The position numbers were made by a program, and so were the translations under genes. Below are positions 1 to 64,000 of a stretch of 64,000 bases of DNA, piece by piece (the first letter of the stretch is position 1; every line of letters begins with the position of its first letter). A model generated the notes under the pieces. That model was not told the origin of the DNA. It was given only the letters and a program-made list of their open reading frames with translations, and searched no databases. The stretch comes from an uncultured Gammaproteobacteria bacterium (GTDB taxonomy: Bacteria > Pseudomonadota > Gammaproteobacteria > UBA4575): positions 957,501-1,021,500 of the forward strand of contig OX638335.1 in NCBI GenBank assembly GCA_951812785.1, in the 5' to 3' direction.

Positions 1-439
1 GCAAATGGTGGATATCTATGAACGAGAAAATAGTGGTGTCATTGGTGTGCAGAAAGTGCTTCAAGAAAATGTTGGTAGTTACGGGATTGTTTCTGGTGAT
101 GAAGTGGGCGATAAATTATGGAGAATCTCTGGAATAGTGGAAAAACCTAAACCAGAGGAAGCACCGTCTAATATCGCCGTAGTGGGGAGATATATATTAG
201 ATGCCTCTATATTTAAAATCTTGGAAGAAACTGATACTGGGGCAGGTGGCGAACTGCAGTTAACGGATGCAATGGCAAACCAAATAAAATCCAGATCTGT
301 TTATGCTTATGAGTTCGAAGGTACTCGTTATGATTGCGGTAGTAAACTTGGTTACTTGCAGGCTACGGTTGAATACGGGATGAAGCATGCTGAGATTGGC
401 AGTGAGTTTTCTGAATATTTGAAAAATCTTAAGGGCTGA
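1..439 (+). CDS. galU: UTP-glucose-1-phosphate uridylyltransferase, C-terminal part
   Basis: Cut by the left edge of the window; the reading frame is already open at base 2, so the first visible ATG (base 5) is internal. The visible 145 or so residues match the C-terminal half of bacterial GalU, including EKPKPEEAPSNIAVVGRY, the GGELQLTDA stretch and YDCGSKLGY, which is the usual order in this nucleotidyltransferase. GalU makes UDP-glucose from UTP and glucose-1-phosphate for envelope and polysaccharide precursors in the cytoplasm. The stop is TGA at 437-439. No promoter or start can be judged here. Confidence 0.95.
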   Translation, partial: QMVDIYERENSGVIGVQKVLQENVGSYGIVSGDEVGDKLWRISGIVEKPKPEEAPSNIAVVGRYILDASIFKILEETDTGAGGELQLTDAMANQIKSRSVYAYEFEGTRYDCGSKLGYLQATVEYGMKHAEIGSEFSEYLKNLKG

Positions 440-533
440 TTTTACACTTCAGCCGACAATCTCATAAGAGCTGAATTCTGCTATTGGTTAAATTGGGGTA
501 AAAGCAATTTCGAATGGCTGCGCCATGATTAAC

Positions 534-556
534 TTACGAGTAGGAATTACTCGTAA
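534..556 (-). terminator. Hairpin just beyond tRNA-Asn
   Basis: A perfect 9-bp inverted repeat (TTACGAGTA at 534-542, TACTCGTAA at 548-556) with a 5-base loop lies 3 bases beyond the 3' end of the minus-strand tRNA-Asn. No strong U-run follows it on the minus strand, so it may be a weak terminator or a processing structure. The function is inferred from position only. Confidence 0.4.
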
Positions 557-559
557 AAT

Positions 560-635
560 TGGCTCCTCGGGACGGGCTCGAACCGCCGACCTAGTGATTA
601 ACAGTCACCCGCTCTACCAACTGAGCTACCGAGGA
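560..635 (-). tRNA. tRNA-Asn (anticodon GTT)
   Basis: The reverse complement folds as a complete 76-base cloverleaf including an encoded CCA: acceptor TCCTCGG pairs with CCGAGGA, the D arm is GCTC-GAGC, and the T loop is GTTCGAG. The anticodon loop CTGTTAA reads GTT (genomic AAC at 600-602). The discriminator base is G. It stands alone on the minus strand, with a hairpin immediately downstream. Confidence 0.97.
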
Positions 636-1048
636 TCAGGAAGGCCGGAATGTTACTGGTCTCTACTGTTTCGGTCAACTCTCAGATTTTCTATCGAATA
701 TCGTAATTTCCCTAACGTTTATCTCATCAGCTAGTGAATTATATAGAAATGTGGACTGCTAATAGTATATGAGAGTTAATGCGTTAGGTAATTCACTTTC
801 AGTGTTAATCAACGGGCTTATTATTCCTACTTTAGGCACAGATCATCAGATAATTTACAATCGGTACGGTTTTTTTGTGTGCTGTTGAACTTAATACAGT
901 AGCCGAAGGAACGTCATGGAGACTTAGGGATTAAGGAGAATTTTGGGTGAGTAGTGTTACGATAATGGAATATGAAGGTCACCAAATTAGGTTGGCTGAA
1001 AATGAATACTAGTACAGTTTACGCTGAAGTTAGTTCTGGCGAATAAAA
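636..1048. other. Non-coding stretch with no supported gene
   Basis: About 400 bases with stops in all frames. I see no conserved protein or RNA gene. The only coding hint is a 21-codon frame at 947-1012 (listed separately). It probably holds the upstream region of tRNA-Asn and decayed DNA. Confidence 0.5.
947..1012 (+). CDS. Possible very short ORF or gene remnant
   Basis: A GTG at 947 follows a good ribosome binding site (AAGGAG at 933-938) and opens a 21-codon frame ending TAG at 1010-1012, reading in part GHQIRLAENEY. The length is too short to recognise. It could be the N-terminal stub of a lost gene or a chance frame behind an SD-like sequence. No neighbour supports a role. Confidence 0.15.
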   Translation: MSSVTIMEYEGHQIRLAENEY

Positions 1049-1097
1049 AACTGGTCGTATGCTACCTGCAATTATTGCGGGTAGCGTACGACCAGTT
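1049..1097 (-). terminator. Long rho-independent terminator of the aminotransferase gene
   Basis: Two 23-base arms (1049-1071 and 1075-1097) are complementary except for two G-U type pairs and enclose a 3-base loop. On the minus strand the stem runs straight into TTTTTTATTC, the expected U-tract. The stem overlaps the stop codon (1096-1098) of the aminotransferase gene, so the end of the coding region is part of the terminator. Confidence 0.85.
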
Positions 1098-2280
1098 AAC
1101 CTAATGCTTTTTTAAGCCGTTGTGTTGCATCGGCTAGTTTATCTTTTGAAGTGGCGAAAGAAATACGCATGTACCCTGGCAAACCAAAAGCAGTGCCTGG
1201 TACCACGGCTATGCCACATTTGGTCAATAAGTAAGTCGCAAATTCAGCATCATTTTTTACATTTTCAGTTTGCTTGATTGCTTCATCTATATTGGCGAAG
1301 CAATAGAAAGTACCTTGTGACTGAGAGCAGGTTATACCATTTACTTTATTTAATTCTTCGACTACGAAATCATGACGTTCTTCAAAAGCAGCACTCATAT
1401 TACTTACACACTGTTGGTCTGACGACAGCGCTGCTTCGGCTGCCGCTTGGGAGATCGAGCAAGGATTAGAAGTACTTTGGGACTGAATGTTTTTCATGGC
1501 CTCAATAATATTTGCTGGGCCTGCTGCATAGCCGATACGCCACCCGGTCATTGAGTAAGCTTTTGATACCCCATTAAGTACTAACGTTCTTGATTTCAAT
1601 TCAGGGCATACTGACAAAATATTGCTGAATTTTTTGCCCTTAAACAATATGTGTTCATACATATCGTCAGTGGCAATTAAAATTTGCGGATTTTTGATTA
1701 ATACCCCAGCTAAACTTTTGAGTTCGCTTTCTGTGTAGTTTGCCCCCGTAGGATTTGAAGGGCTATTTAACACTAGCATTTTGGTTTTAGTGCTGATTTT
1801 ATTGGTGAGTTGTTTCGCAGTGATTTTAAAAGATTGTGTATGGTCTGCCACTATAAAAGCCGGGATGCCGTCTGCTAATAACACCATATCCGGATATGAG
1901 ACCCAATATGGTGCAGGGATGATGACTTCATCGCCTTTCTCAATTACGGCTTGACATAAATTATAAAAGCTTTGCTTGCCACCATTAGACACTAAAATTT
2001 CTTTAGGCGAATATGAAAGCCCATTGTCGTGCGCAAACTTATCAATAATTGCGGTTTTAAGTGAGTTCGTCCCATCAACCGCGGTATATTTTGTTTGGCC
2101 CGACTGTATAGCATCTATGGCAGCTTGTTTAATATGGTCTGGGGTGTCAAAGTCAGGCTCTCCGGCGGCTAAATTAATGACGTCCACATCTTCAAGGCGA
2201 AGCTGGCGGGCCTTTGCGGTAACCGCTAATGTAGGGGAAGGTTTGATTCTTCGCACGCGAGAAGCTAATTTAATGTTCAA
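1096..2280 (-). CDS. Aspartate/aromatic aminotransferase, class I PLP enzyme
   Basis: A 394-residue fold-type I aminotransferase of the aspartate aminotransferase Ib group. Visible motifs are NLAAGEPDFDTP near 36-47, NSPSNPTGA at 172-180 and the PLP-binding lysine K240 in VSKAYSMTGWRIGY. It should exchange the amino group between aspartate (perhaps also other amino acids) and 2-oxoglutarate in the cytoplasm. The gene is divergent from uvrB across an 81-base promoter region and ends in a strong terminator. Substrate range cannot be read from sequence alone; aspC or aatA would be the usual symbols, so I leave the field blank. Confidence 0.9.
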   Translation of the reverse strand: MNIKLASRVRRIKPSPTLAVTAKARQLRLEDVDVINLAAGEPDFDTPDHIKQAAIDAIQSGQTKYTAVDGTNSLKTAIIDKFAHDNGLSYSPKEILVSNGGKQSFYNLCQAVIEKGDEVIIPAPYWVSYPDMVLLADGIPAFIVADHTQSFKITAKQLTNKISTKTKMLVLNSPSNPTGANYTESELKSLAGVLIKNPQILIATDDMYEHILFKGKKFSNILSVCPELKSRTLVLNGVSKAYSMTGWRIGYAAGPANIIEAMKNIQSQSTSNPCSISQAAAEAALSSDQQCVSNMSAAFEERHDFVVEELNKVNGITCSQSQGTFYCFANIDEAIKQTENVKNDAEFATYLLTKCGIAVVPGTAFGLPGYMRISFATSKDKLADATQRLKKALG

Positions 2281-2361
2281 TTGTGTAAATTTTCCTAACA
2301 GATGTTTCAGTGTGATTTCGGGCCGTGATCATACTGTATTTTACCGGTGTCGATAAAGTAA

Positions 2362-4389
2362 ATGGCTAAAGAATTTCGAATTGAATCATCATTTGAACCG
2401 TCAGGTGACCAGCCTACTGCTATTGCAGAATTAGTTGAGGGTTTAAACGATGGCCTTGCACAGCAAACTTTACTGGGAGTAACTGGCTCAGGTAAAACTT
2501 TTACTATTGCAAAGGTGATAGAGCATGTGCAGCGACCAACAATTATTTTAGCACCAAATAAAACTTTAGCTGCGCAATTATATGGAGAGATGAAATCATT
2601 CTTTCCACGTAACTCGGTCGAGTATTTTGTTTCCTACTACGATTACTATCAACCCGAAGCCTATGTGCCCTCAAGCGATACCTTTATTGAGAAGGATGCT
2701 TCGGTAAATGATCATATTGAGCAGATGCGTTTATCGGCGACCAAGGCACTATTTGAGCGCAATGATACCATTATTGTAGGCACTGTTTCGGCAATTTATG
2801 GTTTGGGTGATCCACGCTCATATTTGAATATGGTGTTACATCTTGATCGTGGTGATATTACAGATCAAAGAGCATTACTACGACGTCTAACTGAACTCCA
2901 ATATAAGCGCAATGATATAGAGCTAAAACGCGGAACATTCCGTGTGCGTGGGGAAGTCATTGATGTGCATCCGGCGGAATCAGAGCGCGAAGCGATTCGT
3001 ATTGAGTTATTCGATGATGAAATAGAACAACTAAGTTACTTCGATCCTTTGACTAGTGAAGTGTTAAGACGTGTGCCCAGATTGACGGTTTATCCTAAAT
3101 CACACTACGTGACACCTAGAGGGGTAATACTTGAGGCAATAGCCTCAATCAAAGAAGAGCTTAAAGATCGTCTGGATGGCTTGAGAGGGACAGAGAAGTT
3201 AGTGGAAGCGCAACGCCTTGAACAGCGGACTCAATACGATTTGGAAATGATGCAAGAGTTAGGTTATTGCAACGGTATTGAAAATTACTCGCGTTATTTG
3301 AGTGGTCGAGGACCCGGTGAACCACCTCCGTGCTTATTAGATTATCTTCCTGATAATGCGTTAATGGTGATGGATGAGAGTCACGTGTCGGTACCCCAGT
3401 TTGGTGGTATGTATAAAGGTGATCGTTCTCGCAAAAGCACACTAGTAGAATATGGATTTCGTTTACCTTCTGCATTAAATAATCGGCCGCTAAAGTTTGA
3501 GGAATTTGAAGAATTATCTCCTCAGGTAATTTACATATCTGCCACGCCGGGTAATTACGAAATTGAAAGGTCTTCACAAGTTGTAGAACAGCTTGTTCGG
3601 CCGACGGGCCTAATTGATCCGGTCATTGAGATACGTTCAGTAGCCTCGCAAGTTGATAATGCTTTGTCAGAAATTAATGAGCGAGCGGCAAAAGGTGAAC
3701 GCGTATTAATTACTACACTGACCAAACGAATGTCAGAAGATTTGACGGAATATTTAGAAGAGAATGGAGCGCGTGTTAGATATCTGCATTCCGATATTGA
3801 TACTGTTGAACGAGTGGAGATTATTCAAGACCTTCGTAAAGGTATATTTGATGTCTTGGTGGGAATTAACTTATTACGTGAGGGTTTAGATATTCCAGAA
3901 GTTTCATTAGTGGCGATATTTGATGCTGACAAAGAAGGTTTTTTAAGATCTGATAGATCATTAATTCAAACCATTGGGCGTGCGGCGAGAAACCTGAACG
4001 GCAAAGCCATTTTATATGCAGACAAAATCACTGGTTCTATGCAACGCGCGATTGAAGAAACAGATCGACGCAGAGAAAGACAACAAAAGTATAATAAGAA
4101 ACATAATGTCACGCCCTATAGTGTTCAAAAGTCTATCGGCAATATTATGGAGGGTGCGCAATCTCGCTATGATCAGCAGCGTTATAAACAAATGCATGAA
4201 ATTGCCGATGTCAGTGGCGATTATGCAGTGCTGACGCCTGAGCTGGCCGTCAAGCAGATTAAGCAGCTTGAACAAAAAATGTATGATTTTGCCCGCAATT
4301 TAGAATTCGAGGATGCGGCAAGAGTCAGGGATGAAATTCATCGCTTAAAGAACTTTGTCTTGGGTACGCCAGACATAGAGGCCAGCTAG
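2362..4389 (+). CDS. uvrB: UvrABC system protein B
   Basis: 675 residues, the usual UvrB length. The Walker A motif GVTGSGKT is at 39-46, the flexible beta-hairpin [12 protein letters not shown] at 92-103, a DESH helicase box is near residue 337, and helicase motif VI (QTIGRAARN) lies further on. The last 35 residues are a UVR domain for UvrC contact. UvrB verifies damaged DNA after UvrA loading and recruits the UvrC nuclease in nucleotide excision repair. The ATG at 2362 gives the canonical N-terminus. A TACTGTAT half-site upstream recalls a LexA box, but its second half is missing. Confidence 0.98.
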
Positions 4390-4493
4390 ACCCTCTACTT
4401 TGGTATTTCTATTGGGCTAGCTACAAATCGTAGTTTGACTGTGCTACCTTTCGCAATCCTGTTGGAGCGCTGGGATCATCAAGCGTAAGTTGC

Positions 4494-4570
4494 AGGCGCG
4501 TAGCTCAGCTGGTTAGAGCACCACCTTGACATGGTGGGGGTCGTTGGTTCGAATCCAATCGTGCCTACCA
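4494..4570 (+). tRNA. tRNA-Val (anticodon GAC)
   Basis: A 77-base cloverleaf with encoded CCA. Acceptor AGGCGCG pairs with CGTGCCT (one G-U), and the anticodon stem CCACC/GGTGG carries loop TTGACAT, giving anticodon GAC at 4528-4530. The T arm contains GTTCGAAT. It lies between uvrB and thrS, about 100 bases after the uvrB stop. Confidence 0.97.
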
Positions 4571-4726
4571 CACGTGCGACTGGGTAGTCGTCGCAAGCAA
4601 AGATCGGCGCAGCCAAACAATATATTTTTTAGTTTGCGTGAACGAGATTCCAGATTTAAATAATCTCGTAGTTATACAATATTAAAATCATGTGGCCTTT
4701 AGTATGGGTCACCACTGGAGAACAAT
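4571..4726 (+). promoter_or_regulatory. thrS upstream/leader region with a hairpin
   Basis: 156 bases without a gene. They contain an 8-bp perfect stem (ACGAGATT at 4642-4649, AATCTCGT at 4662-4669) and a ribosome binding site GGAGAA just before the thrS ATG. In E. coli thrS mRNA carries an operator that mimics tRNA-Thr. Whether this hairpin plays that role is not decidable by eye. Confidence 0.35.
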
Positions 4727-6637
4727 ATGCCTCAAATCACTTTGCCTGATGGCAATACAAAATCCTTTGATAATCCTGTCACTGTTGCTGAAGTAGCGCA
4801 GTCCATTGGTCCTGGTCTGGCTAAAGCCACTATTGCTGGAAGAGTTAACGGACAATTAGTCGATGCCTGTGTAGAAGTTATTGAAGATGCAGATTTGTCT
4901 ATCATTACTAGCAAAGATGAACAAGGCATAAAAATTATTCGTCACTCATTTGCTCATTTGATCGGGCACGCGGTCAAACAACTATTTCCGACTGCAAAAA
5001 TGGCGATTGGCCCAGTCATCGAAAACGGCTTTTATTACGATATAGACTACGAGCGCAGTTTTACGCCAGAAGATTTAGAGGCGATAGAAAAGCGTATTAG
5101 CGAATTGGTTAATGAAGATTACGATGTCATTCGAAAAGTGGTTTCAAAACAAGAAGCCGTTGCTGTTTTCGCTGAGCGTGGTGAATCGTATAAAGTAGAA
5201 ATTGCCAGTCAAATTCCTGATGGTGAAGTTATTGCTTTGTATTACCATCAAGAATACATAGATATGTGTCGTGGGCCACACGTTCCAAATACAAAGCATT
5301 TGCGTGCGTTTAAGCTAACTAAACTGGCGGGCGCTTATTGGCGTGGTGATTCAAACAACCAAATGCTGCAACGTATTTATGGCACAGCATGGCCAGATAA
5401 AAAGCAACTCAAGCAATATATCCAGCGTATAGAAGAAGCTGAAAAACGTGATCATCGCCGCTTGGGTAAGCAGATGGATTTGTTCCACTTTCAAGAAGAA
5501 GCGCCGGGTATGGTGTTTTGGCATGCGCGAGGTTGGGAGTTATATCGTATTATCGAGCAATATATTCGCGATAAACTTTCTACACATAACTATAACGAAG
5601 TGCATACACCGCAAGTGTTAGATCGTAGTTTATGGGAGAAATCTGGCCATTGGGATAAATTTGGCGACATGATTTTCTCAACACAGTCAGAAAATCGAGA
5701 GTTTGCCGTTAAGCCGATGAATTGCCCATGCCATGTGCAATTGTTCAATCAAGGCTTGAAAAGTTATCGCGACTTGCCTTATAAAATTGCTGAGTTTGGA
5801 ATTGTGCACCGTAACGAGCCGTCTGGAACTTTACATGGCTTGATGCGTGCACGGCGCTTTGTTCAGGATGATGCTCATATATTTTGTACAGAAGATCAGT
5901 TGCAGCAACAAGTTGCTGAGCTGATTGATCTTACGTTTGATGTTTATAAGGACTTTGGTTTCGATCAAATCGAATTAGCACTGTCCACTCGACCTGAAGA
6001 ACGTGTTGGTGAAGAGTCTTTATGGGATCAAGCCGAGGCCAGTCTCAAAGTGGCTTTGGAAGATAAAGGCCTGGAGTATGTTTTGCAGCCAGGTGAGGGT
6101 GCGTTTTATGGCCCTAAGATCGAATTCACCTTGCGTGATAGTCTGGAGCGCAGATGGCAGTGCGGCACAATCCAGTTGGATTTCTCAATGCCTACGAGAC
6201 TTGACGCGAGTTACGTCAGCGAAGAGGGTTCGCGGAAAACCCCGGTGATGATTCATCGAGCAATACTTGGATCTTTAGAGCGATTCATCGGTATACTAAT
6301 CGAGCATCACGCGGGGAATATGCCGCTCTGGTTGGCATCAATTCAGGCTGTTGTATTGAATATTACTGATGCTCAGGCCAAATATGTACAAAAAGTACAA
6401 AAAATGCTGATAAATGAAGGCTTTCGAGTGAATCTCGACTTGAGAAATGAAAAGATAGGTTATAAGATTCGCGAGCACACAATTCAACGCGTTCCATATC
6501 TGTTGGTCGTAGGTGATCGAGAGGTGGAATCGCAGTCTGTGGCCGTTCGTACGCGTCAAGGTGAAGAGCTAGGCTCAATGAGTATTGAGGAGCTAGTAGT
6601 ATTATTTGCCAATGATAGCAAGCGGCGGACACATTAG
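4727..6637 (+). CDS. thrS: Threonine-tRNA ligase
   Basis: 636 residues, close to the usual 640. An N-terminal TGS domain (about 1-62) is followed by the editing domain with [12 protein letters not shown], then the class II catalytic core ([34 protein letters not shown]) and a C-terminal anticodon-binding domain (about 535-636). It charges tRNA-Thr and hydrolyses mischarged Ser-tRNA-Thr. It heads the thrS-infC-rpmI-rplT cluster, as in E. coli. The start ATG has GGAGAA 4 bases upstream. Confidence 0.98.
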
Positions 6638-6653
6638 TTCATAGGAGCAGCAT

Positions 6654-7178
6654 ATCAGCGGTAGTAAAGACGTTCGCATGAACGAAGACATATTGGATCC
6701 AAATGTTAGATTGATAGATGCCGAAGGTGAAAATGTTGGTGTAGTTGCTACGGTAGAAGCGTTACGAATTGCGGGTGAAGCCGCACTTGATCTTGTCGAA
6801 ATATCGCCTAATGCACAGCCGCCGGTTTGTCGCGTTATGGACTACGGCAAGTTTAAGTTTGAGCAGAATAAGAAAGCTCATCAAGCGAAAAAGAAGCAAA
6901 AGCAGATTCAGGTTAAAGAAATTAAATTTCGACCCGGGACTGAAGAAGGCGATTACAAGGTTAAACTACGGAAGTTGACTGAGTTTTTGCAGGATGGTGA
7001 TAAAACTAAAATCACTATTCGTTACCGCGGCAGAGAAATGCAGCACAAAGAATTAGGCGCTCAGTTGCTTGATAGGATTGAAGCAGATTTGAGTGAGTAT
7101 GGTGACGTAGAACAACGTCCCAAAATGGAAGGAAGACAGCTAATCATGGTGTTATCACCATTGAAGAAGCTAAAGTAG
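6654..7178 (+). CDS. infC: Translation initiation factor IF-3, starting at a rare AUC codon
   Basis: The frame contains all IF-3 landmarks: [24 protein letters not shown], then [16 protein letters not shown] and the C-terminal [13 protein letters not shown]. The first in-frame ATG (6678) falls at the position of the internal RINGEI segment of other IF-3 proteins and has no ribosome binding site. Upstream in frame, ATC at 6654 sits 6 bases after AGGAG (6643-6647), and a TAG lies just before (6642-6644). Known: infC in enterobacteria starts with AUU, and IF-3 discriminates against it to autoregulate. I infer the same with AUC here, giving 174 residues. The starting ATG at 6678 would give 166 residues. 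Confidence 0.9.
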
Positions 7179-7207
7179 TTACATAATTATTATAGGACTG
7201 TTAGGAA

Positions 7208-7405
7208 ATGCCTAAATTAAAGACAAACCGAGGCGCAGCAAAACGCTTTAAAAAAACTGCGACTGGAAAGTTTAGATGCAAACCATCGCATTTACGTCAT
7301 ATTTTGACTAAGAAAAGCACCAAACGTAAGCGTCATTTGCGTTCTATTGATGTTGTAACGGCGGTAGATACACCAATGATTCGTAGAATGCTGCCTTACG
7401 CTTAA
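7208..7405 (+). CDS. rpmI: 50S ribosomal protein L35
   Basis: 65 residues, strongly basic, starting [17 protein letters not shown] and ending with IRRMLPYA, which is diagnostic of bacterial L35. It lies 29 bases after infC and 21 bases before rplT, the standard infC-rpmI-rplT order. Known from E. coli: L20 represses this pair through a structure in the upstream mRNA. I did not identify that structure here. Confidence 0.98.
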
Positions 7406-7426
7406 TATATTTAAAGGAAATAAGTA

Positions 7427-7780
7427 ATGTCTAGGGTAAAACGCGGTGTTACCGCACGTGCACGACACAAGAAAGTATTAGCAAAAGCTAAAGGTTACTA
7501 TGGTGCGCGTAAAAACGTTTATCGTGTTGCTAAACAAGCAGTCACAAAAGCAGGCCAATACGCATACCGTGATCGTCGTCAAAGAAAAAGACAGTTCCGT
7601 TCTCTATGGATTGTGCGAATTAATGCAGCGGCACGTCAGTTTGACATTTCATACAGCCGTTTAATTAACGGCTTGCAGAAAGCATCAATTGAAGTGGATA
7701 GAAAAGTATTAGCTGACTTGGCGGTACATGATATTGCTGCATTCGGACAGTTAGCAGAGAGAGCTAAAGCGCAGCTATAA
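7427..7780 (+). CDS. rplT: 50S ribosomal protein L20
   Basis: 117 residues starting [18 protein letters not shown], with the long basic N-terminal extension and globular C-terminal half ([20 protein letters not shown]) typical of L20, an early 50S assembly protein and the usual translational repressor of the operon. AAAGGAAA precedes the ATG. A strong terminator follows at 7808-7837, so the ribosomal part of the cluster ends here. Confidence 0.98.
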
Positions 7781-7807
7781 GTTTCGCTATTTTGGTTTTA
7801 GTTGTAT

Positions 7808-7837
7808 AAGGGAAAGGCTTAACCTTTCCCTTTTTAT
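7808..7837 (+). terminator. Rho-independent terminator after rplT
   Basis: The 10-bp stem AAGGGAAAGG (7808-7817) pairs with CCTTTCCCTT (7823-7832) across a 5-base loop and is followed by TTTATTT. Position and form fit termination of the thrS-rplT transcript before pheS. Confidence 0.9.
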
Positions 7838-7879
7838 TTGGGGAAGTCTAAACACGTTATAACACTTACGTTTCTATAG

Positions 7880-8890
<1,011 letters not shown>

Positions 8891-8919
8891 GTATTGATGA
8901 ATAATATGAGAGTGTTGGC

Positions 8920-11307
8920 GTGAAATTTAGCGAAAATTGGTTGCGACAGTGGGTGAATCCAGAGGTAACAAGCGAGCAGCTTGGGCATCAATTGACCATG
9001 GCTGGTTTAGAGCTTGATGGTATTGCAGCAGCATCACCAGATTTGACAGGTGTGATTGTCGCTAAGATTGAATCAGTTGAACCTCACCCTGATGCAGATA
9101 AGTTGCAAGTATGCCAAGTCAGAGTTGGTAATAATGAAATACGGCAAATTGTATGCGGAGCAAAAAATGCACGTGCAGGATTAATTACCGCATTAGCTAC
9201 CGAAGGGGCAAAGTTGCCTGGTGATGTGAAAATAAAAGCAGCTAAATTACGTGGCGTAGAGTCATTCGGAATGCTATGTGTTTCCACCGAGTTAGGTATA
9301 GAGGAAGAGGGTGAAGGAATCCTTGAGCTAGATGATAGTTTAACTATCGGCGTTTCGCTGATGAATGCGCTAGACTTGAACGATGTCGTGTTCGATATTG
9401 ATCTAACTCCTAATCGTTCTGACTGTTTAAGCATAGAAGGTATTGCGCGAGAAGTGTCTGCGCTTTACCAATTACCAATTAACACACCAGAAATATCGAG
9501 CGTTAAAAAAGACAATGATGATCAATTTGCGATAGAAGTTGAAAGTAGAGAAGCATGCCCGCGTTATTGCGGACGCGTTCTTCGTGGTGTTAATGCTGCT
9601 GCAAATACTCCTCCATGGATGAAAGAACGTCTGCGTCGTGGTGGTATACGCTGTATTAATATTATTGTCGATATTAGCAATTACGTCATGCTAGAACTCG
9701 GTCAGCCGATGCATGCATTTGATCTTGATAAGCTTAACAAGAAAGTCGTTGTGCGCATGGCGCAAGCGGGTGAGAAGTTAGTCTTGTTAGATGGTAAAGA
9801 AATATCACTGGAAAAAGATAATCTAGTCATTGCAGATGCAAAGCAAGCATTAGCGCTTGCGGGCGTGATGGGAGGTAATGATTCTGCTGTACAGCTGGAG
9901 ACAAAAAATATATTTCTAGAATGCGCTTACTTCAATCCTCTCGCAATAGCAGGTAAAGCGCGTGACTTTGGGTTACATACAGAATCGTCGCATCGTTTTG
10001 AACGTGGTGTTGACCCTGAGTTAGCTATGCGCGCCATTGAGCGTGCTAGTGAACTTGTTAAAACTCATGCTGGTGCAGTGGTGGGTCCGGTAAATGAAAT
10101 CACTAGTAAAAAATATTTGCCGGTATGTAGTGAGATTTCACTATCGATTCCCAAAGTCACTAGAGTATTGGGTATCGAGGTTGATGTTGCTGAAGTGACT
10201 AGTATATTGGAAGGATTGCATTGTATCGTTAAGCTAGCTGGTGATGATCGTATTCTTGTGACTGCACCAAGTTATCGTTTCGATATTGACGTTGATGTTG
10301 ATTTGATTGAAGAGATTGCACGTCTTAAAGGTTACGATCAATTTCCAACACAAGCACTTTCGGCAAATGTAGCTATTTCTGGAGGCAAGAAAAAATCAGA
10401 TGCTATATTTTCTCTTCAAGAGAATTTTTCAGCATTGGGTTATAACGAGGCGGTGACGTTTAGTTTCACCGAGCAAAAGAATTGTCTGTTGTTCTGCGAT
10501 AGAGAGCCCAAGCAATTAGCAAACCCTATTTCAACTGGTCTCTCTAATATGCGTACCAGTATCTGGCCGGGTCTATGTGAAGCAGCGAGTCACAATTTAA
10601 AGCGTCAACACGCTACAGCAAAATTATTTGAAGTTGGACGCAAATACCTGATGTCTGCAAATGGCTTAGAGCAAACAGAAGTGATTGCCGGCGTAGCAGT
10701 CGGTGAGGTCAATCCTCGACAATGGGGGTTAGAGACTAGGCAGGTCGATTTTTATGATGTGAAGGGCAATCTTGATCAGTTATTTGAGAAATTGGGTTTG
10801 ACAGATAGAATTAGCTATCAAACTCATAGCCAACAAGGATTGCATCCAGGGAAAACAGCACAAATTGCTATAGATAATCAACCTATAGGTGTGATCGGTA
10901 GTTTGCACCCCAAAATATTAAAGCCATTGGGTTTGGCTAAGCGAGAAGTGGTAGTTTTCGAGCTAAAAATCGATGAGAAGCTAACGAATACGCCTATTTC
11001 GAGGTTTAAGACTTGGTCTAAGTTTCCTCAGGTGAGGCGTGACTTGTCGTTTCTACTGGCTGTGGAAACGCCTACACAGCAACTGTTGGATGAAATATTC
11101 GGTTTACAAATAAGTGAGTTGCGAGAGATTGTTATATTTTCTGTTTATCAGGGCGAAGGCGTGCCTTTTGGAGCAAAAAGCGTGTCTTTAGGCTTGATTT
11201 TACAGAACTTTTCTAGCACTCTTACAGAACAGCAAATAGAGCAAACCATGACAGACATCATTTCTCTTCTGGCAAGTAAATTTAACGTGAAGTTGAGAAG
11301 CGGCTAA
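8920..11307 (+). CDS. pheT: Phenylalanine-tRNA ligase beta subunit
   Basis: 795 residues from a GTG start that gives the canonical [15 protein letters not shown] tRNA-binding (EMAP-like) domain spans about 40-150 ([13 protein letters not shown]), B3/B4 editing and B5 domains follow, and a C-terminal anticodon-binding domain closes the protein ([14 protein letters not shown]). It pairs with PheS, whose stop lies 29 bases upstream. It is followed after 5 bases by ihfA, the standard gammaproteobacterial order. Confidence 0.98.
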
Positions 11308-11312
11308 ATACT

Positions 11313-11615
11313 ATGGCGCTGACAAAAGCAAATATGGCTGAGAATTTATTTGAGGAGCTCGGCCTTAATAAAAGAGAAGCCAAGGAATTGGTAGAAGTCT
11401 TCTTTGAAGAAGTTCGATTGGTGCTTGAGGAAGGTGAGGAAGTTAAATTATCCGGTTTCGGTAACTTTATACTTCGAGATAAGGGCCAGCGCCCTGGTCG
11501 AAATCCAAAGACTGGAGAAGAAATACCCGTAACAGCTCGACGAGTAGTAACATTTCGTCCTGGGCAAAAACTAAAATCAAGGGTAGAAGAATATGCTGGA
11601 AGCCAGCAACAATAG
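11313..11615 (+). CDS. ihfA: Integration host factor subunit alpha
   Basis: 100 residues beginning [13 protein letters not shown], with the DNA-bending arm signature [21 protein letters not shown] of the HU/IHF family and the alpha-subunit C-terminus [13 protein letters not shown]. It forms a heterodimer with IHF beta and bends DNA at specific sites. The 5-base gap after pheT indicates co-transcription. Its last 23 bases overlap the next gene. Confidence 0.97.
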
Positions 11616-11952
11616 CGAATTGCCTGCCATCCCTACCAAGCGTTATTTTACGATTGGTGAGGTGAGTGAGCTTTGTGACGTAAAACCTCATGTTCTACGT
11701 TATTGGGAACAAGAATTCCCAACACTTAAACCCGTTAAAAGACGCGGTAACCGTCGATACTATCAGCGCCACGATGTTATTCTGATTCGTCAAATCCGTA
11801 GTCTTCTTTATGGGCAAGGCTATACGATTGGCGGAGCAAGGCAGAAGTTAGCTGTGCCTGCTGAGGCTGAAAAGCCAAGTTCGGATTCTCAGCAAGCTAT
11901 CCAACAAACTCGAGCTGAGTTAGAAGACCTTCTGCAGTTTCTTAGCCGCTAG
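11593..11952 (+). CDS. MerR-family transcriptional regulator
   Basis: 119 residues. Residues 17-85 form a MerR winged helix ([20 protein letters not shown], then [20 protein letters not shown]), followed by a short tail predicted to be a coiled coil. There is no C-terminal effector domain or metal-binding cysteine set, so the ligand is unknown. This small MerR protein conventionally sits directly after ihfA in gammaproteobacteria. Its ATG lies inside ihfA behind AGGGTAGAAG, which suggests translational coupling. Confidence 0.9.
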
Positions 11953-11989
11953 CTTCGCTAGTGTTGCTGTATAAATCATATAAGAAATT

Positions 11990-12066
11990 CGGGGTGTAGC
12001 GCAGCCTGGTAGCGCACCGCAATGGGGTTGCGGGGGTCGAAGGTTCAAATCCTTTCACCCCGACCA
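11990..12066 (+). tRNA. tRNA-Pro (anticodon GGG)
   Basis: A 77-base cloverleaf with encoded CCA. Acceptor CGGGGTG pairs with CACCCCG; the anticodon stem CCGCA/TGCGG encloses loop ATGGGGT, giving GGG at 12024-12026. The T arm has GTTCAAAT. It lies 37 bases after the MerR gene, as is usual for this neighbourhood. Confidence 0.97.
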
Positions 12067-12206
12067 TAGGTAAATTACTCTTCTTCTAGATTATTCTTTA
12101 GACAGAGCGTGTTAAAAGATCAGCGCATATAGGTTTCGATATAGGTGATGCCACTGTATCCTAGTACAATTCGAATTATTTCAATTCTTTAACTGTTATT
12201 CATACT

Positions 12207-13040
12207 ATGAATGTTAATTTAGAGCTGATATTAGTGATTGGCACGTTGATCACTGGGATAGTGGTGCTGTTAAATAAGTTGGTGTTTGCTGAAAAGCGAC
12301 GTAAGCGCATTATGAATGAGACCTATGATGCGAAATACATTGAGGGAAATAGTTCTAAAGCACAGTGTGAATACAAGGAGCCGTGGTATGTTGACTATTC
12401 GCGTTCTTTCTTTCCGGTGCTTCTAATAGTCCTTATATTGCGCTCATTTATTGCAGAGCCTTTTCGCATTCCCTCCGGTTCTATGATGCCGACGTTATTA
12501 CATGGCGATTTTATTTTAGTCAATAAATTTACATACGGGCTGCGTTTGCCGGTACTTCACAATAAGGTTTGGGCTAATAACCTACCGGAAAGAGGCGATG
12601 TTGTTGTGTTTCGATACCCTAAAAATCCTTCGTTGGACTACATAAAGAGAGTGATAGGTCTACCTGGTGATCGACTAGAATACCGAGATAAAACTATTTA
12701 TGTGAACGGCGAAACTATGAAACAAGTTGATCTGGGTTCATACATCGGTAAGGGCCGGGATAGTGTCATGTCTGGGTCCAATAAAAGACAGGAAAGCCTA
12801 AATTCTGTTGATCACGAAATGCTGATTAATGATAGGAGGTTGTCGATTGATAGCTCATGGACAGTGCCCGATGACCATTATTTTGTCATGGGTGATAATC
12901 GCGACAATAGTAATGACAGCCGAGTTTGGGGCATGGTTCCGGACCAAAATTTGGTGGGTAGGGCATTTATGATTTGGATGAATTGGGATATAGCTGAAGG
13001 ACAATTTGACTTTAGACGCATTGGCAAGAAAATTGAGTGA
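12207..13040 (+). CDS. lepB: Signal peptidase I
   Basis: 277 residues. Two membrane segments lie near 5-25 and 68-83, followed by the periplasmic catalytic domain. Catalytic Ser92 is in IPSGSMMPTL and the general base Lys147 in DYIKRVIGLPGD; box E is GDNRDNSNDSR. It cleaves signal peptides of secreted proteins at the inner membrane. lepA, which precedes lepB in many relatives, is absent: a tRNA gene lies upstream instead. The gene precedes a DUF4845 remnant and rnc. Confidence 0.97.
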   Translation: MNVNLELILVIGTLITGIVVLLNKLVFAEKRRKRIMNETYDAKYIEGNSSKAQCEYKEPWYVDYSRSFFPVLLIVLILRSFIAEPFRIPSGSMMPTLLHGDFILVNKFTYGLRLPVLHNKVWANNLPERGDVVVFRYPKNPSLDYIKRVIGLPGDRLEYRDKTIYVNGETMKQVDLGSYIGKGRDSVMSGSNKRQESLNSVDHEMLINDRRLSIDSSWTVPDDHYFVMGDNRDNSNDSRVWGMVPDQNLVGRAFMIWMNWDIAEGQFDFRRIGKKIE

Positions 13041-13050
13041 GGTAACTGTT

Positions 13051-13191
13051 GTGAAATTAGCTAACAAGCAAGCAGGCATGTCGGTTATTGCATTGATAGT
13101 GATTATTGGATTATTTAGTTGTGCAGTATTTGTAGGGCTTAAAATCACACCAGTCTATATGGAGTATCTTAATAAGCTTTCCTTGTTTTAA
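13051..13191 (+). CDS. Truncated DUF4845-type membrane protein
   Basis: A 46-residue frame from GTG 13051 behind GAGGT, ten bases after lepB. It begins with a KLANKQAGMS N-terminus, one membrane helix (about 11-31) and TPVYMEYL, the opening of the DUF4845 protein that normally stands between lepB and rnc. Family members are usually over 100 residues; here the frame stops at TAA 13189 and rnc starts at 13194, so the C-terminal half is missing. The in-frame ATG at 13006 lies inside lepB and is not needed. It may be a non-functional remnant. Confidence 0.6.
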   Translation: MKLANKQAGMSVIALIVIIGLFSCAVFVGLKITPVYMEYLNKLSLF

Positions 13192-13193
13192 GA

Positions 13194-13856
13194 GTGGAGA
13201 GTTTTAAACAATTATCTGAAGAGATAACGACATCTAATTTGTTTAATTCAGCGCTCACTCACCGTAGCGTTGGTAAAGATAATAACGAGCGCTTAGAGTT
13301 TTTAGGTGATGCAGTATTAGGATTGGTGATTGCCAATCTACTATTCGAGAAATTCCCTGACTGCGATGAAGGTGATTTGAGTCGTTTGCGCGCCCATTTA
13401 GTATGTAAACGTGCGCTCGCTGAGTTAGCGAGAGACGCCAAATTAAGTGCTTTATTGAAGCTGGGGGCGGGAGAAAAGAAAAGCGGTGGTCATTTCCGTG
13501 CTTCAATACTAGCAGATTGTTTGGAAGCAATATTCGGTGCAGTGTATCTGCTTAAAGGCTTTGAATTCACTACAAAGTTTATAAAATCGCTATATGAAAA
13601 ACCGCTAGAGAGCCTTCCTGATATTGATGAGCTTAAAGACCCAAAAACTCGCCTACAAGAATATTTGCAATCTAGGCAGATTGATGTGCCAAATTATATC
13701 GTACTAAAGGAATGGGGAGAAGGTAACGATAAGCGATTTAGCGTCAAATGCATTGTTCATGAATTGGATATCAGTTCCGAAGGTGAAGAAAAAAGCAAGA
13801 AAAAAGCTGAGCAGTTAGCGGCCAGTAATCTGTTGAAAAAACTGCAAAAGAAATAG
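13194..13856 (+). CDS. rnc: Ribonuclease III
   Basis: 220 residues from GTG 13194. The signature NERLEFLGDAVLGL (about 31-44) carries the catalytic acidic residues, and a second acidic cluster lies in ADCLEAIFGAVYL. A double-stranded RNA-binding domain occupies about 148-218 and ends KKKAEQLAASNLLKKL. It cuts double-stranded RNA in rRNA and mRNA processing. It starts 2 bases after the DUF4845 remnant and is followed at once by era, the common rnc-era-recO order. Confidence 0.96.
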   Translation: MESFKQLSEEITTSNLFNSALTHRSVGKDNNERLEFLGDAVLGLVIANLLFEKFPDCDEGDLSRLRAHLVCKRALAELARDAKLSALLKLGAGEKKSGGHFRASILADCLEAIFGAVYLLKGFEFTTKFIKSLYEKPLESLPDIDELKDPKTRLQEYLQSRQIDVPNYIVLKEWGEGNDKRFSVKCIVHELDISSEGEEKSKKKAEQLAASNLLKKLQKK

Positions 13857-13864
13857 ATAGCAAT

Positions 13865-14746
13865 ATGGAAACTCGCTGTGGATATGTAGCCATTATTGGT
13901 CGGCCTAATTCGGGCAAATCCACTTTGTTTAATCGTTTGGTTGGACGGAAGATTTCATCTATAAGCTATAAACCGCAAACTACACGCCATCGAATCGTGG
14001 GGGTAAAAACAGATTTAAGTGAACAATTTATATTTGTAGATACGCCTGGTATTCATCTCGGAGGGAAGCGATTACTTAATCGAGTGCTAAATAAAAATGC
14101 TTTGAATGTATTGCATGGAGTACATTTGGTTTTTTGGTTGATTGATAGAGGTCAGTGGACGCAAGAAGAAGAACACATTAAAAGATCGTTAGAAAATATT
14201 GAATGCCCGGTAATATTGGTAGTCAATAAAATTGATAAATTAGAGCGTCGTGATGACTTGTTAATAATTTTGCAAAAGCTCTCAGCTAAATTTGCGTTTG
14301 CAGAGATGATTCCGATTTCAGCAATGAAGGAGGATAATATTAATGATTTGATAGAAACTGCTAAGCGCTATTTGCCTGAATCTGAATTTTATTATTCTGA
14401 AGAATACTTAACTGATCGAGATCAGAAATTCATTGTTTCAGAAATCATTAGGGAAGCGGCTTTTATGTATCTGGAAAAGGAGCTGCCCTATGCTACCCAT
14501 GTAGGGGTTGAAAAATATGAAAACCAAAGTGAGAGGGTGAATATATCAGCGATTATATGGGTGGAGAAAGAAGGGCAAAAAGCCATCCTGATAGGTCGTA
14601 AAGGTGAAATGCTTGAAAAGATCGGTTCGCGCGCGCGCGGTGACATTCAAAAACAAGTTGAATCGAAAGTGCATTTGGAGCTGTGGGTTAAGTTAAAGAA
14701 AGATTGGCAAGACAATCCGCAGATTGTTGGGGAATATGAGTTGTAA
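13865..14746 (+). CDS. era: GTPase Era
   Basis: 293 residues. The P-loop GRPNSGKS is at 12-19, DTPG at 59-62 and NKID near 120; a C-terminal KH domain contains AILIGRKGEMLEKIGSRAR. Era binds the 3' end of 16S rRNA and acts in 30S assembly. It lies 8 bases after rnc and 8 before recO, consistent with one operon. Confidence 0.97.
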   Translation: METRCGYVAIIGRPNSGKSTLFNRLVGRKISSISYKPQTTRHRIVGVKTDLSEQFIFVDTPGIHLGGKRLLNRVLNKNALNVLHGVHLVFWLIDRGQWTQEEEHIKRSLENIECPVILVVNKIDKLERRDDLLIILQKLSAKFAFAEMIPISAMKEDNINDLIETAKRYLPESEFYYSEEYLTDRDQKFIVSEIIREAAFMYLEKELPYATHVGVEKYENQSERVNISAIIWVEKEGQKAILIGRKGEMLEKIGSRARGDIQKQVESKVHLELWVKLKKDWQDNPQIVGEYEL

Positions 14747-14754
14747 TTAAGCCA

Positions 14755-15444
14755 ATGCGTGTAGAACTTGAACCATCATATGTGTTGCATAGCCGCCCTT
14801 ATCGCGAGACGAGTATGATTATATACGTGCTTACTCAAGAGCATGGTGTGGTACACATGGTGTCTAGAGGCGCTAGAAAGAAAGGAAATAATAACTTACA
14901 GCCTTTTACAAAAATGTATCTGTCATGGTCGGGCCGTGGCGATTTGGTCTTATTGACAAAGATTGAACATGAGCGTTCTCGCTATACAAGTAACTTTCGT
15001 GCACAAGTCCAATGTTTTTATCTGCATGAATTGATTTTAAAATTAATTCCAAAGTTAAGTCCTGAGCCAGAGCTTTTTGATTTATATGAATACACATTGG
15101 ATTCAATGATAAATAATCCAGCTGACGAACATGTGCTAAGAAATTTTGAGATGCGATTGTTAGCAATCATGGGTCATCCGCTACAACTCAGGTATGATTA
15201 TATTAGCGACGATGAAATAGAAGCCCAACTATTGTATCGTTACGATCTTGATCTTGGGCCTACACAGATAGCCGTCCAGCGAACACAGTGGAATGTGGTG
15301 TCGGGCGACCTGCTTATTCATCTTAATGATAATAGTTTGACTGAAAACATATTACCTGAGGCTAAGGCATTTCTGCGTGGCTTAGTGAAGCACTATCTGC
15401 AAGGAAAGCCGCTAATGACAAGGCGATTATTAAAGGTAAATTGA
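14755..15444 (+). CDS. recO: DNA repair protein RecO
   Basis: 229 residues. The N-terminal OB fold shows YVLHSRPYRETSMIIYVLT and VSRGARKKGN, and a helical domain follows, typical of gammaproteobacterial RecO without zinc-binding cysteines. It loads RecA on SSB-covered DNA together with RecR. Its position between era and pdxJ is conserved. Confidence 0.95.
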   Translation: MRVELEPSYVLHSRPYRETSMIIYVLTQEHGVVHMVSRGARKKGNNNLQPFTKMYLSWSGRGDLVLLTKIEHERSRYTSNFRAQVQCFYLHELILKLIPKLSPEPELFDLYEYTLDSMINNPADEHVLRNFEMRLLAIMGHPLQLRYDYISDDEIEAQLLYRYDLDLGPTQIAVQRTQWNVVSGDLLIHLNDNSLTENILPEAKAFLRGLVKHYLQGKPLMTRRLLKVN

Positions 15445-15455
15445 GTGAGTCAGAA

Positions 15456-16187
15456 ATGAGTAAGAATAGAGTGAAACTCGGAGTAAATCTAGATCATGTC
15501 GCGACACTGCGTCAGGCTAGAAATACTCCTTATCCAGACCTGATGGAAGCAATAAGAGTGTCAGAAGCTTGCGGTGCGGATGGTATCACTATGCATTTGA
15601 GAGAAGATCGTAGACATATTCAAGATAAAGATATCTATCAAGCACGTGAAGTCATTACCACGAGCATGAATTTTGAGATGGCAGCGACTAGTGAAATGCA
15701 AAGGATAGCCATTCAAGTGAAACCTGAATATTGCTGTATTGTTCCGGAAAAAAGAGAAGAGTTAACCACTGAAGGTGGGCTTGATGTAGTGGCGCATAGA
15801 GATAGATTGTCAAATTTAATTGCAGTGCTGCAAGGAGAAGATATTTTAGTGTCTTTGTTTGTTGAACCAAATTTGTTAATTATTGATGCTGCCGCAGAAA
15901 TTGGTGCGTCAATTATAGAGATTCATACAGGACGCTATGCAGACAAGCATGGGCAACAACAGCAACATGAATTTGAGCGTATTAAAGATGCAGCAAAACA
16001 TGCAACAGAAATAGGTTTAACAGTCAATGCAGGGCATGGATTACACGTGGGCAATGTTAAACCTATTACAGATATTGCTGGGATGAATGAGCTTAATATA
16101 GGCCATGCAATAGTGTCAGACTCATTGTTTTTAGGCCTTGAAGGATCTATTCATAACATGCGTCATGCCATGGATGGCGAAGCGTAA
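15456..16187 (+). CDS. pdxJ: Pyridoxine 5'-phosphate synthase
   Basis: 243 residues from ATG 15456. Family landmarks are LGVNLDHVATLRQARNTPYPD, ADGITMHLREDRRHI and the C-terminal LNIGHAIVSDSLFLGL. It condenses 3-amino-2-oxopropyl phosphate with deoxyxylulose 5-phosphate, forming the vitamin B6 ring. An in-frame TTG at 15441 would overlap the recO stop, but the ATG has GAG-rich SD sequence at 15443-15449 at good spacing, so I prefer it. The stop codon shares its last base with the acpS ATG. Confidence 0.95.
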   Translation: MSKNRVKLGVNLDHVATLRQARNTPYPDLMEAIRVSEACGADGITMHLREDRRHIQDKDIYQAREVITTSMNFEMAATSEMQRIAIQVKPEYCCIVPEKREELTTEGGLDVVAHRDRLSNLIAVLQGEDILVSLFVEPNLLIIDAAAEIGASIIEIHTGRYADKHGQQQQHEFERIKDAAKHATEIGLTVNAGHGLHVGNVKPITDIAGMNELNIGHAIVSDSLFLGLEGSIHNMRHAMDGEA

Positions 16188-16570
16188 TGATATTGCTCGG
16201 TGCAGGAATTGATATCGTCGAAGTTCAGCGTATTAAAGATACTGTTGAACGTCGTGGAGATCAATTCATAGAAAAAATATTAAATCCAAAAGAATTAGAA
16301 GAGTTATCTGGTGTGTCTAATTTAATCGCTTTTATGGCGAAACGGTTTGCAGTTAAAGAAGCGGCCGCGAAAGCGCTAGGTACTGGAATCGGCAAACAGC
16401 TAAGTTTTACTGATATGTATGTGGAGCATGATGAGCTGGGCAAACCGTTGCTAAAATTTACAGAAGAAAGTAGCCTGCGTTTGAATTTGAAAGATAAACA
16501 CTCGTTGTTAACGATTGCAGATGAGAGAGCTTATGCTGTTGCTCATGTGCTATTTTTTGCGAAAGAATAA
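16187..16570 (+). CDS. acpS: Holo-[acyl-carrier-protein] synthase
   Basis: 127 residues, the normal AcpS size. GAGIDIVEVQRI at the N-terminus carries the metal-binding aspartate and AKRFAVKEAAAKALGTGI the conserved glutamate and lysine. It transfers 4'-phosphopantetheine from CoA to acyl carrier protein. The start overlaps the pdxJ stop by one base (TAATG), giving translational coupling; pdxJ-acpS is a conserved pair. Confidence 0.96.
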   Translation: MILLGAGIDIVEVQRIKDTVERRGDQFIEKILNPKELEELSGVSNLIAFMAKRFAVKEAAAKALGTGIGKQLSFTDMYVEHDELGKPLLKFTEESSLRLNLKDKHSLLTIADERAYAVAHVLFFAKE

Positions 16571-16576
16571 CTAAAG

Positions 16577-17479
16577 ATGAATTATAAAACGCTTGCAGAT
16601 TTCGTCGGGAATACACCATTAGTTAAATTGCAGTATTTGAATCCGAATCCTAGCAATATCATCTTGTTGAAGCTTGAAGGTAATAATCCTGCTGGTTCAG
16701 TTAAAGATCGCCCCGCTTTATATATGATTAAAGCCGCACAAGAACGTGGTGATATTAATCCTGGCGATACTTTAATTGAAGCTACTAGTGGTAACACTGG
16801 AATAGCGCTAGCTATGGCAGCAGCAATGCAGGGGTATAAAATGATTTTGGTTATGCCAGCGACCATGACTATAGAGCGTCGTGCAGCGATGGCAGCCTTT
16901 GGTGCAGAATTAGTGTTAGTGTCTGGTGACGAAGGTATGGAAGGCGCACGTGATCTCGCATTGAAAATGCAGTTAGAAGGCAAGGGCATAGTGTTGGATC
17001 AATTCGCAAATCCAGATAATCCTATGGCGCATTATAAAACTACTGGCCCAGAGATATGGCATGACACTGAAGGTGCTGTGACGCATTTTGTCAGCTCAAT
17101 GGGTACCACTGGCACCATCATGGGGACATCAAAATACTTGAAAGAAAAAAATTCCGATATACAAATCGTCGGTGTTTATCCTGAAGACGGTTCGCAAATT
17201 CCAGGAATTAGGAAATGGGAAAAAAAATATGAACCATCAATTTTTGATGAATCTAAAGTTGATCGAATTGAGTATGTGTCTCGCCAACAAGCGGATGATA
17301 TGACGGTAAAGCTTGGGCAGAAGGAGGGTGTATTCTGTGGTGTATCTTCTGGGGGCGCGCTGCTGGCTGCACTGAGACTGTCTGAGCGTGTTGATAATGC
17401 GACAATTGTTAGTGTCATTTGCGATCGAGGAGATCGTTACATTTCAACAGGGATTTTCGATCCTGCTCCTGCCTCATGA
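16577..17479 (+). CDS. cysM: Cysteine synthase B
   Basis: 300 residues. PLP lysine K43 lies in EGNNPAGSVKDRPA, and the substrate loop TSGNTG is at 70-75. The NPAGSVKDRPA version and the overall length favour CysM over CysK. It makes cysteine from O-acetylserine and sulfide or thiosulfate. It lies 6 bases after acpS and probably ends this operon, which ran from lepB. Confidence 0.93.
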   Translation: MNYKTLADFVGNTPLVKLQYLNPNPSNIILLKLEGNNPAGSVKDRPALYMIKAAQERGDINPGDTLIEATSGNTGIALAMAAAMQGYKMILVMPATMTIERRAAMAAFGAELVLVSGDEGMEGARDLALKMQLEGKGIVLDQFANPDNPMAHYKTTGPEIWHDTEGAVTHFVSSMGTTGTIMGTSKYLKEKNSDIQIVGVYPEDGSQIPGIRKWEKKYEPSIFDESKVDRIEYVSRQQADDMTVKLGQKEGVFCGVSSGGALLAALRLSERVDNATIVSVICDRGDRYISTGIFDPAPAS

Positions 17480-17566
17480 GGTAAATAAGATTGCATGTGT
17501 ATCGCAGGTATAATGACTCAAATCTAAAATCAAGCATCAAAACTTTTTGGTATCTAATTAAATTCT

Positions 17567-17923
17567 ATGGAACACTATAAATTTGTCATCTCTGAACACT
17601 TAAACCACTACGGTACATTGTATGGCGGCAACTTGCTGAAGTGGATTGATGAGGTTGGTTATATTACTGCGGCAGTCGATTTCCCTAATAATCGATTCGT
17701 CACTGTCGCCTTAGAAAATGTTGAATTTAAGCACCGTATCGAAGTTGGTGCTGTGTTGAAGTTTTCAGTTGAAAAATTGCGTATGGGTAATTCATCGCTG
17801 ACTTATGATGTAAAAGTGTACTCGGCTGTTGAAGGTGCAGAATCAAATGCTGTGTTATTCGAAACAAACATTACTTTCGTTAATATCGATGAGCAGGGTA
17901 ATAAAGCAAGCATTCAGCGCTAA
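17567..17923 (+). CDS. Acyl-CoA thioesterase, hotdog fold
   Basis: 118 residues with the hotdog signature of the YciA/BFIT group: HLNHYGTLYGGNLLKWIDEVGYITA (asparagine and glycine-rich turn before the central helix with Asp/Glu) and later VEFKHRIEVGAVLKF. It should hydrolyse acyl-CoA thioesters in the cytoplasm; chain length is unknown. It is slightly short at the N-terminus compared with YciA. Its stop overlaps the convergent membrane protein gene by 4 bases. Confidence 0.85.
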   Translation: MEHYKFVISEHLNHYGTLYGGNLLKWIDEVGYITAAVDFPNNRFVTVALENVEFKHRIEVGAVLKFSVEKLRMGNSSLTYDVKVYSAVEGAESNAVLFETNITFVNIDEQGNKASIQR

Positions 17924-18276
17924 CGCCGTTTAAGATTTTCTCCGACAGCACCGTCTGCCGCACATATACAAGCCTTTAAAAATACTTCATCAAATAATAT
18001 TGCAGGTGTGAATTCATGAAAGAAAGGGTTAGCTCCATTGTGTTGAAGAATACTTAAAATAATTAAGCCTGCGAAGGCGCCTACAATAAATCCATTTAAT
18101 ATACCTTTATGACTTAGGTAGCCAACAACTACGCCACCTATTAATGGAGCAAAATTGAGTAAGAAAGAAGACTTAATCATTAGTAGATTGCTAGAAGAAA
18201 AATCATGCGAGAGATAAAAATAAATAAAGTGCATGGCTAGATAAACTAGTAATCCAACGACAATTGCTTTTTTCAT
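17920..18276 (-). CDS. Small membrane protein of unknown function
   Basis: 118 residues with three hydrophobic segments (about 4-18, 38-56 and 61-78). A glycine-rich stretch around GGVVVGYLSHKG suggests a small permease-like or DUF5518-type fold, but I do not recognise the family with confidence. The start ATG overlaps the mnmC stop by 4 bases, so the two are probably co-transcribed from upstream of mnmC. No catalytic motif is visible. Confidence 0.6.
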   Translation of the reverse strand: MKKAIVVGLLVYLAMHFIYFYLSHDFSSSNLLMIKSSFLLNFAPLIGGVVVGYLSHKGILNGFIVGAFAGLIILSILQHNGANPFFHEFTPAILFDEVFLKACICAADGAVGENLKRR

Positions 18277-20255
18277 GGTGATGATTGTACGCGTTTAACT
18301 AAATTCTTCATTAGAATTCTGTTTGGGTGGATGGCATTAAGTAGAGTTTTACTAAGCGGGCTTGGCTCGTCATTAATTAAGCAAGCTAACGCTTCTGTGC
18401 ATAGCGGAATCCAGGCTAAGCCGCGTGATCCAAAGCCGCTAGCTAAATACAAGCCGTCATGGTATTTCGGTGTGGGATAGGCGTGGTGAGTAGAACCTAA
18501 TGCCGCATCTCTATACATAGTGTTGAAATTGGTTTCTTCGGCCACCGGTCCAACAATAGGCAGACGATCAGTACTCACTGCACGTATGCCAGCGCGTCCA
18601 CTCAATGCTTGCGCGTTTCCACAACGATAGGATGGAATCATTTTATTCAGCTTAAGCAGATTTTCTTCATGCTCAGATTGCCGAATCTCAGTTGATGTGT
18701 CAGCGGTAATAAAAGTGGCGCCAACTACGTAATGAGAATTGATAGCAGGCGTCATATAAGCGTCAGCACATATAATTTTACTGGGCTGAATATTGCACTT
18801 CTGCTCAGGGATTAAAGAAATTTGCCCGCGCCTGGGATGTAACTGACACCAACGCGTTTGAGAAAACTGATTGGCAGAAATTGAGTTAGCGATAATAATG
18901 GCATCTGCAGAACAGACTTTCTGTTTATCTTGATTATAAGCAATCCATTGTGAATTGTGTTTTTTTATGGAACAGATTTCTGTGTTTGCTAGAAAGCTAA
19001 TATCTTTAGAATATTGTTTTATCAATGCAGCACATAATTGTGTGGGTGATAGCCAACTGGCTAAGGGTAAATACCAACCATCACTTGCAACAGAGCAGTT
19101 CGTTAATTCGCTGGCGAGTTGTTGGCTAACCGGCTGGAGTAATGCCTCTGGAATGTTTTCTTGCGATGCAATTAGCTGCATTCTTTCCCATTGAGCATCG
19201 TCTCTGGGGATTTGGATCGCGCCACATTGATACCAATTGAAATTATCTGAATGCTGCTTTAAATAATTTAAATAACGTAATGAGTATAAAAAACCTAACA
19301 AAGTCAACTGTGATTGTATGTCATGGTCTGCGCTTAGCCGCGGCATTAATATCGCATTGGCATTGCCTGAAGCTTCACTGGCTAATGACGTGTTTTTATC
19401 AGCCATTGTTACTCGCCAGCCGCGTTTAGCTAATGCAGCACTTATTGCAGTACCTGCCATCCCCGCGCCTATGACTAGCGCATGTTTATGACCAGTACTA
19501 GGAGAGTGGCTAATGAGCCAGCTTTTATCTTTTAATAGGTAGGACTTAGAGCTTGTCTTATTAGTGAGTGTACCAACCAGCATTTCGCGCTTCTTTCCAA
19601 AGCCTAGTTTCTTTTCGATATTAAAACCAGCATGGGAGAATGATTTTCTGACTTCGCTGGCAGCGCTGTATGTGGATAGTGTGCCGTTGTCGCAGGTGAG
19701 TCTATAAACTTGCTTAGCGATGTCGCTAGTCCATAGTGCTTTATTTTTGTTTGGCGCAAAGCCATCTAAATACCAAGTGTCTGCTAAAAAGCTGCATTGC
19801 TTAAGACAATCTAAGGCCTCACCAAACACTAGTGTCAGCGTTAAATTATACTGATTGAACTCAATGCTATGAAATCCCTGAATAGGAAGCGGGTAATGTT
19901 TTAATAAATGTTCAGTCAGTACTGATGGAATATTTAATTGTTCATAGCATTTGGTGAGATCAGCCGGCTGCACCGGATATTTCTCAATGCTAACGTAATG
20001 TAAATTCTGCTTTGATGGGTTGTGTTTGCGCCAAGCATTGAATGTGGTAATAAAGTTAATGCCAAAGCCAAATCCCAGTTCAGCAATCGTAAAATTCTGA
20101 TTCTTCCAGCGCTGAACAATATTGGTACTGGCTAAGAATACATGTTGACTTTCTTCAAGCGGGTTAGTGAGTGAAAAATATGGGTCGGCAAATAACTTAG
20201 AGCAGGGAATGCCATCGCTATTGAAGTTTAGTTGTGGCGTCTGAACTGTTAGCAT
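18273..20255 (-). CDS. mnmC: Bifunctional tRNA U34 methyltransferase/oxidoreductase
   Basis: 660 residues from ATG at 20255. The N-terminal SAM methyltransferase half has ELGFGFGINF (59-68) and WYLDGFAPNKN (161-171); the C-terminal FAD oxidoreductase half begins at VIGAGMAGTA (261-270) and has ASGFGSRGLAW near its end. It completes mnm5-(s2)U34 in tRNA: the FAD half removes the carboxymethyl group and the methyltransferase half adds the methyl. A start 96 bases further upstream would run into the divergent exonuclease gene and lacks family support; homologues begin near this ATG. Confidence 0.93.
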   Translation of the reverse strand: MLTVQTPQLNFNSDGIPCSKLFADPYFSLTNPLEESQHVFLASTNIVQRWKNQNFTIAELGFGFGINFITTFNAWRKHNPSKQNLHYVSIEKYPVQPADLTKCYEQLNIPSVLTEHLLKHYPLPIQGFHSIEFNQYNLTLTLVFGEALDCLKQCSFLADTWYLDGFAPNKNKALWTSDIAKQVYRLTCDNGTLSTYSAASEVRKSFSHAGFNIEKKLGFGKKREMLVGTLTNKTSSKSYLLKDKSWLISHSPSTGHKHALVIGAGMAGTAISAALAKRGWRVTMADKNTSLASEASGNANAILMPRLSADHDIQSQLTLLGFLYSLRYLNYLKQHSDNFNWYQCGAIQIPRDDAQWERMQLIASQENIPEALLQPVSQQLASELTNCSVASDGWYLPLASWLSPTQLCAALIKQYSKDISFLANTEICSIKKHNSQWIAYNQDKQKVCSADAIIIANSISANQFSQTRWCQLHPRRGQISLIPEQKCNIQPSKIICADAYMTPAINSHYVVGATFITADTSTEIRQSEHEENLLKLNKMIPSYRCGNAQALSGRAGIRAVSTDRLPIVGPVAEETNFNTMYRDAALGSTHHAYPTPKYHDGLYLASGFGSRGLAWIPLCTEALACLINDEPSPLSKTLLNAIHPNRILMKNLVKRVQSSP

Positions 20256-20288
20256 GTCACTTTTACTGAAAGAATATATAAAAATAAA

Positions 20289-21065
20289 ATGAGTATACTC
20301 GTATTTGATATCGAGTCCGTCCCAGACTTTGAGGCCGGAAGGAAAATCCATAAATTAGCCGATGATCTTTCTGATAAAGATGTGGTGAAAGCCATGCAAC
20401 ATCTTCAGTTTCAAAAATCCGGTTCAGAATTCATGCCGTTGCATTTGCAAAAAATCGTAGCGATTTCAGTATTATTTGAAAATCGTGACCAGCTTAACGT
20501 GTGGTCACTGGGTAATAAAGATTCAGATGAAAGAGAAATCATCCAACGCTTCTATGAAGGCATAGAACAGCATACGCCCACTTTAGTCAGTTGGAATGGT
20601 GGTGGTTTCGACTTGCCAGTATTAAATTACCGCTCCTTAGTACATGGTGTGCAAGCGCCACGTTACTGGGAAACGGGTGATGAAGACAGCTCATTCCGTT
20701 ACAACAATTACATCAGTCATTTCCATTCGCGTCATACAGACTTAATGGATGTGCTCGCCAATTACCAATCCAGAGCCGGTGCTAAATTAGATCAAATCGC
20801 CACCATGTTAGGTTTTCCGGGTAAGTTCGGAATGGATGGCAGTTTGGTGTGGGATAGATTCCAAGAAGGTGCCATAGATGAAATTCGCAACTACTGCGAA
20901 ACTGATGTACTTAATACCTATTTAGTCTACCTGCAATTCGACATGATTCGTGGGCGATGTAGTCGTGGGTTGTTAGCGCAAAAGTTAGAGCGCGTGAAAC
21001 AATTATTACGTGATTCTGGTGAGGCACATTTAGAAGAGTTCTTAGAAGTTTGGGAAGAAGGTTGA
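20289..21065 (+). CDS. Predicted 3'-5' exonuclease (PolB-like, DnaQ fold)
   Basis: 258 residues. Exo I motif VFDIESVPD carries the first acidic pair, Exo II-like SWNGGGFDLPVL follows, and YCETDVLNTYLVY supplies the last aspartate. HTDLMDVL lies between them. This matches the stand-alone PolB-exonuclease-like family (DNA_pol_B_exo2). Role is presumably DNA repair or processing; the substrate is not known. It is divergent from mnmC with only 33 bases between, and the dead IS481-type element begins about 90 bases downstream. Confidence 0.88.
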   Translation: MSILVFDIESVPDFEAGRKIHKLADDLSDKDVVKAMQHLQFQKSGSEFMPLHLQKIVAISVLFENRDQLNVWSLGNKDSDEREIIQRFYEGIEQHTPTLVSWNGGGFDLPVLNYRSLVHGVQAPRYWETGDEDSSFRYNNYISHFHSRHTDLMDVLANYQSRAGAKLDQIATMLGFPGKFGMDGSLVWDRFQEGAIDEIRNYCETDVLNTYLVYLQFDMIRGRCSRGLLAQKLERVKQLLRDSGEAHLEEFLEVWEEG

Positions 21066-21157
21066 AAGTACAACTTACTTACGTCATTCCCGCGCGATCG
21101 CCAAGGATGGCAGAAACATTAGAAATGCAGGCGGAATGCTTATTTGGAGTATTAAGA

Positions 21158-22310
21158 TGTAATAGTTCAGACCCGATCTGACAATTAGCAATCCGCAAGG
21201 GTTGCAAAAGCGAGAGTTACCCGTTTTGATAAAGGTGTTGAAATCTTTAAATCAAACCAAAAAGGCAGGTAACTCTCATGCTTGATACTAACAATCCAAT
21301 CCTTAAACACAAGGCGGGCTTGCTCAACTTAGCAGAAGAACTGGGCAACGTATCTAGCGCCTGTCAAGTCATGGGGGTGTCGCGAGACACATTCTATCGT
21401 TATCAAGAGCGGGTTGAAGAAGGTGGCATTGACTCACGGATTGACAAGAGTCGTAGAACAGCCGATGTTAAAAACCGTGTGGATGAACCCACAGCACATG
21501 CAGTGGTTACGTCAGCGATTGAACAGCCCGCGGTTGGGCGACATCGAAGCAGCAATGAACTGGTGTGTTTATCGCTGGTAGCGGTGTGCGTTGCGTTTGG
21601 CTGCGCCATACTCTAGAGCACTTCAAGAAACGACTCAAAGCACTCGAAGAAGAAATTGCCAAGGAGGGCATTATCTTAAGCGATGCACAGATCGCCGCCC
21701 TTGAGAAACAGGATGACGAGGCCTGTGGTGAGATTGACACGGCACATCCTGGTGACTTAGGCCACCTCAAAGGTGTTGGTCGGCTATACCCGCAAACGTT
21801 CGTAGACACCTACAGCAAGATCGCCTTTGCGGCACTCTACACGACTAAGACGCCGATTACCGCCGCAGACCTACTCTTTGATGAGGTGCTACCGTTTTTT
21901 GAAAAGCATGCCTTGCCGATGCTACGTAGTTTAACCGACAGAGGCACAGAATATTGTGGGCGCGTGGAGCATCATGACGATCGGTGATACCTGGCCATTA
22001 ACGACATTGATCACCGCAAACCCATGGCATCTGTGAGCGCTTTGATAAAACCATTCTGAATGAGTTTTATCAAATTACCTTCAGGAAAAAACGGTACTCA
22101 ACCAGGGAGGATTGACAACAAGATCAAGACAACTGGATAGAAACTGATCACAATGAACGCACTCATCAAGGCAAAATGGGCGGTGGTAGAATACCCATGG
22201 ACAGGTTAATGGATGGTAAATTGATTTGGGCTGAAAAGAATTTAGCTCACATAAACTGACAGACTCCTATCAATAACCGGTAACGGTACGATCAGGTCTG
22301 AGCTACTACA
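21158..22310 (+). mobile_element. Degenerate IS481-type insertion sequence
   Basis: The element is bounded by imperfect inverted repeats: the left end at 21158 (TGTAATAGTTCAGACCCGAT) matches the reverse complement of the right end (TGTAGTAGCTCAGACCTGAT) ending at 22310, 17 of 20 bases. The region between encodes pieces of one transposase in several frames. No clean target duplication was found. The element must be immobile on its own. Confidence 0.8.
21278..22259 (+). pseudogene. Broken IS481-family transposase
   Basis: The N-terminal part (from ATG 21278) has a helix-turn-helix (LAEELGNVSSACQVMGVSRD). About 100 codons on, the frame is lost. Core fragments resume in another frame at about 21600-21987 (HFKKRLKALEEEIAKEGI, then TDRGTEYCGRVEHHD with the second catalytic aspartate). 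A third group at about 22040-22259 carries the final glutamate region, ERTHQGKMGGGRIPMD and LIWAEKNL, ending TGA. Several frameshifts and internal deletions are present. Parts of the catalytic domain, including around the first aspartate, appear lost. Confidence 0.85.
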
Positions 22311-22362
22311 TTTAAGGAGTGCTGATATCTGAAACATTGGAAAAATCCACCAGATTGTTCGA

Positions 22363-22702
22363 TTAATCCATTATATTTATTCGTCTAAGAATCTTGCTAG
22401 GGTTTTTGAAATAATATTCTTCCACTTCGACAGTGATTCCGTCGGCAGGAGAAAACACTTCCTGTAAAGCAGCTAATCTCCCATTACCTTCATCGGCAAT
22501 GCAGTTCATTAGTCTGTTTTACTACTTTGATAGCAGAAATAGAAGGCAAGGCATCGTTGAGCACATCGATAGTAAGTGCTTTTTTCTTGAGTAAGTAATT
22601 TCTATTTGCTTTAAGCATGCTAACTCTATTTTGAGTTGATTTAATTGCATTGTCATGATCAATAGCATGTATCGGATACAGAGAATATAGCGGGATAAAC
22701 AC
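22363..22702 (-). pseudogene. Unrecognised gene, apparently frameshifted
   Basis: Two minus-strand open segments join into one plausible protein if one frameshift near 22500 is assumed. The first (from GTG 22702, stopping at 22490) has NYLLKKKALTIDVLNDALPS. The second (to TAA at 22363-22365) reads CIADEGNGRLAALQEVFSPA and ends NPSKILRRINIMD. The EGNGRLAAL motif is reminiscent of the D/E-G-x-x-RLxAL motif of ParB-like nuclease domains, but that is a guess. The frame is open to 22750, so the true start may lie further upstream. It lies between the IS481-type element and the M23 peptidase. Confidence 0.35.
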
Positions 22703-23036
22703 AAAGTCAGAATGTGTACGTTTGCGATGAATGTCTAGGATTGTATTTAGCTAAAAGCGTATCTTTGATTTTTAGGTCAGTTAATTCAGATTTTTTGTTA
22801 ACTAAGTAGCCAAGAAGTTTTCTAATTTGATAAAGCATTATTATTTAGGTCTGTTTATATTGACCTATTCTCTATTTCAATTATTAAGCTCTTTTCGTCA
22901 AGACAAGTATTCTTCTTTCGACTCAATTAGTGAGTATAAGTATGCACGAATGAAGAATGTATCACTGATGGTGCTTTATATGGAACTGCTAGAGAGTTGG
23001 GTGTCTCCTTCCGGCGCAATAGCGGTCATTAATACT
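22703..23036. other. Stretch without a supported gene
   Basis: About 330 AT-rich bases. One plus-strand frame (22827-23075, TTG start) is open, but it has no ribosome binding site, no motif and runs into the convergent M23 gene. I see no RNA gene or repeat. It probably contains decayed DNA of the accessory pocket. Confidence 0.4.
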
Positions 23037-23702
23037 TTAATATTGTACAGCTTTATATCTTTTCCCGTCCCTTAGTGGCGTATCTAATGGGCGAGCATTC
23101 TTAAATGTAATAGGTATTGATTTGCATCCTCTTACTGAAAACTTTGTTCTATCTGTTGAATCGTAGAGACTCAATTGGCATGTATCATGTTCTTTTTCAT
23201 AGACTGCAAAATGCAAATGCGATGCATAACCCGTAAAACCAGATGATCCTCCGATTCCGATTTTATCACCTTGTTTAACATGGTCACCAAATTCAACAAG
23301 AACGCCATTTTTAGTGATATGAATATAAGCAGCAATGCTTTCGTCTTTGTGTTTAATCGCTATAAAATTCGTATGTTCGGCATTATTAGTTCCATCAGGA
23401 AAACTCTCCTCTATCATTATGACCACTCCACTCCTTAATGCTGAAATATCTTCGCCTACTGGAGTCGTAAAATCATAGGCATAACGACCTTCTAAAGCAC
23501 CTTCCACTTTCTTATGTGTATACGCACCACAGTTACCTTGATGTATCGAATATTCTTTGCCAACAGGGAAAGGTAAAACATACTCAGAATTTTCTGCAAG
23601 AGTATAGTCCGACACCTTACAACCTAGTGTTTGGCCAATTATTTCATCATTCGCTTGCGACGTTGAAACAAATACCAAGAACAATATTAATGTGTATTTC
23701 AT
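23037..23702 (-). CDS. Secreted M23-family metallopeptidase (LytM domain)
   Basis: 221 residues with a signal peptide (about 1-17, cut after SQA). A LytM-type domain follows: His63 in YTHKK, Asp77 in RYAYDFTTPVG, and the HLH motif at 162-164 in YASHLHFAV, giving plausible zinc ligands. The segment GDHVKQGDKIGIGGSSG before HLH is typical. Four cysteines in the mature part suggest disulfides. It should act on peptidoglycan peptides in the periplasm or outside. It stands alone beside the IS481-type element and downstream of dapE, so it may be accessory. Confidence 0.8.
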   Translation of the reverse strand: MKYTLILFLVFVSTSQANDEIIGQTLGCKVSDYTLAENSEYVLPFPVGKEYSIHQGNCGAYTHKKVEGALEGRYAYDFTTPVGEDISALRSGVVIMIEESFPDGTNNAEHTNFIAIKHKDESIAAYIHITKNGVLVEFGDHVKQGDKIGIGGSSGFTGYASHLHFAVYEKEHDTCQLSLYDSTDRTKFSVRGCKSIPITFKNARPLDTPLRDGKRYKAVQY

Positions 23703-23759
23703 AAGTGACCTTCAATTATCCATGTCCGCTAAGGGTCGAAAGCAGACTGAGAGAGACTC

Positions 23760-24887
23760 TTAGTTAAGCAATGAACTAATTACTTCTTTATAAATAGCTT
23801 TTAGCTGATTAAGTTCTTTGATATCAGTGTGTTCGTCAATTTGATGGATAGTGGCGTTGATGACGCCAAGCTCAACAACTTCAGCCCCAGTCGGTGCGAT
23901 AAAGCGGCCATCCGACGTGCCGCCACCGGTGGAGAGTTCTGTGTCTCTCCCGGTGACAGTTTTAATTGCATGCTGGCAGGCATCAACTAGCTTTCCTTCC
24001 GGTGTGAGGAAGGGATTGCCTGATAGCCGCCATGTGAGTTCGTAATTGATGCTTTTGCTTTGAATCACTTGTTCTATGCGTTGTTGAATTTCATCTGTCG
24101 TAATTTCAGTCGAGAAGCGTAAATTGAACCAGGCTTCTGCTGTACCAGGGATAACATTATCTGCACCCGTGCCTGCTTGTACATTTGAAATTTGAAATGT
24201 AGTAGCAGGGAAGTGATCATTACCTTGATCCCACTCAATTGTGGATAGTTCTGATAATAAATCGGAAAGGATATGAATAGGATTCACCGCAAGATGTGGA
24301 TATGCCACATGACCTTGTTTTCCTATTACCGTTAAATGCGCACCGAGTGAACCGCGTCGACCATTTTTAATGACATCGCCAACTTGATTAGTACTAGAAG
24401 GCTCGCCTACTAAACAGTAATCAATATTTATATCATTATTTTGTAAATGCCGGACAACCTTGACCGTGCCATTAATAGCAGGGCCTTCTTCGTCACTAGT
24501 TAATAAGAATCCTATCGAACCTTTATGATCAGGATTTTCTTCAATGAACTCTTCACAAGCAATAACCATGGCTGCAATACCTGTTTTCATATCTGCAGAT
24601 CCACGCCCATGCAGCTGACCGTTTTCAACAGTGGCGGCAAATGGTGGGTGTGTCCATTTATCTTCAGGGCCTGTTGGTACGACATCGGTGTGGCCGGCAA
24701 AGACAAACAATGGTCCTTCAGTGCCTTTGCGTATCCATGCATTACTGACATCTTCAAAAGGTAACTGCTGTGTTGTGAATCCGCTAATGGTTAATCTTTC
24801 TGCGAGCAAATCTAAGCAACCTTCGTCTTTGGGAGTGACGGAAGGTTTTTGTATTAATTGTTGGCTGAGTTCTAAGGTTTTGCTCAC
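23760..24887 (-). CDS. dapE: Succinyl-diaminopimelate desuccinylase
   Basis: 375 residues, the normal size. M20 peptidase-family motifs are [11 protein letters not shown] (metal ligand His), [10 protein letters not shown] (bridging Asp), [12 protein letters not shown] (catalytic Glu pair) and C-terminal [11 protein letters not shown]. It removes succinate from N-succinyl-LL-diaminopimelate in lysine and peptidoglycan synthesis. It is the last gene of the minus-strand dap operon, 14 bases after yffB. Confidence 0.97.
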
Positions 24888-24901
24888 TGGCTGAATAATT
24901 T

Positions 24902-25243
24902 TTAAAACGCTTGCTTGTATGTGTCTTCAGAGAATCCGACCATCACATTACTATTGTGTTCAATAACAGGGCGTTTAATTAACGTCGGCTGTTGCGCCAT
25001 TAGTTTAATGGCGTTGGTTTTATTGATGCTATCTTTTTCGTTGTCAGACAATTTTCGCCAAGTGGTGCCACGACGATTAAGTAATACTTCCCAATCAACT
25101 TTACTTGACCATTGTTTAACTTTGGATTGGGTTAAACCATCTTTACGAAAGTCATGAAACTGGTAGTCGATATTATTTTTCGTTAACCAGTGACATGCTT
25201 TCTTTACTGTATCGCAATTTTTAATACCATAGACAGTAATCAT
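24902..25243 (-). CDS. yffB: ArsC/Spx-like reductase family protein
   Basis: 113 residues with a thioredoxin-like ArsC fold: the N-terminal [16 protein letters not shown] carries a single cysteine in a CxxS-less KNCDT motif, and RPVIEH lies near the C-terminus. This matches the YffB group, which neighbours dapE in E. coli too. The true function is unknown; a link to glutathione or arsenate has been suggested for the family. It lies 5 bases after dapD and 14 before dapE, inside the operon. Confidence 0.85.
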
Positions 25244-25248
25244 AGGTG

Positions 25249-26073
25249 TTAGTCGATACTGCGAAGTAATTCGTTAATGCCGACTTTGCTGCGAGTCTTT
25301 TCGTCTACCTGTTTCACAATCACAACACAGTACAAGCTGTACTTGCGATCTTTGGAGGGTAAGTTGCCTGAAACAACAACAGATCCAGCCGGAATGCGAC
25401 CGTAAGTGACTTCGCCTGTTTCGCGGTTATAAATCTTTGTGCTCTTGCCGATATACACGCCCATAGAGATCACAGCGCCTTCTTCAACAATCACACCTTC
25501 CACCACTTCTGAACGTGCGCCAATAAAGCAGTTGTCTTCAATAATGGTAGGAGCGGCTTGTAAAGGCTCAAGAACACCGCCAATGCCTACGCCACCTGAT
25601 AAGTGAACATTCTTACCGATTTGTGCGCATGATCCGACAGTCACCCATGTGTCGACCATAGTGCCTGAATCGACATATGCGCCAATGTTCACAAAGCTTG
25701 GCATTAATACAGTGTTTGGTGCGACGTATGAGCCGCGTCTTGCCATTGCATTTGGCACAATGCGAACACCCATTTTTTCAAATTCTTCAGCAGACTGGCT
25801 GGCAAACTTCGGAGGTACTTTGTCGTAGTACTGAGCCGCACCGCCAGGCATTACGCTATTTTCTTCAATGCGGAAAGATAGAAGTACTGCTTTCTTTAGC
25901 CAATCGTTAACAATCCATTCGCCATTAACTTTTTCTGCAACACGCGCTTTACCAGAATCCAGTTGGCCGATGGCGTCAATGACAGCGACTTTAACTTCGT
26001 TACTGACGTTGCTAGGTGAAATATTTGCGCGGTTTTCGAAAGCGCCTTCAATAATATCTTGGATATTGCTCAT
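25249..26073 (-). CDS. dapD: Tetrahydrodipicolinate N-succinyltransferase
   Basis: 274 residues. An N-terminal helical domain precedes a left-handed beta-helix of hexapeptide repeats (about 105-235: [47 protein letters not shown]). It transfers succinyl from succinyl-CoA to tetrahydrodipicolinate as a trimer. It belongs to the map-glnD-dapC-dapD-yffB-dapE series and is 10 bases downstream of dapC. Confidence 0.97.
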
Positions 26074-26083
26074 TTAGGTTTCC

Positions 26084-27283
26084 TTAACGTATGCTTTTAA
26101 TATATGTAGTAATTCTTTGTGCTGCAGTCTGGCACTCCTCTGGAGTGGCAACTAAAGCAATTCTGACTCGATCGGCGCCGGGATTTTGATTGTTCACTGA
26201 ACGCGCAAGATATTTGCCGGGCAGCACCGTGACATTTTGCTGGGAGTATAACCCAAGAGCGAATTGTTCATCATCTATCGGGGTGGGTAGCCATAAATAA
26301 AATCCAGCCTGAGGTTGTTCAATGACAATTTCTTTGGCTATCTCTTCAATGGCGAAATTGAAGCTCTGCTGGTAACGAGTTCGATTAGCTTGTACATGAG
26401 TTTCATCAGCCCAGGCAGCGGCGCTGGCGAGCTGAGCGCTGATTGGCATCGCGCAGCCGTGGTAAGTGCGATATTTGAGAAATTGAAAAATAATACTGGC
26501 ATCACCGGCAACAAAGCCTGAGCGTAAACCTGGTGAGTTACTACGCTTAGATAAACTATAAAATGCTAAACTACGTTGGTAGCCAGTATCGCCATTAGCC
26601 ACAGCCGCTTGTAATAAGCCTTGAGGTGGATTTTTTTCATCCGTATAGATTTCTGAGTAACATTCATCTGAGGCAATTATGAAATCATATTGATGTGCTA
26701 GCGTTAAAAGTTTTTGCATACTTGCCAGTGGCATAATGTCACCTGTTGGATTTGATGGCGTGCATATGTATACAAGTTGAATTTGCACCCATGTTTGTTC
26801 GCTGACAGTGTCAATACACGGCACTTCACCATCGACGACGCTGAAATCTAAATACACAGGTTCAGCTCCCGCTAAATAAGCCGCCCCTTCGTATATTTGG
26901 TAAAACGGATTAGGTAAAAGAACTTTGGCATTACTGTTACGATCAATTACGGTTTGAGCAATAGCAAATAAAGCTTCGCGTGTACCATTCACTGGTAAAA
27001 TATGTTGCTCAGGATTGATTGAATCTTGTGGTAATGAAAATCTATTTACCAACCAGTCTGCGATAGTGCTGCGCAATGACAATTCACCTTTGGTTTTTGG
27101 ATAATTGGCTAGGTAATCTAAATTATTTGCCATAGCTTCTTTGATGAAGCTCGGCGTTGGGCTTTTAGGTTCGCCAATTGATAGATTAATATTCTCTAGG
27201 CCACTATCTTGAGTTCCTTTTGAAAATAGCTCGCGTAATTTTTCAAAAGGGTATGGCTGTAGCTTGTTTAGGTTTGGATCCAT
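26084..27283 (-). CDS. dapC: Succinyldiaminopimelate aminotransferase
   Basis: 399 residues, fold-type I PLP enzyme. It begins MDPNLNKLQPYPFEKLRELF as DapC proteins do; CTPSNPTGDIM binds the cofactor, ASDECYSEIY contains the PLP aspartate/tyrosine, and the lysine lies in FYSLSKRSNSPGLRSGF. It converts N-succinyl-2-amino-6-oxopimelate to succinyl-diaminopimelate. The adjoining dapD and dapE supply the steps before and after, which supports this over a general aminotransferase. Confidence 0.93.
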   Translation of the reverse strand: MDPNLNKLQPYPFEKLRELFSKGTQDSGLENINLSIGEPKSPTPSFIKEAMANNLDYLANYPKTKGELSLRSTIADWLVNRFSLPQDSINPEQHILPVNGTREALFAIAQTVIDRNSNAKVLLPNPFYQIYEGAAYLAGAEPVYLDFSVVDGEVPCIDTVSEQTWVQIQLVYICTPSNPTGDIMPLASMQKLLTLAHQYDFIIASDECYSEIYTDEKNPPQGLLQAAVANGDTGYQRSLAFYSLSKRSNSPGLRSGFVAGDASIIFQFLKYRTYHGCAMPISAQLASAAAWADETHVQANRTRYQQSFNFAIEEIAKEIVIEQPQAGFYLWLPTPIDDEQFALGLYSQQNVTVLPGKYLARSVNNQNPGADRVRIALVATPEECQTAAQRITTYIKSIR

Positions 27284-27298
27284 GAGTATGCGCTAATG

Positions 27299-29986
27299 TT
27301 AAATGCTGATGCTAGTGGGTAAGTCTTCTGGTGATGTACTGATTTTTTCAGTTATTAAGCTTATTAATTTTTGTTGATCATTTTCGTCCAATATTTTCTT
27401 ATTATTTTTATTGGTGATATAAAAAATATCGTGAACTTTCTCGCCAAGTGTACTAACACGCGCACTAATTACTCGAATTCCAAGCAGCGCGAAAGTTTGA
27501 GCAACATCCGCGAGTAGCCCAGGATGATCTGTGGCGTGTATATGTAAGCTGGTGTGATCTAAATGGCGTGCATTTTTTATAGTGATAACAGGATCAGTTT
27601 GAAAATGGCGCATGCGACTTGAAATAAATTGGGGGGCAGAATCGCTGGCTAAGGTGCTGTTTAGCAAGGTGTTGGTAATGTCTTTTTCTATTTGTGCGCA
27701 AACTTTCTCGTCAGTGATGGCTTTCTCGTTACTGTTGACTACGGTGAAGGTATTTAATGCATGCCCTTTTTTAGAAGTAATAATGCGTGCATCTAAAATA
27801 CTTAAATCAAGATGGTGTAAGCAATTGGTGATATTAGCAAATAAAAATTCTCTGTCAATACTGTAAATGAAAACTTCGGTGCAACCTCTGCGTATTAAAT
27901 GATGAATATGTACCTGCGTTTTTGTTCTGTCTGCAGTGTTGAGAATGATGTCTGTTTGCCAGGCAATTTCACTGTCAGTATGTCTTAGGAAATATTCTTC
28001 ATTTAATTCTGACCAAAAAGCTTCGCAAGCTTCGGCTGAATGTCCTTTCTTTTCTAGTAACTGCGAGGCGGAAGATTTGATGTCCGCTAAGATTTCGCTA
28101 GTATCGCGTGCTATTCCTGCGCGTAATTGAAAAGAAGTGTATTTGTATAAATCGGCCAGCAAAGTAGAGCGCCAGCTGTTCCAAAGCGTAGGGTTGGTGC
28201 CTTTGATATCTGCAATTGTGAGCAGATACAGATAATCTAAGCGGATCACGCTGGAAACATTATCCGCAAATTCTTGAACAACACTGGGGTCGCTGAGATC
28301 TTTGTGTTGAGCAGTCATAGACATTACCAAATGATTTTCGACCAACCAACTAACCAGCGATGCGTCGTACTGGGTAAGGCCATGTGATAGACAAAATTCT
28401 ATTGCTTCTTGTGACCCTTCAGAGGAATGATCACCGTCCCTGCCTTTAGCGACGTCATGAAATAATGCTGCAAGATAAAGTATTTCCTGCTTGGGTAAAT
28501 TATAAAAAATTGCACTAATGTCATCCTCGGTACGTTTTTTGTTGCCAAGGTGTCTTGCTTCTTTTAATACGGTAAGAATGTGGTGGTCTACTGTATATAC
28601 GTGATATAAGTCGTATTGCATGCGTCCTACAATGCGTGCAAAAGCGGGCCAGTATGCTCCGAGCACACCTAACTGATGCATGCGACTGAGTTCGCGAGCG
28701 ATTGCTCTTGGCTGCTTAAGTATGTCTATGAATAAACGTTTATGGATTTCGTTGTTACGGAAATCATCGTCAATTAGATGTAGGTTGTCTCGGATTAAGC
28801 GAATAGTATTACTGCTAATCCTGGTGATATGTTCATTTTTTTGAAGTGTTAAGAATATTTCTAGCAGTGCATTCGGATGTTCATTAAATAGTGATTTGTC
28901 TTTGGCAAATAAGACATCGCCTTTAGAATAGAAATAATCGCCAATCTTTTTTTGTTTTTTCCATGAGAAGCTTGGGATGCAGGTTTCTTCGAAGTGTGCT
29001 TGAAGTAATTCGATGAGTCGGAAGCATTCGCTGATGTGGCGATAATAATTTTGCATGAATTGCTCAACAGCTAAATTAGAATTCAAATCGCTATGCCCAG
29101 ATTCTTTTGCCAGTTCAACTTGATAATCAAATAGTAATCGCTCTTCTTTGCGGCGAGTAATTAAATAAAGTGAAAAGCGAATTTTCCATAAATATTCTTG
29201 TGCATGTTTTAATTGGTTATACTCTTCTTCTAGCAAGAAACTCTTGCCAATTAATTCGCTTAGTGATCGATTACCAAAGTGGCGCTTAGTCACCCAGCCA
29301 ATGAACTGAATGTCGCGCATTCCTCCTGGGCCTTCTTTAATGTTTGGTTCTAGTTGGTAAAGTGTGTCGCCATATTTTTTATGCCGAGCTTGCATTTCCT
29401 CTTTCTTGGCAAAGTAGAACTTTTTGCTACTCCAAATCTTGTTGGCGGCTGTTGCTTTTTTTAGTTGATTGAATAAAGCAATATTTCCGCATAATGCTCT
29501 GGCTTCCAATATGCTGCTGATAACGGTGATGTCTTTTTTGGATTCCTCGACAGCTTCTTTAACGGTTCTGACTGAGTGCCCTACATCTAGACCGCTGTCC
29601 CATAGGAAAGTTAAAAATGAGGAGAGATTTTCTTTATCTTGGTCGCTGAAATTTTTATCTAGTAACACCATTAAGTCGATGTCTGAATGTAAATGCAATT
29701 CGGCGCGACCATACCCGCCGACTGCAAGTAGTGTTGCATTAGTTTTATGTAAATCGTGTGTAAACCATGCATACCACAATAAATAATCAATAGTGATGGC
29801 ATAGCCAATGATAACTTCAGATGTTGCGGCACCTTCATTAAATGCATCAATAACCACTTCTTGAATGGTTTGTACAAACTCTCTATGTTTCTGTGGAAAG
29901 GATTTAAATTCAATCCATTGTTCATCTTCGCTTGGCCACCAAGAATGCCTGGAAATAAATGTTGGAGGCGGAGTTAAGTTGGGCAT
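27299..29986 (-). CDS. glnD: Bifunctional PII uridylyltransferase/uridylyl-removing enzyme
   Basis: 895 residues. The nucleotidyltransferase motif GGYGRAELHLHSDIDLM is at 90-106, a central HD domain contains LAALFHDVAKGRDGDHS, and two ACT domains lie at the C-terminus (the last with ATDHPGLLADVAQTFALLGI). GlnD senses glutamine and modifies PII proteins, so it sits at the top of nitrogen control. It starts directly at the map stop codon and leads into dapC, the frequent map-glnD-dapC order. Confidence 0.97.
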   Translation of the reverse strand: MPNLTPPPTFISRHSWWPSEDEQWIEFKSFPQKHREFVQTIQEVVIDAFNEGAATSEVIIGYAITIDYLLWYAWFTHDLHKTNATLLAVGGYGRAELHLHSDIDLMVLLDKNFSDQDKENLSSFLTFLWDSGLDVGHSVRTVKEAVEESKKDITVISSILEARALCGNIALFNQLKKATAANKIWSSKKFYFAKKEEMQARHKKYGDTLYQLEPNIKEGPGGMRDIQFIGWVTKRHFGNRSLSELIGKSFLLEEEYNQLKHAQEYLWKIRFSLYLITRRKEERLLFDYQVELAKESGHSDLNSNLAVEQFMQNYYRHISECFRLIELLQAHFEETCIPSFSWKKQKKIGDYFYSKGDVLFAKDKSLFNEHPNALLEIFLTLQKNEHITRISSNTIRLIRDNLHLIDDDFRNNEIHKRLFIDILKQPRAIARELSRMHQLGVLGAYWPAFARIVGRMQYDLYHVYTVDHHILTVLKEARHLGNKKRTEDDISAIFYNLPKQEILYLAALFHDVAKGRDGDHSSEGSQEAIEFCLSHGLTQYDASLVSWLVENHLVMSMTAQHKDLSDPSVVQEFADNVSSVIRLDYLYLLTIADIKGTNPTLWNSWRSTLLADLYKYTSFQLRAGIARDTSEILADIKSSASQLLEKKGHSAEACEAFWSELNEEYFLRHTDSEIAWQTDIILNTADRTKTQVHIHHLIRRGCTEVFIYSIDREFLFANITNCLHHLDLSILDARIITSKKGHALNTFTVVNSNEKAITDEKVCAQIEKDITNTLLNSTLASDSAPQFISSRMRHFQTDPVITIKNARHLDHTSLHIHATDHPGLLADVAQTFALLGIRVISARVSTLGEKVHDIFYITNKNNKKILDENDQQKLISLITEKISTSPEDLPTSISI

Positions 29987-30757
29987 TTATGCCCAATACT
30001 CTTCAGGACGGCGTGTCAATACTTCAAAACCGTCTTCTGTCACTAGAATGGTATGTTCCCACTGAGCAGATAAGCTGTGGTCTTTAGTTACCACGGTCCA
30101 TTGATCTGGTAGCAGACGAACATGACGTTTACCTGCATTAACCATGGGCTCAATAGTAAATGTCATGCCGGGAGCTAATTTATCTCCACTATTGGGTTTA
30201 CCATAATGCAGCACTTGAGGGTCTTCGTGGAAATTTTTACCAATGCCATGGCCGCAATATTCTCTTACCACAGAGCATTTATTCTTTTCCACAAATGTTT
30301 GTATTGCATGGCCTATGTCGCCAAGTGTGACATCTGGTTTTACCATGTTTATGCCGGTACACATCGCTTCATAGGTTAGATCAATTAGGCGCTGAGCTTT
30401 AACGGTCGGTTTGCCTACATAAAACATTTTGCTGGTATCGCCGTGGAATTCATCTTTGATCACGGTGATATCGATATTGACGGTGTCGCCATCCTTCAGT
30501 ACTCGACCGCCTGGGATGCCGTGGCAGACTTGGTGGTTAATAGATGTGCATACTGATCGAGGAAAGCCTCTGTAATTGAGAGGTGCTGGAATGGCATTCT
30601 GAGTGTTAACGATATAATCATGACAAATGTCGTTAATCTCTTGGGTGGTGACGCCTGATTTGACGTGCTCACCAATCATCTGCAGCACTTCAGCGGCTAA
30701 TTGCCCGGCAACGCGTATCTTTTCTATTTCTTCAGGTGTTTTTATATGGATAGACAT
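29987..30757 (-). CDS. map: Methionine aminopeptidase type I
   Basis: 256 residues. The five metal ligands are recognisable: Asp in NIDITVIKDEFHGDTS (two Asp), His in EYCGHGIGKNFHEDP, Glu in FTIEPMVN and Glu in WEHTILVTEDG. It removes N-terminal methionine from new proteins. It is divergent from rpsB across about 210 bases, the classical arrangement, and heads the minus-strand operon through glnD to dapE. Confidence 0.97.
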   Translation of the reverse strand: MSIHIKTPEEIEKIRVAGQLAAEVLQMIGEHVKSGVTTQEINDICHDYIVNTQNAIPAPLNYRGFPRSVCTSINHQVCHGIPGGRVLKDGDTVNIDITVIKDEFHGDTSKMFYVGKPTVKAQRLIDLTYEAMCTGINMVKPDVTLGDIGHAIQTFVEKNKCSVVREYCGHGIGKNFHEDPQVLHYGKPNSGDKLAPGMTFTIEPMVNAGKRHVRLLPDQWTVVTKDHSLSAQWEHTILVTEDGFEVLTRRPEEYWA

Positions 30758-30796
30758 AATATGGCGTCAGCGAAGTCCCTTTTATTTGATTCTAAA

Positions 30797-30825
30797 TTGT
30801 TGATTCCAACAGATTATGGTATAAA
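30797..30825 (+). promoter_or_regulatory. Probable sigma-70 promoter of rpsB
   Basis: A -35 TTGTTG (30797-30802) and a -10 TATAAA (30820-30825) are separated by exactly 17 bases. The predicted transcript would begin near 30832, about 135 bases before the rpsB start, leaving room for the leader described next. Confidence 0.7.
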
Positions 30826-30831
30826 GTGCGC

Positions 30832-30966
30832 GATAAGCGCAAATCTTAAATTTACACGCATGCTCGACACATTCAGTGGGGTGCCAATTGCTAGGAGAAA
30901 TCCTCAATCGGTTACTGGGTGGGGGCTGCGGACGTATAAAACCCTTACTTAAGGAGTAAACATATC
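30832..30966 (+). promoter_or_regulatory. rpsB 5' leader, candidate S2 autoregulatory element
   Basis: The long untranslated leader contains G-rich conserved-looking blocks (GTGGGGTGCCAATTGC at 30877-30892 and GGGTGGGGGCTGCGGACG at 30917-30934) and ends with AAGGAG before the ATG. Known: in gammaproteobacteria S2 represses rpsB-tsf by binding a conserved leader structure. I infer this is its counterpart. A covariance search with the S2 leader model would settle it. Confidence 0.5.
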
Positions 30967-31794
30967 ATGACTGACGTCACTATGCGCCAGATGTTGGAAG
31001 CTGGCGTGCATTTCGGGCATCAAACCCGTTACTGGAACCCAAAAATGGCCCCCTATATCTTTGGGGACCGCAATAAAATCCATATTATTAACCTTGAAAA
31101 ATCGCTACCAATGTTTAGCGATGCTTTGAATTTTCTAGGAAAAATGACAGCCAACGGCGGTAAAGTGCTTTTTGTCGGTACTAAGCGCTCCGCTCGTGAT
31201 GTTGTCAAAACAGAAGCTGAACGTTGTGGCATGCCCTATGTGAATCACCGTTGGTTAGGTGGCATGTTGACTAACTTTCATACCGTAAAGCAATCTATTA
31301 AGCGTCTTAAGGATCAAGAAGAGATTCTTGAGGGTAATGGCGCAGAGCGCTTAGGTAAGAAAGAATTACTTACCATTCGTCGCGATGTTGAAAAATTGCA
31401 CCGCAGTTTAGGAGGCATTAAGAGTATGAATATTCTTCCTGATGTCTTATTTGTTATTGATGTTGGTTACGAAGAAATCGCTGTTAAAGAGGCAGTCAAG
31501 CTAGGTATTCCTGTCGTGGCTGTTGTTGATACTAATAACCCTCTTCATGGTGTCGATTACGTGATTCCAGGTAATGACGATGCAATTCGTGCTATCCAGT
31601 TATATGCATCAGCGACTGCCGATGCCATCTTAACGGCTAAAGCAAGTACGCAGTCACTGACGGGTGATGAAGATGAGTTTGTTGAAGTTGATGAAGCAAA
31701 AGTTGACGCGGCACCTAAGTCTAAGAAGACTGTTAAAAAGAAAGCTGCAGCAAAGAAGAAAGAAGCTCCTGAAGCAACTGACGTGGCCGAGTAA
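30967..31794 (+). CDS. rpsB: 30S ribosomal protein S2
   Basis: 275 residues starting [19 protein letters not shown], with the S2 signatures [10 protein letters not shown] and [26 protein letters not shown]. The last 35 or so residues are a lysine/alanine-rich, low-complexity tail longer than in E. coli S2. It precedes tsf by 30 bases, the universal order. Ribosome binding site AAGGAG is present. Confidence 0.98.
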
Positions 31795-31824
31795 AAGTTA
31801 CATTTAATATATAAGGTTTAAGAT

Positions 31825-32706
31825 ATGCAAATTACAGCTGCAATGGTTAAAGAACTGCGCGAGCGTACTGGCGCAGGGATGATGGAATGCAAAAAAGCAT
31901 TAGGCGAGAGCGGTGGCGATATGGATGCTGCGATCGAATTAATGCGCAAGTCTGGGCAGGCTAAAGCAGATAAAAAAGCGTCACGTGTTGCTGCTGAAGG
32001 CACTGTGGTTATTTCTATTAGCGATGATGCTAAAAGTGGCGTCATTTTAGAAGTTAACTGCGAAACTGATTTCGTAGGCAAAGATGAGAATTTCTCGAAC
32101 TTCAGTAATGAAGTTGCTTCTGCTGCTTTGAATCAAGATCTTGATGACGTTGATGCGCTAATGAATGCGACATTGGCGAGTGGCGAAACAATTGAGTCAA
32201 CTCGTCTTGCTCTGGTAAATAAGATTGGTGAGAACATTCAAGTGCGACGTTTCACTAAAGTATCTTCTGGTAATAGTACGCTAGGAAAATACATGCACGG
32301 TAGCCGTATTGGTGTAATGGTCGAGATGGAAAATGGCAATGATGAGTTAAGCAAAGATATTGCAATGCATATCGCTGCTAGCAAGCCTACATGCATTGCT
32401 GAAGATGGTGTGTCCGCAGAAGTGTTGCAGAAAGAAAAAGAGATCTTTATGGCAAAAGCTGAAAGTAGTGGCAAACCAGCAGAGATCATTGAAAAAATGG
32501 TTGTTGGCCAAATTAAGAAATTCTTAGGTGAAATTACTTTGATGGGTCAGCCATTTGTGAAAGATCCAGATAAGTCTGTTGCTAAATTATTGAAAGAGAA
32601 TTCAGCCAGCGTCATCTCATTTCACCGATATGAAGTTGGCGAAGGGATTGAGAAGAAAACTGAAAACTTCGCTGAAGAAGTGATGGCTCAAGTTAAAAGC
32701 GGTTAA
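31825..32706 (+). CDS. tsf: Elongation factor Ts
   Basis: 293 residues. The N-terminal UBA-like domain has VKELRERTGAGMMECKKAL, and EVNCETDFVGKDENF and the coiled-coil region follow. EF-Ts releases GDP from EF-Tu. It is co-transcribed with rpsB and followed by a perfect terminator, so pyrH probably has its own promoter. Confidence 0.98.
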   Translation: MQITAAMVKELRERTGAGMMECKKALGESGGDMDAAIELMRKSGQAKADKKASRVAAEGTVVISISDDAKSGVILEVNCETDFVGKDENFSNFSNEVASAALNQDLDDVDALMNATLASGETIESTRLALVNKIGENIQVRRFTKVSSGNSTLGKYMHGSRIGVMVEMENGNDELSKDIAMHIAASKPTCIAEDGVSAEVLQKEKEIFMAKAESSGKPAEIIEKMVVGQIKKFLGEITLMGQPFVKDPDKSVAKLLKENSASVISFHRYEVGEGIEKKTENFAEEVMAQVKSG

Positions 32707-32717
32707 GTTTACTAACA

Positions 32718-32746
32718 CAAAAACGGGGGCTTAGCCCCCGTTTTTG
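32718..32746 (+). terminator. Rho-independent terminator after tsf
   Basis: A 13-bp perfect stem (CAAAAACGGGGGC, 32718-32730, and GCCCCCGTTTTTG, 32734-32746) with a TTA loop; the T-run forms the 3' side. It lies 12 bases after the tsf stop. Its symmetry would let it work in both directions, but no minus-strand gene uses it. Confidence 0.93.
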
Positions 32747-32783
32747 TTCCTGGATATCTACATTTATTATTGGTGGTTAGTTG

Positions 32784-33506
32784 ATGTCGGAAAAGCCCAA
32801 ATACAAGCGTATATTACTTAAGTTGAGCGGTGAAGCCTTGATGGGTCGATTTGATTACGGTATTGATCCTGAAGTCATCTTGAGTGTTGCAAAAGAAATC
32901 ATTGAATTAATTCGTTTGGATGTTCAAGTGGCAGTTGTGATTGGTGGCGGAAATATTTTTCGAGGCGCTGGATTAGCGCAAGGTGGTATGGATCGAGTTA
33001 CCGGCGATCACATGGGAATGTTGGCAACAGTGATTAATTGTTTAGCGCTGCAGGATGCAGTCGAGCGAGAAGGCCAATACTGTCGTGTCATGTCTGCGCT
33101 TAAAATTAATCAGGTATGTGAAGACTATATTCGTCGTCGAGCAATACGTCATTTAGAGAAAGGTCGCGTTGTTGTGTTTGCTGCAGGTACAGGAAATCCA
33201 TATTTCACAACTGATTCAGCAGCTAGTTTAAGAGCAACAGAAATAAATGCAGATCTAATGCTGAAAGCAACTAAAGTCGACGGGGTTTATGACTCTGATC
33301 CTGCGCTTAATCCCAATGCTAAGCTATATAAACAGTTAACCTATGATCAGGTTTTGGGCGACAAGCTAGGCGTTATGGATGCAACTGCCATTGTTATGTG
33401 TAGAGATAATAAGATACCGCTAAGAGTCTTTAATATGTTTAACCAAGGCGACCTGAAACGCATCGCGCTAGGCGAAGATGTGGGTACGTCAGTAGTGAGT
33501 GAGTAA
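32784..33506 (+). CDS. pyrH: Uridylate kinase
   Basis: 240 residues from ATG 32784. Amino-acid-kinase fold motifs are [21 protein letters not shown] and [19 protein letters not shown]. It phosphorylates UMP to UDP as a hexamer. A TTG directly before the ATG is also in frame, but the ATG is the better start. It follows the tsf terminator, then frr begins 3 bases after its stop. Confidence 0.97.
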
Positions 33507-33509
33507 TAT

Positions 33510-34067
33510 ATGATAGAAGATATAAAAAATGATGCCAGTACTCGAATGGGGAAAAGTATTGAATCATTAAAGAACGAATTGACAAAAACCAGAACCGGAC
33601 GTGCAAATGTAAGTTTGCTAGATCATGTAATGGTTGACTATTATGGTTCTGAAGTGCCCATCGCCCAAGCGGCGGCGATATCAGTTGAAGATGCGCGTAC
33701 ATTAGCTGTGTCTCCTTGGGAAAAGGCGTTAGTACCTATCATAGAGAAAGCTATTCTGACTTCAGATATGGGGCTGAATCCAGTGACATCCGGTGACGTT
33801 ATTCGTGTACCACTGCCAGCGTTGACAGAAGAGCGAAGGAAAGACTTTGTGAAGCTGGTGCGCCAAGAAGCTGAGCAAAGTAAAGTTGCCGTGAGAAATA
33901 TTCGTCGAGACGGCAATGCAGATTTGAAAGAATTGGTAAAAGAGAAAGAGATTTCTGAAGACGATGAGCGTGGTGCTTTGGAAGTCGTGCAAAAGTTAAC
34001 AGATAAACATATTCAAGAAATTGATGAGATTCTGAGTGCAAAAGAAAAGGAATTAATGGAAATTTAA
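33510..34067 (+). CDS. frr: Ribosome recycling factor
   Basis: 185 residues, the exact family size. Landmarks are [36 protein letters not shown] and [22 protein letters not shown]. It splits post-termination ribosomes with EF-G. The 3-base gap from pyrH indicates co-transcription. Confidence 0.98.
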
Positions 34068-34116
34068 ATTACTCTTCTGTCTCGGTTGGTTTGTTATCGC
34101 CGCGACAATTACTATC

Positions 34117-34857
34117 ATGTCGAAAAAATCATCTATTCCATATCATGTAGCTATTGTCATGGACGGCAATGGTCGATGGGCTAATAAACGTTTTCTGCCA
34201 AGAACTGCTGGTCATAGAGAGGGCGTGAAAGCTGTGCGACATACTATTGAGGCTTGTGCTAACGCAGGTGTTAAAGTGCTAACCTTGTTTACTTTTAGTA
34301 GCGAAAATTGGAAGCGGCCTAAAATTGAAGTAAAGTCTTTGATGGATCTGTTTGTTTCTTCGCTTGAAAAAGATGTAAATAAATTACATGAAAATGGTGT
34401 GCGCCTTAAATTCATTGGGGACCGCACCCAGTTTAGTCAGAAGTTACAAGATAAAATCGAAGAGTCAGAACAGTTTACCGCTAATAATCAGAATTTTTCA
34501 CTTAACATCGCGGCAAATTATGGTGGTCGTTGGGATGTAGTGCAGGCATGTAAAAATATCTGCCAAAAAGTGCAAGATCAACAGTTAAAAATCTCAGATA
34601 TTACTGAGAAAGAATTTTCTAATTATCTTTCAACTAGTGCATTACCAGATCCAGATTTATTTATACGTACTGCTGGCGAACAAAGAGTAAGTAATTTTTT
34701 AATTTGGCAGATGGCCTATACGGAATTTTATTACACAGATGTTTTCTGGCCAGAATTTGATGAGCAGCAATTGCATCTAGCGATAGAAGAATTTAGTCAG
34801 CGTAAAAGAAAGTTTGGTCTTACTCAAGAACAAATAGAAGCTAATCCTAGTGCTTAA
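34117..34857 (+). CDS. uppS: Undecaprenyl diphosphate synthase
   Basis: 246 residues. Cis-prenyltransferase motifs are HVAIVMDGNGRWA (catalytic Asp), FTFSSENWKRP and the C-terminal DLFIRTAGEQRVSNFLIWQ. It makes the C55 lipid carrier for peptidoglycan and LPS at the membrane face. Its last codons overlap cdsA by 8 bases. Confidence 0.97.
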   Translation: MSKKSSIPYHVAIVMDGNGRWANKRFLPRTAGHREGVKAVRHTIEACANAGVKVLTLFTFSSENWKRPKIEVKSLMDLFVSSLEKDVNKLHENGVRLKFIGDRTQFSQKLQDKIEESEQFTANNQNFSLNIAANYGGRWDVVQACKNICQKVQDQQLKISDITEKEFSNYLSTSALPDPDLFIRTAGEQRVSNFLIWQMAYTEFYYTDVFWPEFDEQQLHLAIEEFSQRKRKFGLTQEQIEANPSA

Positions 34858-35668
34858 ACAAAGGATCATTACCTCAGTTATTTTGGTGCCCATCGTGGTG
34901 CTGTTTATGTTTTATATGTCTAGTCATTGGTTTGCTGGACTTTTAGCGCTAGTGGCCTTAGCGGGTGCTTGGGAATGGACGTCTATGGCGACTAAAACTT
35001 TGTTGCCAAAATTAACCTATATGTTGATTTGTGTTGGATTAATGGCTGGCTGCTGGTTTGTCCTATTTGTCCTAAACCAAGACCATGTTCGCCTGATGAT
35101 GTTAGCAGGTAGTGTGTACTGGGTGTTTGTTTTACTTTTGCTATCTTTTTACCAGTCTTCCTGGATAGGAAATTATATTTTAGAAGGATTTCTTCACTAT
35201 AGTGGATACTTTGTAATAACGATTGGTTGGTTAGCTATGGCTAGCCTGCATCAGCAAAACCCCGAGTTGTTACTATTTTTATTTGTGTTGGTATGGGTAG
35301 CAGATATTGCGGCTTACTTTAGCGGTAAGAAGTTTGGTCGGAATAAGCTGGCTGAGCAATTGAGTCCAGGTAAAACCCGCGAGGGAGTATTGGGCGCTAT
35401 GGTCGGCACTTTTGTATTTTCGCTTATTGGTGTTTGGTTATGGCAAGAGCAACTGGAATGGGGTGCAGCAGTCTACATGGTAATTTTATGTGTGCTTAGT
35501 GCATTGATTTCTGTCGTAGGTGACCTGTTTGAGAGCCTGCTGAAGCGTAATGCAGGCATGAAAGATAGTGGTTTTTTAATTCCAGGCCATGGTGGTGTAT
35601 TGGATAGAATTGATAGCCTACTGGCTGCATCTCCTGGATTCGCGTTGGGTCTATACTGGTTGTACTAG
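34850..35668 (+). CDS. cdsA: Phosphatidate cytidylyltransferase
   Basis: 272 residues starting at GTG 34850 inside uppS. About eight hydrophobic segments precede the C-terminal family signature SVVGDLFESLLKRNAGMKDSG and GHGGVLDRIDSL. It makes CDP-diacylglycerol for phospholipid synthesis in the inner membrane. The overlap with uppS suggests translational coupling. Confidence 0.96.
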   Translation: MLKQRIITSVILVPIVVLFMFYMSSHWFAGLLALVALAGAWEWTSMATKTLLPKLTYMLICVGLMAGCWFVLFVLNQDHVRLMMLAGSVYWVFVLLLLSFYQSSWIGNYILEGFLHYSGYFVITIGWLAMASLHQQNPELLLFLFVLVWVADIAAYFSGKKFGRNKLAEQLSPGKTREGVLGAMVGTFVFSLIGVWLWQEQLEWGAAVYMVILCVLSALISVVGDLFESLLKRNAGMKDSGFLIPGHGGVLDRIDSLLAASPGFALGLYWLY

Positions 35669-35671
35669 TTA

Positions 35672-36880
35672 ATGAAAGAAAATAATCAATCCAAAGGAAT
35701 TGTGATACTAGGTTCTACCGGCAGTGTAGGTAGAAGCACATTGGATGTGGTCGAAAGAAATTCAGATAAATTTCATGTAGTGGCATTGGGTGCTAGGTGC
35801 TCTGTTGATGAATTGATTGAACAAACAAAAAAATTCTCGCCGGTTTATGTGGTGTTAACTGATGAAAATGCCGCAATTGAATTTAAGCAGAAATCTTCAC
35901 AGTTAGATTCTGTTCCAGAACTGATTGTCGGTAGTGAGGGTTTAATTACAATTGCTTCATTGCCTGAAGTGGATTGCGTGATGGCTGCGATTGTTGGTGC
36001 GGCAGGATTGTTATCGACCTTAGCCGCGGCCAAAGCTGGTAAAATATTATTGCTAGCGAATAAAGAAGCTCTAGTAATGTCTGGAGAATTACTAATTGCG
36101 ATAGCTGAACAAAATCATGCGACTTTGTTGCCTATCGATAGCGAACATAATGCGGTTTTTCAATGCATGCAAAACCTTGCAAATATGCAGGTTAAAGCAG
36201 GTGTTAAGCAGGTAACTTTAACTGCTTCTGGTGGTCCATTTTTGTATACGCCTTTATCTGAATTGGCGCAGATGTCTCCTGATCAAGCGTGCGCTCATCC
36301 AAAATGGAAAATGGGCAGGAAGATTTCGGTGGATTCGGCAACCATGATGAATAAGGGCTTAGAAATTATCGAAGCTTGCTTATTGTTTTCGATAGATGTA
36401 TCAATGGTCAATGTGGTGATTCATCCTCAGTCGATTGTTCATGCCATGGTGGCTTACCAGGATGGTTCTATGCTTGCACATATGGGTTTTCCAGACATGA
36501 GAGTGCCTATTGCTCATGCTATGGCCTGGCCAGATCGTATTAACTCTGGTGTAAATGGTTTGGATATGACAAAGCATAGTGGTTTGGAATTTTTTGAGCC
36601 AGATTTACAGCGCTTCCCATGCTTGCGGTTGGCTATTGAGGTGCAGAAAACTGGCGGCGCTTGTCCTGCTATTATGAATGCTGCTAATGAAGTGGCTGTA
36701 CAATCTTTCTTAGACGGAATAATTAAATTTTCAGAAATATATAATGTTGTTGCCAGAGTTGTTGAAAAATTGGAACCAGTTGCTGTTGATAGCGTCGAAG
36801 TTATATTGGAAATAGATCATTACGCGCGTCAAACAGCCACTCAAAAAATTAACCAATTACAGTTAATCCCAAATATATGA
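35672..36880 (+). CDS. dxr: 1-Deoxy-D-xylulose 5-phosphate reductoisomerase
   Basis: 402 residues. The NADPH-binding ILGSTGSVGRSTLDV is at the N-terminus; LLPIDSEHNAVFQCM and the catalytic-loop region KWKMGRKISVDSATMMNKGL follow. It performs the first committed step of the MEP isoprenoid pathway; ispD and ispF of the same pathway are at 59403-60572. The stop overlaps the rseP start (ATGA). Confidence 0.97.
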   Translation: MKENNQSKGIVILGSTGSVGRSTLDVVERNSDKFHVVALGARCSVDELIEQTKKFSPVYVVLTDENAAIEFKQKSSQLDSVPELIVGSEGLITIASLPEVDCVMAAIVGAAGLLSTLAAAKAGKILLLANKEALVMSGELLIAIAEQNHATLLPIDSEHNAVFQCMQNLANMQVKAGVKQVTLTASGGPFLYTPLSELAQMSPDQACAHPKWKMGRKISVDSATMMNKGLEIIEACLLFSIDVSMVNVVIHPQSIVHAMVAYQDGSMLAHMGFPDMRVPIAHAMAWPDRINSGVNGLDMTKHSGLEFFEPDLQRFPCLRLAIEVQKTGGACPAIMNAANEVAVQSFLDGIIKFSEIYNVVARVVEKLEPVAVDSVEVILEIDHYARQTATQKINQLQLIPNI

Positions 36881-38244
36881 ATAATGTGTTAATCAGTGTT
36901 GTGTCTTTTGTTGTTGCCGTCAGTTTAATTGTGACAGTGCATGAATTTGGTCACTTTATTGTTGCGCGATTACTTGGTGTTAAGGTGTTACGTTTTTCTG
37001 TTGGCTTTGGTCGTTCATTGCTTCGTTATGTTTCACCAAAAAGTGGTGTGGAGTATGTGCTCGCCGCAATTCCTCTTGGTGGTTACGTGAAAATGTTAGA
37101 TGAGCGTGAAGGTGATATTGAACTTCATGAACAGCAATTTGCATTTAATCGGCAGCCTGTTGGGTCACGATTTGCAATTGCTGCAGCCGGGCCGTTATTT
37201 AATTTTATATTTGCTGTATTCGCTTATGCCTGTATGTATATTGTCGGCGTACAAGGCATTGTTCCCGAGATTGGGAAAGTTGAAAAAGATAGTCTTGCCT
37301 ATCAAGCGGGTTTGGACACCGGTGATGTGGTCATGCAAATTAATGACCAACCTGTTGCCACTTGGGAAGAAGCAAGCATTGAGATGATTAATCAAGGGCT
37401 GAAGACAGGTGTCATTAAGGTGCATAAAAAAGATCGGCAGCAAGAAATATCAGAAGTGATGCTCGATCTTTCTGATACCAAAGCATTATTAGATGAAGGT
37501 AGCCCTTTGGAGAAAATTGGTGTTGAACCTTGGCGCTTAAAGTTAGATGCTAAATTAGGAAAATTTACTTCTAACAGTGCAGCTGAGAAACAAGGATTTA
37601 AAGAGGGTGATGCGATTTTGTCTGCTAATGGTGAAGTTGTACAGGATTGGACGCACTGGGTGAAAATAGTTCAAGTTAATCCTGCGACTCCTATAGCACT
37701 GAAAATATTAAGAAACTCTGAACAAATAAGTATTGACCTAACTCCAACAGCTGAAGAAATTGATGGTCGAAATGTAGGTAGGATTGGGGCATATCCGTGG
37801 ATTAATGAAACAGAGCGGGAAAAGCGCCAAATTACTATCCGCGAGGGGATTATTGATTCCATTGTTAAAGGAGCAATAAAAACACTTGATATGAGTGTTC
37901 TGACGGTTAAACTGCTGGGCAAGCTCATCACTGGGCAAGCTTCAGTTAAAAATATCAGCGGTCCAATATCTATCGCAGAATATGCGGGTATTTCGGCTCA
38001 ACTTGGTTTAGCCACATTTCTCAGCACTTTAGCGATCATTAGCATCAGTATTGGTATACTCAACCTTATGCCAGTACCGATCCTAGATGGCGGTCATTTA
38101 TTGTACTGCTTGATTGAGATGGCAAAAGGAAGTCCGGTGTCTGAAACGGCACAATTGATGGGACAAAAAATTGGAATTTTCATGTTGGCTGGATTGATGT
38201 CGTTGGCATTCTATAATGATTTCCAGCGTGTATTTAGTTGGTAG
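36877..38244 (+). CDS. rseP: Site-2 protease RseP, with its last codon and stop supplied by an inserted element
   Basis: 455 residues. The zinc motif HEFGH is at 22-26 in the first membrane helix, two PDZ domains lie in the periplasm (about 115-300), and the second metal motif NLMPVPILDGGH is near residue 400. It cleaves anti-sigma-E RseA and signal peptide remnants. The stop TAG lies inside the left inverted repeat of the element at 38240. Removing the element and one target copy restores GTA TTT AGT TAA, so the ancestral protein probably ended VFS; now it ends VFSW. Confidence 0.95.
   Translation: MNNVLISVVSFVVAVSLIVTVHEFGHFIVARLLGVKVLRFSVGFGRSLLRYVSPKSGVEYVLAAIPLGGYVKMLDEREGDIELHEQQFAFNRQPVGSRFAIAAAGPLFNFIFAVFAYACMYIVGVQGIVPEIGKVEKDSLAYQAGLDTGDVVMQINDQPVATWEEASIEMINQGLKTGVIKVHKKDRQQEISEVMLDLSDTKALLDEGSPLEKIGVEPWRLKLDAKLGKFTSNSAAEKQGFKEGDAILSANGEVVQDWTHWVKIVQVNPATPIALKILRNSEQISIDLTPTAEEIDGRNVGRIGAYPWINETEREKRQITIREGIIDSIVKGAIKTLDMSVLTVKLLGKLITGQASVKNISGPISIAEYAGISAQLGLATFLSTLAIISISIGILNLMPVPILDGGHLLYCLIEMAKGSPVSETAQLMGQKIGIFMLAGLMSLAFYNDFQRVFSW
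38232..38239. repeat. Left target-site duplication
   Basis: ATTTAGTT directly before the left inverted repeat matches TTTTAGTT (40444-40451) after the right repeat in 7 of 8 bases. The length fits the 8-9 bp duplications of IS1-family elements. The mismatch is at the outermost base and may have arisen after insertion. Confidence 0.75.
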
Positions 38245-38259
38245 TGGCTCAGTTTGAAA
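38240..38259 (+). repeat. Left terminal inverted repeat
   Basis: GGTAGTGGCTCAGTTTGAAA is the exact reverse complement of 40424-40443. Bases 38242-38244 form the TAG now used as the rseP stop. Confidence 0.95.
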
Positions 38260-38285
38260 ATAATCTCACATCCCGCTTGAGCGGT

Positions 38286-38296
38286 TATGCTACTAT
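38286..38296 (+). promoter_or_regulatory. Candidate extended -10 promoter for the cargo genes
   Basis: TATGCTACTAT contains TGC-TACTAT, an extended -10 form, just 6 bases before the likely ATG (38303) of the first cargo gene. No good -35 is visible. It is a weak, position-based call. Confidence 0.3.
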
Positions 38297-38302
38297 GGTT
38301 CC

Positions 38303-38556
38303 ATGACTAAGGGACCAAAAGACTGCGGGATACGAGTCAGTTAGCTAAGCACATTGTAGGGCTATCTGTTGGAGAAATTGAAGAAAAACCCATAACCACT
38401 GGCAAAGATCCTCATGCCGTCGCCTTAGGCCGTAAAGGTGGGCTGAAGGGGGGCAAAGCAAGGGCGGCGAAATTAACTTCTATTCAAAGATCGGAGATAG
38501 CCAAAAAGGCCGCCCATGCTAGATGGAGAAGAGGTAAGGGAGGGGCCGATGACTAG
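38303..38556 (+). pseudogene. Small basic KGG-motif protein, frameshifted
   Basis: The ATG at 38303 opens MTKGPK, then the frame breaks in the A-run at 38317-38320. One base later the remaining sequence reads KRLRDTSQLAKHIVGLSVGE and LGRKGGLKGGKARAAKL, ending EIAKKAAHARW and TAG. This is the small basic protein that typically precedes SDH-type Clp-fold proteases in other genomes (from memory of such neighbourhoods). The total of 254 bases is one short of a full frame, which fits a single-base deletion. Its role is unknown; the basic KGG repeat suggests nucleic-acid binding. Confidence 0.65.
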
Positions 38557-39410
38557 CGGCGCAAAAGATGTTAACGAAGTCGTTGAAGAACAGCTCACAA
38601 GAAACTTAGTAGCCTTAGAGAAGAAATTTCAAGCTGATTGTCTTGTATACGTAGGGCCTATAGCGTTTGGTGCTGATGGTGAAATTAGAGATGCTGTTGA
38701 AGCCATTAAACTTAAGTAAGATGAGCTGTTCTTTGTTTTGGAGACACCTGGAGGATTTGCAGAAAGCGCTAGAAGAATTGCGGATACACTAAGGCATCAC
38801 TACGCACAGTTAAGTATTTAGTGCCCTCTTATGCTATGTCAGCGGGGACAATTCTGGTGATGCTATTTACATGGACTACTATTCGGTATTAGGCCCGATA
38901 GATCCACAAATTGAAGGACCAGATGGCAAGCTGATACCGGCTTTGGGCTATTTGCTGAAATACGAAGAGCTTCTCAAGAAGACTAATGAAGGAGAGATTA
39001 GTGCCGCAGAGATGGAAATTCTACTTAATTTTGATCAAGGACAGCTTTATTCTTATGAACAGGCTAGGGATTTGTCAAAATCATTACTGGAAGAGTGGTT
39101 GTGTAATTATAAGTTTAAAGACTGGAATGAGACTGAAACTAGCAAGCAAAAAGTTGACGATCAAATGAAAAGGGTGCGGGCCAAGGAAATAGCAGATGAT
39201 CTCAATAACGTGCAGAAATGGAATTCTCATGGAATTGGTATCAATCTGGGTCAGATAGAGGATGATTTGAAGCTAAGGATTGATGACTTTGGTAAAGATG
39301 AAGACGTCTTGCAAGCTGTAAGGGGATACCATAAGCTCCTTATCGACTATGTTGGCAAGATGGGCTTCAGAAGTGTTGTTCATAGCAGACATGCGTTTAG
39401 ACCATTTTGA
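38549..39410 (+). pseudogene. SDH-family Clp-fold serine protease, broken
   Basis: The start ATG 38549 overlaps the previous stop and follows GGGAGG. Four segments assemble into one protein of about 290 residues: QADCLVYVGPIAFGA; FFVLETPGGFAESARRIADT; SYAMSAGT with the nucleophile serine; and AIYMDYYSVLGPIDPQIEG through to HSRHAFRPF. Lesions: a TAA at 38717-38719; one base lost near 38812; 10 bases lost near 38860. The two deletions together (11 bases) bring the length to a multiple of three. Family members are ClpP-like, self-compartmentalising or membrane-linked serine proteases of unclear role. It cannot make a full protein here. Confidence 0.8.
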
Positions 39411-39434
39411 GATCATATAAAAGGTAGTTAAACT

Positions 39435-39668
39435 ATGAAACATATAGATACGAACGAGTTGCTTGAAAAGAATCCTCACTTGGATAAAGAACAATTCAAA
39501 CATCCTACTCCAAGAGAACCAATCTTTGGTTCGCGTAAGCCTCATGGTGGCATTTCATCTCCATATGCCGACAGAGGATCAAGAAATGGATCAAGCGGGG
39601 GTTGGCCTAATGGAGAGGAACGCGGGTATAGGCCATACTATAAAGCGACTTCAAGACGTTTCCCGTAA
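39435..39668 (+). CDS. Small third cargo protein, probably fused out of frame at its end
   Basis: 77 codons from ATG 39435 (AAAGG upstream). The first 45 residues or so (MKHIDTNELLEKNPHLDKEQ, then GGISSPYADRG) look like the small protein that follows SDH-type proteases. The tail from about 39600 reads transposase DNA in another frame and stops at 39668, so the native C-terminus is lost or altered. The product is unknown. This is the junction between cargo and transposase. Confidence 0.45.
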   Translation: MKHIDTNELLEKNPHLDKEQFKHPTPREPIFGSRKPHGGISSPYADRGSRNGSSGGWPNGEERGYRPYYKATSRRFP

Positions 39669-40434
39669 TACTGTAGGCAAGCTGCTTCGTGATGTCGGTG
39701 CAGCTTGTCTCAAATATCAAGACGAACATTTGAGCAACCTGCCTTGTAAGCGCATCCAGTGTGATGAAATCTGGTCGTTCGTGTATTCCAAACAGAAGAA
39801 CGTGCCAGAAGGGATGGAAGATAAAGCCGGTGATGTTTGGACATGGACAGCTATTGATGCAGATACCAAGCTGGTTCCTTGCTGGCATGTAGCAGATCGT
39901 AGCTTTAACTCTGCCAGGACGTTTATAGACGACCTGGCCGGAAGGCTTACAAGCAGGGTTCAACTCACAACGGATGGTCACAAGAAGCCTTACCTTGAAG
40001 CTGTTGAGAGTGCTTTTGGTAATGACATTGACTATGCCCGCCTCATCAAGATTTACGGAACAGACAAGACTAAGGATAGCGACAAACGATACTCACCGGC
40101 TGTTTGTACCGGTGCAGAGGCAAGAGTTGTTTCCGGCGATCCCGATATCGACCATGTATCAACCAGTTATGTTGAGCGTCAGAATCTGGACATGAGAAGA
40201 TTCACCAGATTAACCAACGGATTCAGCAAGGAAATTGAAAACCATATGCATGCAATCTCGCTTCACTACATGTACTACAATTTTGGTAGAATCCACCAAA
40301 CGCTGCGGGTTACCCAGGCAATGGAAGCAGGAATAACTGATCATGTATGGTTGCTGGAAGAAATCGCAAGCCTTGCGCCTATTGAGGCACCCAAGGCACG
40401 AGGGCCGTATAAGAAACGTGCCATTTCAAACTGA
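39610..40434 (+). CDS. IS1-family DDE transposase, slightly shortened N-terminus
   Basis: 274 residues from ATG 39610. A helix-turn-helix (about 8-30, with DVSRNTVGKLL) precedes the catalytic core: first Asp in RIQCDEIWSFVYSKQKN, second Asp in VQLTTDGHK, Glu in STSYVERQN. The core is uninterrupted, so it could be active. Relatives have about 12 more N-terminal residues, and a short deletion after the VERQN motif (NLDMRRFTRL) removes about four. The frame is open further upstream to 39463, but that part reads cargo DNA. The TGA stop lies inside the right inverted repeat. Confidence 0.85.
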   Translation: MERNAGIGHTIKRLQDVSRNTVGKLLRDVGAACLKYQDEHLSNLPCKRIQCDEIWSFVYSKQKNVPEGMEDKAGDVWTWTAIDADTKLVPCWHVADRSFNSARTFIDDLAGRLTSRVQLTTDGHKKPYLEAVESAFGNDIDYARLIKIYGTDKTKDSDKRYSPAVCTGAEARVVSGDPDIDHVSTSYVERQNLDMRRFTRLTNGFSKEIENHMHAISLHYMYYNFGRIHQTLRVTQAMEAGITDHVWLLEEIASLAPIEAPKARGPYKKRAISN

Positions 40435-40443
40435 GCCACTACC
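40424..40443 (-). repeat. Right terminal inverted repeat
   Basis: TTTCAAACTGAGCCACTACC is the exact reverse complement of the left repeat. It holds the transposase stop codon (40432-40434). Confidence 0.95.
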
Positions 40444-40451
40444 TTTTAGTT
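40444..40451. repeat. Right target-site duplication
   Basis: TTTTAGTT matches the left copy ATTTAGTT in 7 of 8 bases. The following AA completes the ancestral rseP stop TAA, 20 bases before the bamA start. Confidence 0.75.
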
Positions 40452-40471
40452 AAATAAATTGAAAGATAAAC

Positions 40472-42757
40472 GTGACAATCGGAATAATAAAAATATTTAC
40501 CTTGTTAGTTTTGTTGCTGCTTGTTAATGCAGCAAGTGCTGAACCTTTTAAGATTAGAGATATTGTTATTGAAGGTTTAGAGCGGATTGAACCGGGAACC
40601 GTCTTTACCTATATACCTGTGAAGGTGGGAGATGTATTTTCCGACACGGATTCTGCAGAAGTCATACGTGAACTGTATAAGACGGAGTTGTTCAGTGATG
40701 TGATATTACGCCTCGAAGATTCGGTGCTAACTGTAGAAGTAAAAGAACGTCCTGGAATCGCATCATTAGATATTATTGGAAATAAAGATATTCCGGATGA
40801 ACAATTAATAGAAAGCTTGACTGATATTGGTATTGCCCCTGGCAGAGTGTTGAATCGCTCAGTATTAGAGCGCTTAGAGAATGAGTTACTTCAACAATAT
40901 TTTGCACGTGGGAAATACAACGTACAAATTAGGACCTTAATGACTGAATTGGCACGAAATAGAGTCGATGTGCAAATTCAAATAGCTGAAGGAAAGGCTG
41001 CAAAAATAAAAGATGTAAATATTGTAGGTAACTCTATTTACATAGACAAAAAATTAAAAAAGAAATTTGAGTCTGGGAATAGACCATTTTGGAAAATTTG
41101 GTCTGATAATAATAAATATTCTAAACAACGCTTGTCGGCAGATCTTGAGCAGTTGCGTTCCCAATATCTCAATACTGGCTACTTGAATTTCTCTGTTGAT
41201 TCAACTCAAGTCTCAATCACTCCTGATAAAAAAGATATTTTCATTACTATTAATGTGAATGAAGGTGATCAGTACACGTTAGCGTCAGTCAAACTTGCGG
41301 GTTCTTTTGAAGTTGCAGAACAAGAGCTTAAGGGCTTATTGGCTGTTGAGGAGGGAGAAATTTTCTCGCGTAGTCAAGTTGTAGTTTCATCGGAGAGGAT
41401 ATCAAATCGTCTGGGTGCTGATGGTTATGCCTTTGCTCGTGTTAATCCTATTCCTGATGTTGATGAGGAAACTAAGACAGTGGATCTGACTTTCTTCATA
41501 GATCAAGGGAAAAGAGTGTACGTTCGAAGAGTAAGTGTGTTGGGGAATCAGTTTAGCCGTGATGAAGTATTCCGCCGCGAGTTGAGGCAGATGGAAGGTG
41601 GGTGGTATTCCCAGTCAGGTATAGAGGCGTCGCGAAGAAGGATTCAACGCTTAGCCTTTGTTGAGAATGTTGAAGTGGATACGATCAAAGTGCCAGGTCG
41701 AGATGATGTGGTTGATATAAATATCAGTGTAACTGAACGCCTTGCAGGTAGTTTTTCTATTGGGGCTGGACTCTCGGATAGTCAGGGTGCTGTTATTACG
41801 ACTAGCGTTAGCCAAGATAATTTTCTGGGTTCGGGAAAGCAAGTGGCGTTTAGGCTAAATACTAGTAAAGTTAACAGTATTTACGATTTTTCGTATACTG
41901 ATCCTTACTACACTATTGATGGTGTTAGTAGAGGATTTGGTTTTAGTTATATCTCTACAGATGCAGAAGAAGCTGATATTTCTGACTTTGGTTCTGATCA
42001 GTTTAGTCTTCAAGCAAGTTATGGAATTCCTTTGACTGAGATAGATAGAGTCAGCGTCATCGGTGATGTAAGAACAACGCAAATTAACACTAACACTAAT
42101 TCCTCAACAGAGGTTAACGAATTCTTAGATGATAATGGGAATGATTTTCTTAACTTTAACATTACTGGCATATATTCGCATGATAGTCGAAATAGAAGAA
42201 CATTTGGTACAAAGGGCTTTTATCAGAGAGCACGCCTTGAATTTTCAGTTCCATCTAGCGATCTAGAATACTACAAAGTTGATCATCAACATGTATGGCT
42301 AATACCCTTAAGCGAGACATTTACTTTTGCAACTAGATCAGAGGTTGGTTATGGAGAAAGCTTTGGTAGTACTACGGATTTACCCTTTTTTGAAAAGTTT
42401 CGAGCAGGTGGTTCGGGCTCGGTTAGAGGGTTTAGAGATAATACTTTGGGGCCTCAAGACTCCCAAGATGATTCGTTTGGTGGAAATTTCTTAACTACAG
42501 CGGGTGTAGAAATTTATTTCCCCGTCCCTGCGTTGGTCGAAGCTTCGAGATTCAGACTTGGTATATTTGCTGACGTTGGTAATGTATTTGCAGATGTTGA
42601 TGATTTCGAAACTAGTGAGCTGCGCGGGAGTGCAGGGCTGGAAATGAATTTAATAACAGGGCTTGGCGGGATAACATTGAGTTTTGCTAGCCCATTTAAT
42701 GATGATGAAGATGATGAGACTGAGTCATTTCAGTTTGAATTAGGCACAAGTTTTTAA
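40472..42757 (+). CDS. bamA: Outer membrane protein assembly factor BamA
   Basis: 761 residues from GTG 40472. A signal peptide (about 1-23, cut after ASA) precedes five POTRA domains (about 24-420) and an Omp85 beta-barrel with GGSGSVRGFRDNTLGP (the conserved VRGF loop) and a C-terminal aromatic FQFELGTSF. BamA inserts beta-barrel proteins in the outer membrane. Normally the gene follows rseP directly and precedes skp; the mobile element now separates it from rseP, so it may depend on read-through or a new promoter. Confidence 0.97.
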   Translation: MTIGIIKIFTLLVLLLLVNAASAEPFKIRDIVIEGLERIEPGTVFTYIPVKVGDVFSDTDSAEVIRELYKTELFSDVILRLEDSVLTVEVKERPGIASLDIIGNKDIPDEQLIESLTDIGIAPGRVLNRSVLERLENELLQQYFARGKYNVQIRTLMTELARNRVDVQIQIAEGKAAKIKDVNIVGNSIYIDKKLKKKFESGNRPFWKIWSDNNKYSKQRLSADLEQLRSQYLNTGYLNFSVDSTQVSITPDKKDIFITINVNEGDQYTLASVKLAGSFEVAEQELKGLLAVEEGEIFSRSQVVVSSERISNRLGADGYAFARVNPIPDVDEETKTVDLTFFIDQGKRVYVRRVSVLGNQFSRDEVFRRELRQMEGGWYSQSGIEASRRRIQRLAFVENVEVDTIKVPGRDDVVDINISVTERLAGSFSIGAGLSDSQGAVITTSVSQDNFLGSGKQVAFRLNTSKVNSIYDFSYTDPYYTIDGVSRGFGFSYISTDAEEADISDFGSDQFSLQASYGIPLTEIDRVSVIGDVRTTQINTNTNSSTEVNEFLDDNGNDFLNFNITGIYSHDSRNRRTFGTKGFYQRARLEFSVPSSDLEYYKVDHQHVWLIPLSETFTFATRSEVGYGESFGSTTDLPFFEKFRAGGSGSVRGFRDNTLGPQDSQDDSFGGNFLTTAGVEIYFPVPALVEASRFRLGIFADVGNVFADVDDFETSELRGSAGLEMNLITGLGGITLSFASPFNDDEDDETESFQFELGTSF

Positions 42758-42772
42758 CTCGGGAGAAACGCC

Positions 42773-43279
42773 TTGAATATGCAACGAATTACTATACTTT
42801 TGTCAATTTTATTGATTAGTACTACTTCTGTAGTTTATGCGGAATCAAAAATTGGCTATGTGAATTTTGGACAATTAATGGAAAAGTCACAACAAGGGCA
42901 AGCTGTGCGTAAAGCTCTAGAAAGTGAATTCTCTAGCAGAGATAAGCAATTGGGTGCTTCGCGTGATGCAATTCTTAAGTTAGAAGAAAAACTAAAGAAC
43001 GATAGAAGCATTATGAGCGAGTCTAATCGAGTTCAGCTTGAGAAGGATATACATAGTAAGAAGCGTGACCATAATCGTTTGCGAGATGAGTATCGTGAAG
43101 ACATCAATATTCGTCGTAATGAAGAGATTGGCGCATTGCAGAAGAAAGTATACGAAGTCATTAAGAAATTCTCACAAGAAAAAAGTTATGATCTTGTGTT
43201 AACACAAGCTGTTCTATACGCCAGCCCCCAAGTAGATATTACTGACCAGGTTCTACAAAGACTTAACTCAAGCAAATAA
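42773..43279 (+). CDS. skp: Periplasmic chaperone Skp (OmpH family)
   Basis: 168 residues with a signal peptide (about 1-23, ending VVYA) and a long charged coiled coil (about 45-130), as in Skp. ESKIGYVNFGQLM begins the mature protein. It holds unfolded outer membrane proteins on their way to BamA, the gene immediately upstream. GGGAG (42761-42765) is 7 bases before TTG 42773 and 13 before an ATG at 42779, so TTG is the slightly better start. Confidence 0.92.
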   Translation: MNMQRITILLSILLISTTSVVYAESKIGYVNFGQLMEKSQQGQAVRKALESEFSSRDKQLGASRDAILKLEEKLKNDRSIMSESNRVQLEKDIHSKKRDHNRLRDEYREDINIRRNEEIGALQKKVYEVIKKFSQEKSYDLVLTQAVLYASPQVDITDQVLQRLNSSK

Positions 43280-43307
43280 GTAGATAATAAATCATTTGAA
43301 GAATGGT

Positions 43308-44339
43308 ATGACTTATAGTGTTCGCGAGTTAGCTCGTGAGATAGGGGTCGATATACTCGGGAACGGCGATGATGAGATTACTCGTGTTGCTGATCTTGAA
43401 GATTCAAAAAAAGGTAGCCTTTCATTTGCAGTCTCTAGTCAATATCTGGATAAATTAAAGCAAACTAAAGCTACCGCAGTCATTATCCCAGAAGGTCTTA
43501 CTTCTTATTGTAAGACCACCGCTTTGATTTCCAATAATCCATATTTGAGTTTCGCAAGAGCAGCAAAACTACTACATCCTGAAGATGCGTTCATTGCTGA
43601 AATTCATCCGTCTGCTGTGATTCATGATGATTGTGAAATTGCAGATAATGTATACATTGGTCCTAATGTAGTCATCAGTGCTAAATGTACTATAGGGAAA
43701 GATAGTTATATTGGGCCAGGAACTGTTATTACAGCGCCATCTTTTATTGGAGCTTCATCACGCTTGATTGCTAGAGTGAGTATTGTTGGACCAACGTTAA
43801 TTGGCGAGCGGGTAATTATTCATCCTGGAGCAGTAATTGCGAGTGACGGTTTTGGCTTAGCGAACAATAATGGTATGTGGGAAAAAATCCCTCAACTGGG
43901 AAGAGTTATCTTAGGAGACGATGTTGAGATTGGTGCTAATACGACTATTGACCGTGGAGCACTAAAAGACACTATTATTGAGCAAGGCGCTAAGCTTGAT
44001 AATCAAATTCAAATTGCCCACAACGTCGTTATTGGTGCACATACTGCAATTGCTGGTTGCACTGGAATTGCGGGAAGCACTGTAATTGGAAAGCACTGCG
44101 CAATAGGAGCGGCGGCAGGAATTCAAGGACATATTAGAATTGCTGATGGCGTGCAAGTTTCAGGAATGACTGCGATTCGTAAATCAATCACAAAGCCAGG
44201 TTTGTATTCGTCAGGTACAACTGCTCAAGACAATAAAAGTTGGTTGCGTAATGCGGCGAGATTTAAAGATCTTGATGCATTGTTTAAACGGGTCAATGAT
44301 ATAGTAAAGAAACTAGAAAGAATTGAGAAAGGGAAATAA
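43308..44339 (+). CDS. lpxD: UDP-3-O-(3-hydroxyacyl)glucosamine N-acyltransferase
   Basis: 343 residues from ATG 43308 (a TTG at 43296 is also in frame). An N-terminal uridine-binding domain precedes a left-handed beta-helix of hexapeptide repeats (about 100-290); the catalytic histidine region reads NQIQIAHNVVIGAHTAIAG. It adds the N-linked hydroxyacyl chain in lipid A synthesis. Order bamA-skp-lpxD-fabZ-lpxA is the standard one. Confidence 0.95.
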   Translation: MTYSVRELAREIGVDILGNGDDEITRVADLEDSKKGSLSFAVSSQYLDKLKQTKATAVIIPEGLTSYCKTTALISNNPYLSFARAAKLLHPEDAFIAEIHPSAVIHDDCEIADNVYIGPNVVISAKCTIGKDSYIGPGTVITAPSFIGASSRLIARVSIVGPTLIGERVIIHPGAVIASDGFGLANNNGMWEKIPQLGRVILGDDVEIGANTTIDRGALKDTIIEQGAKLDNQIQIAHNVVIGAHTAIAGCTGIAGSTVIGKHCAIGAAAGIQGHIRIADGVQVSGMTAIRKSITKPGLYSSGTTAQDNKSWLRNAARFKDLDALFKRVNDIVKKLERIEKGK

Positions 44340-44340
44340 T

Positions 44341-44787
44341 ATGGATGCCGTCATGTCTGTTACAGAAATAATGAAGTATCTTCCGCATCGTTACCCTTTT
44401 CTGTTACTCGACCGTGTGGTTGAATGTAAGCATGGTGATTCTATAGTTGCAATTAAAAATGTCACTATTAATGAAGCTTTTTTCCAGGGGCATTTCCCAA
44501 ATACTCCTGTATTTCCTGGGGTATTGATACTTGAAGTATTAGCTCAAGTGTCGGGTGTTCTAGTATTAAGCGATCCTAAGTTAAAGCCAGAGAATGAAAG
44601 TTTATTTTTATTTGTCGGCATAGATAATGCTCGTTTTAAGCGTCCAGTTGTCCCTGGTGATCAGTTGCGTTTGGAATCACGTTTAACAAGGATGAAAAGA
44701 AACTATGGTGTATTTGAAACTAACGCATATGTTGAAAATGAATTGGCGGCTAGTGCGGAACTAAAATGCATGTTTAAAGACTTATAA
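44341..44787 (+). CDS. fabZ: 3-Hydroxyacyl-[acyl-carrier-protein] dehydratase FabZ
   Basis: 148 residues from ATG 44341, one base after the lpxD stop and behind GAGAAAGGGA. YLPHRYPFLLLDRVVE carries the conserved histidine and GHFPNTPVFPGVLILEVLAQ the catalytic glutamate. It dehydrates hydroxyacyl-ACP in fatty acid synthesis and competes with LpxA/LpxD for their substrate. A TTG at 44323 inside lpxD is a less likely start. Confidence 0.96.
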   Translation: MDAVMSVTEIMKYLPHRYPFLLLDRVVECKHGDSIVAIKNVTINEAFFQGHFPNTPVFPGVLILEVLAQVSGVLVLSDPKLKPENESLFLFVGIDNARFKRPVVPGDQLRLESRLTRMKRNYGVFETNAYVENELAASAELKCMFKDL

Positions 44788-44789
44788 AC

Positions 44790-45599
44790 ATGAGGAATAC
44801 TCATTCATTGAGCGGAAAGGATAAAGCTGAAATTCACGTAACAGCAGTTTTAGATCCAACTGTAAGCGTGGGTGAGGGTGTCAGTATTGGGCCCTATTGC
44901 GTTATCGGCGCCCATGTAGAGATAGGGGCGAATACAACTATTGGTCCTCATGTGGTAATTCAAGGTCCTACCAAAATAGGTGAGGGAAACCAAATTTTTC
45001 AATTCTCCTCGCTTGGTGAGATACCTCAAGACAAAAAATTTTCCGGTGAAGATAGTCAGCTAGTTATTGGTAACAACAATACTATCCGAGAATTCTGCAC
45101 GATTAATAGAGGTACTAATGCTGATCAGGGTTCAACAATTATCGGTAATGATAATTGGATTATGGCGTATGTGCATATTGCACACGACTGTGTAATTGGT
45201 AATGGGGCCATCTTCTCTAATGGTGCTTCATTGGCCGGACATGTAAAAGTGGATGATTTCGCTGTTTTAGGTGGTTTTACATTAGTGCATCAATTCTGTC
45301 ATATCGGTGCGCATTCATTTTGTGGTATGGGTACTGCGCTAAATAAGGATTTGCCTCCCTATATGATGGCTTCTGGTAATTTGGCAAAGGCGTTTGGTCT
45401 AAATAAAGAAGGCTTGCGTCGCCGAGAATTTAGCGAAGATGTGATTCAGGCGCTTCATCAGGTTTATAAAGCGCTAATTATTTCAAGAAATTCTCGTGCA
45501 GAGCAATTTGAAAAAATAAGACAAATTGCTCGACAATATAGTGAAGTGCGCGAATTTGTAGAGTTCGTTGAAAATAGCCAGCGTGGAACGGTTCGTTAA
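44790..45599 (+). CDS. lpxA: UDP-N-acetylglucosamine O-acyltransferase LpxA
   Basis: 269 residues: a left-handed beta-helix (about 15-195; catalytic His in VHIAHDCVIGN) and a helical tail (LNKEGLRRREFS). It starts lipid A synthesis by acylating UDP-GlcNAc. The N-terminus carries about 12 extra residues before HVTAVLDPTV compared with E. coli. Known: LpxA enzymes from gnnA/gnnB-containing bacteria can prefer the diamino sugar UDP-GlcNAc3N; selectivity here cannot be read by eye. Its end overlaps the convergent lpxB by 4 bases. Confidence 0.96.
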   Translation: MRNTHSLSGKDKAEIHVTAVLDPTVSVGEGVSIGPYCVIGAHVEIGANTTIGPHVVIQGPTKIGEGNQIFQFSSLGEIPQDKKFSGEDSQLVIGNNNTIREFCTINRGTNADQGSTIIGNDNWIMAYVHIAHDCVIGNGAIFSNGASLAGHVKVDDFAVLGGFTLVHQFCHIGAHSFCGMGTALNKDLPPYMMASGNLAKAFGLNKEGLRRREFSEDVIQALHQVYKALIISRNSRAEQFEKIRQIARQYSEVREFVEFVENSQRGTVR

Positions 45600-46711
45600 T
45601 TTTGATTGGCTAATGCTATTGCTTGCTGGGCAAGTTCGGTAGAGTTAATTCCTGAGCTTAACTTGCTGTGAATTTCTTCGCGGTTTTTGAGCATCTTTTC
45701 ATTGATCTGTTTATCGTTAATCAGCTTAACTAAAGAGTTGAATAGGGTGTCTGCGTTTGCATCATCTTGAATTAGCTCCGTGTATGCGCGCCTATTTAAA
45801 ATAATATTTGCTAAGCAGATGTGTTTAACATTTACCATGTGAGCAAATAATTTATAAGTGATCGGTGATATCTTATATACCACTACCATGGCTTTGCCCA
45901 TTAAAGCCGTTTGAAGTGTGGCTGTTCCTGAGGCAATGGCGAGTACTTGGCATTGTTTAATGGAGGCGTAAAAATTGCCCTTTTGATAGCTAATGGGTAA
46001 ATTGTATTTGTTGTAACTTTTGAGGTCGTTAATGTTTGTGCTGGGTGCTACTGGCAATATAAATTTAATCTTAGGATTTTGCTTTAGTAGTCCTTGAGCA
46101 GCGTCTATCATCATAGGCAATAACTTTTTGATTTCATTTTTGCGGCTGCCTGGAAGTAGTCCTATAGTTGTTACTTGATTTGGCGTATTGTGTTTAGAGT
46201 TGTAAGTGGCATCAATGTCATCTAATAATGGATGGCGTACAAGGCACGCAGGGATGTTTTCTTTTTTATAAAAATCCAATTCAAATGGGAATAATACTGC
46301 CATTAGATCTACCCACTTCTTGATTTTTTTTACTCTTCCTATGCGCCATGCCCATACTTGTGGGCTGACATAAAACATTACTTTTATGCCTAAGTTTTTC
46401 GCATAGGCAGCTAGTTTTAAATTGAACTCGGGATAATCAATGAGGATGAGTAATTCTGGTTTCTTGTCTCTGATGTGCTTTTTGAGTATAGATAATATGC
46501 TGCGTAGGCGTGGATAATGCCTTAATATTTCTGCGATACCGACGACAGATGTTTCACTGACATCAAACAGAGTCTGTACGCCAGCGTTACGCATAGATTG
46601 TCCACCTATGCCGGATATTGTTAACTGTTTATCAAGGTTATTTAATGCGTTTGCAAGTTTTCCACCAAGCAAATCGCCTGATACTTCTCCAGCAACTATG
46701 ACAATATCCAT
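45596..46711 (-). CDS. lpxB: Lipid-A-disaccharide synthase
   Basis: 371 residues of the GT19 family: VAGEVSGDLLGGKLANAL at the N-terminus, SVVGIAEILRHYPR, YVSPQVWAWRIGRVKKI and LLPGSRKNEIKKLLP. It joins UDP-diacyl-GlcN and lipid X at the inner membrane. Unlike in enterobacteria, it faces lpxA on the opposite strand and is the last gene of a gnnA-gnnB-lpxB series, 12 bases after gnnB. Confidence 0.96.
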   Translation of the reverse strand: MDIVIVAGEVSGDLLGGKLANALNNLDKQLTISGIGGQSMRNAGVQTLFDVSETSVVGIAEILRHYPRLRSILSILKKHIRDKKPELLILIDYPEFNLKLAAYAKNLGIKVMFYVSPQVWAWRIGRVKKIKKWVDLMAVLFPFELDFYKKENIPACLVRHPLLDDIDATYNSKHNTPNQVTTIGLLPGSRKNEIKKLLPMMIDAAQGLLKQNPKIKFILPVAPSTNINDLKSYNKYNLPISYQKGNFYASIKQCQVLAIASGTATLQTALMGKAMVVVYKISPITYKLFAHMVNVKHICLANIILNRRAYTELIQDDANADTLFNSLVKLINDKQINEKMLKNREEIHSKLSSGINSTELAQQAIALANQN

Positions 46712-46723
46712 TAGCTGTGTTTG

Positions 46724-47718
46724 CTATCCAAGCTGTTGCTGAAACACCCTAATAACTCTCTCAATCTGTTCGGATGAAAGCTCGGGATACATAGGTAGAG
46801 AGAGGCAGTTTGAAGATACTTTCTCGGTAATAGGTAATGACGCCTCAGGCTCATTATTTGTGAAAGCAACTTGCTGGTGTAAGCCTTTGGGGTAATAAAT
46901 TGCAGAAGCAATATTCTGTTCGCTGAGTGCCGCGTGTATTTTATCTCTGCGAGAGTCTTGAATTGTATATTGATGATATACATGAGTGCTGTCGGGAGAT
47001 TCATTCGGTGTGGTAATGCCTAGTTCTGTTAATGCTTTTGTGTATTTGCAAGCATTGGTATGCCTTTGTTGATTATATTTATCAATGCGTTTTAACTTTA
47101 TGCGTAAGATCTCTGCTTGCAGCTCATCAAGACGGCTATTGTAACCAACAATTGTATGTTCGTATCTTATTGGGCTGCCATGGTTGCGTAATAATTTTAA
47201 TGTTTCAGCAAGTTTGTTATCAGCAGTGCTGATCATGCCACCATCACCATAACAGCCAAGGTTCTTGCTTGGGAAAAAACTAAAGCAGCTAATGTCCCAG
47301 TTTTTTTGCCTTTATAACTCGTGCCAAATGATTGGGCACAATCTTCTACTAAAAATATGCTTTTGCCTTTAATGATAGTTTTTATTTCATCAATATCAGC
47401 AGTTAACCCGAATAAATGGACCGCAATAATCGCACGTGTTTTTTCGGAGATAGCGTTCTTGATGCATGCAGGATCTACATTTAATGTAATTGGATCTATA
47501 TCGGCAAATACTGGTGTTGCACCTACATAACAAATTGCTTCGGCTGTAGCAGCAAAAGTGAATGAAGGACAAATCACTTCATCTTCTAATGCATGAACAT
47601 TAGGTCCCATTATGAAAGCGGTATTTTCTAGTGCGTAGTTAACAGCGCTTTGAATTTCATTTTTTAGAGATTGATATTGCTGGCGCAAATCAACCATGGG
47701 GATAGGTGTCGGATTCAT
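46724..47718 (-). pseudogene. gnnB: GnnB-type DegT/DnrJ aminotransferase, broken
   Basis: The N-terminal segment starts MNPTPIPMVDLRQQYQSLK. After HALED it jumps to EVICPSFTFAATAEAI, losing about 35-40 residues that in the family carry the SGTDAL phosphate-binding motif. The frame is then lost after KKTGTLA, where 10 bases are missing; the next frame resumes at CFSFFPSKNLG (with the PLP lysine) and runs to the end (NSRLDELQAEILRIKLKRID, HVYHQYTI). Neither half can be active. GnnB would transaminate the 3-keto sugar made by GnnA. Context (gnnA upstream, lpxB downstream) supports the identity; the symbol is inferred. Confidence 0.75.
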
Positions 47719-47723
47719 GTTAA

Positions 47724-48653
47724 TTACTTAGCGTTATGTAGTTGAATAGTGTTAGCTATTTGATTGGCTGTGTGTAGTGCGCGCAAGCCATCTGTGCCAG
47801 AAACAAGTGGTTGAATATTGTTATGGATACAGTCCAAGAAGTGAGTGATCTCAGTTAACAGTGCATCGGACTTTTCAAAGTTAAAACTTTGTACGTTGAT
47901 TTCACTTTGCTTTCGCGTATAAATTTTCAATTCATGATTTCCCAGGTCTGCAGAAAAATAAGCATTACCTTGGAATAAGCGAAGTTTACGTTCGCTGTTG
48001 GTGCTGACGCGGCTGGCAGTGACATTGGCAACACAGTCATTAGTGAATGTGATGCGAGCGTTAGCGATATCGATATCATCAGACAGTACGCTCATGCCTG
48101 ATGCTTGTATTGATTCAATGTCAGATTGAACAATACTGAGAATAATGTCGATATCGTGAATCATTAAATCAAGGACAACATTGACGTCGGTACCGCGTGT
48201 TTTGAATGGGGATAGACGTTGTGATTCGATGAATTTAGGTTGTTGCATATACTCATCCATGGCGAGCACAGTGGGGTTGAATCTTTCGATATGACCAATT
48301 TGTAGAATTCTATGGTTTTCTTCGGCGATCTTAATTAGCTCTTCTGCCTGCCCAGTTGTCGAGGTCATGGGCTTTTCTAGCAGCACATGCTTGCCACGCG
48401 CCAAAAATTGTTTGGCTATTTCATAGTGGGAGGGAGTAGAAGTGACGATACTAACAGCATCGACATCATTAATTAATGTTTGAAAATCTGTGCTTGCTTT
48501 TGCATCTGGATACAAACTAGCCATTTCTTCAACGGTGGAAGGGTCACTATCTATCAGACCTATTAATCGGCAGTTATTTAAAGCCCGATACTTTTGCGCA
48601 TGAAATCTACCCAGATACCCCGCACCAATTACCGCTATATTTACAATTCCCAT
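47724..48653 (-). CDS. gnnA: GnnA-type Gfo/Idh/MocA oxidoreductase
   Basis: 309 residues. The NAD-binding GAGYLGRFHA is at 10-19, the family motif LLEKPM near 90-95 and DLMIHDIDIIL near 160. In Acidithiobacillus ferrooxidans GnnA oxidises UDP-GlcNAc at C3, GnnB then transaminates, and both genes lie between lpxA and lpxB. The same neighbours here support the call, but other sugar oxidoreductases share the fold. The gene is intact although its partner gnnB, 5 bases downstream, is broken. It is divergent from rnhB. Confidence 0.75.
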   Translation of the reverse strand: MGIVNIAVIGAGYLGRFHAQKYRALNNCRLIGLIDSDPSTVEEMASLYPDAKASTDFQTLINDVDAVSIVTSTPSHYEIAKQFLARGKHVLLEKPMTSTTGQAEELIKIAEENHRILQIGHIERFNPTVLAMDEYMQQPKFIESQRLSPFKTRGTDVNVVLDLMIHDIDIILSIVQSDIESIQASGMSVLSDDIDIANARITFTNDCVANVTASRVSTNSERKLRLFQGNAYFSADLGNHELKIYTRKQSEINVQSFNFEKSDALLTEITHFLDCIHNNIQPLVSGTDGLRALHTANQIANTIQLHNAK

Positions 48654-48774
48654 TCAATAAAAAATCTGTATTATAAAAACTACGCAGTATACGTCCTCTA
48701 GCCTAAATATGGGCATCATTGAGTAAAATAGGCACTTGATTAAAAAGCACTCTAACGTGGTTGAATTCACTGAT

Positions 48775-49350
48775 ATGCAGGTGAATATCAATACTTACGC
48801 AGGTATTGACGAAGTTGGGCGTGGGCCACTTGCCGGACCAGTTGTGGCTGCGGCAGTGGTGCTTGGAGATGCTTATGAATGGGTTGGTCTTAAAAACTCA
48901 AATATGTTAACGCCTAAACGACGTGAAGCCTGCGCAATTGAGATTAGGCAAAATGCATTGGCATGGTCCATTGGTCGCTGTGAAGCTGAAGAAATTGATC
49001 AATACAATATTTTTAATGCTAGTTTGCTGGCGATGCGGCGAGCATTTGAAGGCTTGACTTTGGGTGCTGAATTAGCATTTGTTGATGGTAAATATAGCCC
49101 CGAGCTATCTGTGCGGTCTTATGCCGTTATTAAGGGTGACCAACATGTGCCTGCAATTAGTGCAGCTTCTATCTTGGCTAAAGTAACAAGAGATTTGGAA
49201 ATGTGTGAGTTGGATAAGTCTTATCCTAATTATGGGTTTGCAAAACATAAAGGCTATCCTACGGCCTATCATATGGATGCACTTAAACAGCATGGTCCTT
49301 GTAGTCACCATCGTCGAAGTTTTAAGCCGGTTGCTAATGTATTAAAATGA
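48775..49350 (+). CDS. rnhB: Ribonuclease HII
   Basis: 191 residues from ATG 48775. YAGIDEVGRGPLAGPVVAAAV carries the catalytic Asp-Glu pair; FVDGKYSP, GDQHVPAISAASILAKVTRD and PNYGFAKHKGYPT follow. It cuts RNA in DNA hybrids and single ribonucleotides. In-frame TTG 48736 or GTG 48757 would lengthen it by 13 or 6 residues, and no ribosome binding site decides the matter. The stop overlaps the dnaE start (ATGA), the usual rnhB-dnaE coupling. Confidence 0.93.
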   Translation: MQVNINTYAGIDEVGRGPLAGPVVAAAVVLGDAYEWVGLKNSNMLTPKRREACAIEIRQNALAWSIGRCEAEEIDQYNIFNASLLAMRRAFEGLTLGAELAFVDGKYSPELSVRSYAVIKGDQHVPAISAASILAKVTRDLEMCELDKSYPNYGFAKHKGYPTAYHMDALKQHGPCSHHRRSFKPVANVLK

Positions 49351-52300
49351 ATCCGCAATTTGTCCATTTACGTTTGCATAGCGAATATTCCATTGTCGAT
49401 GGATTGGTGCGTATTCCTGCATTGATGCGCAAAGTATCTGAGTTAGAAATGCCTGCGGTTGCACTGACAGATTTCTCGAACTTATTCGCTTTAGTTAAAT
49501 TTTACCGTACGGCTATTGTTAATGGCGTAAAGCCTATTATTGGCGCTGATGTATTAATTGCAGACCAGAAAATACAACAGCGATACCGAATTGCATTACT
49601 GTGCATGAATAATACCGGCCATCGCAATTTAACAGAATTGTTAACGCGCGCTTATCTAGATGGGCAGCATGGTGCCCAACCTACTATTGATCGAAGTTGG
49701 TTAGAGGAATTCAATGAAGGTTTGATTGTGCTATCCGGTGGGCGTGAAGGTGATTTAGGCAAGTTAATTTTAAAGCAAGATGATACGCGTATTGATGAGT
49801 CTATTCGTAAGTGGGAACAAACTTTTACTGGACGATTCTACATAGAGTTGCAAAGAACGGGCCGAGAAGGTGAGGATATTTATAACGAACGCGCACTAGA
49901 AATTGCTGGAAAAAATAATTTCCCAGTAGTAGCAACTAATGATGTGAGGTTTTTGACTCCAGATGAATTCGAAGCTCATGAAGTGCGCGTATGTATCAAT
50001 CAAGGTCGTGTGTTATCAGATCCTCGTCGCTTGCGCACTTATAGCGAGCAACAATACCTACGTCCTGTAGATGAAATGGTAGCGTTGTATTCGGATGTTC
50101 CTTCTGCAATTTCAAATACGATAGAGATTGCAAAACGTTGTAACGTTCGTTTGGAGTTCGGTAAAAATGTCTTGCCAGAATTCCCTACTGGTAAACTTAC
50201 TACTGATGAATATCTGCGTGAGCAATCTAAATTAGGATTGCAAAATCGTTTAGAAAGAATTAAAGCGTCACGTGGGCCCATTTACTTGGAGGCTTATGAT
50301 CAGCGTTTAGAGGTTGAGCTCAATGTTATTGAGCGTATGGGCTACCCTGGTTACTTTTTAATTGTTTCTGACTTCACTAAATGGGCGCGAGAAAATGGTG
50401 TTCCGGTAGGGCCAGGTCGTGGATCTGGTGCAGGCTCCTTAGTTGCCTATGTTTTAGGTATTACCGACATTGACCCTCTAGAATATGATTTGCTATTTGA
50501 GCGCTTTTTAAATCCAGAGCGAGTATCTATGCCCGATTTTGATATCGACTTTTGTATGGCTGGGCGCGACCGTGTGATTGATTACGTAGCAACTCGCTAC
50601 GGTCGCGAGAAAGTGAGTCAGATTATTACTTACGGCACCATGGCGGCTAAAGCGGTCGTGCGTGATGTCGGGCGTGTGCTTGGACATCCGTATGGATTTG
50701 TTGATCGCATCGCCAAAATGGTGCCCTTTGAAGTGGGCATGACTTTAGCGAAAGCATTAGAGCGTGAGAAAGACTTCAAGCAAATGATCGATGAAGAGGA
50801 GGAAGTGCGAACACTCATTGATATGGCATTGCAACTTGAAGGCTTAGCGCGTAACGCAGGTAAGCACGCCGGAGGTGTAGTAATAGCGCCTTCTAAATTG
50901 ACCGATTTTACTCCGCTTTACTGTGAGGCAGGCGGAGCTAATGTTGTTACCCAATTAGATAAAGATGATGTTGAAGCCATCGGCTTGGTTAAGTTCGATT
51001 TTCTTGGTTTGCGTACGCTAACTATTATTGATCGCACATTGGATAAAGTGAATGCGCGTTTAGAAAAAGAAAACAAACCTTCTATTGATTTGAATGCTTT
51101 ACCACTTGATGATGAAGCCACTTATACACTGCTACAAAATCAACAAACTACTGCAGTATTCCAGTTAGAGTCAGATGGCATAAAGGATATTTTAGGTCGA
51201 CTTAAACCGGATAAATTTGAAGACATCGTTGCACTGGTTGCGTTGTACCGTCCAGGACCATTGCAGTCAGGTATGGTGGATGATTTTATTGATCGTAAGC
51301 ATGGTGCGCTAGTTGAATATCCTCATCCAGATTTGGAAGCGATCCTTAAAGAAACCTATGGGGTAATTCTATATCAAGAGCAGGTAATGCAAATTGCTCA
51401 AGTGTTAGCAGGGTACTCACTCGGTGGCGCTGATTTACTACGCCGCGCAATGGGGAAAAAGAAAGATGAAGAAATGGCCAAACAGCGCGCCATTTTTGTT
51501 AAAGGAGCAACTGAGCGTAACGTAGAAAACGCTAATGCAAACTTTATTTTCGACCTGATGGAAAAATTTGCTGGCTACGGGTTTAACAAATCGCACTCAG
51601 TGGCATACGCCATGCTCTCATACCAAACTGCTTGGTTGAAGGCGCATTACCCTGCAGAGTTTATGGCATCAGTATTGTCCGCGGATATGGATAACACTGA
51701 TAAAGTTGTGCACTTGCGAGAGGAGTGTAGAACTATGGGGTTAGATGTTTTGCCGCCATGTACCAATGCTTCCTACTATGGATTTACGGTTACCGAAGAT
51801 CAGAAAATTGTTTACGGTCTAGGCGCAATTAAAGGTGTGGGTGAAGCAGCCATTGAGTCGTTAGTACAAGAACGTGAAACACAAGGCTTGTATAAATCGC
51901 TAAACGATTTTTGTATGCGATTAGAAACACAGAAGTTTAATCGTCGCAGTATGGAAGCAATGATACGTTCTGGTGGATTAGATTCATGTGGGCATACACG
52001 TGCAACATTAATGCATCATTTGCCAAGAGCTATGCAAACCGCTGAGCAACATCACCGTAATGATGATGTTGGACAGAATGATATGTTTGGTGGCGGTCAA
52101 GTAGTCGCACGCGAAGGGGTGGTCGAAGAGAAGCCTGAATGGGACGAGGACTCGTTGCTAGCGGCTGAACGTGAAACATTGGGGTTATATTTTTCAGGTC
52201 ACCCAGTCGATCAATATCGTGAAGAGTTGGCGAGTCTTGTGGGTAAAACATTGAAACAGCGTTTAGCTCAGCCCATCGCGCCAGTCGATACCAGCTATCG

Positions 52301-52817
52301 AAACAAAGATGCAAATATGGTCAAAGTGGGCGGATTGTTAATGGATATGCGTCTTCGAAATAGTCCTTCTGGACGGATTGCGTTTTTAACCTTAGATGAT
52401 AATACTGCACGCATGCATGTTGCAGTATTTGCTGATGCCTATAGCCAATTCAAGCACCACATAGTAAAAGATCAAATTTTGATCATTAATGGCGTCATCA
52501 GTATCGATGACCATAATGGCAAGCCGCGTATACGAGCTAAAGAAATTGCCCGTCTAGATGATGTGCGAATTGATTACGGAAAAGGCATTGTTATTAGTAT
52601 TAATGCCGAGGAAAAGAAAGGTTCACTTATTGGTGATCTTGAGAATACCTTGAAGCCTTATCGTAATGGCAATTGTAAGGTATTGGTTCAATATCAAACT
52701 GCGCAAGGCGACGCTAAATTCCAGCTCGGTGAGCAATGGAATGTCGCCCCAGAGAGAGATCTGCTCCGAAGACTCTTGAGTCTGGAAGGCGTGGTAGCAG
52801 CTAGAGTCGTTTATTAA
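49347..52817 (+). CDS. dnaE: DNA polymerase III subunit alpha
   Basis: 1156 residues, the usual DnaE1 size. A PHP domain opens the protein (FVHLRLHSEYSIVDG). The catalytic aspartates lie in PDFDID at 395-400, PVGPGRGSGAGSLVAYVLGI just before. The finger region has GLVKFDFLGLRTLT and YGVILYQEQVMQ; an OB fold (VGGLLMDMRLRNSPSGR) lies near 990. It is the replicative polymerase. Confidence 0.98.
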   Translation: MNPQFVHLRLHSEYSIVDGLVRIPALMRKVSELEMPAVALTDFSNLFALVKFYRTAIVNGVKPIIGADVLIADQKIQQRYRIALLCMNNTGHRNLTELLTRAYLDGQHGAQPTIDRSWLEEFNEGLIVLSGGREGDLGKLILKQDDTRIDESIRKWEQTFTGRFYIELQRTGREGEDIYNERALEIAGKNNFPVVATNDVRFLTPDEFEAHEVRVCINQGRVLSDPRRLRTYSEQQYLRPVDEMVALYSDVPSAISNTIEIAKRCNVRLEFGKNVLPEFPTGKLTTDEYLREQSKLGLQNRLERIKASRGPIYLEAYDQRLEVELNVIERMGYPGYFLIVSDFTKWARENGVPVGPGRGSGAGSLVAYVLGITDIDPLEYDLLFERFLNPERVSMPDFDIDFCMAGRDRVIDYVATRYGREKVSQIITYGTMAAKAVVRDVGRVLGHPYGFVDRIAKMVPFEVGMTLAKALEREKDFKQMIDEEEEVRTLIDMALQLEGLARNAGKHAGGVVIAPSKLTDFTPLYCEAGGANVVTQLDKDDVEAIGLVKFDFLGLRTLTIIDRTLDKVNARLEKENKPSIDLNALPLDDEATYTLLQNQQTTAVFQLESDGIKDILGRLKPDKFEDIVALVALYRPGPLQSGMVDDFIDRKHGALVEYPHPDLEAILKETYGVILYQEQVMQIAQVLAGYSLGGADLLRRAMGKKKDEEMAKQRAIFVKGATERNVENANANFIFDLMEKFAGYGFNKSHSVAYAMLSYQTAWLKAHYPAEFMASVLSADMDNTDKVVHLREECRTMGLDVLPPCTNASYYGFTVTEDQKIVYGLGAIKGVGEAAIESLVQERETQGLYKSLNDFCMRLETQKFNRRSMEAMIRSGGLDSCGHTRATLMHHLPRAMQTAEQHHRNDDVGQNDMFGGGQVVAREGVVEEKPEWDEDSLLAAERETLGLYFSGHPVDQYREELASLVGKTLKQRLAQPIAPVDTSYRNKDANMVKVGGLLMDMRLRNSPSGRIAFLTLDDNTARMHVAVFADAYSQFKHHIVKDQILIINGVISIDDHNGKPRIRAKEIARLDDVRIDYGKGIVISINAEEKKGSLIGDLENTLKPYRNGNCKVLVQYQTAQGDAKFQLGEQWNVAPERDLLRRLLSLEGVVAARVVY

Positions 52818-52874
52818 GCGTGCTTTATTGTCTTATTTTTCTGACACTTTCCTGCAATCGTCGCCGAGTCCGAC

Positions 52875-52880
52875 TATAAT
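52875..52880 (+). promoter_or_regulatory. Probable -10 element for accA
   Basis: A consensus TATAAT lies 44 bases before the accA ATG; the matching -35 (CTGCAA, 17 bases upstream) is weak. The dnaE-accA gap is 106 bases, so a separate promoter is reasonable. Confidence 0.45.
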
Positions 52881-52923
52881 GCAAAAAATTTAATGAAAAT
52901 GATTTAATTAATATATAGGGCTT

Positions 52924-53880
52924 ATGGTTTCTGATTATCTAGAATTTGAACAACCGATTGCTGAGTTGGAAGCAAAAATTAATGAGTTGCGTCGAGTTGA
53001 GTCAGACAATGAAATGCAATTAGGGGATGAAATCTCCAAGCTGGAAGCAAAAAGTCGTGCGTTGACGGAAACTATTTATAAAGACTTGTCGGCTTGGCAA
53101 GTTGCTCAAATTGCTCGCCATTCTCGTCGTCCTTATACCTTAGATTACGTGAGAAAATTATTTACTGATTTTGAAGAGTTGCATGGGGATCGTGCTTATT
53201 CAGATGATGCGGCAATTATTTGCGGTATCGCAAAATTTGAAGGCCGTTCAGTGGCCATTATTGGGCATCAAAAAGGGAGAAATACTAAAGAAAATCTTAA
53301 GCGAAATTTTGGTATGCCCAGACCAGAAGGGTATCGTAAAGCGTTACGCATTATGGAAATGGCAGAAAAATTTCAAATGCCAATAGTCACGTTTATTGAT
53401 ACACCTGGTGCGTATCCCGGTGTGGGTGCTGAAGAGCGCGGGCAAGCGCAAGCGATTGCACATAATTTATATCGTATGGCCGAGTTAAAGACGCCTATTA
53501 TTTGTAACGTGATTGGTGAAGGTGGATCGGGTGGCGCATTAGCAATCGGTGTGGGTGATCATTTATCTATGCTTAGCTACAGTACTTATTCGGTTATCTC
53601 TCCTGAAGGCTGTGCTTCCATACTTTGGAAGAACGCCGATAAAGCAGAAGATGCAGCAGAGACATTAGGTATTACTTCTGATCGATTGTTCGAGTTGAAT
53701 CTGGTTGATGAAGTGATAAAAGAGCCTATAAGCGGCGCACATCGTGACTTAGAGACAACCAGTGAAAATATGCGAGCTTCCCTCAGTGAGAATATAAGTC
53801 GGCTGACAAAAATGAACGTGCAAGATTTATTGGAAGCCCGTTTTGAACGATTGACATCGTACGGAATTTTTAAAGATTAG
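52924..53880 (+). CDS. accA: Acetyl-CoA carboxylase carboxyltransferase subunit alpha
   Basis: 318 residues. The N-terminal coiled coil ([15 protein letters not shown]) and crotonase-like core ([50 protein letters not shown]) match AccA. With AccD it transfers carboxyl from biotin to acetyl-CoA, committing carbon to fatty acids. Order dnaE-accA-tilS is conserved in gammaproteobacteria. Confidence 0.98.
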
Positions 53881-53895
53881 CTTTGCTGGCAGTGT

Positions 53896-55167
53896 ATGCC
53901 TGTCCTCTTAAATAAACTACGAGATTGTCTTTCACAAATTGATGTAAACAGGTCTATCTACATTGGCTACAGTGGTGGAATAGACTCAACCGCTCTACTG
54001 CATGCTAGCAGCACGGCCTGTGCTACTAGTGGTCATAGTTTAAAAGCTATTCATATTAATCACCAGATTCATGCTGATTCGCAGCAATGGTTGCAGCAAT
54101 GTGTGGATCAGTGTCACGCGCTTGATATTGAAATTGAGACTATCGATGTAGACGTTCAGCAATTTAGCCAATACGGTGTCGAAGGTGCTGCGCGTGTAGC
54201 ACGTTATCAAGCATTTGAAAATACATTGCATGCAAGTGATGTTTTGTTCACTGCGCATCATGCTGATGACCAAATCGAAACAATATTGCTACAACTTTTT
54301 CGCGGAGCAGGAGTGCATGGGTTGGCAGGCTGCGCTTCAACAAGATCTATTGGAAAAGCTTTGCTTATTCGACCATGGTTGGAGATTTCTCGACAACAAA
54401 TTGAACGCTATGCTGAGCAACATCAATTACAGTGGTTAGATGATCCATCTAATAATTCTTTAGTCCACGATAGAAATTATTTGCGCCATAAAGTGATGCC
54501 ACTGTTGCATATGCGCTGGCAAGGTTTATGCGAGACCATTGGGCGTAGCAGTCAATGGCAAAGTGAATCTTCGGCTATGTTAGATAGCTTTGCCCAACTT
54601 GATGCTATAGATGCAGTCGATAAAGACCACCGACTGAGTATTGAGAAAATATCAACACTGGATAATGTGCGCTTGAAAAATGTGCTGCGTTGGTGGATTA
54701 GGAGCGCAGGTCGATTAGTACCTAGTGCAGAAGTGTTAGGCAGGGTCATCAATGATACAATTCATAGTCGAAGTGACTGCCAAGCTTGTATTCGTTGGCA
54801 CAATAATGAAATTAGGAAATATCGCGGGCAGCTTTATTTGCAAACAACGAGACCGCCTCATGATGCAACTCTAAGCTATCAATGGGATTTGCAGCAGCCA
54901 TTAGATATTCCCTCGCTGGAGTTGAAATTAACACAACAAGAATTAGATAAATTTGGTGTTAATTTGAATGGCATTGATCTACTGACGGTGAGTTTTCGCC
55001 GTGGTGGTGAAGCTATGCGGCCACGTGGGCGCGGCTGCCAGAAAGAATTAAAAGCGTTGTTCCAAGAACAGGGTGTTGCCCCCTGGGAACGTGACAGAAT
55101 TCCCTTGCTATTTCTCAAGCAACAGCTAATTTTTGTATGGGGATATTGGATTGGGGAAGGATATTGA
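53896..55167 (+). CDS. tilS: tRNA(Ile)-lysidine synthase
   Basis: 423 residues. The PP-loop SGGIDS is at 26-31, with FTAHHADDQIETILLQLFRG and RNYLRHKVMPLL further on; a C-terminal TilS domain contains GGEAMRPRGRGCQKELKALFQ. It converts C34 of tRNA-Ile (CAT) to lysidine so that it reads AUA. It lies 15 bases after accA and probably shares its transcript. Confidence 0.95.
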   Translation: MPVLLNKLRDCLSQIDVNRSIYIGYSGGIDSTALLHASSTACATSGHSLKAIHINHQIHADSQQWLQQCVDQCHALDIEIETIDVDVQQFSQYGVEGAARVARYQAFENTLHASDVLFTAHHADDQIETILLQLFRGAGVHGLAGCASTRSIGKALLIRPWLEISRQQIERYAEQHQLQWLDDPSNNSLVHDRNYLRHKVMPLLHMRWQGLCETIGRSSQWQSESSAMLDSFAQLDAIDAVDKDHRLSIEKISTLDNVRLKNVLRWWIRSAGRLVPSAEVLGRVINDTIHSRSDCQACIRWHNNEIRKYRGQLYLQTTRPPHDATLSYQWDLQQPLDIPSLELKLTQQELDKFGVNLNGIDLLTVSFRRGGEAMRPRGRGCQKELKALFQEQGVAPWERDRIPLLFLKQQLIFVWGYWIGEGY

Positions 55168-55196
55168 TTGAGGCAATCTCCAGGCTTTGGTACTCT
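55168..55196 (+). promoter_or_regulatory. Candidate pyrG promoter
   Basis: TTGAGG (55168-55173) and TACTCT (55191-55196) are spaced 17 bases apart, directly after the tilS stop and 32 bases before the pyrG ATG. Confidence 0.5.
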
Positions 55197-55225
55197 AATA
55201 TCCCATCTTGCATTTCGGAATTTAA

Positions 55226-57750
<2,525 letters not shown>

Positions 57751-57779
57751 TGGTTAATAGGAATTTATAACGGGCTTAA

Positions 57780-59075
<1,296 letters not shown>

Positions 59076-59112
59076 ATTTTTTATAGACAATAGGATGTAT
59101 TAGATAAACTCA

Positions 59113-59406
59113 ATGAAGCTGTTTATTCTATTTTTGGTTAGCGTTTTTATCATTCTGCAATACCAGTTGTGGATAGATAGAGACGGAGTACGTAAGCTGG
59201 TTCATTTAAGCGATCATATTGAAGACCAAACAGCAAAAAATCAGCAGCTCTATGAGAGAAATGAAGTTCTTGCTGCCGAGGTGGAAGATCTTAAATCTGG
59301 ATTCGATGCGATAGAAGAACGTGCGCGAATGGAGTTAGGAATGATTCGTGAAGGCGAAACATTTTTTCAGGTCATCGAAGAAGATAGTTCGCAGAAGAGC
59401 AAATGA
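59113..59406 (+). CDS. ftsB: Cell division protein FtsB
   Basis: 97 residues: one N-terminal membrane helix (about 1-18), then a coiled coil (about 28-65) and the family ending ERARMELGMIREGETFFQV. It forms the FtsQLB divisome complex in the inner membrane. The position between eno and ispD is universal in gammaproteobacteria. The stop overlaps the ispD ATG. Confidence 0.95.
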   Translation: MKLFILFLVSVFIILQYQLWIDRDGVRKLVHLSDHIEDQTAKNQQLYERNEVLAAEVEDLKSGFDAIEERARMELGMIREGETFFQVIEEDSSQKSK

Positions 59407-60101
59407 ATACAGTGCCCAAATGCTGGGCTGTTATCCCTGCTGCAGGGGTAGGTGAAAGAGTTGGCTCCTCTATACCTAAGCAATATCTGCAAATAGAGGG
59501 TAAAACTATTTTAGAGCATGCAATAAATCCCTTCATTAGAAATAGTCGCATTGAAGGTATAACAGTCGCGCTTAATCCACAAGATAGCCATTTTTCAACG
59601 CTAGGCATAAAGTCTAGCTCAAGAAAAATTCACTCAGTCACCGGTGGTGTTACTCGCGCCCATTCAGTGCTGAGTGCGCTAGACAGTTTTGAAGCGCAGT
59701 TGGATAAAGGTGATTTTGTTCTAGTGCATGATGCTGCGCGGCCGTTTTTGACTATGAATGACTTAGATCGATTAATAGATGTATGCCTTAGACACGAAGT
59801 GGGAGGTGTTATTGGCGCGCGCGTGACGGATACGATTAAGCAAGTTGATAACAATCATATTGTAAACACTTTGGACCGTGAGAATATTTGGCGTGCTTTT
59901 ACACCACAGATGTTTAAATTTGGGGCGCTACAATTTGCAGTACAGAAAGCCCTTAAAGAGAATATTGCGATAACAGATGAAGCTAGTGCGTTAGAGTATT
60001 CTGGGTATAAGCCGCGTATGGTTGAAGGTGATTCGCGCAATATAAAAGTGACAATTGCTGAGGATCTCTCTTTAGCAGAAATATTTTTGCAAAAAGAATA
60101 A
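59403..60101 (+). CDS. ispD: 2-C-Methyl-D-erythritol 4-phosphate cytidylyltransferase
   Basis: 232 residues. The nucleotide-binding IPAAGVGERVGSSIPKQYL is at the N-terminus; VLVHDAARPF and ITDEASALEYSG follow. It is step three of the MEP pathway. It overlaps ftsB by 4 bases and lies 3 bases before ispF. Confidence 0.97.
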   Translation: MNTVPKCWAVIPAAGVGERVGSSIPKQYLQIEGKTILEHAINPFIRNSRIEGITVALNPQDSHFSTLGIKSSSRKIHSVTGGVTRAHSVLSALDSFEAQLDKGDFVLVHDAARPFLTMNDLDRLIDVCLRHEVGGVIGARVTDTIKQVDNNHIVNTLDRENIWRAFTPQMFKFGALQFAVQKALKENIAITDEASALEYSGYKPRMVEGDSRNIKVTIAEDLSLAEIFLQKE

Positions 60102-60104
60102 CCC

Positions 60105-60572
60105 ATGAGAATTGGTCAAGGATTTGATGCGCATCGTTTCATTGCAGGCAATGAGATCACCTTGGGTGGTGTCATTATTCCGCACAAATTTGCAATTGAA
60201 GCGCATTCGGATGGTGATGTGTTGCTGCACGCGCTTTGCGACGCACTATTAGGTGCTGCAGGTTTGGGTGATATAGGTAAACATTATTCAGATCAAGATA
60301 ACGAAAATAAAAATAAAGACTCAAGAGAGTTTGTTGTTGATATTGTAAAAAAACTAAAGGCTAAGGATTTAAAGATCATTAATGTAGATGCTACGATTAT
60401 ATTGCAGTCGCCAAAAATTGGTCCTTATATTGACCAGATGTGCCAAATTATTGCAGATGACCTGACGTTGGATATGAGTTCCATTAATGTAAAAGCTACA
60501 ACGACAGAGCGCATAGGGTTTATTGGTCGTGAAGAAGGGATAGCAGCAATGGCTGTTGTTCTTTTGCAGTAG
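60105..60572 (+). CDS. ispF: 2-C-Methyl-D-erythritol 2,4-cyclodiphosphate synthase
   Basis: 155 residues, the family size. IGQGFDAHRF carries the metal-binding Asp and His, HSDGDVLLHALCDALLGA the third ligand, and TTTERIGFIGREEGIA closes the protein. It is a trimeric zinc enzyme of the MEP pathway, translationally close to ispD. Confidence 0.98.
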   Translation: MRIGQGFDAHRFIAGNEITLGGVIIPHKFAIEAHSDGDVLLHALCDALLGAAGLGDIGKHYSDQDNENKNKDSREFVVDIVKKLKAKDLKIINVDATIILQSPKIGPYIDQMCQIIADDLTLDMSSINVKATTTERIGFIGREEGIAAMAVVLLQ

Positions 60573-60593
60573 CGGATTAGCAATCCCTTGTCG

Positions 60594-62516
60594 ATGGAAG
60601 ATTATTTCTCCTTGGACGGAGAACTTTCCCAAAAGATCAAAGGATTTAAGCATCGTCCACAGCAAGTCACGATGGCAAATGCTGTGCATCAAGCAATCCA
60701 AGATTCCAGTACATTAGTAGTTGAGGCTGGTACCGGAGTCGGCAAAACATTTGCATATCTAATTCCTGCGATGTTGTCAGGAAAGAAAGTAGTGGTGTCT
60801 ACTGGAACTCGACATTTGCAAGATCAGCTTTTTTATACTGATCTACCGCTGCTTCAGCATGCCGTGTCTCTCTCTATTAATGCTTCTATTCTAAAAGGCC
60901 GATCAAATTATTTGTGCAAGTATCGCTTCGAGAGATTTGAGCATTATCTTGGCGATAATCCAAGATTAGAAAACGCCTATCGCGAAGTAAAAAACTGGTC
61001 GCTTGTAACAAAAACAGGCGATGTTGCAGAAGTAAACGAACTGTCAGAGCAATCAGAAATATGGTCACATGTGACTTCTACGCGCGATAATTGTTTGGGC
61101 GGTGAATGCCCGGATTACAATAAGTGCCATGTGCTAAAAGCGCGTAAGCGAGCGCAAGAGTCTGATTTGGTAGTTATTAATCATCATCTTCTGTGTGCAG
61201 ATTTAGTGCTAAAGGGCGAGGGCTTTGGTGAATTGTTGCCTAGTGCTGATGTGTTTATTTTGGATGAGGCACACCAATTAACGGAGGTGTTGCCTAATTT
61301 CTTTGGGAGCACTTTGAGTAGTCGGCAATTACAAGATCTAGTCACAGACATCAGCAAAGAATGTTCCAAGCTAGCAAGCAATATTACATTGATCAGTAAA
61401 AGCTATTATATGGTGTTGGATGTAGTGGAGAGGTTCTACAATAGTGTTGCTCAAAAAATGAAAGAGCAACGAGAATTATGGCGTGATGTTATTAATGATA
61501 AAACAGTTTACAAAGCGTATGAAAATCTATCGGCTGTATTACTTGTGCTAGAAGGTCAGTTAGTCACTATTGCCGGAGAAACACCTGGTTTGGCTCAATC
61601 GCATAAGCGAGTTAGTGAGATTAATGGCTTGCTAGATGAATTTAAAACAATCAATAACAAAGTTGTCCAATGGATAGAACTAGGTCGACGTCGTTTTAGC
61701 TTGGCTAGCGTTCCACTGAATGTGGCGATTCCTTATCAGAAAGCGATTCAAGAATATAAATGCGCATGGATCTACACTTCGGCTACTTTAACGGCAAAAC
61801 AAAGTTTTAATCACTTTGCTGAGCAGCTGGGTTTGGAAGAGTCTGAATGTGTTATGTGCGATAGCCCATATGATTATGCAGCTCAATCACGCTTGTATTT
61901 GCCTTCTATTAAAATCCAACCAAATGAGCAAGGTTATACTACAGAGATTGTAAACAGATCAATTCCTTTGCTAAAGGCAAGTCGCGGTAATGCATTCATG
62001 CTATTTACGAGCCATAAAGCGTTAAACCAAGCCGCTGATTTATTGAAAGATAGTGCATTTAATGTTTTGGTCCAAGGGGCAGCCGCTAAGCGAGAATTAT
62101 TGAAGCAGTTTCAAGAGTCTGGTAATTGTGTGCTGCTAGGCACGCAAAGTTTTTGGGAGGGAGTAGATGTTAAAGGTCAAAGTCTGCGTTTAGTTATTAT
62201 CGACAAACTTCCGTTTGCTTCTCCTGCTGACCCTTTAGTGCGTGCACGTTCTAAGGCATTAGAAGAAGCTGGTGAAAATCCATTTATGTTTTATCAGATT
62301 CCTCAAGCGATCTTGAATTTAAAACAAGGTGTAGGGAGATTGATTCGCGGCGAACAAGACTGCGGTGTAGTGGTATTAATGGATCCTAGAATAAAATCTA
62401 AAGCATATGGCAAATCCTTTTTAAAGAGTTTGCCTCCAATGACAATTTGTCAAGATGAATTACAGGTCAAACAATTTTTAGAAATCATTCATGACAGTGA
62501 AATTGCTGGGTATTGA
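60594..62516 (+). CDS. yoaA: DinG/XPD-family ATP-dependent helicase, YoaA type
   Basis: 640 residues from ATG 60594. Walker A AGTGVGKT is at 45-52, a DEAH box lies in VFILDEAHQL, and four cysteines in NYLCKYRF and DNCLGGECPDYNKCHV fit the iron-sulfur cluster of XPD-like helicases. The C-terminal motif QGVGRLIRGEQDCG is motif VI. It unwinds DNA 5'-3' in repair. Being followed by tsaB, with 26 bases of overlap, is the E. coli yoaA arrangement. Confidence 0.9.
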   Translation: MEDYFSLDGELSQKIKGFKHRPQQVTMANAVHQAIQDSSTLVVEAGTGVGKTFAYLIPAMLSGKKVVVSTGTRHLQDQLFYTDLPLLQHAVSLSINASILKGRSNYLCKYRFERFEHYLGDNPRLENAYREVKNWSLVTKTGDVAEVNELSEQSEIWSHVTSTRDNCLGGECPDYNKCHVLKARKRAQESDLVVINHHLLCADLVLKGEGFGELLPSADVFILDEAHQLTEVLPNFFGSTLSSRQLQDLVTDISKECSKLASNITLISKSYYMVLDVVERFYNSVAQKMKEQRELWRDVINDKTVYKAYENLSAVLLVLEGQLVTIAGETPGLAQSHKRVSEINGLLDEFKTINNKVVQWIELGRRRFSLASVPLNVAIPYQKAIQEYKCAWIYTSATLTAKQSFNHFAEQLGLEESECVMCDSPYDYAAQSRLYLPSIKIQPNEQGYTTEIVNRSIPLLKASRGNAFMLFTSHKALNQAADLLKDSAFNVLVQGAAAKRELLKQFQESGNCVLLGTQSFWEGVDVKGQSLRLVIIDKLPFASPADPLVRARSKALEEAGENPFMFYQIPQAILNLKQGVGRLIRGEQDCGVVVLMDPRIKSKAYGKSFLKSLPPMTICQDELQVKQFLEIIHDSEIAGY

Positions 62517-63168
62517 GACAGCCACTGAGGCTTGTTCTGCTGCTGTTCTTATTGATAATGAGGTGGTGGAACGTTTTGAGGTCGCACCGCGCAAGCATAA
62601 CGAGCTAATTCTGCCTATGTGCGGAGCCGTGCTGGCTGATGCGGGAGTATCCGTTAACCAATTAGATGGTATCGCGTTTGGCTGTGGTCCAGGTGCTTTT
62701 ACCGGCATTCGTATTGCTGCCAGTGTCACTCAAGGGATAGCCTTAGCACATGACTTGCCTGTCGCGAGTATCTCCACGTTAGCTAATCTAGCTTACCAGG
62801 CCGACGTAAATGCTAATGAATTGGTTATGCCTGCCATTGATGCTCGTATGGAAGAAGTGTATTGGGCAATATATAGAAAGACTTTAGATAAAGTAGAACT
62901 TATAGGCGAAGAAAAAGTGCAGTTACCTGTTGATGTTGGCATTGAAGAATATGTTTCATGCGGGTTGGGTACGGGTTGGGGAGCCTATAGAGACATATTG
63001 CAGCAGCGGTTAGTTGCAAGTACAGAAAATGTTATCGAAGATGCTCTGCCGCATGCGCAAGTTACAGTGCGATTAGCTAAGCATAAATACCTTGATCAGC
63101 AAATGGTAGATGCAATGAATGCATTACCAGTATATTTGCGCAATCAAGTGATACATAAAAAAAGGTGA
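62491..63168 (+). CDS. tsaB: tRNA t6A biosynthesis protein TsaB
   Basis: 225 residues of the ASKHA fold: LLGIETATEACSAAVL, the two-histidine-less RKHNELILPM, and FGCGPGAFTGIRIAASVTQG. TsaB partners TsaD and TsaE in threonylcarbamoyl addition at A37 of ANN-decoding tRNAs. It overlaps yoaA at its start and the next gene at its end. Confidence 0.95.
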   Translation: MTVKLLGIETATEACSAAVLIDNEVVERFEVAPRKHNELILPMCGAVLADAGVSVNQLDGIAFGCGPGAFTGIRIAASVTQGIALAHDLPVASISTLANLAYQADVNANELVMPAIDARMEEVYWAIYRKTLDKVELIGEEKVQLPVDVGIEEYVSCGLGTGWGAYRDILQQRLVASTENVIEDALPHAQVTVRLAKHKYLDQQMVDAMNALPVYLRNQVIHKKR

Positions 63169-63587
63169 GTATCCCTCCATTTCATTTGGCATGTCCTATC
63201 ACTAATCTTGCTGCTGTACGTGAGTTTTATGTGTCAGTATTAAAGTGTGAAATCGGTAGAGAAAGTCAACGTTGGATTGATTTTAATTTTTTTGGGCATC
63301 AGATCACAGCACATTTGGATGAAACTGAAGTGCAACAATCAGCTCGAAATCAAGTTGATAATAAAGCTATTCCTACCAGACACTTTGGTGTGATGTTGGA
63401 CTAGGGTGATTGGGCTGCCATGGTTGCATGCATCAAGTTGAACAATATTGCGTTTTACGTGGAACCCTATACGCGTTTTGCTGGAGAAGTAGGTGAACAG
63501 AGGACCTTCTTTATTCAAGGCCCTAGTGGTAATTTTTTAGAATTTAAATGTTTTCAAGATAAGTCTTATATATTTAAAGCAGAGTGA
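63165..63587 (+). pseudogene. VOC-family (glyoxalase-like) protein with an in-frame stop
   Basis: From GTG 63165 (overlapping the tsaB stop) the frame reads FHLACPITNLAAVREFYV to HFGVMLD, then TAG at 63402-63404. The same frame continues GDWAAMVACIKL, VEPYTRFAGEVGEQRTFFIQ and GPSGNFLEFKCF to TGA at 63585-63587. Together these make a complete VOC protein of about 140 residues; only the single TAG, probably from TGG, breaks it. Family members are metal-dependent dioxygenases or glyoxalases; the function here is not known. A sequencing error or readthrough is possible. Confidence 0.8.
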
Positions 63588-63589
63588 GT

Positions 63590-63950
63590 ATGAGGAAATT
63601 AATACTACTATCTTTGTTGTTGAGTGCTCCCCTGTATGCGCAACCACTCCTGATTTTAGAAGCGCAAGCAAAACTAAAAACAAATCAATTGTTTGATATC
63701 GCTGTAACTATACGTCATTCCGATGATGGATGGGATCATTATGTAAATCAGTGGATTATAGTGGAGGGGGAGGGGAAAAATTGCTAAGCAAATTTAATAT
63801 CACCCTCATGTGAATGAGTAGCTGTTTACGCGATATGTTATAGGTGTAGTGATTCCAGCAGATGTTAAAAAAGTGAATGTAACAGCGAAATGCAACAAAG
63901 GGTACGGGTCTCAGTCTTACGTTCTTATTGGTAATGAAGACAAACAGTAA
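63590..63950 (+). pseudogene. Small secreted protein, frameshifted and interrupted
   Basis: ATG 63590 opens a signal peptide (ending LYAQP) and a short mature part (IRHSDDGWDHYVNQWIIVEG). The frame is lost in the A-run near 63776-63780. One base on, the frame resumes as YHPHVNE, FTRYVIGVVIPADV and GYGSQSYVLIGNED to TAA at 63948, but carries TAA and TAG codons in between. I recognise the shape of a conserved secreted gammaproteobacterial protein of unknown function, but cannot name it. It is dead unless the sequence has several errors. Confidence 0.6.
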
Positions 63951-64000
63951 GTCTTGGCTGTATGAAGGTTGTTACTGGCTTGATAGCACTAAATTGATAG

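Follow-up and report, generated by a model that had tools for sequence, protein, structure and literature searches.

How lipid A is made in a bacterium that retains gnnA and the lpx genes but carries a broken gnnB is the question raised by the locus described here. Makers of GlcN3N and of GlcN lipid A are commonly told apart by the presence of gnnA and gnnB. In Acidithiobacillus ferrooxidans, GnnA and GnnB convert UDP-GlcNAc to UDP-GlcNAc3N, and the window analysed here (64,000 nucleotides, G000:C1:957501-1021500, of a genome assembled as one 2.16-Mb contig with a completeness score of 100%) likewise carries genes for an oxidoreductase and a DegT aminotransferase beside lpxA and lpxB, with an intact GnnA. 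Unlike in A. ferrooxidans, gnnB of the window is a pseudogene, and gnnA, gnnB, and lpxB face lpxA (Table 1). The gene order is lpxD, fabZ, and lpxA on the plus strand, lpxB, gnnB, and gnnA on the minus strand, and then rnhB and dnaE on the plus strand. LpxA, LpxB, one Gfo/Idh/MocA oxidoreductase, and two DegT fragments were matched by Pfam and NCBIfam. GnnA has the Gfo/Idh/MocA fold by sequence (PF01408, 101 bits against a cut-off of 24) and matches the intact orthologue of the same-genus genome G002 at 85%; its best NCBIfam match is UDP-N-acetylglucosamine 3-dehydrogenase (209 bits, below that model's archaeal cut-off of 450), and it is predicted to oxidise C3 of UDP-GlcNAc. The order gnnA-gnnB-lpxB convergent with lpxA was found family-wide, with gnnB intact in the relatives, and is the ancestral layout in the family; the linkage of gnnA to gnnB and the lpx genes is kept across the family and also in other gammaproteobacteria. 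The preliminary description had reported intact gnnA and lpxB with a broken gnnB, convergent with lpxA, and the reading frames, the Pfam/NCBIfam matches, and the relatives agree with it; the relatives keep an intact gnnB at this place, and its view that GnnA and GnnB both belonged to the lpx locus of this lineage is also supported.

Table 1. Features of the lpx-gnn locus and the WbpE-type gene (window positions unless a contig is named)
Feature	Position	Strand	Basis or remark
lpxD, intact	43296..44339	+	ORF and orthologue comparison
fabZ, intact	44323..44787	+	ORF and orthologue comparison
lpxA, intact, convergent with lpxB, 4-nt end overlap	44790..45599	+	Pfam/NCBIfam
lpxB, intact	45596..46711	-	NCBIfam, 285 bits against cut-off 190
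gnnB pseudogene, DegT aminotransferase, 2 deletions	46724..47718	-	ORFs 47233-47718 and 46724-47236
Scar, 10-nt deletion between ACATTAG direct repeats	about 47280..47298	-	frameshift before catalytic lysine
Scar of an in-frame loss of 102 nt, between direct repeats of the GATGAAGT type	about 47567..47589	-	PLP-phosphate loop gone
gnnA, UDP-GlcNAc 3-dehydrogenase-like (Gfo/Idh/MocA), intact, 309 aa	47724..48653	-	Pfam/NCBIfam; G002 orthologue
rnhB, divergent from gnnA, flanks block	48736..49350	+	
WbpE/WlbC-type aminotransferase, outside window	G000:C1:1391485-1392576 (= L199:5486-6577)		43% identical to GnnB; 364 bits to P. aeruginosa WbpE

The lesions were defined against the intact gnnB of G002 (368 aa); gnnB is also intact in the same-genus G004 and the same-family G008. 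At the first site, the GA(C/T)GAAGT repeats (GATGAAGT-type) of G002 are spaced exactly 102 nt apart, and the deletion in the window takes out SSGTDALHLAL, the PLP-phosphate loop. At the second site, the nearest relative (G003) reads ACATTAGGCGACATTAG and has both ACATTAG copies, 10 nt apart, while a single copy is left in the window. Because the 10-nt deletion shifts the frame before FFPSKN, the Schiff-base lysine is lost. With the loop deleted and this lysine out of frame, the full DegT fold is not present; to judge from these lesions, a functional aminotransferase from the window gnnB is impossible and the death of the gene is near certain. A split yet working gnnB, with reading frames overlapping at ATGA, was ruled out by the lysine segment being out of frame. 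Comparison with G002 and G003 upheld both deletions and placed them at direct repeats. Thus, of the two large lesions reported earlier, both exist but only the first is large, the second being a 10-nt frameshift.

Could an artefact of sequencing or assembly, or a change confined to a single clone, account for the scars while gnnB is otherwise intact in the species? The gnnB remnants are free of substitution decay, as such an origin would predict, but each scar matches exactly a deletion between two copies of a direct repeat, a loss of 102 nt is not a homopolymer-type error, and the window holds no other real-looking split gene, which together make this explanation highly improbable. Compared with G002, gnnB was the only window gene split between frames besides the short ORF 11306-11647, which looks like a non-coding shadow. 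In-frame stops in the other checked window orthologues lay near the 5' end, ahead of a plausible start, with the exception of a 166-codon match at 63087-63584, which also has a stop at codon 106.

In the comparison of G000 with G003, the remaining codons of gnnB gave a dN/dS of 0.063, as against 0.056 for lpxA and 0.059 for lpxB; synonymous sites were near saturation in the other comparisons, which limits codon-rate tests. At family-invariant positions, the gnnB remnants showed 1 deviation at 106 sites, GnnA 0 at 108, and LpxB 0 at 91, and the single deviation of LpxA, K233R, lies in its C-terminal part, with none near the active site. The loss of gnnB was recent, given that the nearest relatives still have the gene and that what is left of it has not been degraded by substitutions. 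The contig of G003 begins inside gnnB, so this genome cannot be used for gnnA or the first lesion; a loss of gnnA in G003 was ruled out because rnhB is missing too, indicating a gap. In sum, gnnB is a recent pseudogene in a gnnA-(gnnB)-lpxB/lpxA locus that is otherwise intact, constrained, and inherited from a gnnB-keeping family.

In another same-genus genome (G001, L328:7142-8292) and three genomes of genus g2 (L329, L330, and L331), lpxD, lpxA, lpxB, gnnB, and gnnA are gone from the syntenic locus, while bamA-like, ompH-like, fabZ, rnhB, and dnaE genes are retained in order, fabZ adjoining rnhB. Neither lpxA nor lpxB was found elsewhere in these four draft genomes, which are 77-91% complete, and, as far as gene content indicates, the bacteria concerned may have no lipid A. 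This loss in relatives makes it a live but minor rival explanation that the gnnB lesion is an early step of decay towards wholesale lipid A loss in a family that sheds lipid A genes. The chance of this is slim, however, as lpxD, fabZ, lpxA, and lpxB of the window are intact and constrained, and the genome has sugar-transfer and O-unit-type genes.

Besides gnnB, the genome carries two full DegT enzymes of the same subfamily. A search for another GnnB, as proposed in the preliminary description, did find a full enzyme 43% identical to GnnB, but it belongs to the WbpE clade: in the aminotransferase tree, the GnnB and WbpE types formed separate clades (100/100). The second enzyme (1399179-1400219, 35% to GnnB), encoded in a sugar cluster next to E1-dehydrogenase genes, is distant from GnnB as well as from WbpE and was ruled out as a substitute. 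The WbpE-type gene ends a wlbA-wlbB-wlbC cluster amid sugar genes, with wlbA and wlbB adjoining, and its product has intact active-site motifs (FFPAKPLG, SSGTDAL, and VDGAQSFG). It resembles WbpE/WlbC, the UDP-3-keto-GlcNAcA 3-aminotransferase (PDB 3nu7), in the motifs FFPxKPLG and PTAVHYP and in its wlbA-wlbB neighbours; it differs in its long branch, in the added use on the GnnA product proposed below, and in that no wbpA was seen in the cluster, visual inspection of the ORFs up to about 15 kb away having shown none like WbpA. Its branch was the longest in the tree (1.26) and its start codon is TTG, which could mean altered specificity. The presumed C6-pocket residues do not separate specificities, since PTAVHYP occurs in WbpE-types with and without Wlb genes. 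The WbpE-type enzyme was absent from 15/15 other family members searched; within the family (f1), it and the broken gnnB occur only in this genome.

Based on these results, we consider it slightly more probable than the opposite that the GnnB step, from UDP-3-keto-GlcNAc to UDP-GlcNAc3N, is now performed by this WbpE/WlbC-type enzyme, and that GlcN3N may persist in the lipid A. The enzyme's own substrate, UDP-3-keto-GlcNAcA, differs from UDP-3-keto-GlcNAc only at C6, and gnnB would have decayed once the WbpE-type enzyme could supply the step. GnnA would then still have a partner, and gnnB would be redundant. No report of WbpE-type activity on UDP-3-keto-GlcNAc was found in the literature searched.

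The co-occurrence of these genes was surveyed in 323 gammaproteobacterial genomes with GnnA, the WbpE-type enzyme, and GnnB as queries; the three result tables were joined by hand, and the aminotransferase type was that of whichever query scored higher at the same place. gnnA was present in 115 of the 323 genomes, 88 with and 27 without a GnnB-type enzyme. A WbpE-type enzyme was found in 22 of these 27 (1 more was borderline and 4 had neither), in only 3 of the 88, and in about 19 of the 208 genomes without gnnA. Fisher's test of 22/27 against 3/88 gave p = 7e-16 (3e-15 minus the window genome), the genomes not being independent. The 22 genomes come from 15 families; swaps are seen within each of the families f1, f10, f78, and f127. 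Where gnnA was lpx-linked, GnnB was lacking, and a WbpE-type enzyme was present, 17/20 genomes had no WlbA, including five Legionella genomes. As these would have no WlbA-made substrate, the WbpE-type enzyme probably does GnnB's job there, most simply by aminating the GnnA product.

A scan for GnnA relatives revealed gnnA adjoining lpxB without gnnB in Legionella, HTCC5015, and others; the best aminotransferase was of the WbpE type in six Legionella-type genomes, HTCC5015, and the genome of locus L122, and at L161 the gene adjoining gnnA is itself of this type. Like the window, Legionella, in which GlcN3N lipid A occurs, has gnnA adjoining lpxB, a gnnB that is absent or not functional, and a WbpE-type enzyme elsewhere, whereas WlbA is missing in 5/6 genomes and the gnnA-lpxB gap holds no gnnB remnant. 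L. pneumophila is among the listed makers of GlcN3N lipid A (PMC8036547), and the Legionella genomes searched are of other species. HTCC5015 shows the same pattern as the window genome, namely gnnA-lpxB without gnnB and with wlbABC present. These observations suggest that the same swap appears repeated in gammaproteobacteria, Legionella included.

Genomes that keep gnnA but yielded no aminotransferase of the GnnB or the WbpE type at the thresholds used are those of L114, L124, L318 (G192), L316 (G140), L317 (G158), and L320 (G353); in several of these genomes gnnA lies away from lpx genes, while in G192 it is beside lpxB and in G140 beside an LpxA-like gene. In Desulfobacterota-type loci (L217-L220, L227, L229, and L230), gnnA-lpxB has no adjacent gnnB, and since a DegT enzyme elsewhere is nearer to GnnB than to WbpE, gnnB seems relocated, not replaced. 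A truncated gnnB in G226 was ruled out, being an N-filled scaffold gap.

The preliminary description had proposed that the lineage reverted, or is reverting, to GlcN lipid A. According to this explanation, no UDP-GlcNAc3N is made, one or both LpxA copies acylate UDP-GlcNAc, and gnnA is an undecayed relic. The inability of the window gnnB to function agrees with it, as does a second LpxA (G000:C1:844168-844923, L198:4169-4924; 252 aa, 277 bits against the LpxA cut-off of 226), which occurs in most of the family. E. coli LpxA reportedly accepts both sugars, a finding attributed to Sweet et al. in 2004. Two lpxA genes likewise occur in C. canimorsus, which has a GlcN3N-GlcN hybrid backbone (PMC3342949). 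The statements on C. jejuni gnnA/gnnB mutants in PMC8036547 describe viable cells with altered lipid A properties. These mutants resemble the window in being viable after loss of gnnB function; they are, however, laboratory mutants for which no WbpE-type substitute was considered. On the other side, the WbpE-type enzyme co-occurs with gnnB loss far above baseline and is present in this genome, and LpxA has no compensating change at family-invariant positions save K233R. Reversion is therefore regarded as unlikely, though far from negligible, and is not the leading view; nor is the associated idea that GnnA is useless, given a candidate partner and its undeviating invariant sites.

Replacement by the WbpE-type enzyme is favoured over reversion because the window shares the pattern of gnnA and a WbpE-type enzyme without GnnB (with WlbA present, as in HTCC5015), and the invariant-site comparison gave no sign of adaptation of LpxA and GnnA to GlcN. 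Against replacement, the WbpE-type enzyme here is part of a wlbABC cluster, where it has a function of its own, and the very recent loss of gnnB means that intact GnnA and LpxA may reflect mere inertia. Its long branch and TTG start, the failure to see WbpA up to about 15 kb away, and the two genomes G192 and G140, in which gnnA lies beside lpx genes and both aminotransferase types are missing at the thresholds used, also count against replacement. There is about an even chance that WbpE-types offer gammaproteobacteria, Legionella included, a general route to GlcN3N lipid A in place of GnnB, with the window representing a swap in progress in which one enzyme, encoded in an LPS sugar cluster, would serve both pathways.

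GlcN3N lipid A, with its amide-linked chains, has a reported role in TLR4 sensing and antimicrobial-peptide resistance (PMC8036547). If WbpE-types commonly replace GnnB, many genomes, Legionella included, would have been misread, and the missing lipid A aminotransferase of Legionella would be a single testable gene. For the family of the window, the loss of lpx genes in its relatives may add a natural gradient within one family, ranging from complete lipid A to its absence.
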